Assembly: GCF_006539725.1 (NCBI RefSeq)
Contig: NZ_BJNO01000004.1
Span: forward strand, 248,001 to 312,000
DNA: 64,000 bases
Reading direction: 5' to 3'
Origin: Klebsiella terrigena
Lineage (GTDB): Bacteria; Pseudomonadota; Gammaproteobacteria; Enterobacterales; Enterobacteriaceae
Shown here: piece by piece, positions 1 to 64,000 of the stretch
Layout of the letters: the number at the start of each line of letters is the position of its first letter
How positions within the stretch are numbered: position 1 is the stretch's first letter
Translations under genes and position numbers: made by a program
The notes under the pieces: generated by a model
Database searches by the model: none
The model's input: the letters and a program-made list of their open reading frames with translations, nothing else
What the model was told of the DNA's origin: nothing

Positions 1-1664
1 CGCTCAACCGCCTGGCCGCGATGGAGCACCAGGATCGTATCCGCTTCGACTATCGTCGACAGGCGGTGGGCAATCACAATCAGCGTCGTGTTCTGACGAA
101 CCTTTGCCAGCGCCTGCTGGATCGCCTGCTCGGTGCCGGAATCGATATTGGCCGTTGCCTCGTCGAGGATCAGTATCTGCGGCGTATCGACCAGCACCCT
201 GGCCAGCGCCAGCAGCTGCTTCTGGCCCACCGAGAGATTGTTGCCCTGCTCGCCCAGCTGGGTATAAAGCCCGCCCTCCAGGCCGCGCGCCAGCTCGGCC
301 AACTGCACGGCTTCCAGCGCGTCCCAGACCTGCGCCTCGCTGATATCGCGGCCGAGAGTGACGTTGGCGTAGAAGGTATCGGCCAGCACGACCGGATCCT
401 GCTGCACCATGGCGACGCCCTGGCGTAATGCGCTGTGGCTTAAAGAAAAGAGCGGACGGCCGTCAATACGGATCTCGCCTTTGCTCAGCGGGTAGTAGCC
501 CATCATCAGGCTGGCAAGCGTACTTTTGCCGCTGCCGGTGTGGCCCACCAGCGCCACAAAGCTGCGGGACGGAATCTCCAGATTGATATCCTGCAGTACC
601 AGCCGATCGCCGCGGTAGGCAAACGAGAGATCCTCGATCGATACCGCCCCGCTGCGCAGCGGAGCATCGTCCTGACCCCACGCCTGACGCGGTCGATCCA
701 TCAGCTCGAAGACCCGCTCGCCGGCCACCACCGCCTGCTGCAGCATCGACTGCTGTGTAGTCAGCTCAATCAGCGGCTCGTTCAGCCGGCCGAGATAGCT
801 GATAAAGGCGTACAGCACCCCGACCTCAATGGTTCCCGAGGCGCTGAAGCCAAAGAGCATCAGCAGCCCGCACAGCACCAGCGTCGAGAAGAGGCTGAGC
901 AGCGGACGCAGCAGGAAGCCGTCGAGACGCAGCGTTTGCATGCGCGCCAGATAGTGGGCATAGCTGGCCTCGCGCATCCGCTCGCCGAACCGCGCCTGCT
1001 GGCGGAACTGCTGGATAACACCCATGCCGTTAATCACTTCATTAAAGCCGTCGTTGATATCCGCCAGCCAGGCGCGCACCCGCCGGACAATAGGCGTGCT
1101 GTAGCGCTGATAGATCATCATGACGATCAGCACCGCCGGGAAAATCGCCAGCGCCACCAGCGCCATGCGCCAGTCGAGGCTGAACATCGCCACCAGCATG
1201 GCGCCAATCAGCGCCGCGCTGCGCAGCACCGTCGCCACCACGGTGACGTAAAGATCGCGGATCACCTCGGTGTCGTTAGTGACGCGGGAGATAAGCTGCC
1301 CGACCGGCTGCGTATCGAATTCGCTCAGCGGCTGGCGCAGCGCGGCATCCATCACGTCGCTACGCAGCTGCTGAACGACGCCGACGGCGGCGCGGTTAAA
1401 CAGCAGCGACTGGTTGTAGTGCAGCGTCGCCGCGAGGATCTGCAAGCCAAGATAGGCCACCGCGAGCCCGCTAACCAGCTTCAGCGGCAGCGAATTCTTC
1501 GCCACCATGTTGTCGATGAAGTAGCTGATCAGCAGCGGGCCGCTGACTTCGGCGGCGGCTGCAATCCACATCATTCCGACCGCAATCAGCAGCGGCCTGC
1601 GCCACGGCGAGCCGTAGGCCAGCAGGCGTTTTAAGGTCGGCCAGAGTTCGGTAAAACTACGCAT
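1..1664 (-). CDS. mdlB: MdlB, ABC exporter half-transporter (C-terminus cut by window edge)
   Basis: About 554 codons of a roughly 593-residue family member are present; the C-terminal end lies beyond base 1. The protein is an inner-membrane ABC exporter half: an N-terminal six-helix domain followed by an ATPase domain. Visible ATPase motifs are a Walker A (GHTGSGKST), an LSVGQKQ signature and a Walker B (ILILDEATA). The start ATG (1662-1664) lies inside the end of mdlA, an 8-base overlap, so the two halves are translationally coupled and probably form an MdlAB heterodimer. The family is annotated as multidrug-like, but its substrate is not established. In E. coli glnK-amtB follow, outside this window. 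Confidence 0.93.
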
Positions 1665-3429
1665 CGGCAGCCTCCTCAAGGTCATGAGGGGCATCATCCA
1701 GCGCCGCCTCCAGCTGCTGATAGCGGTACATATCGCGATACCAGCCCGGCTGCGCTGCCAGCACGTCATGGCGGCCGCGCTGGGCAATATGGCCATGCTG
1801 CATCACCAGAATTTCGCTGGCTTCCGTCAACGCCGATAGCCGATGGGCGCTGATGATCACCGTCCGCCCTTCTCCCCACTGCCGCAGGTTATAGAGTATC
1901 TGGTGCTCCGTGCGGCCATCTACCGCCGACAGGGCATCGTCAAGAATCAGGATCTCCGCCTCCAGCAGCAGCGCTCGGGCAATGGAGATGCGCTGTTTCT
2001 GTCCACCGGACAGCATCACGCCGCGTTCGCCCACCTCGGTCTCGTAGCCCTGAGGCAGGCGCAGAATATCCTCGTGAACGCTGGCAAGGCGCGCCACCCG
2101 CTCAATTTGCTCGGCCGTCGCGTCGGGCCTGCCGAGCGCGATGTTGTTTGCCACGGTGTCGGAAAACAGGAACGGCGTCTGATTGACCACCGCCAGCCGG
2201 CCGCGCCAGCTGTCGAGCTGTAGCCGGGTTAAGGGAATATCATGAAAACGAATATCTCCCTGGGTGACGTCGAAGTGGCGCTGTATCAGCGCCAGAATCG
2301 TGCTTTTCCCCGAGCCGGTTGGCCCACAGATGCCGAGCATTTGCCCCGGCTGCAGCACAAAATTGACCTTCTCCAGCGACGCTTTGTTGGCCTGAGGATA
2401 GATAAACTCGCGCACGGCGACGCTAAGCGTTCCGCGCCCTTCCGGCGCCGATTCGCTACCGTCTTTGACCGCCGGCGCCTCTTCCAGCATCGTGCGAATT
2501 CGGCTGTAGGCCGCGCTGCCGCGCTCGACGATATTAAACATCCACGCCAGCGCCAGCATCGGCCAAATCATCAGCCCCAGATACATCACAAAGCTGGTGA
2601 GCTGGCCTAACGTCATGCTGCCCTGCAGCACCATCCAGCTCCCGCCGCCGATTGCCAGCAGGTTGGCGGTACCGATAGCGATGTAAATCGTCGGGTCAAA
2701 GCGCGCATCGATGCGCGCCACGCGCATGTTTTTCTTACCGGTATCCTGCGCATCGGCCGCGAACTGCGCCGACTGCCGGTCTTCCAGGCCAAAGGCTTTA
2801 ATCATGCGGATACTGGTCAGGCTTTCCTGGGTTCGGTCGTTGAGGCTTGAGAACGCCGCCTGCGCCACGCGAAAACGTTCGTGCAGCGCATCGCCGTTGC
2901 GCTTGATCATCAGCGCCATCACCGGCATCGGCAGCAGCGCCAGCAGCGTCAGCTGCCAGCTGATTTGCGTCGACATGACGATCAGCACCGCGCAGCCCAT
3001 CACCAGCGAATCCACCAGCGTCAGCACGCCCTCACCCGCCGCGAAGACCACCCGGTCAACGTCATTGGTGGCGCGGGCGATCAGGTCGCCGGTGCGGTGG
3101 CGCAGGTAGAAGGCCGGATGCTGGCGGCTCAGCTGGCGATAGAAATCTTCCCGCAGCTCGACGGCCAGCTGATAAGAGGCGCCAAACAGCAGCACGCGCC
3201 AGACGTAGCGCAGCAGGTAAACCATTATCGCGATAAGTACCAGCACGCCAATCCACATCCACACCTTTTCTGCGGTGTAATGTTCTTTGGTGACGCCATC
3301 AACCACAATTCCCACCACCTTAGGCGGGATCAGCTGTAGGACGGCGATAATGGCCAGCAGAGCAATAGCGCCGAGATAACGGCGCCACTCCCGGCGGAAG
3401 TACCAGCTAAGTTGAGCAAATAATCGCAA
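1657..3429 (-). CDS. mdlA: MdlA, ABC exporter half-transporter
   Basis: 590-residue half-transporter, the length of E. coli MdlA. It has an N-terminal transmembrane domain and a C-terminal ATPase with Walker A (GPTGSGKST), signature (MLSGGQKQR) and Walker B ([10 protein letters not shown]). The frame stays open to an upstream ATG at 3465, but protein similarity to MdlA begins at a TTG (3427-3429) reading LRLFAQLSW, so TTG is chosen as the start. The gene overlaps mdlB by 8 bases and lies 42 bases after decR on the same strand. The degenerate signature and Walker B residues suggest the two ATP sites of the MdlAB pair may not be equivalent; this is inference. Confidence 0.92.
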
Positions 3430-3471
3430 GCAGTTAAATCCTGAGTGTATAAATCGTCGCGGCAAACGCCG

Positions 3472-3930
3472 TTAATCAATCGGTAAGGCCGTAGTGTATT
3501 TTATCTGTTCCATGGCAAAACTCGAAGTCACATCGGAGAGTCCCGGAACGCTGTTCACCAGCCGTTTATAAAAATCGTCGTAGCGCTTCATATCCGCGAC
3601 CTGGACCCGCAGCAGGTAATCATACTCCCCCGCCATGCGCCAGAAGCCGAGAACTTCCGCCATTTGCGTCACCTCGCTTACGAAGCGGCAGTACCAGTCG
3701 CTGCTGTGATGCTGGGTCTTGATCAGCACGAAGGCCGTCAGGCTAAGACCGAGCTTTTCGGCATCCAGCAGCGCAACCCGCTCGCGCAGGATACCCTCAT
3801 CTTCCAGCCGCTTCAGCCGTTTCCAGCAGGGCGTGGTGGTCAGATTAACGGCATCAGCCAACGCCTGCAAAGAGAGGGTGCAGTCCGTCTGCAGTAAAGA
3901 AAGCAGCTTGCGGTCAATTTTATCTAACAT
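3472..3930 (-). CDS. decR: DecR, Lrp/AsnC-family cysteine-responsive regulator
   Basis: 152 residues, a full-length Lrp/AsnC regulator. The N-terminal winged helix-turn-helix spans about residues 4-65 ([20 protein letters not shown]) and the RAM effector domain fills the rest. It closely matches E. coli DecR (YbaO), an activator of cysteine detoxification genes. It diverges from a cysteine synthase-like PLP enzyme at 4046 across about 115 AT-rich bases. The pairing predicts that DecR controls this neighbour in response to cysteine, as described for a related pair in Pantoea; that role is inferred here. Confidence 0.92.
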
Positions 3931-4045
3931 AGGTCACCAATAGAGAAAATTTTACTCCTTTTATTGTAATTCAAAGGCTAAATAGCAACAATTTTTCCTT
4001 CGACTTCCTTTAAGCTGGGCACAAAATGACAAACAGGAAATGAAG

Positions 4046-5098
4046 ATGAACAGCGCCTGGGTAAAACACGCCATTAGCGAAATCAACGCCGACTATCAGC
4101 GCTCCGCCGACACGCACCTTATTCGCCTTGCGCTGCCCGGGTTCCCAGGGATCCAGATCTACCTGAAGGATGAAAGCACCCATCCCACCGGCAGCCTGAA
4201 GCATCGCCTGGCGCGCTCGCTCTTCCTTTATGGTCTGTGCAACGGCTGGATTAAAGAAGGGACGACGATTATCGAGTCGTCTTCCGGCTCCACCGCGGTG
4301 TCTGAGGCCTACTTCGCGCGCCTGCTGGGCCTGCCGTTTATTGCCGTAATGCCTTCCTGCACGGCAAAGCGCAAAATCGAGCAGATCGAGTTTTACGGCG
4401 GCCGCTGCCATTTCGTAGCCAGCGCCTGCGAAATCTACGCCGCCTCCGAAACCCTGGCTCGCGAACTGAACGGCCACTATATGGATCAGTTTACCTTTGC
4501 CGAGCGGGCGACCGACTGGCGAGGAAACAATAATATTGCCGACAGCATCTTCCGTCAGATGACCCATGAGCCGCATCCGCAGCCGTCGTATATCGTGATG
4601 AGCGCGGGAACCGGCGGAACCTCGGCAACCATCGGCCGCTATATCCGCAGCCAGGGCTACGATACTCAGCTGATGGTGGTTGACCCACAAAACTCGGTGT
4701 TTCTCGACTACTGGCAGAGCCGCGACGCCAGCCTGCGCAGTCCGGTCGGCAGCAAAATAGAAGGTATCGGCCGCCCGCGCGTCGAGCCGTCATTTATTCC
4801 GGATGTGGTTGATGAAATGCTGCGCGTGCCGGATGCCGCCAGCGTCGCAACCGCCCTGTGGCTGGAGACGCTGCTGGGCCGTAAGGTCGGAGCCTCGACC
4901 GGTACCAATATGTGGGGCGTGCTGGAGCTTGCCGTACGCATGCGTGCCGAAGGGCGGACCGGCTCGATTGTGACCCTGCTTTGCGACAGCGGCGAGCGCT
5001 ACCTCGAAAGCTATTACGATCCCCAGTGGGTGGCGGCCAATATCGGCGACATCGCGCCGTGGCAGGCGCAAATTGCGGTAAAGACGGCGGCACAATAA
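4046..5098 (+). CDS. PLP-dependent cysteine synthase-family enzyme, probable cysteine desulfhydrase
   Basis: 350 residues of the CysK/CysM fold-type II PLP family. The Schiff-base lysine is predicted at K52 in PTGSLKHR. A substrate loop (SSSGSTAVS) and a glycine-rich PLP-phosphate loop ([12 protein letters not shown]) are both visible. An ATG at 4040 is in frame, but the AGGA ribosome site at 4035-4038 suits the ATG at 4046 (7-base spacing), so that start is used. The gene diverges from the cysteine-responsive regulator DecR and is absent from this place in E. coli K-12. Family and context favour H2S-releasing cysteine degradation over cysteine synthesis, but sequence alone cannot settle direction or substrate. 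Confidence 0.8.
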
Positions 5099-5099
5099 A

Positions 5100-5140
5100 A
5101 AAAGCCAGGCTTAATGCATCATCGCGATGCCCGGCCTGGC
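5100..5140 (-). terminator. Rho-independent terminator of cof
   Basis: An inverted repeat AGCCAGGC/GCCTGGCT, read on the minus strand, is followed by a run of seven T. It lies just beyond the cof stop codon and also sits between the convergent ends of the cysteine synthase-like gene and cof. Confidence 0.8.
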
Positions 5141-5157
5141 TTGCTGGAATGGTCTAA

Positions 5158-5976
5158 TTATTCGGGGGAATAAGGAAGATCGGGTGTATCCAGCCAATGC
5201 GTTAAAAAGTGGGAAACGGCCTGGTTGCGGCAGTCTCCGATAACCGGTAAATGCGGCAGCTCTGCCTTGAGCTGCGCCATGGCGTTGCCCATAATCACCC
5301 CGCGGCCGACGCTGCCCAGCATCTCGCGGTCGTTCATCGCGTCACCAAACGCCATACAATCCTGCAGCGTCAGGCCAAGATGCCGGCTAAGTACCGCCAG
5401 AGCCGCACCTTTATTACAGCCATTCGGCAGCACTTCCAGACAATCAACGGCCGAGAAGCACATATGCGCGCGCTCGCCCAGGGCTTCAGTAAGCTGAACT
5501 TTCAGCCGCTGGAGATCCTGATGATCGCCGCAGAAGCACACTTTGGTGACCTCGTGCGCCGGAATGCGTTTTAAATCACAGATGTGGTAGCGGAAGCCGC
5601 TAAAGATATGCGCCTGCAGCAGCTCGGGGATTGCTTGCCCGGTAAACCAACCGCCGTCGTTGAATACGTGCATGCTGGCCGCCGTATCCCAGGCGCCGTG
5701 CAGTACGAGTTCAGCAACGCCCGGATCGAGATCGCACTGATGCAGCACCTCCCCCTCGAGGGAGTGGATGCGCGTACCGTTGCCGGTAATAAGGAATGCA
5801 TCGAGCGCAAACTCGCCGATCACGTGGCGCATTTCCAGGGCATGGCGGCCGGTGGCAAAGGTCAGGGTAATATCGCGCTCACGCAGGCGTTTCAGGGCCG
5901 AAAGCGTGCGTTCTCCCAGACGATGGTCCGGCATTAACAGCGTACCGTCCATATCAAATGCAGCGAGTCTGGCCAT
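5158..5976 (-). CDS. cof: Cof, HAD-family HMP-PP / pyridoxal phosphate phosphatase
   Basis: 272 residues, same length as E. coli Cof, a Cof-type (IIB cap) HAD phosphatase. Motif I is DMDGTLL (nucleophile D8, acid/base D10), motif II is in FATGR, and the acidic metal motif is GDAMND at 211-216. Cof hydrolyses the thiamine intermediate HMP-PP and other phosphates. It is convergent with the cysteine synthase-like gene and is separated from ybaE by about 380 bases that include an ERIC repeat. Confidence 0.95.
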
Positions 5977-6232
5977 GTTTTGCTCCCGGAGGTGAGGTGG
6001 GTTTTGCTTGTGTTCCAGTATTGCCTGAGATATACGGAAGTAATAGTGAATAGATATTTTTTATTGTTCCGGGTTTATAAGTGGCGCTTGCGCGGACCCC
6101 GAAGGGGCGAGACAGAAGGATGGACCGGGTAATCGCAGCCATCTCAGAGACAGCCTTATAAAGTGAGATGTGTATACGCAGCCAACACAAGCAACACAAG
6201 CAACACAAAGACAGCCTTGTCGGCGGGGTGAA
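5977..6232. other. Intergenic cof-ybaE region with short tandem repeats
   Basis: No gene is supported here. At 6184-6210 there are three tandem copies of a 9-bp unit (AACACAAGC, AACACAAGC, AACACAAAG). The word GACAGCCTT also occurs twice (about 6151 and 6210). It should hold the cof promoter, but no convincing -35/-10 pair was identified. Confidence 0.5.
6184..6210. repeat. Three-copy 9-bp tandem repeat
   Basis: Two perfect copies of AACACAAGC and a third with one mismatch, lying 22 bases before the left end of the ERIC element. No function is apparent. Confidence 0.7.
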
Positions 6233-6359
6233 TATACACAAAATCATTCGACCTGCATCAAGGCGGCAAGTGCGCGAATCCCCGGGAGCTTACGTCAGTA
6301 AGTGACTGGGGTGAGCAAGCGCGGCCAACGCAGAGGCAGGTTGAAGGATGAAGTGTATA
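6233..6359 (+). repeat. ERIC intergenic repeat, 127 bp, abutting the ybaE start codon
   Basis: An imperfect palindrome of 127 bp, the standard ERIC length. It starts with TATACAC and ends with GTGTATA. The ERIC core is readable (GGGAGCTTACGTCAGTAAGT, then GACTGGGGTGAGC). The right arm (GCCAACGCAGAGGCAGGTTG) is the complement of the left arm with mismatches. The final A at 6359 is the first base of the ybaE ATG, so the ERIC supplies the whole ybaE leader, including the purine-rich AAGGA near 6344-6348 that may serve as ribosome site. Confidence 0.93.
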
Positions 6360-8059
6360 TGAGATTATTGAACAGGCTGAACCAGTACCAGCGCCTCTGG
6401 CTGCCTTCTTCCGGCGCTCCGCAGCAGGTTACCGTGGGTGAGCTGGCTGAGCGCTGTTTTTGCAGCGAACGTCATATCCGCACGCTGTTACGCCAGGCGC
6501 AGGAGGCCGGCTGGCTGAGCTGGCAGGCCAGTTCCGGTCGCGGCAAGCGCGGCACTCTTCTTTTTCACACTTCGCCTGAGATGCTGCGTAATGAGATGAT
6601 GGAGCTGGCGCTCAATAGCGGGCAGCAGAAAAATGCGCTCGAGCTGGCACAGCTGGCGCCGGTCGATCTTAAAGCGCTGCTGTCGCCGTTCCTCGGCGGT
6701 CAGTGGCAGAACAATACGCCGACCCTGCGTATCCCCTACTATCGCCCGCTCGAACCGCTGCGGCCCGGCTTTTTACCCGGCCGGGCGGAGCAGCACCTCG
6801 CCGGGCAGATATTTTCCGGCCTGCTGCGTTTTGATGCGCAAAGCACCTGTCCGATGGGGGATCTGGCCCACCACTGGCAGGTCTCGGCGGACGGCTTGCG
6901 CTGGCATTTTTACATCCGCTCGACGCTGTTCTGGCACAACGGCGACCCGATAGAGACGCCTCAGCTACGCCAGCGTCTGCTGATGCTGCTCACGATCCCG
7001 GCGCTGCGTACGCTCTTCGCCAGCATCAGCCGGATTGATGTTACCCACGCCCAGCGTCTGACCATTACGCTGCATCGTCCGGACTACTGGCTGCCGTTTC
7101 GCCTCGCCAGCTATTGCAGCGTCCTCGCGCATCCGGACGATCCGACGATCGGCAGCGGCCCGTTTCGCCTCAAGCTGTTGAGCCCCGAGCTGGTGCGGCT
7201 GGAGAATCATCCCCGCTATCATCTGAACCATCCGCTCATCCAGGCCGTCGAATACTGGATAACCCCGCAGCTTTTCGAGCAGGATTTAGGTACCAGCTGC
7301 CGTCATCCGGTGCAGATAACGATTGGCGATGCCGACGAGCTGGCCCATCTTCGTCAGGTCAGCAATAGCATTAGCCTGGGCTTTTGCTACCTGACGCTGC
7401 GCCAGAGCCCTCGTCTAAGCAAAGCTCAGGCCCAGCGGCTGGTCGCGCTTATTCACCGCTCTTCGCTGCTGGAAACGCTGCCGCTCGACGAAGATCTGAT
7501 TACTCCCAGCAACGAAGTGCTGCCCGGATGGTCAATTCCGCAGGAGCCTGAAGATCGGCAGGTGCCGCTGCCCGAGCGGCTTACCCTGCTCTACCATCTG
7601 CCGGTTGAGCTGCATACCATGGCCGAACAGCTACGGCAGCGGCTAAGCGAGCTCGGCTGTCGCCTGACGCTTATTTTTCACGATGCCAAAAACTGGGACG
7701 GCTGCCAGGCACTGGCGCAGGCGGATTTGATTATGGGCGATCGCCTGATCGGCGAGGCGCCGGAATATACCCTTGAGCAGTGGTTACGCTGCGACGCCAT
7801 GTGGCCAAATTTGCTGACCGGGGCGCAGTATGCTCATCTGCAGGCCACGCTTGATGCGGTCCAAACGCAGCCGGATGAGCGCAGCCGCAACGATGCTTTG
7901 CGTAACGTATTCAACAGGTTGATGGACGACGCCATCATGACGCCGCTGTTCAATTATAATTATCGCATTAGCGCCCCGCCGGGGGTTAACGGCCTGCGCC
8001 TTAACGCGCGCGGCTGGTTTGATTTCGCCAGCGCCTGGCTGCCGGCCTCATCGCCGTGA
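6359..8059 (+). CDS. ybaE: YbaE, SgrR-family transcriptional regulator / solute-binding-like protein
   Basis: 566 residues, equal to E. coli YbaE. The N-terminal 110 residues form an SgrR-type winged helix DNA-binding domain (ELAERCFCSERHIRTLLRQA). The remainder resembles a dipeptide/oligopeptide solute-binding protein (SBP_bac_5) and has no signal peptide, so it is cytoplasmic. The frame is open back to about 6302 through the ERIC, but homology starts at MRLLNRLNQYQRLW, fixing the ATG at 6359. Its leader is entirely ERIC sequence, so expression may depend on the repeat's RNA fold. The ligand and regulon are unknown. Confidence 0.9.
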   Translation: MRLLNRLNQYQRLWLPSSGAPQQVTVGELAERCFCSERHIRTLLRQAQEAGWLSWQASSGRGKRGTLLFHTSPEMLRNEMMELALNSGQQKNALELAQLAPVDLKALLSPFLGGQWQNNTPTLRIPYYRPLEPLRPGFLPGRAEQHLAGQIFSGLLRFDAQSTCPMGDLAHHWQVSADGLRWHFYIRSTLFWHNGDPIETPQLRQRLLMLLTIPALRTLFASISRIDVTHAQRLTITLHRPDYWLPFRLASYCSVLAHPDDPTIGSGPFRLKLLSPELVRLENHPRYHLNHPLIQAVEYWITPQLFEQDLGTSCRHPVQITIGDADELAHLRQVSNSISLGFCYLTLRQSPRLSKAQAQRLVALIHRSSLLETLPLDEDLITPSNEVLPGWSIPQEPEDRQVPLPERLTLLYHLPVELHTMAEQLRQRLSELGCRLTLIFHDAKNWDGCQALAQADLIMGDRLIGEAPEYTLEQWLRCDAMWPNLLTGAQYAHLQATLDAVQTQPDERSRNDALRNVFNRLMDDAIMTPLFNYNYRISAPPGVNGLRLNARGWFDFASAWLPASSP

Positions 8060-8125
8060 TGAAGCTGGTCGCCGCGCCCATCAAGCGCTACCATACTGCT
8101 TTCATTTTAATAGCCAGGAATGACC

Positions 8126-8821
8126 ATGAAACGCGCCGTAGTTGTCTTCAGCGGAGGACAAGATTCAACGACCTGTCTGGTGCAGGCTCTGAAACAGTAT
8201 GATGAAGTGCACTGCGTCACTTTTGACTATGGACAGCGCCACCGCGCAGAGATCGACGTCGCTCGCGAGCTGGCGCTAAAGCTGGGCGCCGTGGCCCATA
8301 AGGTGCTCGACGTCACCCTGCTTAACGAACTTGCGGTGAGCAGCCTGACCCGCGATAGCATTCCGGTTCCGGACTACGAACCGGACGCCAGCGGTATTCC
8401 GAATACCTTCGTTCCCGGGCGTAATATCCTCTTTTTAACCCTGACGGCGATCTACGCTTATCAGGTTAAAGCAGAGGCGATCATCACCGGCGTTTGCGAA
8501 ACCGACTTCTCCGGCTATCCCGACTGCCGGGACGAGTTCGTGAAGGCCCTTAACCATGCCGTTAATCTGGGCATGGCAAAAGATATCCGCTTTGAAACGC
8601 CGCTGATGTGGCTCAACAAGGCTGAGACCTGGGCGCTGGCCGACTACTGGGGCCAGTTGGAGCTGATTCGTAGCGAAACCCTGACCTGCTATAACGGCAT
8701 TAAGGGTGACGGCTGCGGGCAGTGCGCCTCCTGTAACCTGCGCGCCAATGGCCTGAATCAGTACCAGGCCGATAAGGTCGGCATCATGGCCCTGATGAAG
8801 CAAAAAACGGGCTTACGCTAA
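8126..8821 (+). CDS. queC: QueC, 7-cyano-7-deazaguanine (preQ0) synthase
   Basis: 231 residues. QueC converts 7-carboxy-7-deazaguanine and ammonia to preQ0 using ATP, feeding queuosine synthesis together with Tgt and QueA elsewhere in this window. The PP-loop is SGGQDS at 9-14, and the zinc cysteines are C188, C197, C200 and C203 (CGQCASC). An upstream in-frame ATG exists at 8120, but AGGA at 8116-8119 is correctly spaced only for the ATG at 8126. It follows ybaE by 66 bases. Confidence 0.97.
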
Positions 8822-8828
8822 GCATCGC

Positions 8829-8847
8829 CGGGCGCTTCCCGCGCCCG
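8829..8847 (+). terminator. Possible weak hairpin terminator after queC
   Basis: CGGGCGC/GCGCCCG with a 5-base loop lies just past the queC stop. No T-run follows, so termination is uncertain; it may only protect the 3' end. Confidence 0.35.
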
Positions 8848-8922
8848 CGCTTCGCTAAGCGGGGTTAGCGCACCATAGTATCGCTGGAGCACAGCGGGAG
8901 ACATGGGCGCTTGCCCTTTCCG

Positions 8923-9321
8923 CTACAGCTCCATCTGCTCGAGCTTCTCGCGCAGCTCACCGTCCAGCGGCAGCGCCTTCTGAGTTTTCAAATCGATACA
9001 GACAAAGGTAATCATCGCATCGGCGACCACTTCCCCTTCGGGATTCAGGGTTACCGTCTGGCTTAAGGTGCCGCTTTTGCCGTTCAGCTGCTGCAGGTGG
9101 CTGGTGACGGTTAACACGTCGCCAAGGACCGCCGGACGGCGATAGTTAATATTGATGTTCACCACCACGAACGCGATATTGCGGGCGGTCATCCAGTGGA
9201 ACGCCGCGCTGTTTTCCAGGCCATCCCAGCGCGCCTCCTCGAGGAACTCGAGATAGCGGGCATTATTAACGTGCTGATAAACGTCCAGATGATAGCCGCG
9301 AACTTTAATTTGTGTCTGCAT
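8923..9321 (-). CDS. fadM: FadM, long-chain acyl-CoA thioesterase III
   Basis: 132 residues, a single hot-dog domain of the 4HBT family. Catalytic Asp13 is in the motif HLDVYQHVNNARYLEF. In E. coli, FadM hydrolyses 3,5-tetradecadienoyl-CoA and other long-chain acyl-CoAs that stall beta-oxidation, and it belongs to the FadR regulon. A FadR-like palindrome lies about 40 bases upstream (9360-9376). The gene is convergent with queC and downstream of ybaV on the same strand. Confidence 0.95.
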   Translation of the reverse strand: MQTQIKVRGYHLDVYQHVNNARYLEFLEEARWDGLENSAAFHWMTARNIAFVVVNININYRRPAVLGDVLTVTSHLQQLNGKSGTLSQTVTLNPEGEVVADAMITFVCIDLKTQKALPLDGELREKLEQMEL

Positions 9322-9358
9322 AGCGCAAGTGCCTTTGTCTTATTATCGTTAATGAGGT

Positions 9359-9390
9359 AAGAGGTCACACCACTTGTGTGACCTCTTTAG
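9359..9390 (-). terminator. Perfect hairpin between ybaV and fadM (ybaV terminator)
   Basis: AAGAGGTCACAC/GTGTGACCTCTT is a 12-bp perfect stem with a 5-base loop. It follows the ybaV stop by about 40 bases on the minus strand. The T-run is poor, so termination may be partial. Its ascending half overlaps the FadR-like site. Confidence 0.55.
9360..9376. promoter_or_regulatory. Candidate FadR operator upstream of fadM
   Basis: Read on the minus strand the 17-mer is AAGTGGTGTGACCTCTT. It keeps the GGT...GACC core of FadR sites (consensus centred on TGGTNNGACCA) and resembles known fad operators. It sits 39-55 bases before the fadM start codon, where a repressor would overlap the promoter. The site is inferred from pattern and from the known FadR control of fadM in E. 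coli. Confidence 0.55.
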
Positions 9391-9431
9391 TCTGGCAAAG
9401 ATTTACGCTGCTGCAAACCCCCGGCGCAAAA

Positions 9432-9794
9432 TTACAGGGTGAGGTGCGCCAGGTTGCGCTCTACCAGCGCATGACCCATTCCGGGAACCTGCTTGAGATC
9501 GTCGATGGTCTTAAACGGCCCAAACTCTTCGCGATAGCTCACAATCCCCTGCGCTTTCTTCAGGCCTACGCCATTCAGCGCCTCCATCAGGTCCTGCGCG
9601 CTGGCGCTATTGATGCTGACCTTCGCCGTCCCCGACTCCCCCACTTTGGCTGAGTCGGGCGTTTTAGCCCGCATGCTCTCCTTACCTGTCGACACCGACG
9701 ACTTGCCCTCGGCAGGTGCCCCCAGCGCCATCGGGCTTCCCGCAGCGCAAAGTAATGCCGCGGCAACTACGATCGCTTTCACTCTTGGTTTCAT
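9432..9794 (-). CDS. ybaV: YbaV, ComEA-like helix-hairpin-helix protein
   Basis: 120 residues: a Sec signal peptide (about 1-25), a low-complexity linker rich in Ala, Ser and Lys, and a C-terminal tandem helix-hairpin-helix domain (about 58-120: INSASAQDLMEALNGVGLKK, then VPGMG). This is the ComEA DNA-binding fold, so a periplasmic DNA-binding role is plausible but undemonstrated in this lineage. The ATG is preceded on the minus strand by AAAAGGAG. It lies downstream of ppiD on the same strand behind a strong terminator. Confidence 0.9.
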   Translation of the reverse strand: MKPRVKAIVVAAALLCAAGSPMALGAPAEGKSSVSTGKESMRAKTPDSAKVGESGTAKVSINSASAQDLMEALNGVGLKKAQGIVSYREEFGPFKTIDDLKQVPGMGHALVERNLAHLTL

Positions 9795-9876
9795 GCTGTG
9801 TTCTCCTTTTTTGTTGACAGCAGAGCCACGATAGCGGGCAGAGAAAAGGAGGACAAAAGGCGAATGCCAGAAATGG

Positions 9877-9899
9877 AAAAGGCCGCGAAAGCGGCCTTT
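9877..9899 (-). terminator. Rho-independent terminator of ppiD
   Basis: AAAGGCCGC/GCGGCCTTT with a 4-base loop, followed on the minus strand by a T-rich stretch, about 43 bases after the ppiD stop. Confidence 0.8.
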
Positions 9900-9942
9900 A
9901 GGGATTGCATGACGTTACTTGATTTTGCGAGTATGCGCGAAA

Positions 9943-11817
9943 TTACTGCTGCTGGTCGATGATATCGCCGAGCTTAATTTTCGCTGATTTACGCAGGCTG
10001 CTCATCAGCGCTTCGAAAGCAATCTGAGCATTGTTTTGCGTAATACCCTGCACCATGGCCTGTTTCTGCTCAGCCGGCATGTCACCTGCTTTAACAGCAT
10101 CCAGAGCCAGCAGGACCACGTTACCGTTGGTATCGCTGCCCACGCCGTAGCTTGCTTTACCCTGCTGCGGCAGCGGCAGAGCGAATGCGGCCTGGCTCAG
10201 CGGATCCTGTCCGGTACGTGCCAGCGTCTGCGCCGCGCCAAAGCTTAAGCCTGCGGCCTTCATCGCGTCATCGCCTTTGCCGTCTTTCAGGGCAGCCAGC
10301 AGTTTGTCCGCATCAAGCTTCGCCTGCTGCTCGGCTTTGGTGTGCTTGATGATATCCGTCACCTGCGCTTTGACTTCCGCCAGCGGTTTAACGGCCTGCG
10401 CTTTATGCTCACTAATGCGGACAACAAAGGCGCGATCGCCATCAACGGTGATGATATCGGAGTTGCTGCCCGGTGCGCCGTTTTCGCCCACCAGACCACC
10501 GTTAAAGATAGCGTCGGAGACCGGCTTAAAGTTCAGCTCCTCCGGCAGGTTGTCGTGTCCGAACCAGCCGGTTTCAACAACCTTAACGTCTGCGACCTGT
10601 GCTGCGCTGGCCAGAGATTCGTTATCGTTGCTGGCGGCATCGCTCACCTTCTGCTGCAGCGCGTAGTACGCATCGAGGGCTTTTTCCTGCTTCACCTTCG
10701 CGGCGATATCCGCACGAACGTCAGCCAGCGGTTTCACCTGCGCAGGCTGAACGTCAACCAGGCGTACGACCAGGAAACCGACGGAAGATTTGATCACGCC
10801 GGAGAGCTGACCTTTTTCTTTCAGCCCGGCCTCTTTCAGCTCGGGAACCGTTGCCGCATCTTCCAGCCAGCCCATGTCGCCGCCGTTGCGGGCAGAGATA
10901 ATGTCAGTAGATTTTTCTTTCGCCAGCGTCGCGAAATCGGCGCCTTTTTTCAGTTCGTCGAGCACGGCCTGCGCGTCAGCTTCGGTCCTGGTCTGAATCA
11001 CGCTGTAGCGGTTACGCTGCGGCTGAGTGAACTGATCCTGATGCTGGTCATACCAGGACTGAATTTCCGCGTCAGACGCGTTCTCCTGCATGCTCGCTGC
11101 ATCCATTTTGATGTAGCTCACGCGGAACTGCTCCGGCGCCATGAAGCGCGCCTGGTTCTGCTGATAGTAAGCCTCAACTTCCGCGTCGGTTACCGTCTGC
11201 TTCGCCGCCAGCGCGTTGACGTCAATCGTTGCTTCACGTACCACGCGCTGCTGAGAAACCAGCGCCGCCAGCTGGTCGGATTCGCCCGGCAGCATGAAGT
11301 CGGTGCCGGCAACGGCGTTAATCAGCTGCTGAGTCGTCAGCTGGTTGCGCAACGCCTGAGCGTACTGGTCGGTGGTCATGCCCATCTGATTAACGATGCC
11401 GCCAAAACGTTCGTTATCAAATTTACCGTTAGTCTGGAAGGCCTGGGTCTGGAAGATGGCCTGTTTCACCTGAGCGTCGCTGACGCTAAGGCCGAGTTCA
11501 CGCGCGTACTGGTCAAGCAGCGATTCGTCGATCAGGCGGTTCAGCACCTGCTGGCGCATGGTTTTCATGTAGTTTTCGTTGGCTGCCAGTTCAGAGAACT
11601 GGTCGCCGAGCTGCTGCTGCATGCGATTACGTTCGCTGGCAACGGCATTTTCAAACTGTGAGCGACCAATTTCCTGGTCATTAACTTTCGCGGCATAATT
11701 GCTGCTGCCGCCAATCAGGTAACCACTCACCCCGGTCAAAATGAACGAGACAATGATGATACCGAAAATAATCTTGAGCACGACGCTGTTGGCGGCCGTG
11801 CGTAGGTTGTCCATCAT
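9943..11817 (-). CDS. ppiD: PpiD, membrane-anchored periplasmic folding factor
   Basis: 624 residues. An N-terminal membrane anchor (about residues 16-34) tethers a periplasmic chaperone of the SurA/PrsA type, with one parvulin-like domain around residues 265-355 (KEKSTDIISARNGGDMGWLE). PpiD sits near SecYEG and helps newly exported proteins. The frame extends upstream to 11862, but similarity to E. coli PpiD starts at the double methionine MMDNLRTAANS, so 11817 is chosen; the ribosome site is weak. It follows hupB on the same strand. Confidence 0.95.
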   Translation of the reverse strand: MMDNLRTAANSVVLKIIFGIIIVSFILTGVSGYLIGGSSNYAAKVNDQEIGRSQFENAVASERNRMQQQLGDQFSELAANENYMKTMRQQVLNRLIDESLLDQYARELGLSVSDAQVKQAIFQTQAFQTNGKFDNERFGGIVNQMGMTTDQYAQALRNQLTTQQLINAVAGTDFMLPGESDQLAALVSQQRVVREATIDVNALAAKQTVTDAEVEAYYQQNQARFMAPEQFRVSYIKMDAASMQENASDAEIQSWYDQHQDQFTQPQRNRYSVIQTRTEADAQAVLDELKKGADFATLAKEKSTDIISARNGGDMGWLEDAATVPELKEAGLKEKGQLSGVIKSSVGFLVVRLVDVQPAQVKPLADVRADIAAKVKQEKALDAYYALQQKVSDAASNDNESLASAAQVADVKVVETGWFGHDNLPEELNFKPVSDAIFNGGLVGENGAPGSNSDIITVDGDRAFVVRISEHKAQAVKPLAEVKAQVTDIIKHTKAEQQAKLDADKLLAALKDGKGDDAMKAAGLSFGAAQTLARTGQDPLSQAAFALPLPQQGKASYGVGSDTNGNVVLLALDAVKAGDMPAEQKQAMVQGITQNNAQIAFEALMSSLRKSAKIKLGDIIDQQQ

Positions 11818-11966
11818 GGTGTAACAACGCTCCGCTGTAGATGACTTTAGCTCGCGCAGCATAGCACGTGATGGCCGCCGCGCGTGAGGACCTATTTTGA
11901 CAACAAAATGGGGTGATTGTCAGCCCACAAGTGTCCGCAAACACACATAAAGTCGCTTTCTGGACA

Positions 11967-11995
11967 AATAAAAAAGGCACATCTCTCGATGCGCC
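11967..11995 (-). terminator. Rho-independent terminator of hupB
   Basis: GGCGCATC/GATGTGCC stem with a GAGA-type loop and then TTTTTTATTT on the minus strand, about 35 bases past the hupB stop. Confidence 0.9.
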
Positions 11996-12030
11996 CTTGT
12001 ACTTCGTCAAATTCCCTGACGGGAAGCCGA

Positions 12031-12303
12031 TCAGTTGACCGCGTCTTTCAGCGCTTTACCAGCACGGAAACCCGGAACTTTAGCAGCGGCAATAGTAATT
12101 TCTTTACCTGTTTGCGGGTTGCGACCGGTACGGGCAGCACGCTCTTTAACAGCAAAAGTACCAAAACCTACCAGCGCAACGTCATCCCCAGCCTGCAGAG
12201 ATTCAGTAACAGAAGCAATTAAAGCATCTAACGCACGTCCGGCTGCAGCTTTAGAAATGTCCGCACCCGCAGCAATTTTGTCAATCAGTTGAGATTTATT
12301 CAC
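12031..12303 (-). CDS. hupB: HU-beta, histone-like DNA-binding protein
   Basis: 90 residues, exactly the HU length. The beta-arm region is visible as [18 protein letters not shown], with the intercalating proline in GRNPQTG. HU-beta pairs with HU-alpha to compact and bend DNA in the nucleoid. It lies between lon and ppiD on the same strand, each unit having its own terminator, so it is probably transcribed mainly from its own promoters in the 200-base gap upstream. Confidence 0.98.
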
Positions 12304-12441
12304 TGTTCTCTTCCTCTCTTTATAATTTATATCGCACCAGAATCCTTCGTGGTGCGACCGCGCAGCAGTTATATCAGGACTGTCATGCCCTTACAACAGA
12401 GTTGTAGATGACCCCCTGCCAGCGATCTAAGTTAGCTACAC

Positions 12442-12478
12442 AAAAAAAGGCTGGCAAGCACGAATTTACTTACCAGCC
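12442..12478 (-). terminator. Rho-independent terminator of lon
   Basis: GGCTGG/CCAGCC stem (about 18-base loop containing additional pairing) followed by seven T on the minus strand, in the lon-hupB gap. Confidence 0.85.
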
Positions 12479-12510
12479 CTACTTTTCTTAGCGCAATTTG
12501 CGCGAAATCA

Positions 12511-14865
12511 CTATTTCGCCGTGACGACCTGCATGCCGAAGGGTTCATTCTGCAGCGCAAGTGCCAGAACTTCTTCGATTCGTTTCACCGGATGGATATC
12601 TAAATCGGCGATAACGTTATCTGGAATTTCTTCAAGGTCACGTTTGTTTTCGTCAGGAATCAGAACAGTCTTAATGCCGCCGCGGTGCGCCGCCAGCAGT
12701 TTTTCCTTCAGACCACCGATTGGCAGCACCTGGCCACGCAGGGTAATTTCCCCGGTCATAGCGACATCGGCGCGTACCGGATTGCCCGTCAGACAGGATA
12801 CCAGCGCGGTACACATCGCAATACCGGCGCTTGGGCCATCTTTCGGCGTTGCCCCTTCCGGTACGTGGACGTGGATATCACGTTTTTCGTAGAAATCTGA
12901 GTTAATACCCAGCTTATCCGCGCGAGAACGCACCACGGTCAGCGCAGCCTGAATGGACTCCTGCATCACTTCACCGAGCGAACCGGTGTAGGTGAGCTTG
13001 CCTTTACCCGGAACGCAGGCGGTTTCGATGGTCAGCAGATCGCCGCCCACTTCCGTCCACGCCAGGCCAGTCACCTGACCTACGCGGTTTTCGCTATCCG
13101 CACGACCGTAGTCAAAGCGCTGAACGCCGAGGAAGTCGTGCAGGTTATCGCCGTTGATGGTGATGTGCTTGAGCGATTTATCCAGCAGCAGCTGTTTAAC
13201 CGCTTTACGGCACAGTTTGGAGATTTCACGCTCCAGGCCACGCACGCCCGCTTCACGGGTGTAATAGCGAATGATGCCGACGATCGCGCTGTCTTCAACG
13301 GTCAACTCGCCTTTTTTCAGCGCGTTACGCTCAATTTGCTTCGACAGCAGATGCTGTTTAGCGATGTTCAGCTTTTCATCTTCGGTATAGCCGGAGAGAC
13401 GAATCACTTCCATACGGTCCAGCAGCGGCGCCGGGATATTCATGGAGTTAGAGGTCGCCACGAACATCACGTCGCTCAGATCGTAGTCCACTTCCAGATA
13501 GTGGTCGTTAAAGGCCACGTTCTGTTCAGGATCCAGCACTTCCAGCAGAGCTGACGCCGGATCGCCGCGCATGTCGGAGGACATTTTGTCGATCTCATCG
13601 AGCAGGAACAGCGGGTTTTTAACCCCCACTTTCGCCATTTTCTGGATCAGTTTACCCGGCATTGAGCCGATGTAGGTCCGGCGGTGACCGCGGATTTCCG
13701 CTTCATCACGCACGCCGCCCAGCGCCATACGCACGTATTTACGTCCGGTAGCTTTGGCGATGGATTGACCCAGAGAGGTTTTACCCACCCCCGGCGGCCC
13801 AACCAGGCACAGGATCGGCCCTTTGAGCTTGTTCACGCGGCTCTGCACTGCGAGGTACTCAAGGATGCGATCCTTCACGCGTTCCAGACCGTAGTGGTCG
13901 GTATCGAGGATCTCCTGAGCCTGGCGCAGATCTTTTTTGACCTTGCTGCGGGCGCTCCACGGCACCTGCACCATCCAGTCGATGTAGCCGCGCACGACGG
14001 TGGCTTCCGCCGACATCGGCGACATCATCTTCAGCTTTTGCAGTTCCGCTTCGGTTTTTTCTTTCGCCTCTTTCGGCATTTTCGCCGCGTCGATTTTACG
14101 CTTCAACGCTTCGTTTTCGTCCGGGGCGTCGTCCATCTCGCCGAGCTCTTTCTGGATGGCCTTCATCTGCTCATTCAGATAGTACTCACGCTGGGACTTT
14201 TCCATCTGCTTTTTAACGCGGTTGCGAATGCGCTTCTCAACCTGCAGCAGATCGATTTCTGACTCCATCATCGCCATCAGATACTCCAGACGTTCGTTAA
14301 CGTCTGACATCTCCAGCACGGACTGTTTGTCCGCCAGCTTCAGCGGCATGTGCGCCGCGATGGTGTCCGCCAGACGCGCCGGATCGTCGATGCTATTCAG
14401 CGACGTCAGCACTTCTGGTGGGATTTTTTTGTTCAGCTTGATGTAGCCTTCAAACTGACCGATAGCCGTGCGAACCAGTACTTCCTGCTCGCGCTCTTCA
14501 ATAGCAGGCGATTCGAGGTACTCCGCTTTCGCTGAAAAATGCTCGCCGTCGTCGGATAACGCGGAAATACGCGCCCGCTGCAGGCCTTCAACCAGCACTT
14601 TTACCGTGCCATCAGGCAGCTTCAGCATCTGTAAAATTGACGCCACGGTCCCGACGGTGAAAAGATCATTTACACCCGGCTCATCCGTTGAAGCTTCTTT
14701 CTGCGCAACCAGCATGATTTTTTTATCATGGTCCATAGCCGCTTCAAGACAACGGATAGATTTTTCCCGCCCTACAAACAGGGGTATGACCATGTGCGGA
14801 TAAACCACCACATCGCGCAATGGCAATACGGGGATTTCAATGCGTTCAGAACGCTCAGGATTCAT
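12511..14865 (-). CDS. lon: Lon, ATP-dependent serine protease
   Basis: 784 residues, identical in length to E. coli Lon. N-terminal substrate-binding domain (1-about 210), coiled coil, AAA+ module with Walker A GPPGVGKT and LLDEIDKM, and C-terminal Ser-Lys protease with the catalytic serine in PKDGPSAG. Cytoplasmic hexamer degrading misfolded proteins and regulators. The frame opens upstream at 14973, but [12 protein letters not shown] marks the true start at 14865, with AGAGAGAG before it. A sigma-32 type promoter is readable at 14946-14974. Confidence 0.98.
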
Positions 14866-14945
14866 AGAGCTCTCTCTTAGTTTAAAGTCCGCCAGGTAGC
14901 CGGCGGCACGACTCTTGATCGCGTCGCCGTTAATATGTAATCCAG

Positions 14946-14974
14946 TATATGGGGATGTAATCCACACATTCAAC
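14946..14974 (-). promoter_or_regulatory. Sigma-32 heat-shock promoter of lon
   Basis: On the minus strand: GTTGAATG (-35 like), a 12-base spacer, then CCCCATATA (-10). This matches the sigma-32 pattern CTTGAA...CCCCATnT and sits about 80 bases before the lon ATG, as in E. coli. Confidence 0.8.
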
Positions 14975-14994
14975 GGCAGGAATGCAGGAAAAAC

Positions 14995-15022
14995 AAAAGG
15001 GGAGATAAAATCCCCCCTTTTT
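14995..15022 (-). terminator. Rho-independent terminator of clpX
   Basis: Complementary runs AAAAGGGG/CCCCTTTT around an 8-base loop. On the minus strand the hairpin is followed by GTTTTTCC, and it lies 28 bases past the clpX stop. Confidence 0.8.
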
Positions 15023-15049
15023 GGTTAACTGCTTGAGCGAGTTGGCTAA

Positions 15050-16324
15050 TTATTCACCAGACGCCTGCTGCGCTTCCGGTTTCCCGTAAATCAGCAGCGG
15101 CTTGCTTTGTCCGTCGATAACCGAGGCGTCGATAACCACTTTTTCGACGTCTTCCATCGAAGGAAGATCGTACATGGTATCGAGCAGCGCCGCTTCTACG
15201 ATAGAACGCAGGCCGCGGGCGCCGGTTTTACGCGCCATCGCTTTTTTGGCGATAGCGTCCAGCGCTTCATCACGGAACTCCAGCTCAGCACCTTCCAGAT
15301 TGAACAGCGCCTGATACTGCTTGGTCAGGGCGTTTTTCGGCTCTTTCAGGATTTGAATCAGCGCGTCTTCGCTCAGCTCGTTGAGGGTCGCCACCACCGG
15401 CAGACGGCCGATAAACTCGGGGATCAGACCAAACTTGATCAGATCTTCCGGCTCAACCTGAGAGAGCAGCTCGCCTTCGCTGGCCTTGTCGGATTTCGCT
15501 TTTACCGTCGCGCCGAAACCAATTCCGGAACCGGTCTCTACGCGATGAGAAATCACTTTATCCAGGCCGGCAAACGCACCGCCGCAGATAAACAGAATCT
15601 TGGAGGTATCAACCTGCAAGAACTCCTGCTGCGGATGCTTGCGCCCGCCCTGAGGCGGAACGGCGGCGATGGTGCCTTCGATAAGCTTCAGCAGCGCCTG
15701 CTGCACGCCTTCACCAGAAACATCGCGGGTAATCGACGGGTTATCCGATTTACGGGAAATTTTGTCGATTTCATCGATATAAACGATGCCGCGCTGCGCT
15801 TTCTGCACGTCGTAGTCGCATTTCTGCAGCAGTTTCTGAATGATGTTCTCGACGTCCTCACCCACATAACCGGCTTCGGTCAGGGTGGTGGCGTCAGCCA
15901 TGGTGAACGGTACATCCAGCAGGCGAGCCAGCGTTTCCGCCAGCAGAGTCTTACCGGAGCCCGTCGGCCCAATCAGCAGAATGTTGCTTTTACCCAGCTC
16001 TACGCCGTTGCTGGTATCGCCATTGCGCAGGCGCTTGTAGTGGTTGTATACCGCAACTGCCAGCACTTTTTTCGCCGGTTCCTGGCCGATAACGTAATCG
16101 TCAAGATGGTGGCGAATCTCGTGCGGAGTCGGCAGTGCACTGCGCTCGCGATGCGGCGCCACTTCTTTAATCTCTTCGCGAATGATGTCGTTACATAAAT
16201 CAACGCATTCGTCGCAGATATACACGGATGGCCCGGCGATCAGCTTACGCACTTCATGCTGGCTTTTGCCGCAAAAAGAGCAATACAACAATTTGCCCGA
16301 TCCATCTTTGCGTTTATCTGTCAT
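15050..16324 (-). CDS. clpX: ClpX, AAA+ unfoldase of ClpXP
   Basis: 424 residues. N-terminal C4 zinc-binding domain (CSFC and CDEC pairs within residues 1-50), AAA+ module with Walker A GPTGSGKT, Walker B YIDEIDK and pore loop GYVGED, and the IGF-type loop (GLIPEFIGR is the nearby sensor region) used to dock on ClpP. It recognises ssrA-tagged and other substrates and threads them into ClpP. The open frame continues upstream to 16372, but [15 protein letters not shown] fixes the start at 16324. It is 132 bases downstream of clpP on the same strand. Confidence 0.98.
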
Positions 16325-16456
16325 GAGTCCAAACCTCTTATTAAGTTCTTTGTGCCGCACACGACGACGCAAATGCCATTCTCAGGCGCAAGCCGCTGGT
16401 AAGCGTTGTGCCGCCCTACTTCAGACAAGTATAGCGGCACCCTTGCGCCAGGGGCA

Positions 16457-17080
16457 TCAATTACGATGGGTCAAAATGGAATCGACCAGGCCGTATTCCA
16501 CCGCTTCTGATGCAGACAGGAAGCGGTCACGCTCGGTGTCGCGCTCAATCTGCTCAAGGGATTGACCCGTATGGTGTGCCATCAGTTCATTCATGCGCCC
16601 CTTCACTTTCAGGATTTCACGGGCGTGAATTTCGATATCCGTTGCCTGACCCTGATAGCCGCCCAGCGGCTGGTGGATCATCACGCGGGAATTCGGCAGG
16701 CAGAAACGCTTGCCTTTCGCCCCTGCGGTCAGCAGGAACGCGCCCATGGACGCCGCCTGGCCCATACAAATGGTGCTCACGTCAGGCTTGATGAACTGCA
16801 TGGTGTCATAAATCGACATCCCGGCGGTAATCACCCCGCCCGGAGAGTTAATGTACAGGTAAATGTCTTTTTCCGGGTTTTCTGCTTCCAGAAAAAGCAT
16901 CTGCGCCACGATCAGGTTCGCCATGTGGTCTTCCACCTGGCCGGTCAGAAAAATGACGCGCTCCTTGAGCAGACGGGAATAGATATCAAAAGAACGTTCA
17001 CCGCGCGAGGTCTGTTCGATGACCATCGGCACCAGGGCCATATGGGGTGCAAAGTTATCTCGTTCGCCACTGTATGACAT
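16457..17080 (-). CDS. clpP: ClpP, serine protease subunit
   Basis: 207 residues including the short propeptide. The catalytic serine lies in [10 protein letters not shown] (S111 in precursor numbering) and the catalytic His in [13 protein letters not shown]. It forms double heptameric rings working with ClpX and ClpA. The frame is open upstream to 17296, but [14 protein letters not shown] defines the start at 17080. It is the first gene of clpP-clpX, with a heat-shock promoter about 200 bases upstream (17276-17304). Confidence 0.98.
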
Positions 17081-17275
17081 TTCCGTCTCCTGGATTAATT
17101 TTGAATAAACCTGCTGCACTGATTGTAACCTTATGGACGGATTATCAGCCAGAGTCTTCTGCCCGTCATCATTCGAATTACCGCTGCTTAAGCTGAATTC
17201 CTGCGTCCTCAATGATGGCGGCCAGACACGCTTCGTCATTATGCATGATTTCACGCGTGCAGTTACGTTCCCCGG

Positions 17276-17304
17276 TAATGGGGGCGTTGTCGCCATAATT
17301 CAAG
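17276..17304 (-). promoter_or_regulatory. Sigma-32 heat-shock promoter of clpP
   Basis: On the minus strand CTTGAATT, 13 bases, CCCCATTA: a near-consensus sigma-32 promoter. It predicts a clpP leader of roughly 190 bases. It accounts for part of the 359-base gap 17081-17439; the rest of that gap holds the tig terminator and no recognisable gene. Confidence 0.8.
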
Positions 17305-17377
17305 CATAACAATCTTTTGTCGTAACGCTATCACTGAAATCGGCTTTTCGCACTCGTCCTAACGCCATCATTGTTCT

Positions 17378-17414
17378 AAAAAAAAACCCGCAGCCTCTCG
17401 GCAACGGGTTTTGC
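17378..17414 (-). terminator. Rho-independent terminator of tig
   Basis: AACCCG/CGGGTT stem with an inner GC-rich extension, followed by nine T on the minus strand, 26 bases past the tig stop. Confidence 0.92.
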
Positions 17415-17439
17415 TCGAACCTTAAACCGCCGGGCGAAA

Positions 17440-18747
<1,308 letters not shown>

Positions 18748-18882
18748 TCAAAAAAATCACAGTGCTCGGTCAACTCTGGAAGCGCGTGTAGGTTGCTTCG
18801 CAGAACCGGGATGCCCTCTTCACTTCAGAAACACATTCCCTGTCGTCAGAATCATCCCGAAGACATTCATATAAGACGCGGC

Positions 18883-18911
18883 ATTATAGCGGCATCACTT
18901 TTGTGAGTCGA
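18883..18911 (-). promoter_or_regulatory. Probable sigma-70 promoter of tig
   Basis: On the minus strand TCGACT, 17 bases, TATAAT. The perfect -10 and optimal spacing support it; the leader would be about 138 bases. Together with the bolA terminator it accounts for most of the 344-base gap 18739-19082, where no gene is seen. Confidence 0.65.
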
Positions 18912-19004
18912 GAACGGTTGTCGCCCACTGCTGCGGCATTTTTCACATTTCTCGTGCAAATTTACCTGTAAAAGTGTCCATAGCGCACATTTTCCAGGCA
19001 AAAT

Positions 19005-19026
19005 AAAACGGCCCGTAGGCCGTTTT
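19005..19026 (-). terminator. Rho-independent terminator of bolA
   Basis: AAAACGGCC/GGCCGTTTT with a short loop, then ATTTT on the minus strand, 57 bases past the bolA stop. Confidence 0.85.
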
Positions 19027-19082
19027 CTGATAAATCTTCACGCAACATACTGGAAAAGCTCCGGCGGTTGCAAATAGGATTT

Positions 19083-19400
19083 CTACGCGATGCTTCCAGC
19101 CCCGCGACAGGCAGGGGAGGCAAAGACGGTGTCCTGGAGTCCTTCCCACTCTTTTATCGTATAGGTATGCAGCGCCAGCGCGTGCACGGGGCCAGACAGC
19201 TCCTCGGTCAACGTACCGTAAATCATACGGTGACGGCTGAGAAAACGCTCGCCGGTGAAACGATCGCTCACCAACACCACTTTAAAATGACTTTCGGAGC
19301 CCGCGGGAACATTGTGGCGATAACTTTCATCCACGACTTCGAGATACACGGGGTCGAACGCTGCCCTAAGTTTTGCTTCGATCTGTTCACGTATCATCAT
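19083..19400 (-). CDS. bolA: BolA, morphology and stress regulator
   Basis: 105-106 residues of the BolA family. The conserved segment [20 protein letters not shown] and the helix [10 protein letters not shown] contain the histidine used in Fe-S cluster coordination with monothiol glutaredoxins. In E. coli BolA also acts as a stress-induced regulator of shape and biofilm. Two adjacent ATG codons (19400 and 19397) follow GGAGGAG; the first has the better spacing. It is followed by its own terminator and lies upstream of tig on the same strand. Confidence 0.95.
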
Positions 19401-19703
19401 GAATTTTCTCCTCCGACAACGCTGAGATGCCGCCATTCCTTTTAAATGTTAGCCGCTTTTACCGTTTCCATTACCGGAAAACAACAAAAAATTAGCATTT
19501 CTCTGATATTTTCATTCAAAAGTATCAAGTTTACTGACTCTGCCTGGCGTAATGTCCGTGCGGATCGCCATAAAAATGGGAAGACGGCCAGAAAACGCAC
19601 AGCGCGATGAATTTACATACGTTGCCACTTCCCCTCGCCGTTGGCGATGTTATGATGACGGCAATTTTCCTCATAACAACACCATGCCTTGAGACCCCTG
19701 AAC

Positions 19704-20282
19704 ATGTTTAAGAAAATTCTTTTCCCGCTGGTCGCAATGTTTATGCTGGCAGGATGTGCCACACCGCCGACCACTATTGATGTCTCGCCGAAAATGTCCC
19801 TGCCTCAGCAGGACCCGAGCCTGATGGGCGTTACCGTCAGCATTAACGGCGCCGATCAGCGTCCGGACCAGGCCCTGGCCAAAGTGACCCGCGATAATCA
19901 GCAGGTCACCCTGACCGCCTCCCGCGATCTCCGCTTCCTGCTGCAGGAAGTGCTGGAGAAACAGATGACCGCTCGCGGCTATATGATTGGGCCGAACGGC
20001 GCCGTCGATCTGCAAATCATCGTGAATAAACTGTACGCCGACGTTTCCCAGGGCAACGTGCGTTACAACATCGCCACCAAGGCGGATATCGCCATCATCG
20101 CCACCGCGGCGAACGGCACGAAGATGACCAAAAACTACCGCGCCAGCTATTCCGTGGAAGGCGCATTCCAGGCTAGCAATAAGAATATTGCCAATGCGGT
20201 GAACAGCGTTCTGACCGACACTATCGCCGACATGGCGCAGGACACCAGCATCCACGACTTCATCAAGCAAAACGCGCGTTAA
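19704..20282 (+). CDS. yajG: YajG, putative outer-membrane lipoprotein
   Basis: 192 residues. A lipoprotein signal peptide ends in LAGC with the lipidated cysteine at C18. The mature part is the YajG family domain of unknown function. The frame opens at 19689, but the signal-peptide methionine (MFKKILFPLV) at 19704 matches E. coli. It precedes ampG by 45 bases, and in E. coli the two form an operon; a role linked to envelope or muropeptide metabolism is only suggested by this context. Confidence 0.93.
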   Translation: MFKKILFPLVAMFMLAGCATPPTTIDVSPKMSLPQQDPSLMGVTVSINGADQRPDQALAKVTRDNQQVTLTASRDLRFLLQEVLEKQMTARGYMIGPNGAVDLQIIVNKLYADVSQGNVRYNIATKADIAIIATAANGTKMTKNYRASYSVEGAFQASNKNIANAVNSVLTDTIADMAQDTSIHDFIKQNAR

Positions 20283-20288
20283 TAAAAC

Positions 20289-20317
20289 CACGAACCCGGC
20301 CAGCGGTCGGGTTCGTG
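20289..20317 (+). terminator. Hairpin between yajG and ampG
   Basis: CACGAACCCG/CGGGTTCGTG is a perfect 10-bp stem with a 9-base loop and no T-run. It probably stabilises the yajG 3' end or partly attenuates ampG rather than terminating fully. Confidence 0.5.
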
Positions 20318-20327
20318 CTACAGGCCC

Positions 20328-21803
20328 ATGTCCAGTCACTACTTACGTATTTTTCAGCAGCCTAAATCAGCTATTTTGCTGATCCTCGGCTTTGCTTCCG
20401 GTTTGCCTCTCGCCCTCACCTCCGGCACGCTGCAGGCGTGGATGACCGTCGAGAATATCGATCTGAAAACCATCGGTTTCTTTTCGCTTGTCGGCCAGGC
20501 CTACGTCTTCAAGTTCCTGTGGTCACCGGTGATGGACCGCTACACGCCGCCGTTTCTCGGCAGGCGCCGCGGCTGGCTGCTGCTGACGCAGTTTTTGCTG
20601 CTTATTGCCATCGCGGCCATGGGCTTCCTTGAACCCACGACGCAGCTGCGCTGGATGGCGGCGCTGGCGGTGGTTATTGCCTTCTGTTCTGCATCGCAGG
20701 ATATCGTCTTCGACGCGTGGAAAACCGACATTCTGGCCGCCGAGGAGCGCGGAGCCGGCGCCGCGGTTAGCGTGCTGGGCTACCGCCTGGGCATGCTGGT
20801 TTCCGGCGGACTGGCGCTGTGGCTGGCCGACCGCTGGCTCGGCTGGCAGGGCATGTACTGGCTGATGGCCGCGCTGCTGGTTCCGTGCATTATCGCCACC
20901 CTGCTGGCGCCGGAGCCCAGCGACGCGATCCCGGTACCGAAAAGCCTTGAGCAGGCCGTCGCGGAACCGCTTCGCGATTTCTTCGGCCGCAACAACGCCT
21001 GGCTGATCCTGCTGTTAATCGTCCTTTATAAGCTCGGCGACGCTTTCGCGATGAGCCTGACGACCACTTTTCTGATCCGCGGCGTCGGTTTTGACGCCGG
21101 TGAGGTGGGAATGGTGAATAAAACGCTGGGGCTGTTTGCCACGATCGTCGGCGCCCTGTACGGCGGCGTATTGATGCAGCGCCTGACCCTGTTTCGCGCC
21201 CTGCTGATTTTCGGCCTGCTGCAGGGGGTCTCCAACGCCGGCTACTGGCTGCTGTCAATTACCGATAAGCATATCTACTCGATGGCCACGGCGGTATTTT
21301 TTGAAAACCTGTGCGGCGGGATGGGGACCGCGGCGTTTGTCGCGCTATTAATGACGCTGTGCAATAAATCGTTCTCCGCTACCCAGTTTGCGCTGCTGTC
21401 GGCGCTCTCTGCCGTCGGGCGCGTGTACGTCGGGCCGATTGCCGGCTGGTTTGTTGAAGCCCACGGCTGGCCGACGTTTTATCTCTTCTCGGTCGTGGCG
21501 GCCGTTCCCGGCATCGTGCTGCTGCTTATCTGTCGGCGTACCCTGGAACATACCCAGCGCACGGAGACGTTTATGCCGCGCACGCACTATCGGCAGGCCT
21601 ATTCCCTGGCCCTGATGGTGTTGGCTATCGGCTGCGCCATGCTGGCGGTCTGGCTGCTGCTGCTGGTGCTGAACGCCCTCGATTACACCGCGTTCTCCTT
21701 CTTAACCGGCCTGCTGGAGATTGCGGCGCTGACCGCCATTAGCGGCATTTTGCTCGGCAGCCTGCTGGACTACCTGGCGCTGCGCAAAACGGAGCTGGCT
21801 TAG
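20328..21803 (+). CDS. ampG: AmpG, anhydromuropeptide permease
   Basis: 491 residues, a major-facilitator permease with about 14 membrane helices. It imports GlcNAc-1,6-anhydroMurNAc peptides from the periplasm for peptidoglycan recycling and so is needed for AmpC beta-lactamase induction where ampR-ampC exists. The N-terminus ILLILGFASGLPLALTSGTL is diagnostic of AmpG. It is the distal gene of yajG-ampG. Confidence 0.97.
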   Translation: MSSHYLRIFQQPKSAILLILGFASGLPLALTSGTLQAWMTVENIDLKTIGFFSLVGQAYVFKFLWSPVMDRYTPPFLGRRRGWLLLTQFLLLIAIAAMGFLEPTTQLRWMAALAVVIAFCSASQDIVFDAWKTDILAAEERGAGAAVSVLGYRLGMLVSGGLALWLADRWLGWQGMYWLMAALLVPCIIATLLAPEPSDAIPVPKSLEQAVAEPLRDFFGRNNAWLILLLIVLYKLGDAFAMSLTTTFLIRGVGFDAGEVGMVNKTLGLFATIVGALYGGVLMQRLTLFRALLIFGLLQGVSNAGYWLLSITDKHIYSMATAVFFENLCGGMGTAAFVALLMTLCNKSFSATQFALLSALSAVGRVYVGPIAGWFVEAHGWPTFYLFSVVAAVPGIVLLLICRRTLEHTQRTETFMPRTHYRQAYSLALMVLAIGCAMLAVWLLLLVLNALDYTAFSFLTGLLEIAALTAISGILLGSLLDYLALRKTELA

Positions 21804-25882
<4,079 letters not shown>

Positions 25883-25883
<1 letters not shown>

Positions 25884-26212
25884 TGAGTCATTCTACCGAT
25901 CATAACGGCGCTTCTCACGGCAGCGTTAAGAGCTACATGACAGGGTTTATCCTGTCGATCATTCTGACGGTCATTCCGTTTGCTATGGTGATGAGTGGCT
26001 CCGCATCGCATGCGGCTATTCTGGGAACTATCCTGGTCACTGCTGTTGTGCAGATCGTGGTACACCTGGTGTACTTCCTGCACATGAACAGCAAATCTGA
26101 CGAAGGTTGGAACCTGACCGCGTTTATCTTCACCGTAATCATCATTGCTATCGTTGTTATCGGCTCCATCTGGATTATGTGGAACCTGAACTACAACATG
26201 ATGATGCACTAA
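25883..26212 (+). CDS. cyoD: CyoD, cytochrome bo3 subunit IV
   Basis: 109 residues with three predicted membrane helices and a polar N-terminus ([13 protein letters not shown]). The frame is open upstream inside cyoC, but the ATG in the TAATG junction is the family start. The subunit assists CuB incorporation and assembly of the bo3 oxidase. Confidence 0.97.
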
Positions 26213-26223
26213 GAGCGGCGAGT

Positions 26224-27111
26224 ATGTTTAAGCAATACCTGCAAGTAACGAAACCTGGCATCATTTTCGGCAACCTGATCTCGGTGATCGGCGGTTTCCT
26301 GCTGGCCTCTAAGGGCCACATCGACTATCCGCTGTTCGCCTGGACGCTCCTTGGCGTGTCCCTGGTGGTCGCCTCGGGTTGTGTATTCAACAACTACATC
26401 GACCGTGATATCGATCGCAAGATGGAACGGACGAAAAACCGGGTGCTGGTCAAAGGGCTGATCTCGCCAGAAGCTTCGCTGGTATACGCCACCTTGCTGG
26501 GTATTGCTGGCTTCATGCTCCTGTGGTTTGGCGCTAATCCCCTGGCCTGCTGGCTGGGGGTGATGGGGTTCGTGGTTTATGTCGGCGTCTACAGCCTGTA
26601 CATGAAGCGCCACTCCGTTTACGGCACGCTGATTGGTTCTCTCTCCGGCGCTGCGCCGCCGGTGATTGGCTACTGTGCGGTTACCGGTAATTTCGATAGC
26701 GGTGCCGCCATTCTGCTGGCTATCTTTAGCCTGTGGCAGATGCCTCACTCCTATGCCATCGCGATTTTCCGCTTCAAGGATTATCAGGCGGCAAATATTC
26801 CGGTTCTGCCGGTAGTGAAAGGTATCTCGGTTGCCAAGAACCATATCACCGTCTACATCATTGCTTTCGCCGTCGCGACGCTGATGCTCTCTCTGGGTGG
26901 CTACGCCGGGTATAAATACCTGGTCGTGGCGGCCGCGGTGAGCGTCTGGTGGCTGGGTATGGCGCTGCGCGGTTACAAAGTGGCCGATGATAAAGTCTGG
27001 GCGCGCAAGCTGTTCGTCTTTTCCATCGTCGCCATTACCGCGCTGTCGGTGATGATGTCCGTCGACTTTATGGTGCCAAACTCGCACAATCTGCTGGCCT
27101 ACGTCGGATAA
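26224..27111 (+). CDS. cyoE: CyoE, protoheme IX farnesyltransferase (heme O synthase)
   Basis: 295 residues, a UbiA-superfamily prenyltransferase with about nine helices. The Asp-rich motif [15 protein letters not shown] binds the Mg-farnesyl diphosphate, and a second conserved loop is [11 protein letters not shown]. It makes heme O for CyoB. The longer open frame from 26107 lies inside cyoD and is rejected. Last gene of the operon, 11 bases after cyoD, followed by a strong terminator. Confidence 0.97.
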
Positions 27112-27127
27112 GATTGGCTCTGTGACA

Positions 27128-27153
27128 AACCCCGCTTCGGCGGGGTTTTTTAT
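27128..27153 (+). terminator. Rho-independent terminator of cyoABCDE
   Basis: AACCCCGC/GCGGGGTT with a UUCG-type tetraloop, then TTTTTATTT, 16 bases past the cyoE stop. Confidence 0.95.
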
Positions 27154-27161
27154 TTGTCCCG

Positions 27162-27920
27162 CTAGCTAATCAGCATCGCCTGCGCGCTGTAGAGTAAATC
27201 AAGATGATCGCGGCACAGGGCATCAAGCGAGGTCCGCGACAGATGACTGGTCAAGCTCAGCGCCCCCCAGTACACCCCTTCCCTGTCCGCCAGCGGCACT
27301 GCCAGCACTAGCATCCCAATTTCAAACTCCTGCTCAATCGCGGCGTATCCCTGCCGACGGATCTGGGCAATCTTTTCCATTAGCGGTGCAATATCGGTCA
27401 CCGTATAAGGGGTGCGCTGTTCGCGCCTGATGCGCTGCAGGACCGCTTCGCACTCAGCCTCAGCCAACGATGCCAGCCACAGACGTCCGCCGGCTGTGCA
27501 GTAAATCGGTACCCTCTCACCCAGCCGAACCGAAGTGGAGTTAAACGGCGTATGTTTGCTGCGGGCGATATAAACCAGCTCGTCATCATCAATCACCCCA
27601 ACCGAGGCATGCTCCTCCGTGCGGCTGGCAATGTACTCAACAATCGGCCGCACCATCCGCGGGAACTGGGCTGAATCAACATAGGCCTGCCCCAGGCGCA
27701 GCGCTTTTGGCGTCAGCCAGTAGTAGCGTCCGTCGGTCTGCAGGTAGCGCTCATGCAGCAGGGTGAGAAAGAACCGCCGCGCCGCGCTTTGCGTCAGCCC
27801 GCTCATTTTTGCCGCCTGCGGGACGGAGAGACGGGGATACTCTCTTGAAAAAAGCTGGATCAGCGCCAGCCCTTTTTGCAGTCCGACGATCAAATCGCGT
27901 GGATGTATTTGGTTTTGCAT
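27162..27920 (-). CDS. IclR-family regulator of the PcaU/PobR type
   Basis: 252 residues. N-terminal winged helix (about 25-75: SVPQAAKMSGLTQSAARRFF) and a C-terminal IclR effector domain (about 85-250: GERVPIYCTAGGRLWLA). The beginning GLQKGLALIQLF and this effector segment resemble PcaR/PcaU/PobR, regulators of protocatechuate, hydroxybenzoate and quinate genes. It diverges from the AroE-like operon; the gap contains an operator-like palindrome plus direct repeat (27957-27985), consistent with control of that operon and of itself. The effector cannot be named from sequence. Confidence 0.82.
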   Translation of the reverse strand: MQNQIHPRDLIVGLQKGLALIQLFSREYPRLSVPQAAKMSGLTQSAARRFFLTLLHERYLQTDGRYYWLTPKALRLGQAYVDSAQFPRMVRPIVEYIASRTEEHASVGVIDDDELVYIARSKHTPFNSTSVRLGERVPIYCTAGGRLWLASLAEAECEAVLQRIRREQRTPYTVTDIAPLMEKIAQIRRQGYAAIEQEFEIGMLVLAVPLADREGVYWGALSLTSHLSRTSLDALCRDHLDLLYSAQAMLIS

Positions 27921-27956
27921 AGTTGTTCACACTTTTGCAACAAGACACTCAGTTTA

Positions 27957-27985
27957 GTGCGATTATCGCAGTGATGGTGCGATTA
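27957..27985. promoter_or_regulatory. PcaU/PobR-type operator: palindrome plus 20-bp-spaced direct repeat
   Basis: TGCGATTATCGCA (27958-27970) is a perfect 13-base palindrome around a central T. A second TGCGATTA begins at 27978, exactly 20 bases after the first. Three half-sites, two as a palindrome and one as a direct repeat two helical turns away, are the layout described for PcaU and PobR, and the palindrome resembles the PcaR site GTTCGATAATCGCAC. It lies 37 bases before the regulator start and 88 before the operon start. Confidence 0.75.
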
Positions 27986-28072
27986 ACAACCAACATGTCC
28001 GAATTCTGCGTTGCCGCTCCCAGCGTCCACTGAAATACTTTCACAACATTCATTTAACAAGTGAGGTTTGAA

Positions 28073-28894
28073 ATGGTCAGTGGATTCACTCAGGTTGTTG
28101 CCGTTATCGGCCACCCTATTACACAGGTTAAATCACCGGAGAATTTCAACCGTTACTTTGCCGGGCAGGGCCAGGACAGCGTGATGATCCCGGTTGATAT
28201 CGTGCCGGAGGCGGTGGCTGACTACCTGAACGCGTTACGTGGATGGCAGAATATGAGCGGCGTGCTGGTTACCGTTCCGCACAAGCAGCGCGTCGCCTCC
28301 CTGGTCGATGAGCTCACCCCGCGAGCGCGCCACCTCAACGCGGTAAACGTAGTGCGTAAGCTGCCGGACGGCCGCTTACAGGGCGATATGCTGGACGGCG
28401 TCGGCTTTCTGCTTGCCGCAAAAATGCGGGGATTTCAGGCCTGCGGAAAAAAAGCGCTGCTGTCAGGCTGCGGCGGCGTAGGGAGCGCCATCGCATGGGG
28501 CCTGTGCGAAGCGGGTATCAGCCACCTGACTCTCCACGACCAGAATTCGGCCACTCTGCAGCTGCTGCATAACCGCCTGGCCACTCGCTTTCCAGAGCTG
28601 CACCTCGCCACGCTGCCGGACACCCTTAACGGCTTTGATTTGCTGGTCAACGGCTCCCCCGCCGGAATGAGCGGCTTTGACGCGCTGCCGCTGCCGCAAA
28701 CCCTGCTGGATACGCTGGAGGCCACCACCTATGTCGCTGATGTCGTCACCGCGCCGGTGATGACTCCCCTGCTGACCTTCGCTCAAGCCCGGGGCTGCGT
28801 GGTGCAAACCGGGCCTGAAATGGCCTTAGCACAGATGAAGCTGATGGGGCAGTTCATTGGCGCCATCGCTCATGAAGAAGGGGCGGCCGCATGA
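28073..28894 (+). CDS. Shikimate/quinate dehydrogenase-like oxidoreductase (AroE paralogue)
   Basis: 273 residues of the AroE fold. The catalytic pair is conserved: K71 in VTVPHK and D108 in GDMLDGVG, with N92 in NAVN. The dinucleotide loop is SGCGGVGSA (131-139). Two changes from biosynthetic AroE stand out. The SxS motif that binds the shikimate carboxylate reads V19-K-S21, and the NADP-specifying NRT is replaced by an acidic residue (HDQ, D156), which predicts NAD+ use and a catabolic direction. The ATG at 28073 has GTGAGG upstream; the GTG at 28061 is part of that site. It overlaps the next gene by 4 bases (ATGA). Confidence 0.8.
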   Translation: MVSGFTQVVAVIGHPITQVKSPENFNRYFAGQGQDSVMIPVDIVPEAVADYLNALRGWQNMSGVLVTVPHKQRVASLVDELTPRARHLNAVNVVRKLPDGRLQGDMLDGVGFLLAAKMRGFQACGKKALLSGCGGVGSAIAWGLCEAGISHLTLHDQNSATLQLLHNRLATRFPELHLATLPDTLNGFDLLVNGSPAGMSGFDALPLPQTLLDTLEATTYVADVVTAPVMTPLLTFAQARGCVVQTGPEMALAQMKLMGQFIGAIAHEEGAAA

Positions 28895-30567
28895 AAAGCT
28901 GGGACGTTATTGTTATCGGCAGCGGCGCGGCAGGTTTTGCCGCAGCGGTGACGGCGTGCTGTAAAGGGCTCTCGGTGCTGATGCTGGAGAAAGCGCCTCA
29001 GTTTGGCGGCACCTCGGCTATTTCAGGCGGAGCCGTATGGATTAACGATAGCGATCAGGCGCGCCAGCAGGGAAAAAGCGGCCCGGAACAAACCATAAAA
29101 ACCTACCTGAAGACGATTATCGGCGAGCAGCACTACCGCCCGGAGATGGTGGATGCCTTCGTCAGCTCAGGGCGCGAAGCGCTGGCCTTTCTGGAAAAAG
29201 AGGGCGCGGTGAAATACAGCCTGCGCCCGCTCTCTCCCGACTATTACCCGGATGAGCCCGGCGCCGTTGACGTTGGCCGCGCGCTTGAGGTCGTCGAATA
29301 CGACGGCCGCAGGCTTGGCGACCGGTTTCGTGAACTGCGATCGCCTCCACCGGGGATGCTGCTATTCGGCGGCATGATGGTCAACCGCGTCGATATTCAG
29401 CATTTTCTCGATATGCGCCGCTCGCTACGCTCATTCACCCACTGCACAAAGCTGCTGCTGCGCTATGGCCGCGATCGCCTGAAATATCCTCGGGGAACCC
29501 GGCTGGCGATGGGCAATGCCTTAATTGCGCGGATGGCCACCCTCGCCTTTCGCAAGGGCATGAGCCTGCAGCTGAACGTCAACGTAACGTCGCTCATCGA
29601 AAGCAACGGTGAAGTCACCGGCGTCGAGATTGAGCATGCGGGCCAGAGAAGCGTACTCCATGCGCACCAGGGCGTGGTGCTGGCCGCCGGGGGATTTGCC
29701 GCCGGCCGACTGGCCGCACAATACCGGCCGAAAACGCGCCAGCACTACACCATGTCACCCGACGCCAATGACGGCGCGGCTTTTCGCCTGACGGCGCCCC
29801 TGAACGCCCGGCAGGGGGCCGATTTACCGTCAAACTTTTTCTGGGCGCCGGTCTCCGTCCTGCGTCATGCGGATGGCAGCGAAGAGCGTTTCCCGCACCT
29901 CGTCACCGACCGCGCCAAGCCCGGCGTCATTGCCGTTAACCAGCGCGCCGTGCGTTTCGTGAATGAATCTAACTCCTACCACCATTTCGCCAGCGCGATG
30001 CAAAGCCTGGAGGAAAATGCGCCCTGCTATCTGATTTGCGATGCGCTGGCCATGAAGCGCTATGGACTCGGGCTGGCGCGTCCCGCCCCGGTCAATAACG
30101 ACGCGCTGATAAAGGCCGGCTATCTGCATAAAGCGGATTCTCTTGCCCAGCTCGCGCAGGCGCTAGGGATCGATGGACAAACCCTGACCGCTACCGTCAG
30201 CCGATATAACCACGATGCCGCCAGCGGCAGCGATACGGAATTTGCCAGAGGGGGCAACAGCTATAACCGCGTAATGGGCGATCCCGGCCACCAGCCTAAC
30301 CCCTGTAACGCCCCGCTCACCGAGGCACCCTTTTACGCCATCACGCTCTATACCGGTGATTTGGGCACCTCACGCGGGCTGGTCACCACCGCCGATGCTC
30401 AGGTCATTAATCAACAAGGTCAGCCCATTAAAGGGCTGTATGCCGTAGGCAATGATATGGATTCACTGATGGCCGGGACCTACCCCGGCCCCGGAATCAC
30501 TCTCGGCCCGGCGCTCACCTTCGGCTATCTCTGCGCCACCCACATGGCGCAACAACCCGCACTTTAA
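28891..30567 (+). CDS. FAD-dependent dehydrogenase, KstD/fumarate reductase-like (first copy)
   Basis: 558 residues. N-terminal Rossmann FAD motif GSGAAG (10-15) with the acidic ribose residue in MLEK, then FGGTSAISGGAVW, typical of FAD_binding_2 flavoproteins. The C-terminus carries TYPGPGITLGPALTFGY. There Y531 and G535 keep the Y-x3-G spacing of 3-ketosteroid delta-1-dehydrogenases (Tyr487 and Gly491 of KstD), residues that polarise the ketone and act in catalysis. No signal peptide, so cytoplasmic. Likely an alpha,beta-desaturase of a cyclic ketone. Translationally coupled to the AroE-like gene. Confidence 0.78.
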   Translation: MKSWDVIVIGSGAAGFAAAVTACCKGLSVLMLEKAPQFGGTSAISGGAVWINDSDQARQQGKSGPEQTIKTYLKTIIGEQHYRPEMVDAFVSSGREALAFLEKEGAVKYSLRPLSPDYYPDEPGAVDVGRALEVVEYDGRRLGDRFRELRSPPPGMLLFGGMMVNRVDIQHFLDMRRSLRSFTHCTKLLLRYGRDRLKYPRGTRLAMGNALIARMATLAFRKGMSLQLNVNVTSLIESNGEVTGVEIEHAGQRSVLHAHQGVVLAAGGFAAGRLAAQYRPKTRQHYTMSPDANDGAAFRLTAPLNARQGADLPSNFFWAPVSVLRHADGSEERFPHLVTDRAKPGVIAVNQRAVRFVNESNSYHHFASAMQSLEENAPCYLICDALAMKRYGLGLARPAPVNNDALIKAGYLHKADSLAQLAQALGIDGQTLTATVSRYNHDAASGSDTEFARGGNSYNRVMGDPGHQPNPCNAPLTEAPFYAITLYTGDLGTSRGLVTTADAQVINQQGQPIKGLYAVGNDMDSLMAGTYPGPGITLGPALTFGYLCATHMAQQPAL

Positions 30568-30580
30568 TCAGGAGAATGTC

Positions 30581-30901
30581 ATGATCTACGAAAAACGTAC
30601 CTACACCATCAACCCATTAAAAATGGCCGACTGGCTGGCGCTCTATAAAAGCGATGCCTACGCCGTACAAACCGAACATCTCGGCAAGTTGATTGGTTTC
30701 TTCTTTACCGAGATTGGCGTCGTTAATCAGGTGGTTCATATCTGGGCTTATGAAAGTCTTGACGATCGCCTGGTGCGCCGCGCGCGCATGGCGCAGGACG
30801 AACGCTGGCTCACCTTCTCTCGCAAAAACCGCGAGCTGGCGGCCGTCGAGCGCCTGGAGTCCGTTCTGCTGCGCCCTACCGATTTTTCACCGCTGCAATA
30901 A
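30581..30901 (+). CDS. NIPSNAP-family small protein
   Basis: 106 residues of the NIPSNAP ferredoxin-like alpha/beta-barrel fold: YEKRTYTINPLKMADWLALY at the start and VVHIWAYESLDDR in the middle are characteristic. Members often sit in catabolic operons as small enzymes or accessory proteins, and most have no proven reaction. AGGAG precedes the ATG. It is sandwiched between the two flavoproteins (13 bases after the first, 10 before the second), which suggests it acts with them. Confidence 0.75.
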   Translation: MIYEKRTYTINPLKMADWLALYKSDAYAVQTEHLGKLIGFFFTEIGVVNQVVHIWAYESLDDRLVRRARMAQDERWLTFSRKNRELAAVERLESVLLRPTDFSPLQ

Positions 30902-30911
30902 GGAGTCATAG

Positions 30912-32615
30912 ATGAGCAGGCATGTGAAAGTAGATGTGCTGATTGTCGGTTCCGGTGCGGCGGGTCTCTCAGCCGCCGTCACCGCCGCCCTCAACGGTGC
31001 CAGCGTGCTGGTGGCGGAAAAAGAGTCGGTGATTGGCGGCACCAGCGCGTGGTCCGGCGGCTGGCTGTGGATCCCCCGCAATCCGCTGGCCCGCGAGGAG
31101 GGCATCGAAGAGGACGCCAGCGTGCCGCTCACCTATCTTCAACACGAAATGGCGGGGCAACCCGCCGATGCCCGCCTGCTCACTTTTCTGCGCTACGGCC
31201 CGGAAATGATCGATTTCTTTCGCCACAACACGGTAGTGCAGTTTATTTCCGGCAGCCGGATGCCTGATTTTCACGACTCGCCAGGCTACGCGCAGGGCGG
31301 ACGTTCCGTCACCGCCCAGCCGTTTGATGGCCGCCTGCTTGGTGACTGGCTGCATCGACTGAGGCCGCCGCTCGAGACAATCAGCCTTGCGGGAATGGGG
31401 ATCGCTGGCGGCGCCGACATGGCGCATTTCTTTAACGCCACGCGCTCTCCGCGTTCTGCGCTGTATGCCACACGGCGCCTGCTGCGCCACGTCTGGCAGC
31501 GCTTACGCCACGGTCGCGGACGGCATCTGGTCAACGGTAACGCGCTGGTGGCGCGCCTGCTGCGCGCGGCTCTGGATGCCGGCGCTAACTTCCAGCTGAA
31601 TGCGCCGGTAGAACGCCTCTTAACGTCAGCAGCCGGCGTGACCGGCGCGGTATTACGCAGCGATGAGGGTCAGGTTCAGGTCAGCGCCAATGCGGTTATT
31701 CTCGCCTGCGGCGGCTTCCCCCACGATAAGCAGCGCCTGGCTCAGCATGTCGCCCACGCGGCAAGCGGCTACGGCCACTTCTCGGCCGCCCCGCCGGGCA
31801 ATGAAGGGGATGGGATCCGCCTGGGAGAGTCGGTCGGCGGCCAGTTTGACGACTCGCTCAGACACGCGATGGCCTGGGCGCCGGTTTCCCGCGTCACCCT
31901 CGCCAGCGGCCTGCAGCTGCCGTTCCCGCACCTGGTTGAACGTGCTAAGCCGGGGTTTGTCGCCGTACTGCCCAACGGCAGGCGCTTCACCAACGAAGCT
32001 GACTCCTATCACGACTTTATTACCGCCCTGCTGGAAGCCACGCCGCCTGGAGAAACTCCGCAGGCGTGGCTGCTTGCCGACAGCCTGGCGCTGCGCCGCT
32101 ATGGACTAGGCCAGGCTCGTCCGGCCCCTTTCTCAGCCAGGGCATGGCTGCGCACCGGCTACCTGCAGTCAGGCGAGACGCTGGAGGCGCTGGCAGAAAA
32201 ATGCGCTATCGATAGCGCCCAGTTGAAGGAGACCATCAGCCGCTTTAATACCTTCGCCGCCTGCGGCAGGGACGATGAATTCCAGCGCGGAGCCTCGGCC
32301 TATAACCAGGCCCAGGGCGACGCTGCCAATCCTCACCACCCGACCTTAGGCGCGCTGAGCCGCCCCCCTTTCTATGCGGTTCGCATCCTGCCGGGTTCGC
32401 TCGGATCCTTTAGCGGCTTGAAGACCGATGAACAGGCTCGCGTGCTGGACGCACAGCAGCAGCCCATCGCCGGCCTGTACGCCATCGGTAACGATATGTC
32501 GAGCGTGATGCGGGGATACTATCCCAGCGGCGGTATTACGCTCGGTCCGGCGATGACCTTTGGTTATCTTGTGGGTAAACATTTGACAGAAAATATAGAT
32601 AAAACAATGAAGTAA
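30912..32615 (+). CDS. FAD-dependent dehydrogenase, KstD-like (second copy)
   Basis: 567 residues, a clear paralogue of the flavoprotein at 28891. FAD motif GSGAAG, then IGGTSAWSGGWLW, with C-terminal YYPSGGITLGPAMTFGY. Y537 and G541 again keep the KstD Y-x3-G arrangement. Ribosome site AAGGAG. Two desaturases side by side suggest two successive dehydrogenations of one ring. A comparable pair (ChcC1/ChcC2) aromatises 4-oxocyclohexanecarboxylate in cyclohexanecarboxylate-degrading actinobacteria; that analogy is inference. Confidence 0.78.
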   Translation: MSRHVKVDVLIVGSGAAGLSAAVTAALNGASVLVAEKESVIGGTSAWSGGWLWIPRNPLAREEGIEEDASVPLTYLQHEMAGQPADARLLTFLRYGPEMIDFFRHNTVVQFISGSRMPDFHDSPGYAQGGRSVTAQPFDGRLLGDWLHRLRPPLETISLAGMGIAGGADMAHFFNATRSPRSALYATRRLLRHVWQRLRHGRGRHLVNGNALVARLLRAALDAGANFQLNAPVERLLTSAAGVTGAVLRSDEGQVQVSANAVILACGGFPHDKQRLAQHVAHAASGYGHFSAAPPGNEGDGIRLGESVGGQFDDSLRHAMAWAPVSRVTLASGLQLPFPHLVERAKPGFVAVLPNGRRFTNEADSYHDFITALLEATPPGETPQAWLLADSLALRRYGLGQARPAPFSARAWLRTGYLQSGETLEALAEKCAIDSAQLKETISRFNTFAACGRDDEFQRGASAYNQAQGDAANPHHPTLGALSRPPFYAVRILPGSLGSFSGLKTDEQARVLDAQQQPIAGLYAIGNDMSSVMRGYYPSGGITLGPAMTFGYLVGKHLTENIDKTMK

Positions 32616-32680
32616 ATTAAACCTTACCCGGGAAGGTCGTCTACATAACTACAACCGCCTGCCACTGTACTGGAGTCTTT

Positions 32681-33499
32681 ATGAACATGCGTACCCTGTC
32701 ACTCGCCGCCCTGACCGTGCTGGATGTTTCGCCGCCGGAACAGGTGCGGATTGCCGCTCAAACCGGCTTTACTCACGTCGGACTGCGGCTACTTCCCGCC
32801 ACGCCATCCGACCCAAACTACGACATGCTCGGCGATACCGCCACCGTTCGCGAAACCTTAGCCGCGCTGCGCGATACCGGTATTCATGTTTCCGATGTTG
32901 AAATTGTTCGCCTGACGCCAGACTTTGCTCTGGATGCGCAGCTGCATCTGTTTATGCAGACCGCCGAGCGCCTTGGGGCAAAACAGGTGCTGGTCGCCGG
33001 CAACGATAGCCATCTGAACCGCAGCGCGGAGAGCCTCGCGGCGCTGGCGCAGGCGGGTAAAGAGTATGGCTTAACGATGAATCTCGAACCCATGCCCTGG
33101 ACCTGCCTGCGTACTATTGCCGACGCCCGCAGCGTGATTGACGCCAGCGGCAGATCGGATGTGGGTATTCTGATCGACGCCATCCATTTCTGGCGAGCAG
33201 GCGAATCGCTCGAGACGCTCTCCAGCCTTCCGCACCATTACCTGAACTATATGCAGCTGTGTGACGCTCCGGCAGCACTCCCGAACAATGAGCAGGAGCT
33301 TATCCATCAGGCCCGCGCCGCGCGTAACGTTCCCGGCGAGGGCGGCCTCGATCTATCGGGTCTGATGGCCGCCCTTCCCGCGACGCTCGCCGTCTCGCTC
33401 GAGGTGCCGTTAAGCGGTGAGCGGGGCGCCTTACCCGCACTTGAGCGCGCGCAGCTGCTGTTCAATGCCGCGCAGTCCTATCTGCAGCCATCCGTCTGA
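32681..33499 (+). CDS. Sugar phosphate isomerase/epimerase-like TIM-barrel enzyme
   Basis: 272 residues, xylose-isomerase-like TIM barrel (AP_endonuc_2 superfamily). Candidate metal ligands are E in NLEPMPW, D and H in LIDAIHFW, and E in SLEVPL. The superfamily includes isomerases, epimerases and 3-dehydroshikimate dehydratases (AsbF/QuiC type). The latter would fit the AroE-like and aromatic-permease neighbours, but the sequence does not prove it. TGGAG precedes the ATG. The next gene starts 10 bases after its stop. Confidence 0.75.
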   Translation: MNMRTLSLAALTVLDVSPPEQVRIAAQTGFTHVGLRLLPATPSDPNYDMLGDTATVRETLAALRDTGIHVSDVEIVRLTPDFALDAQLHLFMQTAERLGAKQVLVAGNDSHLNRSAESLAALAQAGKEYGLTMNLEPMPWTCLRTIADARSVIDASGRSDVGILIDAIHFWRAGESLETLSSLPHHYLNYMQLCDAPAALPNNEQELIHQARAARNVPGEGGLDLSGLMAALPATLAVSLEVPLSGERGALPALERAQLLFNAAQSYLQPSV

Positions 33500-33509
33500 G
33501 GGACGCGCT

Positions 33510-34874
33510 ATGACACAGACTCAACGCCTGGATGTCAGAGAGTTAATTAACCATAACCCCTTAAGCCGCTATCAGAAGCTGGTGGTTTTCTTAGGTTTCT
33601 GCGTGATCGCGCTGGATGGTTTTGATATCGCGATTATGGGTTTTATCGCCCCTACCTTGAAGCAGGAGTGGGGAGTCACCAACCATGAGCTCGGCTTTGT
33701 CATTAGCGCCGCGCTGATTGGCCTGGCGCTGGGCGCTATTTTTTCCGGCCCGCTTGCCGACTGGCTGGGGCGGAAAAAAATCATCGTTAACAGCGTCTTC
33801 TTCTTTGGCTTCTGGACCATCGCTACCGCATTTTCGCAAAATATCGATCAGATGATCTTCTTCCGCTTTATGACCGGGCTCGGGCTGGGGGCTGCGATGC
33901 CGAATATGGGTACTCTGGTCTCAGAATATGCGCCGGAGCGGCGGCGATCGTTCATTATTACGATTATCTTTTGCGGCTTCACCTTCGGCGCGGCGGCAGG
34001 AGGATTTTCCGCCTCGTGGTTGATTCCACGCTTTGGCTGGCACTCCTTAATGGCCTTAGGCGGCGTGCTGCCTATTTTGTTTGCGCCGGTGCTTATCTGG
34101 AAGCTGCCTGAATCGGTGCGTTTTCTGGTGATTAAGGGCGCTCCGGCCGCGCGGGTCCGCACGATTTTGCGGCGGCTTTATCCCGGGCAAATCGCCGATG
34201 ACGCGGAGTTTACCCTGCCAGCGCAGCCCGTCAGCGGCAGCGCAATGCGCATCGTGCTCTCCCGCCGGTATCGCTTCGGCTCGCTGATGCTGTGGCTGGT
34301 CTATTTTATGGGACTTTTTCTGGTCTATCTGCTGGGTAGCTGGCTGCCGACGCTGGTTAAAGAGGTCGGCATGACGGTAAGCCAGGCGGCAATAATGACC
34401 GCTATCTATCAGGCCGGTGGGACCCTCGGTTCGCTGTTTGCCGGCTGGCTGATGGACCGCATTAATCCGCACCGTGCGCTGGCGGTTATTTTTGCCGTTG
34501 GCGGATTGTTTACCATGGCAATGGGCTATGCCGCGGCCAGCTTTACTCTTCTGTGCCTGCTGGCCTTTATTAGCGGGGCCTGTCTGAACGGCGGCAATAC
34601 CGGAATGAACGCGCTCTCTGCGCGTTTTTATCCGACCCAGGCGCGGGCCACCGGCTCCAGCTGGATGCACGGCATCGGCCGCGTCGGGGCTATTATCAGC
34701 GCCTTTGCCGGTGCCGAAATGATGGCGCTAAACCTCAGCTTTGAAAGCGTCTTTTTGATCCTCGGTATTCCGGCGGCCCTGACCGTGGCTGGACTGATTG
34801 CCAAAGAGCTGTTTGCCGATTCTCCCCACGCCGACGATAGCGCATCACCCGCCGCAGCCGGGAGCGCATCGTGA
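33510..34874 (+). CDS. MFS permease, aromatic acid:H+ symporter (AAHS) family
   Basis: 454 residues with about 12 membrane helices. The first helix LDGFDIAIMGFIAPTL contains the acidic DGFD motif diagnostic of AAHS permeases (PcaK, BenK, MhpT relatives), and the helix 2-3 loop is GPLADWLGRKK. The frame is open from 33417 inside the preceding gene, but homology and GAGGG at 33498-33502 support the ATG at 33510. It should import a (hydro)aromatic carboxylate, so the operon substrate is probably an acid. Confidence 0.85.
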   Translation: MTQTQRLDVRELINHNPLSRYQKLVVFLGFCVIALDGFDIAIMGFIAPTLKQEWGVTNHELGFVISAALIGLALGAIFSGPLADWLGRKKIIVNSVFFFGFWTIATAFSQNIDQMIFFRFMTGLGLGAAMPNMGTLVSEYAPERRRSFIITIIFCGFTFGAAAGGFSASWLIPRFGWHSLMALGGVLPILFAPVLIWKLPESVRFLVIKGAPAARVRTILRRLYPGQIADDAEFTLPAQPVSGSAMRIVLSRRYRFGSLMLWLVYFMGLFLVYLLGSWLPTLVKEVGMTVSQAAIMTAIYQAGGTLGSLFAGWLMDRINPHRALAVIFAVGGLFTMAMGYAAASFTLLCLLAFISGACLNGGNTGMNALSARFYPTQARATGSSWMHGIGRVGAIISAFAGAEMMALNLSFESVFLILGIPAALTVAGLIAKELFADSPHADDSASPAAAGSAS

Positions 34875-34963
34875 ATAAAACAGCTACGCCCGCTATTGCC
34901 GTCGGAGCCGCTGCCTCTAGGCATACTGTGGCCCTCCATCAGCCCGCCATGCGTACGGTCTGA
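34871..34963 (+). other. Short GTG-initiated frame coupled to the permease stop (30 codons)
   Basis: A GTGA junction with the permease stop opens a 30-codon frame ending at TGA 34961-34963. Its product is Ala-rich and resembles nothing I recognise. It may be a small peptide, a remnant of a lost downstream gene, or chance. Confidence 0.2.
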
Positions 34964-34968
34964 GAAGC

Positions 34969-34997
34969 AGGCGGTGCGGCAGCAAGCCGCACCGCCT
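34969..34997 (+). terminator. Hairpin at the end of the AroE-like operon
   Basis: AGGCGGTGCGGC/GCCGCACCGCCT is a perfect 12-bp GC-rich stem with a 5-base loop, about 95 bases past the permease stop. No T-run follows. It probably marks the operon 3' end. The gap 34875-35213 also holds an AT-rich promoter region and a palindrome but no convincing gene. Confidence 0.55.
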
Positions 34998-35100
34998 TAC
35001 GTAACACCTCACACTCTCTCCTGTCCGTATCTCACCGGAGTGCGGCCATTTTTCGATCGGCCTCGCACAAACGAAAAATAAATTTCAAATTAACAATAAA

Positions 35101-35119
35101 ATGGAATAAACAATTCCAT
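35101..35119. promoter_or_regulatory. 19-bp palindrome upstream of the Gfo/Idh/MocA gene
   Basis: ATGGAATaaacaATTCCAT-type inverted repeat: 7-base arms ATGGAAT and ATTCCAT around 5 bases. It resembles the E. coli IclR consensus TGGAAATNATTTCCA, but not the TGCGAT operator near 27960. It lies about 95 bases before the start codon within an AT-rich stretch, so it may be an operator for this single gene. Confidence 0.45.
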
Positions 35120-35213
35120 AATGTGGATGCCGAAATATGCCTCGTCGACGGCGCAAGCGGCAGGAATCACTCAACGTCCCCTCTGACACCCGTGTTTTTG
35201 AAAGGAGAGCTCC

Positions 35214-36392
35214 ATGTTAAACGGCATGAAACCCCTGCCCCGTTCCCTGCGCTGGGGGATGGTCGGCGGCGGCGGCACCAGCCAGATTGGCTACAGCCAC
35301 CGCTCTGCGGCGCTGCGCGACGACGTCTTTACCCTGCTGGCGGGCGCGCTCGATATCGATGCCGAACGCGGACGCCGGTTTGGCCAGCAGCTCGGCATCG
35401 CGCCAGAGCGCTGCTACGCCGATTATCAAACCCTGTTCCGCGAGGAGGCGCTGCGTCCCGATGGCGTCGAGGCAGTGTCGGTCACTACGCCAAACAATAC
35501 CCACTTTGCGATCGCCAAAGCCGCGCTGGAAGCCGGGCTGCACGTTATCTGCGAAAAGCCGCTGTGCTTTACCGCCGCCGAAGCCAACGAGCTGCTGGCG
35601 CTGAGCCGCCGGCAAAACAAAATCGTCGGCGTCACCTACGGCTATGCCGGATATCAGATGGTCCAGCAGGCGCGGCAGATGATCGCCGAAGGGCTGCTCG
35701 GCCAGATTCGGGTGATCACCATGCAGTTCGCCCACGGTTTTCACAACGAGGCGGTCGAGCTGCAGGCGGAATCGACCCGCTGGCGGGTGACGCCGGAGTA
35801 CGCGGGCCCGAGCTACGTGCTGGGCGATCTCGCAACGCATCCGCTGTTTATCGCCGAAACCATGGTGCCGCAGATCAACATTAAGCGCCTGATGTGCGCC
35901 CGCCAGAGCTTCGTTAAGTCCAGGGCGCCGCTGGAGGATAACGCCTTCGTGCTGATGGAGTACGACAACGGCGCGGTCGGTTCGATGTGGACCAGCGCGG
36001 TCAACAGCGGCGCCATGCATTCGCAAAAGGTGCGCGTGGTCGGTGAAAAAGCCAGTATCGAATGGTGGGATGAGCGCCCCAACCAGCTCAGCTACGAGGT
36101 GCAGGGCGAACCGGCACGGATCCTTGAGCGCGGAATGCCCTACCTCAGCCGCGAGGCGCTGGCGGACGATCGCATCGGCGGCGGCCATCCCGAGGGCCTG
36201 TTCGAAGCCTGGGCAAACCTCTACCGCCGCTTCGCTATCGCCATGGATGCGACGGATCGCGGCGACGCTGAGCTGCTGGCAGACTTCTGGTACCCGAACG
36301 TCGAGGCCGGCCTGCACGGCGTCTACTGGGTTGAACAATGCGTGAAATCCGCCGACGCCGGCGGCCAGTGGGTTGACTTTAATTTACAATAA
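35214..36392 (+). CDS. Gfo/Idh/MocA-family NAD(P)-dependent oxidoreductase
   Basis: 392 residues. N-terminal Rossmann domain (GMVGGGGTSQIG), the conserved CEKPLCF motif with the catalytic-region lysine, and GDLATHPLF with the family histidine, followed by the beta-sheet C-terminal domain. Such enzymes oxidise or reduce sugars, inositols and related polyols. AAGGAG lies 8 bases before the ATG. It stands apart from the upstream operon by 339 bases with its own palindrome and terminator, so it may be separately regulated. Its substrate is unknown. Confidence 0.85.
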   Translation: MLNGMKPLPRSLRWGMVGGGGTSQIGYSHRSAALRDDVFTLLAGALDIDAERGRRFGQQLGIAPERCYADYQTLFREEALRPDGVEAVSVTTPNNTHFAIAKAALEAGLHVICEKPLCFTAAEANELLALSRRQNKIVGVTYGYAGYQMVQQARQMIAEGLLGQIRVITMQFAHGFHNEAVELQAESTRWRVTPEYAGPSYVLGDLATHPLFIAETMVPQINIKRLMCARQSFVKSRAPLEDNAFVLMEYDNGAVGSMWTSAVNSGAMHSQKVRVVGEKASIEWWDERPNQLSYEVQGEPARILERGMPYLSREALADDRIGGGHPEGLFEAWANLYRRFAIAMDATDRGDAELLADFWYPNVEAGLHGVYWVEQCVKSADAGGQWVDFNLQ

Positions 36393-36402
36393 ATGCTGCA
36401 TC

Positions 36403-36435
36403 CCGGTGGGGCTTCCTCCACCGGTTTCTTTATTT
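36403..36435 (+). terminator. Rho-independent terminator of the Gfo/Idh/MocA gene
   Basis: CCGGTGG/CCACCGG stem, then TTTCTTTATTT, 10 bases past the stop codon. Confidence 0.85.
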
Positions 36436-36548
36436 CTACCGCACTTACCTCGCCGCGCAACAGACCGGTAATATCTGTTAAACAAACATTTATTTACGCT
36501 TCCGGCTCCCCCCACTACACTATGCGCAGTTTTTAGATTGAGGTGGTA

Positions 36549-37913
36549 ATGAACGATAACAAAATGACGCCAGGCGAACTGCGCGCGACCTGGGGTTTGG
36601 GAACCGTATTCTCGCTGCGTATGCTCGGCATGTTTATGGTTCTGCCGGTTCTCACCACCTACGGTATGGCATTACAGGGCGCCAGCGAGGCGCTTATCGG
36701 TCTGGCGATTGGTATTTATGGACTGGCCCAGGCCCTGTTTCAGATCCCGTTTGGCCTGCTTTCCGACCGCATCGGCCGCAAGCCGCTGATCGTAGGCGGA
36801 CTGCTGATCTTCGTTATTGGCAGCATTATCGCCGCGCTCAGCGACTCCATCTGGGGCATTATTCTCGGCCGGGCGCTGCAGGGCTCCGGGGCGATTGCCG
36901 CCGCGGTCATGGCGCTCCTTTCCGATTTAACCCGCGAGCAGAACCGCACCAAAGCGATGGCCTTTATTGGTGTCAGCTTCGGCGTAACCTTTGCTATCGC
37001 CATGGTACTGGGGCCGATAGTCACCCACCAGCTGGGCCTGCACGCCCTGTTCTGGATGATCGCCGGACTGGCGTCAATAGGCATTCTGCTCACCCTGTGG
37101 GTGGTGCCCAACAGCCATAATCACGTGCTGAACCGCGAATCAGGCATGGTAAAAGGCTGCTTTAGCAAAGTGCTCGCCGAGCCAAAGCTGCTGAAGCTCA
37201 ATTTCGGCATTATGTGCCTGCACATCATGCTGATGTCGACATTCGTCGCCCTTCCCGGCCAGCTGGAGGCCGCAGGCTTCCCCGCCGCTGAGCACTGGAA
37301 GATTTATCTGGTGACCATGCTTATCTCTTTTGTCTCGGTCGTGCCGTTTATCATCTATGCCGAAGTGAAGCGCAAGATGAAGCAGGTCTTTGTGTTCTGC
37401 GTTGCGCTGCTGCTGGTCGCCGAAATCGTCCTGTGGGGCGCGGGCGGATACTTCTGGGAGCTGGTAGCGGGGGTTCAGCTGTTCTTCCTCGCCTTTAACC
37501 TGCTGGAAGCGCTGCTGCCGTCGTTGATTAGCAAAGAGTCGCCGGCCGGGTACAAAGGCACCGCGATGGGCATCTACTCCACCAGCCAGTTTCTCGGCGT
37601 GGCGATTGGCGGCGCGCTCGGCGGCTGGGTTGACGGCTTCTTCGATTCGCAGACCGTGTTCCTGCTCGGCGCGCTGCTGGCGATGCTGTGGCTGCTGGTG
37701 GCCGGAACGATGAGCGAGCCGCCGTACGTCAGCAGCCTGAGAATTGAAATCCCGGGTGAGGTGGCCGTAGATGATTCGCTGCAGACGCGTCTGCTGACAC
37801 TCGACGGGGTGAAACAGGCGCTGGTGGTTGCCGAAGAGCGTTCGGTCTACGTCAAAATCGACAGCAAGCTGACCAATCGCTTCGAGGTTGAGCAGGCGAT
37901 AAAAGGAAGTTAA
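36549..37913 (+). CDS. yajR: YajR, MFS transporter with C-terminal cytosolic domain
   Basis: 454 residues, equal to E. coli YajR. Twelve membrane helices with motif A as LLSDRIGRKP (helix 2-3 loop), plus an extra ferredoxin-like C-terminal cytosolic domain of about 65 residues (from PPYVSSLRIEIP), the hallmark of YajR. Proton-driven exporter of unknown substrate. A second in-frame ATG at 36549 is preceded by GAGGTGG and matches the family start. Confidence 0.95.
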   Translation: MNDNKMTPGELRATWGLGTVFSLRMLGMFMVLPVLTTYGMALQGASEALIGLAIGIYGLAQALFQIPFGLLSDRIGRKPLIVGGLLIFVIGSIIAALSDSIWGIILGRALQGSGAIAAAVMALLSDLTREQNRTKAMAFIGVSFGVTFAIAMVLGPIVTHQLGLHALFWMIAGLASIGILLTLWVVPNSHNHVLNRESGMVKGCFSKVLAEPKLLKLNFGIMCLHIMLMSTFVALPGQLEAAGFPAAEHWKIYLVTMLISFVSVVPFIIYAEVKRKMKQVFVFCVALLLVAEIVLWGAGGYFWELVAGVQLFFLAFNLLEALLPSLISKESPAGYKGTAMGIYSTSQFLGVAIGGALGGWVDGFFDSQTVFLLGALLAMLWLLVAGTMSEPPYVSSLRIEIPGEVAVDDSLQTRLLTLDGVKQALVVAEERSVYVKIDSKLTNRFEVEQAIKGS

Positions 37914-37940
37914 AAAAAGCGGGGATAACCCGCTTTTTTA
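37914..37940. terminator. Bidirectional terminator between yajR and yajQ
   Basis: AAAAAGCGGG/CCCGCTTTTT with a 5-base loop. The run of T on either strand serves the convergent yajR and yajQ genes. Confidence 0.93.
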
Positions 37941-38432
37941 TTAGTCGCGGAAGTTCTTGAACTGGAACGGCTGGCCTAAATCGCCGCCGCGCACCAGCGC
38001 CATTACCGCCTGCAGATCGTCACGCGCCTTGCCGGTCACGCGGATCTCTTCGCCCTGAATCTGCGCCTGCACCTTCAGCTTGCTGTCTTTGATGAGCTTA
38101 ACGATTTTTTTCTGCATCGTGCTCTCAATGCCCTGCTTCAGTTTGGCATCGACAAACCAGGTTTTACCGCTGTGCACGAACTCTTCCGGCACCTCGAGAG
38201 AGCTGCCCTCAATGCCGCGCTTCAGCAGCTTAGCGCGCAGAATATCCAGCAGCTGGTTAATCTGGAAATCAGACTCGCTGAGAACCTTGATGGTCTCATT
38301 TTTTTCGTTCAGCTCAAAACTGGCTTCCACGTTACGAAAATCAAAACGCGATTCAACTTCACGGGTCGCATTCTCTACGGCGTTTCGAACTTCCTGAAGA
38401 TCGACTTCAGAGACAATATCGAAAGATGGCAT
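37941..38432 (-). CDS. yajQ: YajQ, nucleotide-binding protein (UPF0234)
   Basis: 163 residues, two ferredoxin-like domains. The start [20 protein letters not shown] and the end [12 protein letters not shown] are strongly conserved in YajQ. Family members bind cyclic di-GMP in Xanthomonas and may act as regulators; the function in enterobacteria is unsettled. The frame extends to 38507, but GGAGAGG just before 38432 and family similarity set the start. Confidence 0.95.
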
Positions 38433-38630
38433 CTTTTCCTCTCCTTTCGTTTCTTTTGCGTTGCATAATACCTGCAACACGGCATAACTCAACTGGTTAT
38501 CCCGCAAGCATAGCTAACGGCGCTATGCTCCAGGTTTTTCCAGCCGCGGCGGCATTGGCTGCAGCAGGAAGGACAACGAGTATATACTTTAGTTATGAGT
38601 GCCTGGGATTGTCGCAGGTGAGGAGGATTA

Positions 38631-39542
38631 ATGAAGGTAACCGTACTCGGATGCGGTGCGCTTGGGCAGCTATGGCTGACCGCGCTGTGTAAACATGGAC
38701 ACGAAGTCCAGGGGTGGTTGCGCGTCCCACAGCCTTTCTGCAGCGTCAATCTGGTCGAGAGTGACGGCAGCATTTTCAACGAATCGTTAACCGCCAACGA
38801 TCCCGATTTTCTCGCCAGCAGCGACCTGCTGCTGGTTACCCTGAAGGCCTGGCAGGTCTCTACGGCGGTAAAGAACCTCGCCGAGCGCCTGCCCGCCTCC
38901 TCCCCGATACTGCTTATCCATAACGGAATGGGCACCGTCGACGAGCTCAAAGGCGTCACCCAGCCCCTGCTGCTGGCGTCAACCACCCAGGCCGCGCGGC
39001 GCGACGGCAACGTTATCGTTCACGTCGCTAACGGGACCACCCATATTGGCCCGGCGAAGGGCTATCCGCAGGATTACAGCGCGCTTGCCGATACGCTGCA
39101 AAACGTCCTACCCGACGTGGCCTGGCACAATAATATTCAGCCGGCGCTCTGGAGCAAGCTGGCGGTCAACTGCGTGATTAATCCGCTGACGGCGCTACGA
39201 AACTGTAAAAACGGCGACCTGCACGATGCGGCGGGGGAAGTAGAGACTATCTGCCGGGAAGTCGCCGCGGTGATGGAGCGCGAAGGCATACATACATCGC
39301 CGGAAAACCTGCTATTTTATGTCCATCAGGTAATTGAAAGTACGGCAGAAAATATCTCTTCGATGTTGCAGGATATCCGCGCTCAGCGTCATACGGAAAT
39401 CGACTATATCACCGGTTTTCTGCTCAAGCGCGCCCGCGCCCACGGCCTTGCCGTACCGGAAAACGCCCGCATGTTTGAACTGGTCAAGCGTAAGGAGAAT
39501 GAATATGAGCGCGTCGGCACTGATTTGCCTCGCCCCTGGTAG
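38631..39542 (+). CDS. panE: PanE, 2-dehydropantoate 2-reductase
   Basis: 303 residues. NADPH-binding GCGALG (7-12) near the N-terminus and the catalytic lysine in [16 protein letters not shown]. It reduces ketopantoate to pantoate for vitamin B5 and CoA synthesis. GAGGAG precedes the ATG. Its last 38 bases overlap yajL in another frame, so the two are translationally linked. Confidence 0.97.
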
Positions 39543-40098
39543 CGAAGAGACGGAAGCGGTCACCGCTATCGATTTATTAGTACGCGGCGGCGTGCAGGTC
39601 ACCACCGCCAGCGTCGCCGGCGACGGCAGCCTGACCGTTGTCTGCTCGCGCGGCGTTAAGCTGCTGGCCGATGCGCCGCTGGTCGAAGTTGCCGACGGCG
39701 ACTATGACATTATCGTTCTGCCCGGCGGCATCAAAGGCGCGGAATACTTTCGCGATAGCCCGCTGCTGGTCGAAACGGTCCGGCAGTTTCATCTCTCCGG
39801 GCGGATCGTCGCCGCCATCTGCGCCGCTGCCGCCACGGTGCTGGTTCCGCACAACCTTTTCCCCATCGGCAACATGACCGGCTTTCCGGCGCTGAAAGAG
39901 CAAATTCCCGTCGGGCAGTGGCAGGATAAGCGCGTCGTCTGGGACCCACGGGTTAACCTGCTCACCAGCCAGGGGCCGGGAACGGCGATTGATTTTGCGC
40001 TCAAGATGATCGATCTGCTGGTCAGTCGTGAAAAGGCGCACGAGGTCGCTTCACAGCTGATAATACCGGCGGGAATATATAACTACTACGAAGCCTGA
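39505..40098 (+). CDS. yajL: YajL, DJ-1/PfpI-family protein
   Basis: 197 residues. The reactive cysteine is C106 at the nucleophile elbow ([11 protein letters not shown]) and the supporting acid lies in GSEETEA. YajL is the closest E. coli relative of human DJ-1, reported as an oxidative-stress chaperone and, with debate, a protein deglycase. The open frame begins at 39334 within panE, but AAGGAG at 39492-39497 and the homology start ([15 protein letters not shown]) indicate 39505. Confidence 0.95.
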
Positions 40099-40119
40099 AC
40101 CGCGATGGGTCAGACTCGG

Positions 40120-40182
40120 TCGCCCGGATAAGGCATCGCTGCCGCTATCCGGGACTTCCCCCGCTCGCGCCGGGCGGCGCTT
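40120..40182. repeat. REP-like hairpins between convergent yajL and thiI
   Basis: CCCGGATA/TATCCGGG (40123-40153) encloses AAGGC, as in REP/PU palindromes, and is followed by a second GC hairpin GCGCC/GGCGC (40167-40180). Such elements commonly sit at convergent 3' ends and stabilise transcripts. Confidence 0.6.
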
Positions 40183-40209
40183 GACGGGGTGACCGTCACG
40201 CTTCGCGGG

Positions 40210-41658
40210 CTACGGGCGATAGACCTTCACGTTCTCAAAGCCCTGCTCGCGCAGATAGAGGGCCTGCAGGCGACTCATTACGCCACGCTCGCACCACAGC
40301 AGCCAGGTTTTGCTCTGGTCGAGGTCACCAAACTGGGTGCTCAGCTTGTAGAACGGCAGCGAAACCACCTCGACGCCTTCTACCTTCAGCGGTTTCTCAT
40401 CCTGCTCGTCAACCGAGCGAATATCCAGAATCACGTCGTTGGGGCCAAAACCGCTGACGGTTTCAACTTCCACCACTTCCTGCTGAGTCTGCTGAGCGAT
40501 ATCGCGAATATCGACGTTGTTGGCTTCTGCCACCACCTTCTCAAGGATGCTGAAATCGAAGTTCTGCTCTTCCGCTTCAATCTTCGCCTTCACCGCCTTC
40601 ACGGTCGGGCTCTTCGAGATCACGCCACAGTATTCCGGCATGGTGCGGGCAAAATCTTCGGTACCGATTTCGCGCGCCAGGTTGATGATGTGCTCTTTAT
40701 CGTGAGAGATCAGCGGACGCAAAATCAGCGTATCGGAGACGTTATCGATCAGCCGCAGGTTGGTCAGCGTCTGGCTGGATACCTGGCCCAGCGCTTCGCC
40801 GGTCACCAGCGCCTGCACGCCGTAGCGTTCGGCTACCTGCGAGGCCGCGCGAACCATCATGCGCTTGAGCACGACGCCCATCTGGCCATCGTCAACTTTT
40901 TCGAGGATCTCACCGACTACCGGCTCGAAGTTAATCGCCACAAAACGCACGCGATGGGAGCTGCCAAAGCGGTTCCACAGATAGTGCGCAACCTGACGAA
41001 CGCCGATTTCGTGCGCCGCGCCGCCGAGGTTAAAGAAGCAGTAGTGCACGCGACAGCCGCGACGCATCAGCATGTAGCTGGAAACGCCGGAGTCGAAGCC
41101 GCCGGAAATCAGCGACAGCACGTCTTCCTGGGTGCCGATAGGGAAACCGCCGATGCCTTCATAACGCCCTTTCACCAGCAGCAGGCGATCGTTTTCGATC
41201 TCCAGATTGACGGTGATATCCGGGTTAGTCAGCTTAACGCGGGCGGTCTCGATATGCTGGTTGAGGCCGCCGCCGACGTAGCGTTCCACTTCGATAGAGG
41301 TAAACTCATGCTGACCGCGACGCTTCACGCGCACGCAGAAGGTTTTGCCTTCCAGCGTCTCACGCCACAGCGGCAGCGTTTTCTCGAAAATATCGTGCAG
41401 CGAAGTGAAGGGGACGTCTTCGACTTCGAGAATATGGTGAATACCGGGAATTCGGGTCAGCGCATCGCGAATAGCCGGACGCTGATTTTCGTCTTTCGCG
41501 CGAACTTCGATATGATCCCAATGACGAACGACGGCGAGCGTCTCATCATAGTTTTTGAGAACGTTACGAATGTTCCCGGTTAAGATTTTAATGAAGCGCA
41601 ATCGCACAGATTGGCTTTTGATGGTGATTTCCGGGAACAATTTAATGATAAACTTCAT
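40210..41658 (-). CDS. thiI: ThiI, tRNA 4-thiouridine synthase / thiazole sulfur carrier
   Basis: 482 residues. NFLD/THUMP RNA-binding region (about 1-165), PP-loop ATPase with SGGFDSG, the cysteine in [12 protein letters not shown] and a C-terminal rhodanese domain with the persulfide cysteine in [10 protein letters not shown] (C456 by E. coli numbering). Transfers sulfur from IscS to U8 of tRNA and to ThiS for thiamine. The rhodanese fusion is typical of enterobacteria. Convergent with yajL, divergent from xseB. Confidence 0.97.
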
Positions 41659-41839
41659 GGCGACAATAGTTCGTTGGCAAGCCCGACAGGGCTTTAAGCA
41701 AAAGATGTACTGCAGTGCACCTCGGTGCCTGCATCCAGGGCGCGAAGTATACCACTAATGGAAGCTTTTCACCTGGCATTGCGTGTTTTACGCTAAATCA
41801 TCTGCCGCAGTCGGGACGATACGTTCGCCGGGAGCGCAT

Positions 41840-41880
41840 CAGGCTTAGGCCAGGCCGCTTGCCGGATAAGGCGCATATTT
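41840..41880. repeat. Partial REP-like sequence in the thiI-xseB gap
   Basis: GCTTGCCGGATAAGGCGCAT matches one arm of the enterobacterial REP consensus, with CATCAGGC just upstream. No full partner arm is evident, so it may be a decayed copy. Confidence 0.45.
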
Positions 41881-41942
41881 GCTTAACCACGTGACTTCGT
41901 TACCATACTGCTGTCGCGACATAACAAGAGTCTATATTCACT

Positions 41943-42185
41943 ATGCCAAAGAAAAATGAGGCCCCTGCCAGCTTTGAAACCGCCCTGAGCGAGCTGGAGC
42001 AGATCGTCAATCGTCTGGAAAGCGGCGCTCTGCCGTTAGAAGAAGCGCTCGGCGAGTTTGAGCGCGGCGTGCAGCTGGCGCGTCAGGGACAGGCAAAGCT
42101 GCAGCAGGCCGAGCAGCGCGTACAAATTCTGCTGGCAGAGAGCGAAGATACGCCGCTGACGCCTTTTACACCGGACGCTGAATAG
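41943..42185 (+). CDS. xseB: XseB, exonuclease VII small subunit
   Basis: 80 residues, full length. The helical hairpin with [18 protein letters not shown] and [17 protein letters not shown] is the XseB signature. It binds XseA and is needed for single-strand exonuclease VII activity. First gene of xseB-ispA-dxs; the ispA ATG begins directly after its stop codon. Confidence 0.97.
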
Positions 42186-43085
42186 ATGGATTTCCCGCAA
42201 CAGCTTCAGGCCTGCGTTGAGCAGGCCAACGACGCGCTGCGCCGTTTTCTCGCGCCGCTGCCGTTTCAGAACACTCCGCTGGTAGAAGCCATGCAGTACG
42301 GCGCATTATTAGGCGGCAAGCGCCTGCGCCCCTTCCTGGTGTACGCCACCGGCGACATGTTTGGCGTCAGCCGTGCAACCCTGGACGCGCCGGCCGCGGC
42401 CGTTGAATGCATCCACGCCTATTCGCTGATGCATGACGATCTGCCGGCCATGGACGATGACGATCTGCGTCGCGGCCTGCCTACCTGCCATATTAAATTT
42501 GGCGAAGCCAACGCAATTCTTGCCGGAGATGCCCTACAAACGCTGGCGTTTTCTATACTCAGTGATGCGGCGATGCCGGAAGTACCGGATCGCGACCGGC
42601 TGGCGATGGTTTCCGAGCTGGCGCAGGCCAGCGGCGTTGCCGGGATGTGCGGTGGTCAGGCGCTGGATCTCGAAGCCGAAGGCCATCAGGTTGACCTTGA
42701 GGCGCTCAAGCGCATTCATCGCCATAAGACCGGGGCGCTGATTCGCGCGGCGGTACGCATGGGCGCCCTGAGCGCCGGCGAACGCGGCCGTGCGGCGCTT
42801 CCGGCGCTCGATCGCTATGCGGAAAATATCGGCCTCGCCTTCCAGGTCCAGGATGACATTCTTGACGTGGTAGGGGATACTGCGACCCTTGGCAAACGTC
42901 AGGGAGCCGATCAGCAGCTGGGCAAAAGTACCTACCCCGCGCTTCTGGGTCTTGAGCAAGCCCGAAACAAAGCGCACGGCCTGATTGAAGACGCCCGCCG
43001 GTCGCTAAATGAGCTGGCCGCGCAATCTCTGGATACAACGGCACTGGAAGCGCTCGCGAATTACATAATTCAGCGTGATAAATAA
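42186..43085 (+). CDS. ispA: IspA, farnesyl diphosphate synthase
   Basis: 299 residues. The two Asp-rich prenyltransferase motifs are DDLPAMDDDD (first) and DDILD (second), with GGKRLRP at the IPP site. It condenses IPP with DMAPP and GPP to FPP, the precursor of quinones, undecaprenyl phosphate and heme O (CyoE, this window). Immediately after xseB and 18 bases before dxs, which makes the isoprenoid precursors. Confidence 0.97.
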   Translation: MDFPQQLQACVEQANDALRRFLAPLPFQNTPLVEAMQYGALLGGKRLRPFLVYATGDMFGVSRATLDAPAAAVECIHAYSLMHDDLPAMDDDDLRRGLPTCHIKFGEANAILAGDALQTLAFSILSDAAMPEVPDRDRLAMVSELAQASGVAGMCGGQALDLEAEGHQVDLEALKRIHRHKTGALIRAAVRMGALSAGERGRAALPALDRYAENIGLAFQVQDDILDVVGDTATLGKRQGADQQLGKSTYPALLGLEQARNKAHGLIEDARRSLNELAAQSLDTTALEALANYIIQRDK

Positions 43086-43103
43086 ACAATAAATGAGTCT
43101 CTG

Positions 43104-44966
43104 ATGAGTTTTGATATTGCCAAATACCCGACCCTGGCGCTGGTAGATTCCACCCAGGAGCTGCGTTTGTTGCCGAAAGATAGCCTGCCGAAGCTGTGCG
43201 ACGAACTTCGGCGCTATCTGCTGGACAGCGTCAGCCGTTCCAGCGGGCATTTTGCCTCCGGCCTCGGCACGGTCGAACTGACCGTGGCGCTTCACTACGT
43301 CTATAACACCCCTTTCGACCGCCTGATTTGGGACGTTGGCCACCAGGCCTACCCGCATAAAATTCTGACCGGCCGCCGTGACAAAATCGGCACGATTCGG
43401 CAGAAAGGCGGGCTGCATCCGTTCCCGTGGCGCGGCGAAAGCGAATATGACGTGCTGAGCGTCGGACACTCATCGACCTCCATTTCTGCGGGCATTGGCG
43501 TCGCCATTGCCGCCGCGAAGGAAGACAAGCAGCGGCGCGCGGTCTGCGTCATTGGCGACGGGGCGATCACCGCCGGGATGGCGTTTGAGGCCATGAACCA
43601 CGCGGGCGATATCAAACCCGACCTGCTGGTGGTGCTGAACGACAATGAAATGTCGATTTCTGAGAACGTCGGTGCGCTGAATAATCATCTCGCGCAGCTG
43701 CTTTCCGGAAAGCTGTACTCGACCCTGCGCGAAGGCGGCAAGAAGGTCTTCTCAGGCGTTCCGCCGATCAAAGAGCTACTCAAACGCACCGAAGAACATA
43801 TCAAAGGCATGGTGGTTCCCGGGACTCTGTTTGAAGAGCTGGGCTTTAACTACATCGGGCCGGTGGACGGTCACGACGTGCTCGGGCTGGTCAATACGCT
43901 GAAAAACATGCGCGATCTGAAAGGGCCGCAGTTCCTGCATATTATGACCAAAAAAGGCCGCGGCTATGAGCCGGCGGAAAAAGACCCGATCACCTTCCAC
44001 GCGGTGCCGAAATTTGACCATACCAGCGGGGTGCTGCCAAAAAGCAGCGGCGGCCTGCCCTCTTATTCGAAAATTTTCGGCGACTGGCTGTGCGAAACTG
44101 CGGCGAAAGACAGCAAGCTGATGGCCGTGACGCCGGCCATGCGCGAAGGCTCGGGGATGGTCGAATTTTCGAAAAAATTCCCTGACCAGTATTTCGATGT
44201 GGCTATCGCCGAGCAGCATGCGGTGACCTTTGCCGCCGGGCTGGCTATCGGTGACTATAAGCCGGTGGTGGCCATTTACTCCACCTTCCTGCAGCGCGCC
44301 TACGATCAGGTGATTCACGACGTCGCTATCCAGAAGCTGCCGGTGCTGTTTGCCATCGACCGGGCCGGCATCGTCGGCGCCGACGGGCAGACGCACCAGG
44401 GTGCCTTCGATCTCTCCTTCCTGCGCTGTATTCCGGAGATGGTCATCATGACGCCGAGCGACGAGAACGAATGTCGCCAGATGCTGTATACCGGCTATCA
44501 CTACGGCGACGGCCCAAGTGCGGTGCGCTATCCGCGCGGAACCGGTACCGGCGCGACGCTGGAGCCGCTGGCCTCGCTGCCGATCGGCAAGGGCGTGGTG
44601 AAGCGCGAAGGCGAGAAAATTGCGATCCTTAACTTCGGTACCCTGCTGAAGGAAGCCGCTCAGGTGGCGGACAAGCTCAACGCCACCCTGGTGGATATGC
44701 GCTTTGTGAAACCGCTTGATAACGCGCTGATTTTGCAGCTGGCCGCCGGGCATGAGGCGCTGGTCACTCTGGAAGAGAACGCGATCATGGGCGGCGCGGG
44801 CAGCGGCGTTAATGAACTGCTGATGGCGCATCGCCGCGCGGTGCCGGTGCTGAATATCGGTCTGCCGGACTTCTTTATTCCCCAGGGAACCCAGGAAGAA
44901 GTTCACGTCGACCTCGGTCTCGATGCCGCCGGTATCGAAGCCAAAATCAACGCCTGGCTGGCCTGA
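43104..44966 (+). CDS. dxs: Dxs, 1-deoxy-D-xylulose-5-phosphate synthase
   Basis: 620 residues, as in E. coli. Thiamine diphosphate site [18 protein letters not shown] with the downstream Asn in NDNEMSIS, and the catalytic Glu in [12 protein letters not shown]. It joins pyruvate and glyceraldehyde-3-phosphate in the first step of the MEP isoprenoid pathway and also supplies thiamine and pyridoxal synthesis. The gene order xseB-ispA-dxs-yajO is conserved in enterobacteria. Confidence 0.98.
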
Positions 44967-45033
44967 TCCCTCCCCGATAGCGCTCCTGCTATGCTTAAAG
45001 GAATTCCATTAAGCAAAGAGCAGGAGCGCAGCT

Positions 45034-46008
45034 ATGCAATATATCACCCCAGAAGCGACCGACCTCCGGGTTTCCCGACTTTGCCTTGGCTGCATGACCT
45101 TCGGCGAGCCGGATCGGGGCAAACACGCCTGGACGCTACCGGAAGAGAGCAGCCGCCCGCTGATTCAGCGCGCTCTGGAAGGCGGCATCAACTTTTTTGA
45201 TACCGCCAACAGCTACTCCGAAGGCAGCAGCGAAGAGATCGTTGGCCGCGCCCTGCGCGACTTTGCCCGCCGCGACGAAGTGGTGGTCGCCACCAAGGTT
45301 TACCACCAGGTGGGCGATCTGCCGGAAGGCCTCTCCCGGGCGCAAATCCTGCGCTCTATCGACGACAGCCTGCGGCGCCTGGGAATGGAGTATGTTGACC
45401 TGCTGCAAATCCACCGCTGGGATTACACCACGCCGATCGAAGAGACCCTCGAAGCGTTGAACGAGGTGGTTAAGGCGGGTAAGGCGCGCTATATCGGTGC
45501 TTCGTCGATGCATGCCCGCCAGTTTGCCCAGGCCCTGGAGCTGCAGGAGCGTCACGGCTGGGCACGCTTCGTCACCATGCAGGATCATTACAACCTGATA
45601 TACCGCGAAGAAGAGAACGAGATGCTGCCGCTGTGCAACCGCGCAGGGGTCTCGGTCATCCCCTGGAGCCCGCTGGCGCGCGGCCGTCTCACCCGGCCGT
45701 GGGGAGAAACCACCGCGCGGCTGGTCTCCGATGAGTTTGGCCAGTCGCTGTATAGCGCCAGCGATAGCAACGATGAGCTGATCGCGGCGAATCTCGCGGA
45801 AGTGGCGGAGGAGTTGGGCGTCGGACGGGCGCAGGTGGCGCTGGCGTGGCTGCTAAGCAAGCCCGGCGTGGCCGCGCCGATTATCGGCGCCTCGCGTCAG
45901 GATCAGCTGGATGAGCTGCTGAACGCCGTCGATTTAACGCTGACGCCGGAGCAGGTAGAAAAGCTGGAAGCCCCGTACAGGCCGCATCCGGTGGTCGGAT
46001 TCAAATAG
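45034..46008 (+). CDS. yajO: YajO, aldo-keto reductase
   Basis: 324 residues, a TIM-barrel aldo-keto reductase. The catalytic tetrad is recognisable (D in FFDTANSYSEG with Y, K in VVATKV, H in LLQIHRWD). The NADPH motif is at GASRQDQLDELL. E. coli YajO has been linked to 1-deoxy-xylulose synthesis from ribulose-5-phosphate, which fits its position after dxs. CAGGAG precedes the ATG. Confidence 0.95.
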   Translation: MQYITPEATDLRVSRLCLGCMTFGEPDRGKHAWTLPEESSRPLIQRALEGGINFFDTANSYSEGSSEEIVGRALRDFARRDEVVVATKVYHQVGDLPEGLSRAQILRSIDDSLRRLGMEYVDLLQIHRWDYTTPIEETLEALNEVVKAGKARYIGASSMHARQFAQALELQERHGWARFVTMQDHYNLIYREEENEMLPLCNRAGVSVIPWSPLARGRLTRPWGETTARLVSDEFGQSLYSASDSNDELIAANLAEVAEELGVGRAQVALAWLLSKPGVAAPIIGASRQDQLDELLNAVDLTLTPEQVEKLEAPYRPHPVVGFK

Positions 46009-46030
46009 CCCGCCGACGGCGTTAAGCCGC

Positions 46031-46060
46031 AACCCCGGCAGACAGCGCGCCGCCGGGGTT
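46031..46060. terminator. Hairpin between convergent yajO and pgpA
   Basis: AACCCCGGC/GCCGGGGTT with a 12-base loop lies midway between the two stop codons. No long T-run; probably a shared 3' end. Confidence 0.6.
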
Positions 46061-46066
46061 CTGCCG

Positions 46067-46573
46067 TCAGATAAGGCCGATCGGCCAGTGGTGGCCTATG
46101 GCGTAGAGCACACCCGCCGAAATCACGCCGGCGACGATATCATCGACCATGATCCCCATTCCGCCGTGAATATTACGGTCGAACCAGCGAATCGGCCACG
46201 GCTTCCACATATCGAAAATGCGGAAAATGACGAAGCCGGCGGCCACCCACTGCCAGTCGAGAGTCGGCAGCGCCATCAGGGTTATCCACATCCCGACAAA
46301 CTCATCCCAGACGATGCTGCCGTGATCGTGAGTGCCCATATCTTTCGCCGTGCGGTGGCAGATATAGACCCCGATACAGATGCTCATCATCACCACCAGC
46401 GAATAGATCTGCCAGGGCAAAAACGTCATCAGGTACCAAAACGGAATCGACGCCAGCGACCCCATGGTTCCGGGAACGATGGGGCTTAGCCCGCTACCGA
46501 AGCCGGTCGCCAGCAGATGCCAGGGGTTAAGCAGATTCAGCCGACTTTTTGCACTATCTTTACTGCGCACCAA
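46067..46573 (-). CDS. pgpA: PgpA, phosphatidylglycerophosphatase A (non-ATG start)
   Basis: 168 residues from the best start, against 172 in E. coli. An inner-membrane enzyme with the conserved segments [29 protein letters not shown] and [13 protein letters not shown] holding the metal-binding acids. It removes phosphate from PGP to give phosphatidylglycerol. No ATG is available: the E. coli ATG aligns with ACG here, so translation probably begins at TTG 46573 or GTG 46570 (or ATT 46579), behind AAAGGGG. It overlaps the end of thiL by 14 bases. Confidence 0.9.
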
Positions 46574-47537
46574 AATGATCGTACCCCTTTAAATCAAGCT
46601 TCACCGCCTTACCTCCCTGCAAAAACTGCAGGCCGTCGGCTTCGGCGCAAACCTGCCCGATGCAGGTAAATCGCGCCCCGAGTTGGCCGATTGCCACGTC
46701 GAGCGCGCCGCGATTGAGCTCCGGTACGGTAAAGCACAGCTCATAATCTTCGCCGCCGGCAAGCGCCCAGCGCAGGGCCGTCTCCGGCTCAACCTGACGC
46801 TGCATCGCCTCGGATAGCGGCATCGCGTCAAGATCGATGCGCGCCCCGCAGCCGCTGGCTTTGAGGATATGGCCCAGATCGGAGACCAGGCCGTCGGAGA
46901 GGTCGATAGCCGAGCTCGCCAGATCGCGCAGCGCCTGGCCCTGCAGCACGCGCGGCATCGGGCGCAGATGGCGCGCCAGCAGATAGTCGGCGTCAGCGGC
47001 GTCACCCACCGCCAGCCGCTCCTGCAGTATTGCCAGCCCCGCGGCGCTGTCGCCGGGCGTACCGGTCACGTAAATCCAGTCGCCGGGCTTCGCCCCGGAG
47101 CGCTTCAGGGCGCGTCCCGGCGGCACAAAGCCGTGGATACCCAGCGTCATCGACAGCGGACCGCGGGTGGTATCACCGCCGATCAGCTGCATGTCGTAAT
47201 AGTTGAGCAGCATAAACAGGCTATCGCTGAAGGACTCCAGCCACGCCTCGTCCACCTCCGGCAGCGTCAGCGCCAGCGTTAGCCACGCCGGCTCCGCGCC
47301 CATCGCCGCGAGGTCGCTCAGATTAACGGCCAGCGCTTTATAGGCCAGATCGGCAGGATCGATATCAGGTAAGAAATGGTTGCCCGCCACCAGGGTGTCG
47401 GTGCTGATTGCCAGCGTTTTTTTCTCGGGAATGTTCAGGAGTGCGCAGTCGTCGCCAATGCCGGTTTCCACATCGAGACGCATGCTTTTTACGCGATCAA
47501 AATAACGGGCAATCAGGGAGAATTCGCCGCATGCCAT
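46560..47537 (-). CDS. thiL: ThiL, thiamine-monophosphate kinase
   Basis: 325 residues, PurM-like ATP-binding fold. Conserved acids are seen in [28 protein letters not shown] and SAIDLSDGL. It phosphorylates thiamine phosphate to the active cofactor thiamine diphosphate, which Dxs uses. It lies 97 bases after nusB, with a terminator-like hairpin between them, and overlaps pgpA. Confidence 0.97.
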
Positions 47538-47560
47538 ACGTTATGCCTCAGCAAAAGAAA

Positions 47561-47588
47561 AAAATGAGAGCCTACCGAAATAGGCTCT
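47561..47588 (-). terminator. Terminator-like hairpin between nusB and thiL
   Basis: AGAGCCTA/TAGGCTCT with a 6-base loop, followed on the minus strand by CATTTTTTTC. It should end or attenuate transcription coming from nusB, so thiL-pgpA may be expressed at a lower level than the rib genes. Confidence 0.75.
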
Positions 47589-47634
47589 AAGGCCGGGTTC
47601 ACGAGGATGAGTCCTGCAAAGCCCGACCTGGAGT

Positions 47635-48054
47635 TTACTTTTTGTTGGGACGAATTGCCGGAGCTGCTTTATCCAGCACGCCGTTGACAAACTTATGACT
47701 ATCTTCAGCGCCGAAGGTTTTCGCCAGCTCAATGGCTTCATTGATGGCGACTTTGTACGGCACATCGTCACGTTTTGACAGTTCGAACAGCGCGATACGC
47801 AGTACCGCCTTCTCAACCTGGCCCAGCTCTTCAAGCAGGCGGGACAGGTACGGCTTCATCAGGCCGTCGAGGTATGCGCTGTTAGTCGCCACTCCGGACA
47901 GCAGTTCGCGAAAATACGGAACGTCGACATCTTTAACGTCCTGTTCCGCCAGGAACTGGTATTCAACATCAGAGATGTCGTTTTTCGACAACTGCCAGGA
48001 GTAAAGCGCCTGGACAGCACACTCACGGGCGCGGCGACGAGCAGCAGGTTTCAC
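47635..48054 (-). CDS. nusB: NusB, transcription antitermination factor
   Basis: 139 residues, all-helical NusB fold with the Arg-rich N-terminus ([18 protein letters not shown]) that binds boxA RNA with NusE (S10). Needed for rRNA antitermination. It starts 22 bases after ribE in the conserved nrdR-ribD-ribE-nusB order. Confidence 0.98.
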
Positions 48055-48076
48055 GGAATTCCCCTTACAAAAAAAT

Positions 48077-48547
48077 TCAGGCCTTAATGGCTTTCAATAC
48101 GTTAATCATTTCCAGCGCGGTCAGCGCAGCTTCTGCGCCCTTGTTACCGGCTTTGGTGCCAGCGCGTTCGATGGCTTGCTCAATGCTTTCGGTGGTCAGA
48201 ACACCAAAGGCTACCGGAACCTCGCTTTCCTGGGCGACGTGCGCCAGGCCATTGCTTGCTCCGCCAGCCACATATTCAAAGTGCGCGGTACCGCCACGGA
48301 TCACCGTACCCAGCGCAATTATCGCGTCATATTTACCGGTTTTTGCCAGTGCGCCAGCCGCCAGCGGCAGCTCATACGCGCCTGGAACCCAAACAACGGT
48401 AATATTGTCATCTTTTACCTGACCGATGCGCTTCAGGGCGTCGATAGCACCTTCCAGCAGGCTGTCATTGATAAAGTTGTTGAAACGCGCAATGGTGATG
48501 GCGACGCGAGCGTCCGGGGTAGCAACGTTAGCTTCAATAATGTTCAT
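48077..48547 (-). CDS. ribE: RibE (RibH), 6,7-dimethyl-8-ribityllumazine synthase
   Basis: 156 residues. Substrate-binding segments [36 protein letters not shown] (with the catalytic His) and [12 protein letters not shown] are intact. It condenses the RibD product with dihydroxybutanone phosphate to lumazine, the last intermediate before riboflavin. A 197-base gap separates it from ribD; no gene or clear signal is seen there. Confidence 0.98.
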
Positions 48548-48744
48548 ACTCTTCCTTCGGGTTCATTTGGCCCCGCAAGGGGGGCGGATTCTACCATAAT
48601 ATTTTATACACTTCATCCTGCAAACTGCTCTGACGTGAGCGGCGGCTGACCCAGCCTCTCTTCAGGCTGCGTCCCTCGCTGACCGTCTCGTCGCATTCTG
48701 CATAATCAGGCGTACCGGCGCGGTTTCCCCGTCTGGCAGGGCGA

Positions 48745-49848
48745 TCATGCGCTGACTAAATGCAGGCAAACGTCCGGGCCTACATGACGTATCTCGTTGA
48801 ATTTGAAATGGGGAGCATCGGCCAGCTTCTCAAGCCCCGGCAGTACGCAGAGTCCGCGCGCGTCGCTTCCTAACAGTTTAGGCGCAATGTAGACGATAAG
48901 CTCGTCCACCAGCCCCGCCTGCAGCAGCGCGCCGGCCAGAGTAGGACCGGCCTCCACCCAGATACTGTTAACCTGCTGCTTGCCCAGCTGCATCATCAGC
49001 ACCACCAGATCGAGATGGCCTTTATGCTCTGGGACCTGGAGAGTGCGCACGTTCTCAGGCCACTCGCGGGAGTCCTGACGGGTGCGGGCAAACAGCGTTT
49101 CTCCCGCCTGCTGCACGATGCGGTGCTGCGGCGTCACGCGGTTTTGGCTGTCGATGACAATACGCAGCGGCTGGCGCAGATTCTCCTGCGGATAGCGTGC
49201 CTGAATATCAGGGCTGAGCTCGTCCCAGCGCACGGTCAGCGCCGGATCGTCCGCGAGGACGGTGGCGCTGCTGGTGAGGATCGCGTGGCTTTGCGCGCGC
49301 AGGCGCTGCACGTCGCGTCGCGCCTGCGGGGAGGTGATCCACTGGCTTTCGCCGCTGGCCATTGCCGTGCGGCCGTCAAGCGAGGCGCCCATTTTTAGCT
49401 GAATATAGGGAAAGCCGGTGCGCATTCGCTTCAGGAAGCCCTTATTCAGCGCTTCGGCCTCGCCCATCATCAGGCCGTGGCTGACGTCGATACCTTCCTG
49501 CTGCAGGCGATACAGACCGCGCCCGGCGACCTGTGGGTTGGGGTCCTGCATCGCGGCCACCACCCGCACAACGCCTGCGGCAATCAGCGCATCGCAGCAC
49601 GGCGGCGTGCGTCCGTGATGGCTGCAGGGCTCCAGGGTGACGTAGGCGGTGGCACCTTTGGCCTTTTCACCGGCCATGCGCAGCGCGTGCACTTCGGCAT
49701 GCGGCTCGCCGGCGCGGTAGTGGAAACCTTCGCCAACAATTTCGCCGTCTTTAACAATGACGCAGCCGACGTTCGGGTTTGGGTGGGTGGTGAAGCGACC
49801 GCGCGCGGCGAGCCTGAGCGCGCGTGCCATGTATATTTCGTCATGCAT
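48745..49848 (-). CDS. ribD: RibD, riboflavin deaminase/reductase
   Basis: 367 residues. The N-terminal deaminase (1-about 145) has zinc ligands H50 in PHAEVHAL and the cysteines of EPCSHHGRTPPC, with E52 as proton shuttle. The C-terminal domain is the NADPH-dependent reductase (GASLDGRTAM, then VEAGPTLAGALL). It carries out two steps of riboflavin synthesis from the GTP-derived pyrimidine. Its start is 3 bases after the nrdR stop, indicating an operon. Confidence 0.97.
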   Translation of the reverse strand: MHDEIYMARALRLAARGRFTTHPNPNVGCVIVKDGEIVGEGFHYRAGEPHAEVHALRMAGEKAKGATAYVTLEPCSHHGRTPPCCDALIAAGVVRVVAAMQDPNPQVAGRGLYRLQQEGIDVSHGLMMGEAEALNKGFLKRMRTGFPYIQLKMGASLDGRTAMASGESQWITSPQARRDVQRLRAQSHAILTSSATVLADDPALTVRWDELSPDIQARYPQENLRQPLRIVIDSQNRVTPQHRIVQQAGETLFARTRQDSREWPENVRTLQVPEHKGHLDLVVLMMQLGKQQVNSIWVEAGPTLAGALLQAGLVDELIVYIAPKLLGSDARGLCVLPGLEKLADAPHFKFNEIRHVGPDVCLHLVSA

Positions 49849-49851
49849 GGC

Positions 49852-50337
<486 letters not shown>

Positions 50338-50449
50338 TTACCGCGAAGTGACCCGACTACAAAGAAAGAGCTTTTGAGACAAAGGATCTATAGTGCGCTT
50401 ATGCAAACGATCTACCATTAAGCATCCCTCTGTTAACGGAATCCCGACC

Positions 50450-50992
50450 ATGACAAGACGTTATTTGCAGCTGGCGATTGTGGGTAGCCTTTTTACGCTC
50501 AGCGCCTGCGCTCAACAAAGCGAAGTTCGCCAGATGAATCAGAGCGTGAGCACGTTGAGCAAGGAGATGACCCAGCTCAATCAGCAAACGGTGAAAATTA
50601 CCCAGCAAAACGCCCTTAACGCGAAGTCCAGCAGCGGCGTTTACCTGCTGCCCGGCGCGAAAACCCCGGCACGGCTGAACAGCCAGATAGGCACCCTGCG
50701 GATGTCGCTGCGCGATATCGTTCCCGACGGCGACGGCACCCGCCTGACGCTGCGTATTCAGGGCGAATCAAACGATCCGCTGCCGGCATTTAGCGCAACC
50801 GTGGCTTCCGGGCAGATCAGCGGTACCACCGAGAGCTACCGGGAAGTCAACGTCCGCGACCAGCTGATTAGCGCTCCCGCCAGCATTCTGGCACCGAGCG
50901 ACGTCGATATTCCGCTACGCCTCAGCGGCGTCACGCCGGAACAGTTAGGCTTCGTACGCATCCACGATATTCAGCCCGCAGACGCGCAGTAA
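50450..50992 (+). CDS. yajI: YajI, putative lipoprotein
   Basis: 180 residues. Lipoprotein signal peptide ending LSAC with the lipidated cysteine at C20, followed by a short coiled-coil-like region (SEVRQMNQSVSTLSKEMTQL) and a beta-rich domain of unknown function. The frame opens at 50393; the signal-peptide ATG at 50450 is chosen. Diverges from nrdR; a hairpin follows (51002-51027). Confidence 0.9.
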   Translation: MTRRYLQLAIVGSLFTLSACAQQSEVRQMNQSVSTLSKEMTQLNQQTVKITQQNALNAKSSSGVYLLPGAKTPARLNSQIGTLRMSLRDIVPDGDGTRLTLRIQGESNDPLPAFSATVASGQISGTTESYREVNVRDQLISAPASILAPSDVDIPLRLSGVTPEQLGFVRIHDIQPADAQ

Positions 50993-51001
50993 ACCGCTTC
51001 C

Positions 51002-51027
51002 ACCGGGTGTTTCTGACGCCCGGTTTT
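51002..51027 (+). terminator. Rho-independent terminator of yajI
   Basis: ACCGGG/CCCGGT stem with additional inner pairing, followed by a four-T run (TTTT), about 10 bases past the yajI stop. Confidence 0.7.
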
Positions 51028-51130
51028 CCCCGCCTAAAATCCACTTACAACTTTTCACAACAGTTCAGTAAAAATGGGTCTCACTGATGAATTTCAGTGG
51101 CATTCTGTCAAGAAATGCATAGAATCGTGA

Positions 51131-51146
51131 ACGCAATCGATTACGT
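51131..51146. promoter_or_regulatory. PurR/LacI-family operator-like palindrome upstream of tsx
   Basis: ACGCAATCGATTACGT matches the PurR consensus ACGCAAACGTTTGCGT at 13 of 16 positions. It lies about 75 bases before the inferred tsx transcription start. Binding by PurR or another LacI-family member such as CytR is inferred. Confidence 0.5.
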
Positions 51147-51158
51147 ATGTTTCCGATC

Positions 51159-51200
51159 TGTGAAACAACACGTATTTTTGTGAGCAATGATTTCTATAAT
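51159..51200 (+). promoter_or_regulatory. tsx promoter with CRP-like site
   Basis: TATAAT at 51195-51200 gives a start near 51207. A TGTGA half-site at 51159-51163 heads a 16-bp CRP-like element centred about -40.5, the class II position. The -35 is poor, as expected for a CRP-dependent promoter. A second TGTGA begins at 51179. E. coli tsx is CRP/CytR-controlled. Confidence 0.55.
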
Positions 51201-51285
51201 AGACGCCACAGAAATACGAAATATTTAGAAACGCTTCGGCAACTTTCTTCACGCCTTTTGGCTCAATTTAAACAGTGGCATCATT

Positions 51286-52170
51286 ATGAAAAAAACATTA
51301 CTGGCAGCAAGCGCCGTTGTGGCGCTCTCCGCATCTTTCACTGCCGGCGCGGCAGAAAACGACAAACCGCAGTACCTGTCTGATTGGTGGCACCAGAGTG
51401 TAAACGTGGTGGGTAGCTACCACACCCGTTTTGGGCCACAAATCCGTAACGATACCTACCTGGAATACGAAGCGTTTGCCAAGAAAGACTGGTTTGATTT
51501 CTATGGTTACATGGATGCACCGGTATTCTTCGGCGGTAACAGCACGGCCAAGGGTATCTGGAACCACGGTTCCCCGCTGTTTATGGAAATTGAGCCGCGT
51601 TTCTCTATCGATAAGCTGACCAATACCGACCTGAGCTTCGGTCCGTTTAAAGAGTGGTATTTCGCTAACAACTACATCTACGACATGGGCCGCAACGCCT
51701 CCGGTCGTCAGAGCACCTGGTATATGGGTCTCGGTACCGACATCGATACCGGCCTGCCGATGAGCCTCTCCCTGAACGTCTATGCAAAATACCAGTGGCA
51801 GAACTACGGCGCATCCAACGAAAACGAGTGGGATGGCTACCGCTTCAAGGTGAAATACTTTGTTCCGCTGACCGACCTGTGGGGCGGCTCGCTGAGCTAC
51901 ATCGGCTTCACCAACTTTGACTGGGGCTCCGATCTGGGCGATGACAACTTCTACGACCAGAACGGCAAACACGCGCGCACCAGCAACTCCATCGCTTCCA
52001 GCCACATCCTGGCGCTGAACTACGCGCACTGGCACTACTCGGTAGTGGCTCGTTACTTCCATAACGGCGGTCAGTGGGCTAACGACGCGAAGCTGAACTT
52101 CGGTGACGGCGACTTCAACGTTCGCTCTACCGGCTGGGGTGGTTACTTCGTGGTGGGTTACAACTTCTAA
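51286..52170 (+). CDS. tsx: Tsx, nucleoside-specific outer-membrane channel
   Basis: 294 residues. Signal peptide of 22 residues (cleavage predicted before AENDKPQ) and a 12-stranded beta-barrel ending in the aromatic GYNF. It admits nucleosides and deoxynucleosides and is a phage T6/colicin K receptor in E. coli. Surface-loop segments differ most from E. coli (for example around [14 protein letters not shown]), as expected from phage selection. Confidence 0.98.
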
Positions 52171-52183
52171 TCCTGCCTGATGG

Positions 52184-52205
52184 TCCCCGGCCTCTGCGCC
52201 GGGGA
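52184..52205 (+). terminator. Hairpin after tsx
   Basis: TCCCCGGC/GCCGGGGA perfect 8-bp stem, 14 bases past the tsx stop. No T-run; it lies between the convergent tsx and the YafY-type regulator. Confidence 0.55.
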
Positions 52206-52221
52206 TATCGATTGACCCGCA

Positions 52222-52917
52222 TTATGACTCACGATCTTCGCACCTCACCTTCCGCAGAAAATCACTCAATGAACGGTCGGCCCGCTCGCTGAAAAGACGC
52301 CCGGTAGCCGCCACTTCCAGGCAGCGGTCGAGACGAAAGCAGCGGTAATCATCGCGCAGCTCGCACCAGCTCACCAGCAGCCAGCGCTCGCCCCAGAAAA
52401 AGAGTCCCAGCGGCAGCACTTCACGCTGCGACACCTTTCCTGCTTCATCGCGATAGTGCAGCGCCAGCACCCGCTGACCGGAAACCGCCCGATGCACCAG
52501 ATCGAACTGCGTCTTGCTGTAGCCCTGAACGCCAAAGTCCGGCGCAAACAGCCGCGACTGCTCGGCCTTGCGCCGGCTCTCCTCAGGTAAAATCGCCAGC
52601 ACCTTTTCCTGAGCCGACTCCAGCGCCTGGGACAGCGATTCGCCGCCCCAGGTTTGCAGCAGCCGAATGGCGGCCACCAGCGCTTCCGACTCCTGGGTCG
52701 TCAGCATTAGCGGCGGCAAGCTGTAGCCGGCCAGCAGGCGATATCCGCTGCCGGCCTCCCCCTCCACCGGCACGCCGGAGAGCGACAAATCGCGGATATC
52801 CCGGTAGATGGTGCGCTCCGATACGCCGAGCCGCTCCGCCAGCAGTCCGGCGGTGGTCAGCCTTCTCCCCCGCAGGATCTGCACGATTTGAAAAAGGCGG
52901 TCGGCGCGTCGGCTCAT
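52222..52917 (-). CDS. YafY-type HTH/WYL-domain transcriptional regulator
   Basis: 231 residues. DeoR/HTH_11 type N-terminal helix-turn-helix (about 5-60: TTAGLLAERLGVSERTIYRD) and a WYL-type sensor domain (about 135-200: LALHYRDEAGKVSQREVLPL). This arrangement is typical of YafY relatives, which respond to small ligands or nucleic acids. It is 49 bases after a VOC protein on the same strand and probably co-transcribed; in this class the neighbour is often the regulated gene. The ligand is unknown. Confidence 0.82.
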   Translation of the reverse strand: MSRRADRLFQIVQILRGRRLTTAGLLAERLGVSERTIYRDIRDLSLSGVPVEGEAGSGYRLLAGYSLPPLMLTTQESEALVAAIRLLQTWGGESLSQALESAQEKVLAILPEESRRKAEQSRLFAPDFGVQGYSKTQFDLVHRAVSGQRVLALHYRDEAGKVSQREVLPLGLFFWGERWLLVSWCELRDDYRCFRLDRCLEVAATGRLFSERADRSLSDFLRKVRCEDRES

Positions 52918-52966
52918 TCTCTCTTCTCTTACTGTTTAGGGCCTGTCCCGCAGGCGTCATTGAGCA

Positions 52967-53344
52967 TTAACGGGACAGGTTCTTCGGTTGATGCAGGCCA
53001 ATCCGATTACCTTCGCTGTCAATAAACAGCGCGATGGTGCCAATATCCTTCGCCAGCTCAAGCGGGCCAAAGACGCAGCGCCCGCCGGCGGAGCTTACGC
53101 GGTCGAGCGTCGCGGCCAGATTGTCAGTATGCAGATAGATAATACATCCCTGATCGGCAGGTTTAACCCCGTCAAATTTTGCCAACGCGCCGCCGGGAGC
53201 CGGGTCCTGGTACGGGAACACGGCCATTTCAGCACAATCCATATTTTCCCGACGCAGCGTCACCTGCAGCACCGGCTCGTAAAACGCCACCGCACGATCC
53301 ATATCGGCGACCGGAATTTCAAACCAGTTAATTACGTTGTTCAT
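52967..53344 (-). CDS. VOC-superfamily (glyoxalase/bleomycin-resistance-like) protein
   Basis: 125 residues with the paired beta-alpha-beta-beta-beta modules of the vicinal oxygen chelate fold: INWFEIPVADMDRAVAFYEP at the start and IALFIDSEGNRIGLHQP at the end. Possible metal-binding residues are in the end segment (Glu and His), but the full ligand set is not clear. Ribosome site AGGAGG. Upstream of the YafY-type regulator, with which it replaces E. coli yajD between secF and tsx. Substrate unknown. Confidence 0.8.
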   Translation of the reverse strand: MNNVINWFEIPVADMDRAVAFYEPVLQVTLRRENMDCAEMAVFPYQDPAPGGALAKFDGVKPADQGCIIYLHTDNLAATLDRVSSAGGRCVFGPLELAKDIGTIALFIDSEGNRIGLHQPKNLSR

Positions 53345-53390
53345 ACATCCTCCTGTCCATTGTTTGGGTTCAGGAGAAGTCTACGGCAGG

Positions 53391-53414
53391 GCTACTGACA
53401 GCGTAGTGTCAGTA
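53391..53414. promoter_or_regulatory. Inverted repeat upstream of the VOC-YafY pair
   Basis: CTACTGACA and TGTCAGTAG form perfect 9-base arms separated by 6 bases. The position upstream of a regulator-containing pair suggests an autoregulatory operator; a hairpin in the leader RNA is the alternative. Confidence 0.5.
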
Positions 53415-53603
53415 GCGATTGGCTTCCCTGGCGGTTAACCCGCCTCTGCGCTACCCGAAGCCTGTACGGCTTTGCGCAGGCGTAGGGTCACGCCGTGCCG
53501 GAGGGTCGGTTGGGGAGTGCGAAGAGGGTTATGACGGCCACTGGCGTTACTCCATGTCATAGCATGCGGATAATGGAGAGTAGCCAAAACTGGCGACGCT
53601 GTA

Positions 53604-53634
53604 ATAAAAAAATCCCGGCCTTGCGACCGGGATT
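53604..53634 (-). terminator. Rho-independent terminator of the queA-tgt-yajC-secDF operon
   Basis: AATCCCGG/CCGGGATT stem, then seven T on the minus strand, 22 bases past the secF stop. Confidence 0.92.
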
Positions 53635-53656
53635 GCGTTATCAGAACGGGACTGCC

Positions 53657-54628
53657 TTACGGCAGAATTGACGGCTGATCCGCCCCTTCTTTCTCAACTT
53701 TCTGCTGCAGCATATGCTCGCGCTTCATGCCCAGCTTCAGCGCCAGCGCGGACGCCACGTAGATAGAAGAGGCCGTACCGATGGAGACACCGATCAGCAT
53801 CGTCAGCGAGAAGCCTTCGAGAACCGGACCGCCAAAGAGATACAGCATCAGGATCACCACTAACGTGGTCCCGGATGTGATCAAGGTACGGTGCAGCGTC
53901 TGGGTCAACGACACGTTGAAGATCTCGTACGGCGTACCGCGGCGGATCTTACGGAAGTTTTCACGAATACGGTCAGATACCACGATGCTGTCGTTCAGCG
54001 AGTAGCCGATAACCGACATCAGCGAGGCAACGATGGTCAGATCAATCTCGATATGGAACAGCGAGAGGATACCCATCGTAATGACCACATCGTGCGCCAG
54101 GGCGATGACAACCCCGGCAGCAAGACGCCATTCGAAACGGAAACCGACGTATACCAGGATACAGATCAGCGCCGCCAGCAGCGCCATCGCACCGCTTTGC
54201 GCAAGATCGGCCCCGACGCTCGGCCCCACGAACTCGATTCGTTTAACCGTCGCTTCCTGGCTGGTCGATTGGTTAATCACGCTCACGACCTTGCTGCCCA
54301 GCTCCTGGCTGACGTTGGTATCATGTACCGGCGGCATACGTACCATGATGTCGCGGCTGCTGCCGAAGTTCTGCAGCTGCGGCTCTTCAAAGCCCGCCTT
54401 CTGCAGCGCTTCGCGCATCTGGTCCAGATCGGCGGGTTTTTCGAGGGTAATTTCAATCACCGTACCGCCGGTGAAATCGAGACCCCAGTTAAAGCCACGC
54501 ACGCCCATCACGACAATGGCGGCAATCAGCAGAAAACCGGAAATGCCGAAAGCCCAGTAGTCCCAGCGCATAAAGTCATAGACTTTACGGCCGTGGTTCA
54601 ATTGTTCAACAGTATATTCCTGTGCCAC
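53657..54628 (-). CDS. secF: SecF, protein-export membrane protein
   Basis: 323 residues with six membrane helices and a periplasmic loop. The RND-like motif GLDFTGGT near the N-terminus and [20 protein letters not shown] in the fourth helix region are diagnostic. With SecD and YajC it uses proton motive force to assist late stages of Sec-dependent secretion. 10 bases after secD. Confidence 0.98.
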
Positions 54629-54638
54629 AACGCACTCC

Positions 54639-56486
54639 TCAGATAGACAGCTTTTTAACGCGCTTGCCGCCGTACAGCAGGTTCACGATGGCACGGGTGC
54701 CGACGATAGCGGTAAACATCGAGGTTGCCACACCGATACCGGTGGTAATAGCAAACCCTTTAATTGCACCGGTACCGACCGCGTACAGGATGATAACTTT
54801 GATCAACGTCGTAATGTTCGCATCGAAGATCGAGCTGAATGCGCCCCTGTAACCTTCATCAATTGCCTGCTGAACGGAACGCCCGTTGCTCAACTCTTCT
54901 TTAATACGCTCGTTGATCAGAACGTTCGCATCGACCGCCACCGCAAGGGTTAAGACGATACCCGCAATCCCCGGCATACTCAGCGTCGCCCCAGGCAGCA
55001 GGGACATGATACCGACGATCAGCACCAGGTTAGCCACCAGCGCAGAGGTCGCGATCAGGCCGAACTTCTTATAGAAGAAGATCATGAACAGGATAGACAC
55101 CACCAGACCGGCCAGACACGCTTCCAGGCCCTGCTTGATGTTCTGCATACCCAGGGTCGGGCCGATAGTCCGTTCTTCAACGATCTGAATCGGCGCGATC
55201 AGCGCACCGGCACGCAGCAGCAGAGAGAGCTGACGCGCTTCGTTCGGGTTGCTGATACCGGTAATACGGAAGCTGTTACCCAGGCGAGACTGGATGTTGG
55301 CGATGTTAATCACCTCTTCCTCTTTCGCCAGAATTGAACGACCGTTGGCATCTTTCTTACCGCTGTCTTTGTACTCCACAAACAGGGTCGCCATCGGCTT
55401 ACCGATGTTGTCCTTGGTGAAGTTAGACATGATGTTACCACCGGCGCTATCGAGCGAGATGTTAACCTGCGGCTGGTTGAACTCGTCCATGCTGGAAGTG
55501 GAGTCGGTGATATGGTCACCGGTCAGAATCACGCGCTTGTACAGCACAACCGGCTGACCTTCACGCGTATTTTTCACTTCAGAGTCGCCAGGGACGCGGC
55601 CGGAAGCGGCTGCGGAGCTGTCAACGTTGCTGTTAACCAGACGGAATTCCAGGGTCGCGGTGGCGCCAAGAATCTCTTTCGCGCGCGCGGTGTCCTGAAT
55701 ACCCGGCAGCTCAACCACGATGCGGTCGGCACCCTGACGCTGAACCAGCGGCTCGGCAACGCCCAGCTGGTTTACACGGTTGCGCAGAATGTTGATGTTC
55801 TGCTGCACGGCGTATTCGCGGGCTTCTTTCAGGCGCTCGTCGGTCATCACCGCTTTCAGGCCGGTGCTGCCCTGAGTGGAGATAACCAGGTCGCGGTGAC
55901 GCGGGCTAAGATAAGAGATAGCCTGATCGCGCGCGGTAGCGTCACGAAAAGCGATGCTCAGACCAAAATTGTCTTCTTTACGCACGGTGGAGTAAGGAAT
56001 GCCTTTATCACGCAGCTCGCTGCGCAGGCTGTCGATATTTTGTTCCTGCAGTTTGCCCAGCGCGGTGTCCATATCGACTTCCATCAGGAAGTGTACGCCA
56101 CCGCGAAGGTCAAGACCCAGCTTCATCGGCTCGGCATGGATAGCCGCCAGCCAGCGCGGGGTTGCCGGAGCAAGGTTCAGCGCCACGACGTATTTATCAC
56201 CCAACACGTCCACCAGCACTTCGCGTGCGCGGAGCTGGACATCGGTGGTGTCGAAGCGCGCAAGAATTGCGCCCTCTTCCAGTGCCACAGACTTAGCGGT
56301 AATTTTTTCTTCTTGTAACGTTTTCTGGACCTGGATCAGCGTTTGCTCACTGGCGGCGACGCCGCGCGCGCCAGTGATTTGAACGGCCGGATCCTCACCA
56401 TACAGGTTGGGGAGCGCATACAGCAGGCCGACGACAATGACGACGACCAGCATGACGTACTTCCACAAAGGATAACGGTTTAACAC
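54639..56486 (-). CDS. secD: SecD, protein-export membrane protein
   Basis: 615 residues: a first membrane helix, a large periplasmic domain with [16 protein letters not shown], and five C-terminal helices including the [18 protein letters not shown] motif, which carries the conserved Asp for proton translocation. Partner of SecF and YajC. It lies 25 bases after yajC. Confidence 0.98.
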
Positions 56487-56511
56487 GGCAGTTCCCTTAG
56501 GGAAAAGTGGA

Positions 56512-56844
56512 TTACAGCGCCTTCATGGTGCCTTTCGGCAGAACGGCGGCTACGAAGTCACGTTTGATAACCACTTCAGTGGTGTCGTTCAGTGCGATAG
56601 CGATGTATCCGCTTTCGGCAACTTTAGTGACGCGACCAACCAGGCCACCATTCGTCAGCACTTCATCACCTTTGGCGATGGAGCTCATCAGATTTTTATG
56701 TTCTTTGCTGCGTTTCTGCTGTGGGCGCAGGATCATGAAGTAAAAAATCAGACCAAACACCACCAGCATCAGGATCAGAGACATCGGGCTGCTCTGCGCT
56801 GCGCCACCGGTTGCTGCTGCCGCATCAGAAATGAAAAAGCTCAT
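56512..56844 (-). CDS. yajC: YajC, Sec translocon accessory protein
   Basis: 110 residues: one membrane helix ([20 protein letters not shown]) followed by a small cytoplasmic domain. It binds SecDF and AcrB in E. coli. The frame begins at 56874, but [14 protein letters not shown] is the family start and is preceded by a minus-strand GAGGG. 22 bases after tgt. Confidence 0.97.
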
Positions 56845-56866
56845 TGAAATTCCCTCATTATTAAAA

Positions 56867-58057
<1,191 letters not shown>

Positions 58058-58109
58058 CTAAAAATACCTGGAGGCGCTATCGGCGCAGCCAGTTTGGGTT
58101 GGCCAGCGC

Positions 58110-58165
58110 GCAGCCACCGGAGCGTACATGCAGTACGTGAGGATGGCGAGCGCTGCCCGGCGTCA
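58110..58165. repeat. boxC-like GC-rich intergenic repeat between queA and tgt
   Basis: GCGCAGCCACCGGAGCGTAC and GTACGTGAGGATGGCGAGCG flank a 5-base centre, with CGTAC/GTACG at the core. The wording resembles enterobacterial boxC-type intergenic repeats as I remember them; this needs a genome search. It lies inside an operon, so the RNA fold could modulate tgt and downstream genes. Confidence 0.5.
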
Positions 58166-58188
58166 AAATGGCAGGTGAATTTGCCTTC

Positions 58189-59253
58189 TTACGGACGCTC
58201 AAAAATAGCCCGCGGATTGTACGTGATAAACATCGCGTCCCCGTAGCTAAAAAAGCGATATTTTTGTTCTACCGCAGCCTTATAGGCGTTCATGGTGTGC
58301 TGATAGCCGGCAAACGCCGAAACCAGCATAATCAGAGTAGATTCAGGCAGATGGAAATTAGTGACCAGCGCATCCACCGCTTTGTACTGATATCCCGGAT
58401 AGATAAAAATCTTCGTGTCGCCGAAGAAGGGTTCGATCAGATCGTTTTTTGCCGCCTGGGCCGCGCTCTCCAGCGAGCGTACCGAGGTCGTTCCCACGGC
58501 GATAACGCGGCTGCCGCGCGCTTTGGCGGCCAGCACTGCGTCAACCACGTCCTGCGGGACTTCGGCATATTCGGAGTGCATGATGTGCTCTTCGATGCTG
58601 TCCACGCGCACCGGCTGGAACGTCCCCGCGCCGACGTGCAGCGTCACGAACGCCATCTCAACGCCTTTCTCGCGCAGCTTTTCCAGCAGCGGCTCGTCAA
58701 AGTGCAGGCCCGCGGTCGGCGCGGCTACCGCGCCCGGCCTGACGCTATAAACGGTCTGGTACAGCTCGCGGTCGGCTTCTTCATCCGGGCGGTCGATATA
58801 GGGCGGCAGCGGCATATGGCCGATGCTGTTAAGGATATCCAGTACCGGACGCTCGTCGTTAAACTCGACTTCAAACAGCGCGTCGTGGCGTGCCACCATC
58901 GTCGCCTGGATGCTTTCATCATCGCCCAACAGCAGCTCGGCGCCCGGCTTCGGCGCCTTCGAGGCGCGGATGTGCGCCAGGATGCGTTTGTCATCCAGCA
59001 TGCGCTCGACCAGCACTTCAATCTTGCCGCCGCTGGCCTTACGCCCGAACAGGCGCGCCGGGATCACCCGGGTATTGTTAAAGACCAGCAGATCGCCGGG
59101 ATTAAGCTTATCGAGCAGATCGGTGAAGGTACCGTGCGTCAGCGCGCCCGTCGGCCCGTCTAACGACAGCAAGCGGCAGCTACTGCGCTCAGGCTGCGGG
59201 TAGTGGGCAATCAGGGATTCGGGTAGTTCAAAGGAAAAATCGGTAACGCGCAT
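58189..59253 (-). CDS. queA: QueA, S-adenosylmethionine:tRNA ribosyltransferase-isomerase
   Basis: 354 residues, within a couple of residues of E. coli QueA. It transfers the ribosyl group of SAM to preQ1-tRNA, giving epoxyqueuosine. Conserved segments are [14 protein letters not shown] at the start and [14 protein letters not shown] in the middle. First gene of queA-tgt-yajC-secD-secF; a 190-base gap with a repeat separates it from tgt. Confidence 0.97.
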
Positions 59254-59336
59254 GACGGTGGCTCAGACTAAATAAAGAGGCGGGTAGTCTAGTGCCGGGG
59301 CGTTCTCCCTGCAACCTTTACCCCGCAGCACGGTTA

Positions 59337-59621
59337 TAATACTCTAAATAATTCGCTCTGCAGGACAAGGCGCCTGTGCCTTGAACAGCGCCTGCGCTGG
59401 CACCATGAGGGCGAGGCCGTCGGCCGAGTCATGCGGCAACCGGGAGGCAAATTCGTCAGCAACGAATTTAACCTGCCGAGGCCTGGCCTCCGGAGAGGGG
59501 CATGGATATCCTTCATTAATCCCGGGCGCTTAGCCAACTCAGCGATCGGGAAGAACAAGGCCCACGACTGGACCGAGTAAAGAAGCCAACGCACATGCAA
59601 CCGGAAGTACAACGCGTATTA
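59337..59621 (+). repeat. MITE-like structured element, about 285 bp, ending on the acpH start codon
   Basis: The ends TAATAC...CTGCAGG and (reverse complement) TAATAC...TTGCATG form imperfect terminal inverted repeats of about 25 bp. The right arm words GCCAACGCACATGCAACCGG resemble ERIC-like elements of Klebsiella and Enterobacter. The interior is highly structured: AAATTCGT/ACGAATTT, GAGGCC/GGCCTC and GGCC/GGCC hairpins. The last base is the A of the acpH ATG. It fills almost all of the 367-base gap 59254-59620, and no protein reading frame is convincing. Confidence 0.6.
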
Positions 59622-60202
59622 TGAATTTTCTCGCACACCTGCACTTAGCCCACCTTGCCGACAGCTCGCTGCCGGGCAATCTGCTGGCCGATTTCGTCCG
59701 CGGTAATCCGCAGTCGGACTATCCCCTGGAGATCGTTGACGGCATCTTTATGCATCGGCGAATCGACGTCATGACCGACAATCTGGCGGAAGTTAAGGCC
59801 GCCCGGGAGTGGTTTCGACCGCAGACCCGGCGCGTGGCGCCGATTACGCTCGACGTCATGTGGGATCACTTTCTGTCGCACCACTGGGACCGCATCTCGC
59901 CCGATATGCCGCTCAGCGAGTTCGTCCGCTATGCTCATGCCCAGGTGGCAACCATTTTGCCGGATTCGCCGCCGCGCTTCGTCAATCTCAATGAGTACAT
60001 GTGGTCCGAGCGCTGGCTCGAGCGCTATGAGGATATGGCCTTTATCCAGCGCGTCCTTAACGGAATGGCCAGCCGTCGCCCGCGCCTCGACGCCCTGCGC
60101 GACTCCTGGCAGGACCTCGATACCCACTACGACAAGCTGGAGCAGCAGTTCTGGCTTTTTTATCCGCGCATGATGGCGCAGGCGAAAAATCGCGAACTCT
60201 AA
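59621..60202 (+). CDS. acpH: AcpH, acyl carrier protein phosphodiesterase
   Basis: 193 residues, same length as E. coli AcpH. An HD-like helical fold with [20 protein letters not shown] and [11 protein letters not shown] near the N-terminus, and [13 protein letters not shown] containing metal-binding residues. It removes 4'-phosphopantetheine from holo-ACP. The leader is wholly made of the repeat at 59337-59621, with no obvious strong ribosome site except GGAAG at 59603-59607. Confidence 0.95.
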
Positions 60203-60258
60203 CGGTTGCGTTTGCTGACAAAAAGACTATTCTGAAGGTCATACTTCGATATCGATTG

Positions 60259-60273
60259 ATAGGTAAAACCTAT
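60259..60273 (+). promoter_or_regulatory. OxyR operator upstream of tsaA
   Basis: ATAGGTAAAACCTAT fits the OxyR pattern ATAGntnnnanCTAT at every fixed position. The expected second dimer site, 7 bases downstream, is degenerate (ATTG...CACG). It sits just upstream of the -35 element of the tsaA promoter, the usual place for OxyR activation. Confidence 0.8.
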
Positions 60274-60295
60274 CTCATCGATTGTCAGCCTCACG

Positions 60296-60324
60296 TTGAG
60301 TTCGCTCGCTCCTGCCCCTATACT
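60296..60324 (+). promoter_or_regulatory. Sigma-70 promoter of tsaA
   Basis: TTGAGT (60296-60301), 17-base spacer, TATACT (60319-60324). Predicted start near 60331, giving a leader of about 40 bases with AGGAG before the ATG. Confidence 0.8.
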
Positions 60325-60371
60325 TGCCCGCGTTGCGTTTCAATTAACCTTAGTATTAACAGGAGAATCAT

Positions 60372-60974
60372 ATGGTTCTGGTAACTCGTCAGGCTCCGGA
60401 TTTTACCGCGGCAGCAGTTTTAGGTAACGGCGAAATCGTTGAGAAATTCAACTTCAAACAGCACACCAACGGTAAAGCCACCGTACTGTTCTTCTGGCCG
60501 ATGGACTTCACCTTCGTTTGCCCGTCTGAACTGATCGCTTTTGACAAACGTTATGAAGAATTCCAGAAGCGCGGCGTAGAAGTTGTTGGCGTTTCCTTCG
60601 ACTCCGAATTCGTTCACAACGCATGGCGTAACACCCCGGTAGACCAGGGCGGTATTGGTCCGGTTAAATACGCGATGGTTGCTGACATCAAGCGTGAAAT
60701 CCAGAAAGCCTACGGTATCGAACATCCGGACGAAGGCGTTGCGCTGCGCGGCTCCTTCCTGATCGACGCGAACGGCGTTGTTCGCCACCAGGTGGTTAAC
60801 GACCTGCCGCTGGGACGTAACATCGACGAAATGCTGCGCATGGTTGACGCGCTGCAGTTCCACGAAGAGCACGGCGAAGTGTGCCCGGCCCAGTGGGAAA
60901 AAGGAAAAGAAGGGATGGCCGCTTCTCCGGAAGGAGTCGCTAAATACCTGACCGAGAACGTTTCCAGCCTGTAA
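60372..60974 (+). CDS. tsaA: TsaA-type 2-Cys peroxiredoxin
   Basis: 200 residues, typical 2-Cys peroxiredoxin (AhpC/TSA). The peroxidatic cysteine is C50 in FTFVCPSE and the resolving cysteine is C171 in EVCPAQW. The C-terminus lacks the YF motif associated with eukaryotic overoxidation sensitivity. It reduces H2O2 and organic peroxides using thioredoxin-like donors. This gene stands beside acpH in Salmonella and relatives but is missing from E. coli K-12. An OxyR site and a good promoter lie upstream, and its codon use looks highly expressed. Confidence 0.93.
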   Translation: MVLVTRQAPDFTAAAVLGNGEIVEKFNFKQHTNGKATVLFFWPMDFTFVCPSELIAFDKRYEEFQKRGVEVVGVSFDSEFVHNAWRNTPVDQGGIGPVKYAMVADIKREIQKAYGIEHPDEGVALRGSFLIDANGVVRHQVVNDLPLGRNIDEMLRMVDALQFHEEHGEVCPAQWEKGKEGMAASPEGVAKYLTENVSSL

Positions 60975-60990
60975 TCGGCTGCCGTTCTTA

Positions 60991-61018
60991 AAAAGGCTCG
61001 CCACGGCGAGCCTTTTTT
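60991..61018 (+). terminator. Rho-independent terminator of tsaA
   Basis: AAAAGGCTCGCC/GGCGAGCCTTTT hairpin with a very short loop, then TTT, 16 bases past the tsaA stop. Confidence 0.95.
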
Positions 61019-61414
61019 GTTGCTTTACGCCCCCCCTTTTTTTACTGCTGGAAATAGGCCGTGGAGACCGCAAAGAGCTAGAAGCATTCCGCTACGCCTT
61101 TTTTTGCAATCCCGTTCAAACTTTGCTGAAAAAGTAGCCTGATATTTGTGACAGGCATTGCATTTTACCATTTTAAATTAAGACACCAGCTCACTTCCCC
61201 ACGCCTGCCCTTCCTCCTCCGAAAAATCAAAAAACCATAAGCAGTTGATATATAACAATATAATTAATTTTATATTTTCAGATAAAATATTTCCAATATC
61301 CCTCCGATGTGATCAACTTCAATATTTAAAAATCCATATGTGATCTGAAGCCTAATTTTTGTTGATATATTTGTCCATGATCTAGTTCAGGAATATGAAC
61401 GCATTAAGGATCGG
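61019..61414 (+). promoter_or_regulatory. AT-rich control region of the PTS operon with CRP-like half-sites
   Basis: No gene is seen in these roughly 400 bases. TGTGATC occurs at 61308 and again at 61339, 31 bases (three helical turns) apart; the partner halves are degenerate. TATATT at 61366-61371 is a possible -10 without a good -35. Catabolite control of the PTS genes is plausible but unproven. Confidence 0.45.
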
Positions 61415-61417
61415 ATG

Positions 61418-61861
61418 ATGGACATTATTTTTAACCCTACATTAATTGCGCTGAAGAAAAATATTTCCACCGCCGAGCAGGCGATCGAATTCGCTGGAAC
61501 GCTGCTTGTCCGGCAAAATATTTGCCGCCCGGAATATATTAATGCGATGGTCGAGGTGTATCGGGATTTTGGCCCGGCGATTGTTATCGACTACGGCCTG
61601 GCGATGCCCCATGCCCGACCGGAAAAAGGCGCATTGCAAACGGGTTTTTCCTTAGTCACCACCCAACAGCCGATCGCATTTGGCCACGAGGAGTTTGATC
61701 CGGTGAACGTCATCATCGCCATCGCCGGGGCGGATGCAAATAGCCATATAAAAATGATCCAGCTGATAGCCTCGCTCATTGAATCAGATATTGTCACGTT
61801 TCTTCAGCAGGAGCATGACGTCAATTCAGTATTACATTTCATCCACAAGCAAATGGAGTAG
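61418..61861 (+). CDS. PTS EIIA component, mannitol/fructose (ascorbate-like) type
   Basis: 147 residues from the second of two adjacent ATG codons; AAGGA at 61406-61410 is better spaced for it than for the ATG at 61415. The phosphorylated histidine is in LAMPHARPEKGA (about H65). It accepts phosphate from HPr and passes it to the EIIB encoded 6 bases downstream. Together with an SgaT-like EIIC this is the architecture of UlaA-UlaB-UlaC systems. Confidence 0.85.
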   Translation: MDIIFNPTLIALKKNISTAEQAIEFAGTLLVRQNICRPEYINAMVEVYRDFGPAIVIDYGLAMPHARPEKGALQTGFSLVTTQQPIAFGHEEFDPVNVIIAIAGADANSHIKMIQLIASLIESDIVTFLQQEHDVNSVLHFIHKQME

Positions 61862-61866
61862 TCATT

Positions 61867-62154
61867 ATGTTAGTTATCAGAACGGTTTGTGGTAACGGTA
61901 TTGGCAGTTCATTAATGGCTGCGAATAATGTCAAAAAAATATGTGATGAATTAGGTATTAAAGCCGACGTGGCCTCCGTTGATTTTGCCAACGCGGTAGG
62001 AGAAAAAGCCGACCTCTACGTCACAATTAAAGAGCTGGCAAACCAGTTTCCTGCGCGCTGTAACGTCGCCATTATTCGCAGCTACGTGCACAAGGCAAAA
62101 ATCGCCGAGGATATTACTGAAGCACTCACCAAAATTGCTGCAACTCACTCTTAA
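61867..62154 (+). CDS. PTS EIIB component, ascorbate/lactose type
   Basis: 95 residues. The phospho-acceptor cysteine is C8 in RTVCGNGIGSS, the P-loop of SgaB/UlaB-like EIIB proteins. It lies between EIIA (5 untranslated bases before) and EIIC (20 after). It phosphorylates the sugar during import through the EIIC. Confidence 0.87.
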   Translation: MLVIRTVCGNGIGSSLMAANNVKKICDELGIKADVASVDFANAVGEKADLYVTIKELANQFPARCNVAIIRSYVHKAKIAEDITEALTKIAATHS

Positions 62155-62174
62155 TCATTATTGAGGGAACGACC

Positions 62175-63566
62175 ATGCAGGCTATTCTTAGCTTCTTAGC
62201 GGAAATATTTAGTCAACCCGCATTTCTGATGGGGATTATCGCATTTGTCGGTTTAGTGGCGCTGCGCTCCCCGGGTAATAAATTACTGACCGGTACCTTA
62301 AAGCCAATATTAGGCTATTTGATGTTAAGCGCCGGTGCCGGGGTTATTGTTGCAAACCTCAACCCTCTCGGCGGTATTATTGAAGCCGGATTTAATATTC
62401 GCGGCGTAATCCCTAATAATGAGGCCATTGTTTCCGTCGCGCAAAAAATGCTGGGCGTGGAAACCATGAGCATTTTGCTCTTAGGCTTTATTTTCAATCT
62501 GCTCATTGCGCGCTGCACCAAGTACAAATATATCTTTCTCACCGGGCACCACTCTTTCTTCCTGGCCTGCCTGTTCTCCGCGGTGCTGCAGGCGGCAGAG
62601 TTCCACGGCTGGATGCTGGTATTAATCGGCGGATTCCTGCTGGGCTCATGGTCGGCCATTTCTCCGGCAATCGGTCAACGCTACACCAAACAAGTTACCG
62701 AAGATGGCGGCATTGCGATGGGGCACTTCGGCTCGCTGGGCTATTACATCTCGGCCTGGATCGCCACGAAAACCGGTAATCCGGCAAATTCATTTGCCGA
62801 TACCGAAATCTCAGAGAAATGGGGCTTTCTGCGCGACACCACGGTCACCACCGGGATCGTGATGTTTGTTATCTACTTCGTCTGCAGCGCCGTCGCGGGC
62901 ACGGAGTACCTGCGCACGATAACCGACCAGAATATGCTGATCTTCTCTATCCTCACCGGCCTGCAGTTCGCGGTCGGCGTCGCCATCGTCTACAACGGCG
63001 TACGGCTGATCCTCGGCGATCTCGTCCCGGCGTTCCAGGGGATCAGCCAGAAGCTGATACCGAACTCCATCCCCGCCGTCGACTGTGCCGTATTTTTTAC
63101 CTTTAGCCCAACCGCCGTGGTCGTGGGGTTCATCAGCTCGTTCGTTGGTGGCCTGGTCGGCATGCTTTTCCTCGGCGCATTTGGCATGGCGCTGATAATC
63201 CCCGGCATGGTGCCGCACTTCTTCTGCGGCGGAACCTCCGGAGTCTTTGCCGATAAGCTGGGCGGCAAACGCGGCTGCATCATCGCCTCATTTATCGGCG
63301 GCATATTCCTTGCGTTCCTTCCGGCGATGCTGCTTCCGGCTTTGGGTAGCCTCGGCTTTGAGAACAGCACCTTCGCCGACTTCGACTTTGCGGTCTGGGG
63401 CATCATCATCGGTAATGCCTTCACCCAGTTTGGTCAGATAACGATCTATCTCATCTGCCTGGCGCTTCTGGTCGCGCTGCTGGTGCCATTCTGCTTCCGC
63501 TCAGTGCGTGTGGTCGGTGACACCCTCAGCTATGAGGAGCTCACTGCGGATAAGAAAAATGAATAA
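62175..63566 (+). CDS. PTS EIIC permease, ascorbate (SgaT/UlaA) family
   Basis: 463 residues with about 11 membrane helices, the UlaA length class. Segments such as LTGHHSFFLACLFSAVL and PTAVVVGFISSFVGG match UlaA-type EIIC proteins. The true substrate may differ from ascorbate: the ula lyase/decarboxylase genes are not seen, and a PfkB kinase follows instead. Base composition of the EIIA-EIIB start of the operon is more AT-rich than the neighbouring core genes, consistent with acquisition. Confidence 0.85.
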   Translation: MQAILSFLAEIFSQPAFLMGIIAFVGLVALRSPGNKLLTGTLKPILGYLMLSAGAGVIVANLNPLGGIIEAGFNIRGVIPNNEAIVSVAQKMLGVETMSILLLGFIFNLLIARCTKYKYIFLTGHHSFFLACLFSAVLQAAEFHGWMLVLIGGFLLGSWSAISPAIGQRYTKQVTEDGGIAMGHFGSLGYYISAWIATKTGNPANSFADTEISEKWGFLRDTTVTTGIVMFVIYFVCSAVAGTEYLRTITDQNMLIFSILTGLQFAVGVAIVYNGVRLILGDLVPAFQGISQKLIPNSIPAVDCAVFFTFSPTAVVVGFISSFVGGLVGMLFLGAFGMALIIPGMVPHFFCGGTSGVFADKLGGKRGCIIASFIGGIFLAFLPAMLLPALGSLGFENSTFADFDFAVWGIIIGNAFTQFGQITIYLICLALLVALLVPFCFRSVRVVGDTLSYEELTADKKNE

Positions 63567-63581
63567 GCGGTTTCATTTTTC

Positions 63582-63609
63582 GCTGCGGGAAGGGACTTCC
63601 TCCCGCAGC
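63582..63609 (+). terminator. Intercistronic hairpin between EIIC and the PfkB kinase
   Basis: GCTGCGGGA/TCCCGCAGC, a perfect 9-bp stem with a 10-base loop, without a T-run. It is likely to stabilise the EII part of the message or reduce read-through into the kinase gene. Confidence 0.5.
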
Positions 63610-63632
63610 TGACAAAATAATCAGGAGTTGTT

Positions 63633-64000
63633 ATGGCTATCTTGTCCATTGGGTTTTCATGTTTCGATCAGTTCTTTTTTCTTAACGAATGGCAGCAGGA
63701 GAATACCAAAAATTTCTGCCACGACTTTATCGAGAGCGGCGGCGGCCCGGCAGCAAATGCGGCGTGGCTGCTGGGGCTGTGGGGGGAAGATGTTTACTAC
63801 ATTGGCCATTTGAATAAGGACCTTTACGGCCAGCGTATTATCGATGAGTTTGCCGAGGCCGGGGTCGATACCAGCCAGGTGGTCTTCTCCGATGAAATGA
63901 TCACCCCGCTGGCGTCGGTGCTGGTGAATCGCCTGTCGGGCTCAAGGACGATTATTACCCGTAAAATGCAGACACCGCCTTCGCTGACCTACGACCAGAA
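63633..64000 (+). CDS. PfkB/ribokinase-family sugar kinase (C-terminus beyond window)
   Basis: The first 122 codons are present. The PfkB N-terminal signature is visible as ESGGGPAANAAWLLGLWG, and the start MAILSIGFSCFDQ is typical of the fold. CAGGAG precedes the ATG. Placed after a phosphorylating PTS, it probably adds a second phosphate to the imported sugar phosphate (as FruK does) or acts on a derived sugar. The ATP-binding and catalytic Asp motifs lie outside the window, so the substrate cannot be judged. Confidence 0.8.
   Translation, partial: MAILSIGFSCFDQFFFLNEWQQENTKNFCHDFIESGGGPAANAAWLLGLWGEDVYYIGHLNKDLYGQRIIDEFAEAGVDTSQVVFSDEMITPLASVLVNRLSGSRTIITRKMQTPPSLTYDQ

Follow-up and report, generated by a model that had tools for sequence, protein, structure and literature searches.

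The gene cluster built around two KstD-like flavoproteins in Klebsiella terrigena may well be an operon for the catabolism of a reduced, shikimate-like ring acid that would end in protocatechuate. We put this reading at roughly 55%, the candidate substrate being suggested by stoichiometry and by the neighbouring genes. The window, which is the whole stretch of DNA analysed, is 64,000 nucleotides long; profile models were run on eight of its proteins, between 27.1 and 36.4 kb, and the remainder was read by eye.

Layout of the operon and its flanking genes

The initial annotation had described two flavoproteins, here FP1 and FP2, on either side of a NIPSNAP protein, and ORFs for all three were found where it had placed them; it made no use of the genes that flank them. 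The operon is tight and co-directional, and its flanking genes point to hydroaromatic (shikimate- or quinate-type) acids and protocatechuate. The first gene, SDH (28073..28894, + strand), encodes a shikimate-dehydrogenase-family protein (Shikimate_dh_N, 70.6 bits); its ORF opens with a GTG at 28061, and comparison with PDB entry 4k28 makes the ATG at 28073 the likely start. FP1 (28891..30567, + strand; 558 aa; FAD_binding_2, 287.5 bits) has a 4-base overlap with the SDH stop and is followed by the NIPSNAP gene (30581..30901, + strand; 106 aa) and by FP2 (30912..32615, + strand; 567 aa; FAD_binding_2, 317.1 bits), FP1 and FP2 both being predicted KstD-like FAD desaturases. Next come a xylose-isomerase-like TIM barrel (32681..33499, + strand; AP_endonuc_2, 77.7 bits) and a PcaK-like MFS transporter of the aromatic acid:H+ symporter type (33510..34874, + strand; likely start ATG 33510, alternative ATG 33465), which scores 504 bits with the PcaK model (cut-off 770) and 415.3 bits with TIGR00895 (cut-off 418.55). 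Divergent from the operon lies an IclR-type regulator (27162..27920, - strand; IclR_C, 105 bits) resembling PcaR, PcaU and PobR, whose model TIGR02431 it matches at 266 bits, narrowly below the cut-off of 284.75. The intergenic region (27921..28072) is presumed from its position to hold the promoter and operator.

A Gfo/Idh/MocA oxidoreductase gene (35214..36392, + strand; 7d5m/3dty-like) was also considered as an operon enzyme and set aside. It is present at 9 of 22 enterobacterial loci, and in 13 relatives the MFS gene is followed by a different Gfo/Idh gene; the one in the window is probably not an original member of the operon.

SDH falls below the aroE-type equivalog cut-offs (best 150.7 against 252; TIGR00507 126.3 against 200.2). 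Its best PDB match is 4k28 (261.5 bits), which we take to be the shikimate dehydrogenase family protein RifI2 of Pseudomonas putida KT2440; however, it is only 54% identical to a Pseudomonas SDH that adjoins an equivalent flavoprotein pair and matches 4k28 over its full length (512.8 bits, 269/269 residues). In an alignment of seven TIM barrels with four QuiC proteins, the TIM barrel keeps the QuiC positions E, D..H, Q, R..PG(E/Q/D)G and E, presumably the metal-site and catalytic residues. QuiC, a 3-dehydroshikimate dehydratase, is nevertheless a protein of some 640 aa that has an HPPD-like second part, whereas the TIM barrel is one short domain and reaches 32.2 bits with the QuiC model NF042435 (cut-off 1200); the two-domain QuiC-like protein of the same genome scores 760, also below that cut-off. 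NIPSNAP passes PF07978 (111.4 bits against a gathering score of 22.3), its six PDB relatives are named NIPSNAP, hypothetical or uncharacterized, and it is the most conserved protein of the operon, with a median identity of 98.1% over 22 loci.

Conservation and genomic context

The order IclR-SDH-FP1-NIPSNAP-FP2 is kept in 24/24 loci and is therefore not a product of chance; a 25th locus (L029) was dropped as a weak match of 101 residues at 31%, and one locus (L026) is frameshifted. The set of SDH, FP1, FP2, NIPSNAP and TIM barrel recurs in Enterobacteriaceae, in Pseudomonas and in three other proteobacteria with its order shuffled, as at L028 (Pseudomonas inefficax), L112 and L128, and in one genome (G359) it is divided between two loci, L125 and L131. 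FP2 and TIM barrel genes are paired at L134, L136, L137, L142 and L143, in stretches that also contain QuiC and an SDH-family gene, with pca genes too at L134 and L137 and a class II dehydroquinase at L134, and Paracoccus (L033) holds SDH, two flavoproteins, NIPSNAP, QuiC and pcaGHCD together. Relatives of SDH also occur alone, without flavoproteins, for example in Burkholderia multivorans (L031) and Agrobacterium (L032). Of the 37 FP2-type places listed, 2 are the window's own, 18 lie in selected stretches and 17 were viewed only to 1.5 kb; half of the 18 examined have no SDH, TIM barrel or QuiC context. This sampling represents the window's own phylum and apparently includes no actinobacteria.

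NIPSNAP was not found in five stretches with a single FP2-TIM pair, and at Caballeronia L030, where the NIPSNAP is 60% identical, no flavoprotein homologue was seen across 19 kb. In a blind survey of 398 genomes, 25 of 28 NIPSNAP places had no flavoprotein homologue within 1.5 kb, so that a general role as flavoprotein partner is unsupported (3/28 places). The linkage of NIPSNAP is limited to certain flavoprotein groups.

The association with protocatechuate genes was examined in 164 Enterobacteriaceae genomes, uncorrected for kinship. With very small genomes included, pcaH is present in 18, namely 7/7 of those carrying FP1 and 11/157 of the others, and QuiC (E <= 1e-150) in 5/7 and 8/157 respectively. 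The window's organism also has pcaH, QuiC and another SDH-family gene at other places in its genome. One genome of the window's own genus (G466) lacks the operon, though it has pcaH and QuiC.

Placement of the two flavoproteins

Profile and fold comparisons group FP1 and FP2, which are 40% identical across 559 positions, with KstD, ChcC and cyclohexanone dehydrogenase, and argue against a place with fumarate or urocanate reductases. The C-terminal Tyr-x3-Gly that the initial annotation had read in both proteins was confirmed: Y531/G535 of FP1 and Y537/G541 of FP2 align with Y487/G491 of KSTD1, in columns that are invariant among 39 FP1/FP2 sequences and retained by 36/36 flavoproteins of a wider set. 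FP1 Y118 and Y363 correspond to KSTD1 Y119 and Y318, which completes the KstD catalytic quartet (Tyr119, Tyr318, Tyr487 and Gly491, with roles given in PMC5348764). FP2 has three of the four, with Y366 kept and Phe (F120) for Tyr at the Y119 position. Among the tree rows this position is Tyr in 0/16 of the FP2-type enzymes found in TIM/SDH/QuiC context and in 20/20 of the others, and those 16 rows form one supported group (100/99) that is separate from the NIPSNAP-SDR enzymes. This tree holds flavoproteins from only 4 of 23 enterobacterial loci, the frameshifted copies of L026 and L001 being excluded from it and from the alignments. It was built without true ChcC1/ChcC2, Kst4D or urocanate reductase sequences, and for comparison contains only a pair of KstD chains from the PDB plus a distant homologue from the same genome (29% identity), presumed to be fumarate-reductase-like.

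Both flavoproteins share the whole-length fold of KstD (KSTD1, PDB 4c3x; Sterolibacterium enzyme, 7p18), and FP1 superposes on 7p18 with Z 48.3 and an rmsd of 2.6 over 535 residues; however, identity is 27-35% and the KstD equivalog cut-offs are missed by FP1/FP2 (PRK12844 423/426 against 789; PRK07843 400/384 against 788; PRK12845 291/309 against 793). The cyclohexanone dehydrogenase of Alicycliphilus (8am3, 8am6, 8am8), a small-ring ketone desaturase of the same fold, matches FP1 at Z 41.4-41.8, but with 22-26% identity and, by the PDB entry titles, cyclohexanone as substrate. FP2 passes the FAD-dependent oxidoreductase subfamily model PRK06134 (752.4 bits against 747), and FP1 is below PRK12843 and PRK06134 (649.7 and 616.4 bits against 758 and 747). 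With NF053676 and NF053677, the ChcC1 and ChcC2 models (cut-offs 1000 and 900), FP1 scores 333 and 443 bits and FP2 339 and 475. The suggestion of KstD/ChcC-side enzymes with ketone alpha,beta-desaturation chemistry is thus upheld by the ChcC2 scores and by KstD as best structures, while clustering with fumarate or urocanate reductases is opposed by the fold ranking and by flavocytochrome c scores of 167 and 147 bits (cut-off 285.45). In Foldseek searches with FP2, E-values do not separate cyclohexanone dehydrogenases from flavocytochromes (about 1e-33 to 1e-34 for both); only the TM-score does (0.71-0.74 against 0.59-0.63). A Pfam scan of FP1 and FP2 found FAD-type domains only and no heme or FMN-binding domain.

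A putative route to protocatechuate and its rivals

In the proposed route, the PcaK-like symporter would import the acid and the SDH-family enzyme would oxidise a ring hydroxyl to a ketone. FP1, with its complete quartet, would then take two hydrogens alpha,beta to this ketone, and FP2 would perform a second, easier desaturation on a ring already activated; two sequential desaturations, as the initial annotation had suggested, appear the better reading. The TIM barrel may be a QuiC-like dehydratase that strips a ring hydroxyl from a substrate having one too many, NIPSNAP may assist dienone-to-phenol tautomerisation, and the protocatechuate would enter the beta-ketoadipate pathway. Conversion of dihydroshikimate to protocatechuate calls for a single step each of oxidation, desaturation and dehydration (C7H12O5 - H2O - 2 H2 = C7H6O4), which matches the SDH-FP2-TIM neighbourhoods, whereas 3,4-dihydroxycyclohexanecarboxylate would need an oxidation plus two desaturations (C7H12O4 - 3 H2), which matches the clusters with both flavoproteins. 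Since QuiC is still present in the single-FP2 clusters, the TIM barrel there cannot be taken simply as the dehydroshikimate dehydratase. The earlier idea that NIPSNAP acts on an unstable intermediate is made more plausible by its conservation and partial flavoprotein linkage.

Another reading is a second shikimate/quinate-type module, in which the flavoproteins would handle a stereoisomer or another cyclitol acid and not the two proposed substrates. The same genome has a QuiC-MFS-SDH run elsewhere (C25), so the operon has the look of a paralogous module that serves another acid, and a Gfo/Idh gene joins it in the 13 relatives. Nothing direct speaks against this somewhat unlikely alternative, but both proposed acids satisfy the redox count with no added steps.

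The chc cluster for cyclohexanecarboxylate aromatisation was reportedly described by Yamamoto in 2021. Its ChcC1/ChcC2 are a KstD-type desaturase pair that, according to PMC9795900, act consecutively on a ring ketone acid, and FP1 and FP2 are predicted to act likewise. A pair that aromatises 4-oxocyclohexanecarboxylate to 4-hydroxybenzoate, after the ChcC1/ChcC2 precedent cited in the initial annotation, would fit the top rank of ChcC2 among models whose named function is not a steroid one, and the clusters of NIPSNAP, SDR, pobA and an FP2 relative at L146, L128 and Paracoccus L033. We nevertheless regard it as unlikely and reject orthology, as the scores reach at most about half of the ChcC cut-offs. 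The operon FP2 falls in the TIM-linked tree group and not with the NIPSNAP-SDR ones, and the operon has SDH and a QuiC-like TIM barrel in place of P450, SDR and pobA; no hydroxylase, SDR or 4-hydroxybenzoate gene was seen among the eight proteins at 27.1-36.4 kb.

Rather improbable is a route to gallate, in which SDH would convert shikimate to 3-dehydroshikimate, a flavoprotein would desaturate C4-C5 and tautomerisation would follow. The chemistry is possible on a 3-oxo ring, the first gene of the operon is of the SDH family, and plant DQD/SDH enzymes form gallate according to PMC7752791, but two desaturases would be unneeded, the QuiC-like TIM barrel, which accompanies FP2, would be left unused, and pcaH is present in all seven FP1 genomes. 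Steroid dehydrogenases, or reductases like fumarate or urocanate reductase, were rejected as very improbable despite the KstD fold and best PDB match, given model scores (291-426 bits with the three KstD-named models, cut-offs 788-793; flavocytochrome c far below its own), residues, fold ranking, FAD-type domains only and scanned neighbours of shikimate/protocatechuate and not steroid type, the initial annotation having likewise noted no other steroid genes nearby, as borne out among the eight scanned proteins and, by eye, in the rest of the window.

The catabolism of a shikimate-like acid to protocatechuate remains the preferred reading. A fuller version, which we offer as tentative and less probable, is an undescribed aerobic aromatisation in Enterobacteriaceae and pseudomonads, by which dihydroshikimate and 3,4-dihydroxycyclohexanecarboxylate, lactic fermentation products of plant quinate, would be converted to protocatechuate by a pair of KstD-type desaturases that have diverged, NIPSNAP serving as the dienone-to-phenol tautomerase. 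A NIPSNAP of bacteria would thereby, to our knowledge, gain a defined chemical function for the first time. Among the matches listed from open-licence PMC, a coverage that makes absence weak evidence, no paper on this gene set was found, nor any combining NIPSNAP, shikimate and FAD, or dihydroshikimate and quinate. If true, the proposal would mean that gut- and plant-associated bacteria have a further branch of shikimate/quinate catabolism, oxidative and based on desaturases. A function could then be assigned to a flavoprotein group (PRK06134/PRK12843-like) that is widespread but unnamed, NIPSNAP would have a chemical role open to testing, and products of the lactic fermentation of plant acids would be tied to the beta-ketoadipate pathway.

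Organisation and conservation of the operon

The two KstD-like flavoproteins and the NIPSNAP protein between them, as described in the initial annotation, were all found in place: FP1 at 28891-30567, NIPSNAP at 30581-30901 and FP2 at 30912-32615. They are part of a longer operon. FP1 is preceded by a gene of the shikimate dehydrogenase family (SDH), which probably starts at 28073 and whose stop FP1 overlaps by 4 bases. FP2 is followed by a xylose-isomerase-like TIM barrel (TIM; 32681-33499) and then by an MFS transporter for aromatic acids that probably starts at 33510, and a divergent IclR-type regulator lies upstream of the operon (27162-27920). The block is flanked by cyoE and yajR, and the rest of the stretch appears, by eye, to consist of enterobacterial housekeeping genes.

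With FP1 as the query, a search of genome contigs found 25 loci, of which 24 remained once L029 was excluded as a weak match; these belong to Klebsiella, Raoultella, Kluyvera, Pseudocitrobacter, Pluralibacter, Intestinirhabdus, Enterobacter and one Pseudomonas. The order IclR-SDH-FP1-NIPSNAP-FP2 is identical in all 24, TIM directly follows FP2 in 23 (in Pseudomonas inefficax it is nearby and inverted), and the cluster lies between cyoE and yajR in 21. Across 22 enterobacterial loci (L026 excluded) NIPSNAP has the highest median identity of the operon proteins, 98.1%, above that of the flanking cyoE (96.3%, 20 loci); the medians for FP1, SDH, FP2 and TIM are 82.1%, 80.8%, 79.4% and 77.6%. Two clusters are broken by frameshifts, in Kluyvera genomosp. 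3 (L026, 9174-13708) and in K. pneumoniae CP125156.1 (L001), reflecting either sequencing error or decay. CP125156.1, which is classed as a plasmid, is 5.4 Mb long and includes housekeeping genes.

The operon is adjoined by a 7d5m/3dty-like Gfo/Idh gene (35214-36392), a type present beside it in 9/22 enterobacterial loci (Klebsiella, Raoultella and two records named Enterobacter). It differs from the Gfo/Idh type that follows the MFS gene in 13 relatives (L006, L007, L010, L011, L013, L014, L016-L018, L020, L023, L024 and L026), which is 52-55% identical to that of the Pseudomonas cluster and had no match in the window, L005, L008, L009, L012, L015, L019, L021, L022, L025 or L027. This trailing gene may belong to the pathway as a component that varies between loci. 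In Klebsiella michiganensis (L008) the operon is separated from the Gfo/Idh gene by an additional MFS_2 sugar-type transporter (16304-17791).

Relatives of the cluster in other contexts

The SDH adjoining the pair in Pseudomonas has a full-length match to PDB 4k28 (512.8 bits). The operon genes recur in other orders in proteobacterial genomes, as SDH / FP1-FP2-NIPSNAP-TIM-MFS (L112), SDH-TIM-FP2-FP1-NIPSNAP (L128), and TIM-FP1-SDH with a separate FP2-NIPSNAP (genome G359; L125, L131). Here NIPSNAP is a longer form of about 200 residues, missed by tblastn and found by profile. A two-part NIPSNAP-like protein of about 200 aa, with a Pfam match in its second half only, adjoins KstD-like flavoproteins at L131 9966-10586, L132 8281-8955, L112 12953-13564 and L128 8945-9871. 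In Paracoccus sp. MA one region holds SDH, two flavoproteins, NIPSNAP, the 3-dehydroshikimate dehydratase QuiC and pcaGHCD.

Five genomes (L134, L136, L137, L142, L143) carry a lone FP2-TIM pair in one stretch with QuiC and an SDH-family gene, and their single FP1 match (E <= 1e-60) is the paired FP2. Both L134 and L137 also have pca genes within the stretch, and L134 additionally has a class II dehydroquinase there.

FP2-type places outside the window number 35 as listed, of which 18 lie in the stretches selected for examination. SDH, TIM or QuiC homologues occur at seven of these and NIPSNAP only at two (L131, L132); the other nine have neither but share their stretch with an SDR gene, which counts for little since SDR genes are common. 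L128 has one place of the SDH/TIM/QuiC type and one of the SDR type, about 10 kb apart. Proteobacterial sets of NIPSNAP, an FP2 relative and SDR genes, with pobA in the stretch (L128 14490-19058, L146 6326-14073, L033 780-5636), resemble a cluster of the cyclohexanecarboxylate-to-4-hydroxybenzoate type.

Family and catalytic residues of the flavoproteins

FP1 scored 649.7 bits against PRK12843 (cut-off 758) and FP2 752.4 against PRK06134 (cut-off 747). Both fall far below the cut-off of 900 for the desaturase ChcC2 (443 and 475 bits) and score 291-426 bits against three KstD-named models (cut-offs 788-793). Clustering with fumarate or urocanate reductases, which the initial annotation had named as grounds for refutation, was not borne out: both model scores and structure ranking favour the KstD side. 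Scores were low for flavocytochrome c (167 and 147 bits), tricarballylate dehydrogenase (PRK08274; 135 for each) and, by sequence, urocanate reductase (86 and 65), and the top solved structure by sequence was the 3-oxosteroid 1-dehydrogenase 7p18 (~305 bits for both). With AlphaFold models (mean pLDDT 84.9 for FP1, 86.7 for FP2), 7p18, 4c3x and 8jbz rank first, followed by cyclohexanone dehydrogenase, urocanate reductase and flavocytochromes; for FP2, cyclohexanone dehydrogenase equals the flavocytochromes by E-value and is separated by TM-score. The VIA-align comparison was run on FP1 only.

A 39-row maximum-likelihood tree unites the operon FP2s and the two NIPSNAP-only proteins with the FP2-type proteins from TIM/SDH/QuiC contexts in a single supported group of 16 (100/99), and four from NIPSNAP-SDR contexts, three with pobA, form a separate one (100/100). 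The operon FP1s also group together (97/87). The deep branching order is untrustworthy because the outgroup rows are long branches.

In KSTD1, Tyr487 and Gly491 promote keto-enol tautomerisation, the proton is accepted by Tyr119 and Tyr318, and the hydride by FAD (PMC5348764). FP1 has the complete quartet (Y118, Y363, Y531, G535); FP2 keeps Y366, Y537 and G541, with F120 in place of Tyr119. The other three positions are kept in all 36 flavoproteins aligned, and the Tyr119 position is Tyr in all 20 that fall outside the FP2/TIM group but in none of its 16 members (9 Phe, 4 Ile, 2 Met, 1 Thr). We therefore infer that FP2 acts on a substrate with a more easily removed proton, such as the product of the first desaturation.

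A possible route to protocatechuate

In an alignment of seven TIMs from these clusters with four QuiC proteins, the conserved positions Glu, Asp..His, Gln, Arg..Pro-Gly-(Glu/Gln/Asp)-Gly and Glu are shared, except that His replaces the Gln in one TIM. The best PDB match of TIM is Lmo2234, and by sequence it is QuiC-like rather than QuiC (32 bits to the QuiC model). Elsewhere the same genome encodes a separate QuiC-like protein with two domains (760 bits); an MFS gene and another member of the SDH family come after it. The operon in the window therefore resembles a paralogous module that also contains flavoproteins.

A protocatechuate dioxygenase is also encoded in this genome. Among 164 Enterobacteriaceae genomes, FP1 occurs in 7, pcaH in 18 and QuiC (E <= 1e-150) in 13; pcaH is present in 7/7 FP1 genomes and QuiC in 5/7 (one-sided Fisher 5.7e-8 and 2.7e-5, ignoring kinship, in a sample that includes genomes near 0.5 Mb). 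G730 and G762 have FP1 and pcaH without a QuiC match at this threshold, as expected if the operon alone yields protocatechuate. G466, of the same genus as the window, has pcaH and QuiC and lacks FP1, so the operon is variable.

A shikimate-like acid is the substrate suggested by the regulator, SDH, QuiC-like TIM and PcaK-like transporter. Since shikimate and quinate reach protocatechuate by a known route without a desaturase, a more reduced substrate is expected. By step count, dihydroshikimate would require one step each of alcohol oxidation, desaturation and dehydration, which fits the SDH-FP2-TIM neighbourhoods; 3,4-dihydroxycyclohexanecarboxylate, a lactobacillus product, would require one oxidation and two desaturations, which fits the two-flavoprotein clusters. 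Lactic acid bacteria may convert quinic acid to shikimic and then dihydroshikimic acid (PMC13204703).

A dienone product would require tautomerisation to the phenol, and NIPSNAP is a candidate for this step because it is present in hydroaromatic and SDR/pobA contexts alike. However, only 3/28 NIPSNAP places surveyed are near a flavoprotein, and none was found in the five single-FP2-TIM stretches.

Pseudomonas putida presumably has an orthologous cluster that includes the aromatic-acid symporter PP2604. A transcriptome study places this gene among those upregulated by DIMBOA, a compound from maize (PMC3335876). Neither the gene combination nor the proposed route was found among the matches listed in the open-licence PMC literature; the enzyme families of the operon are each already known.
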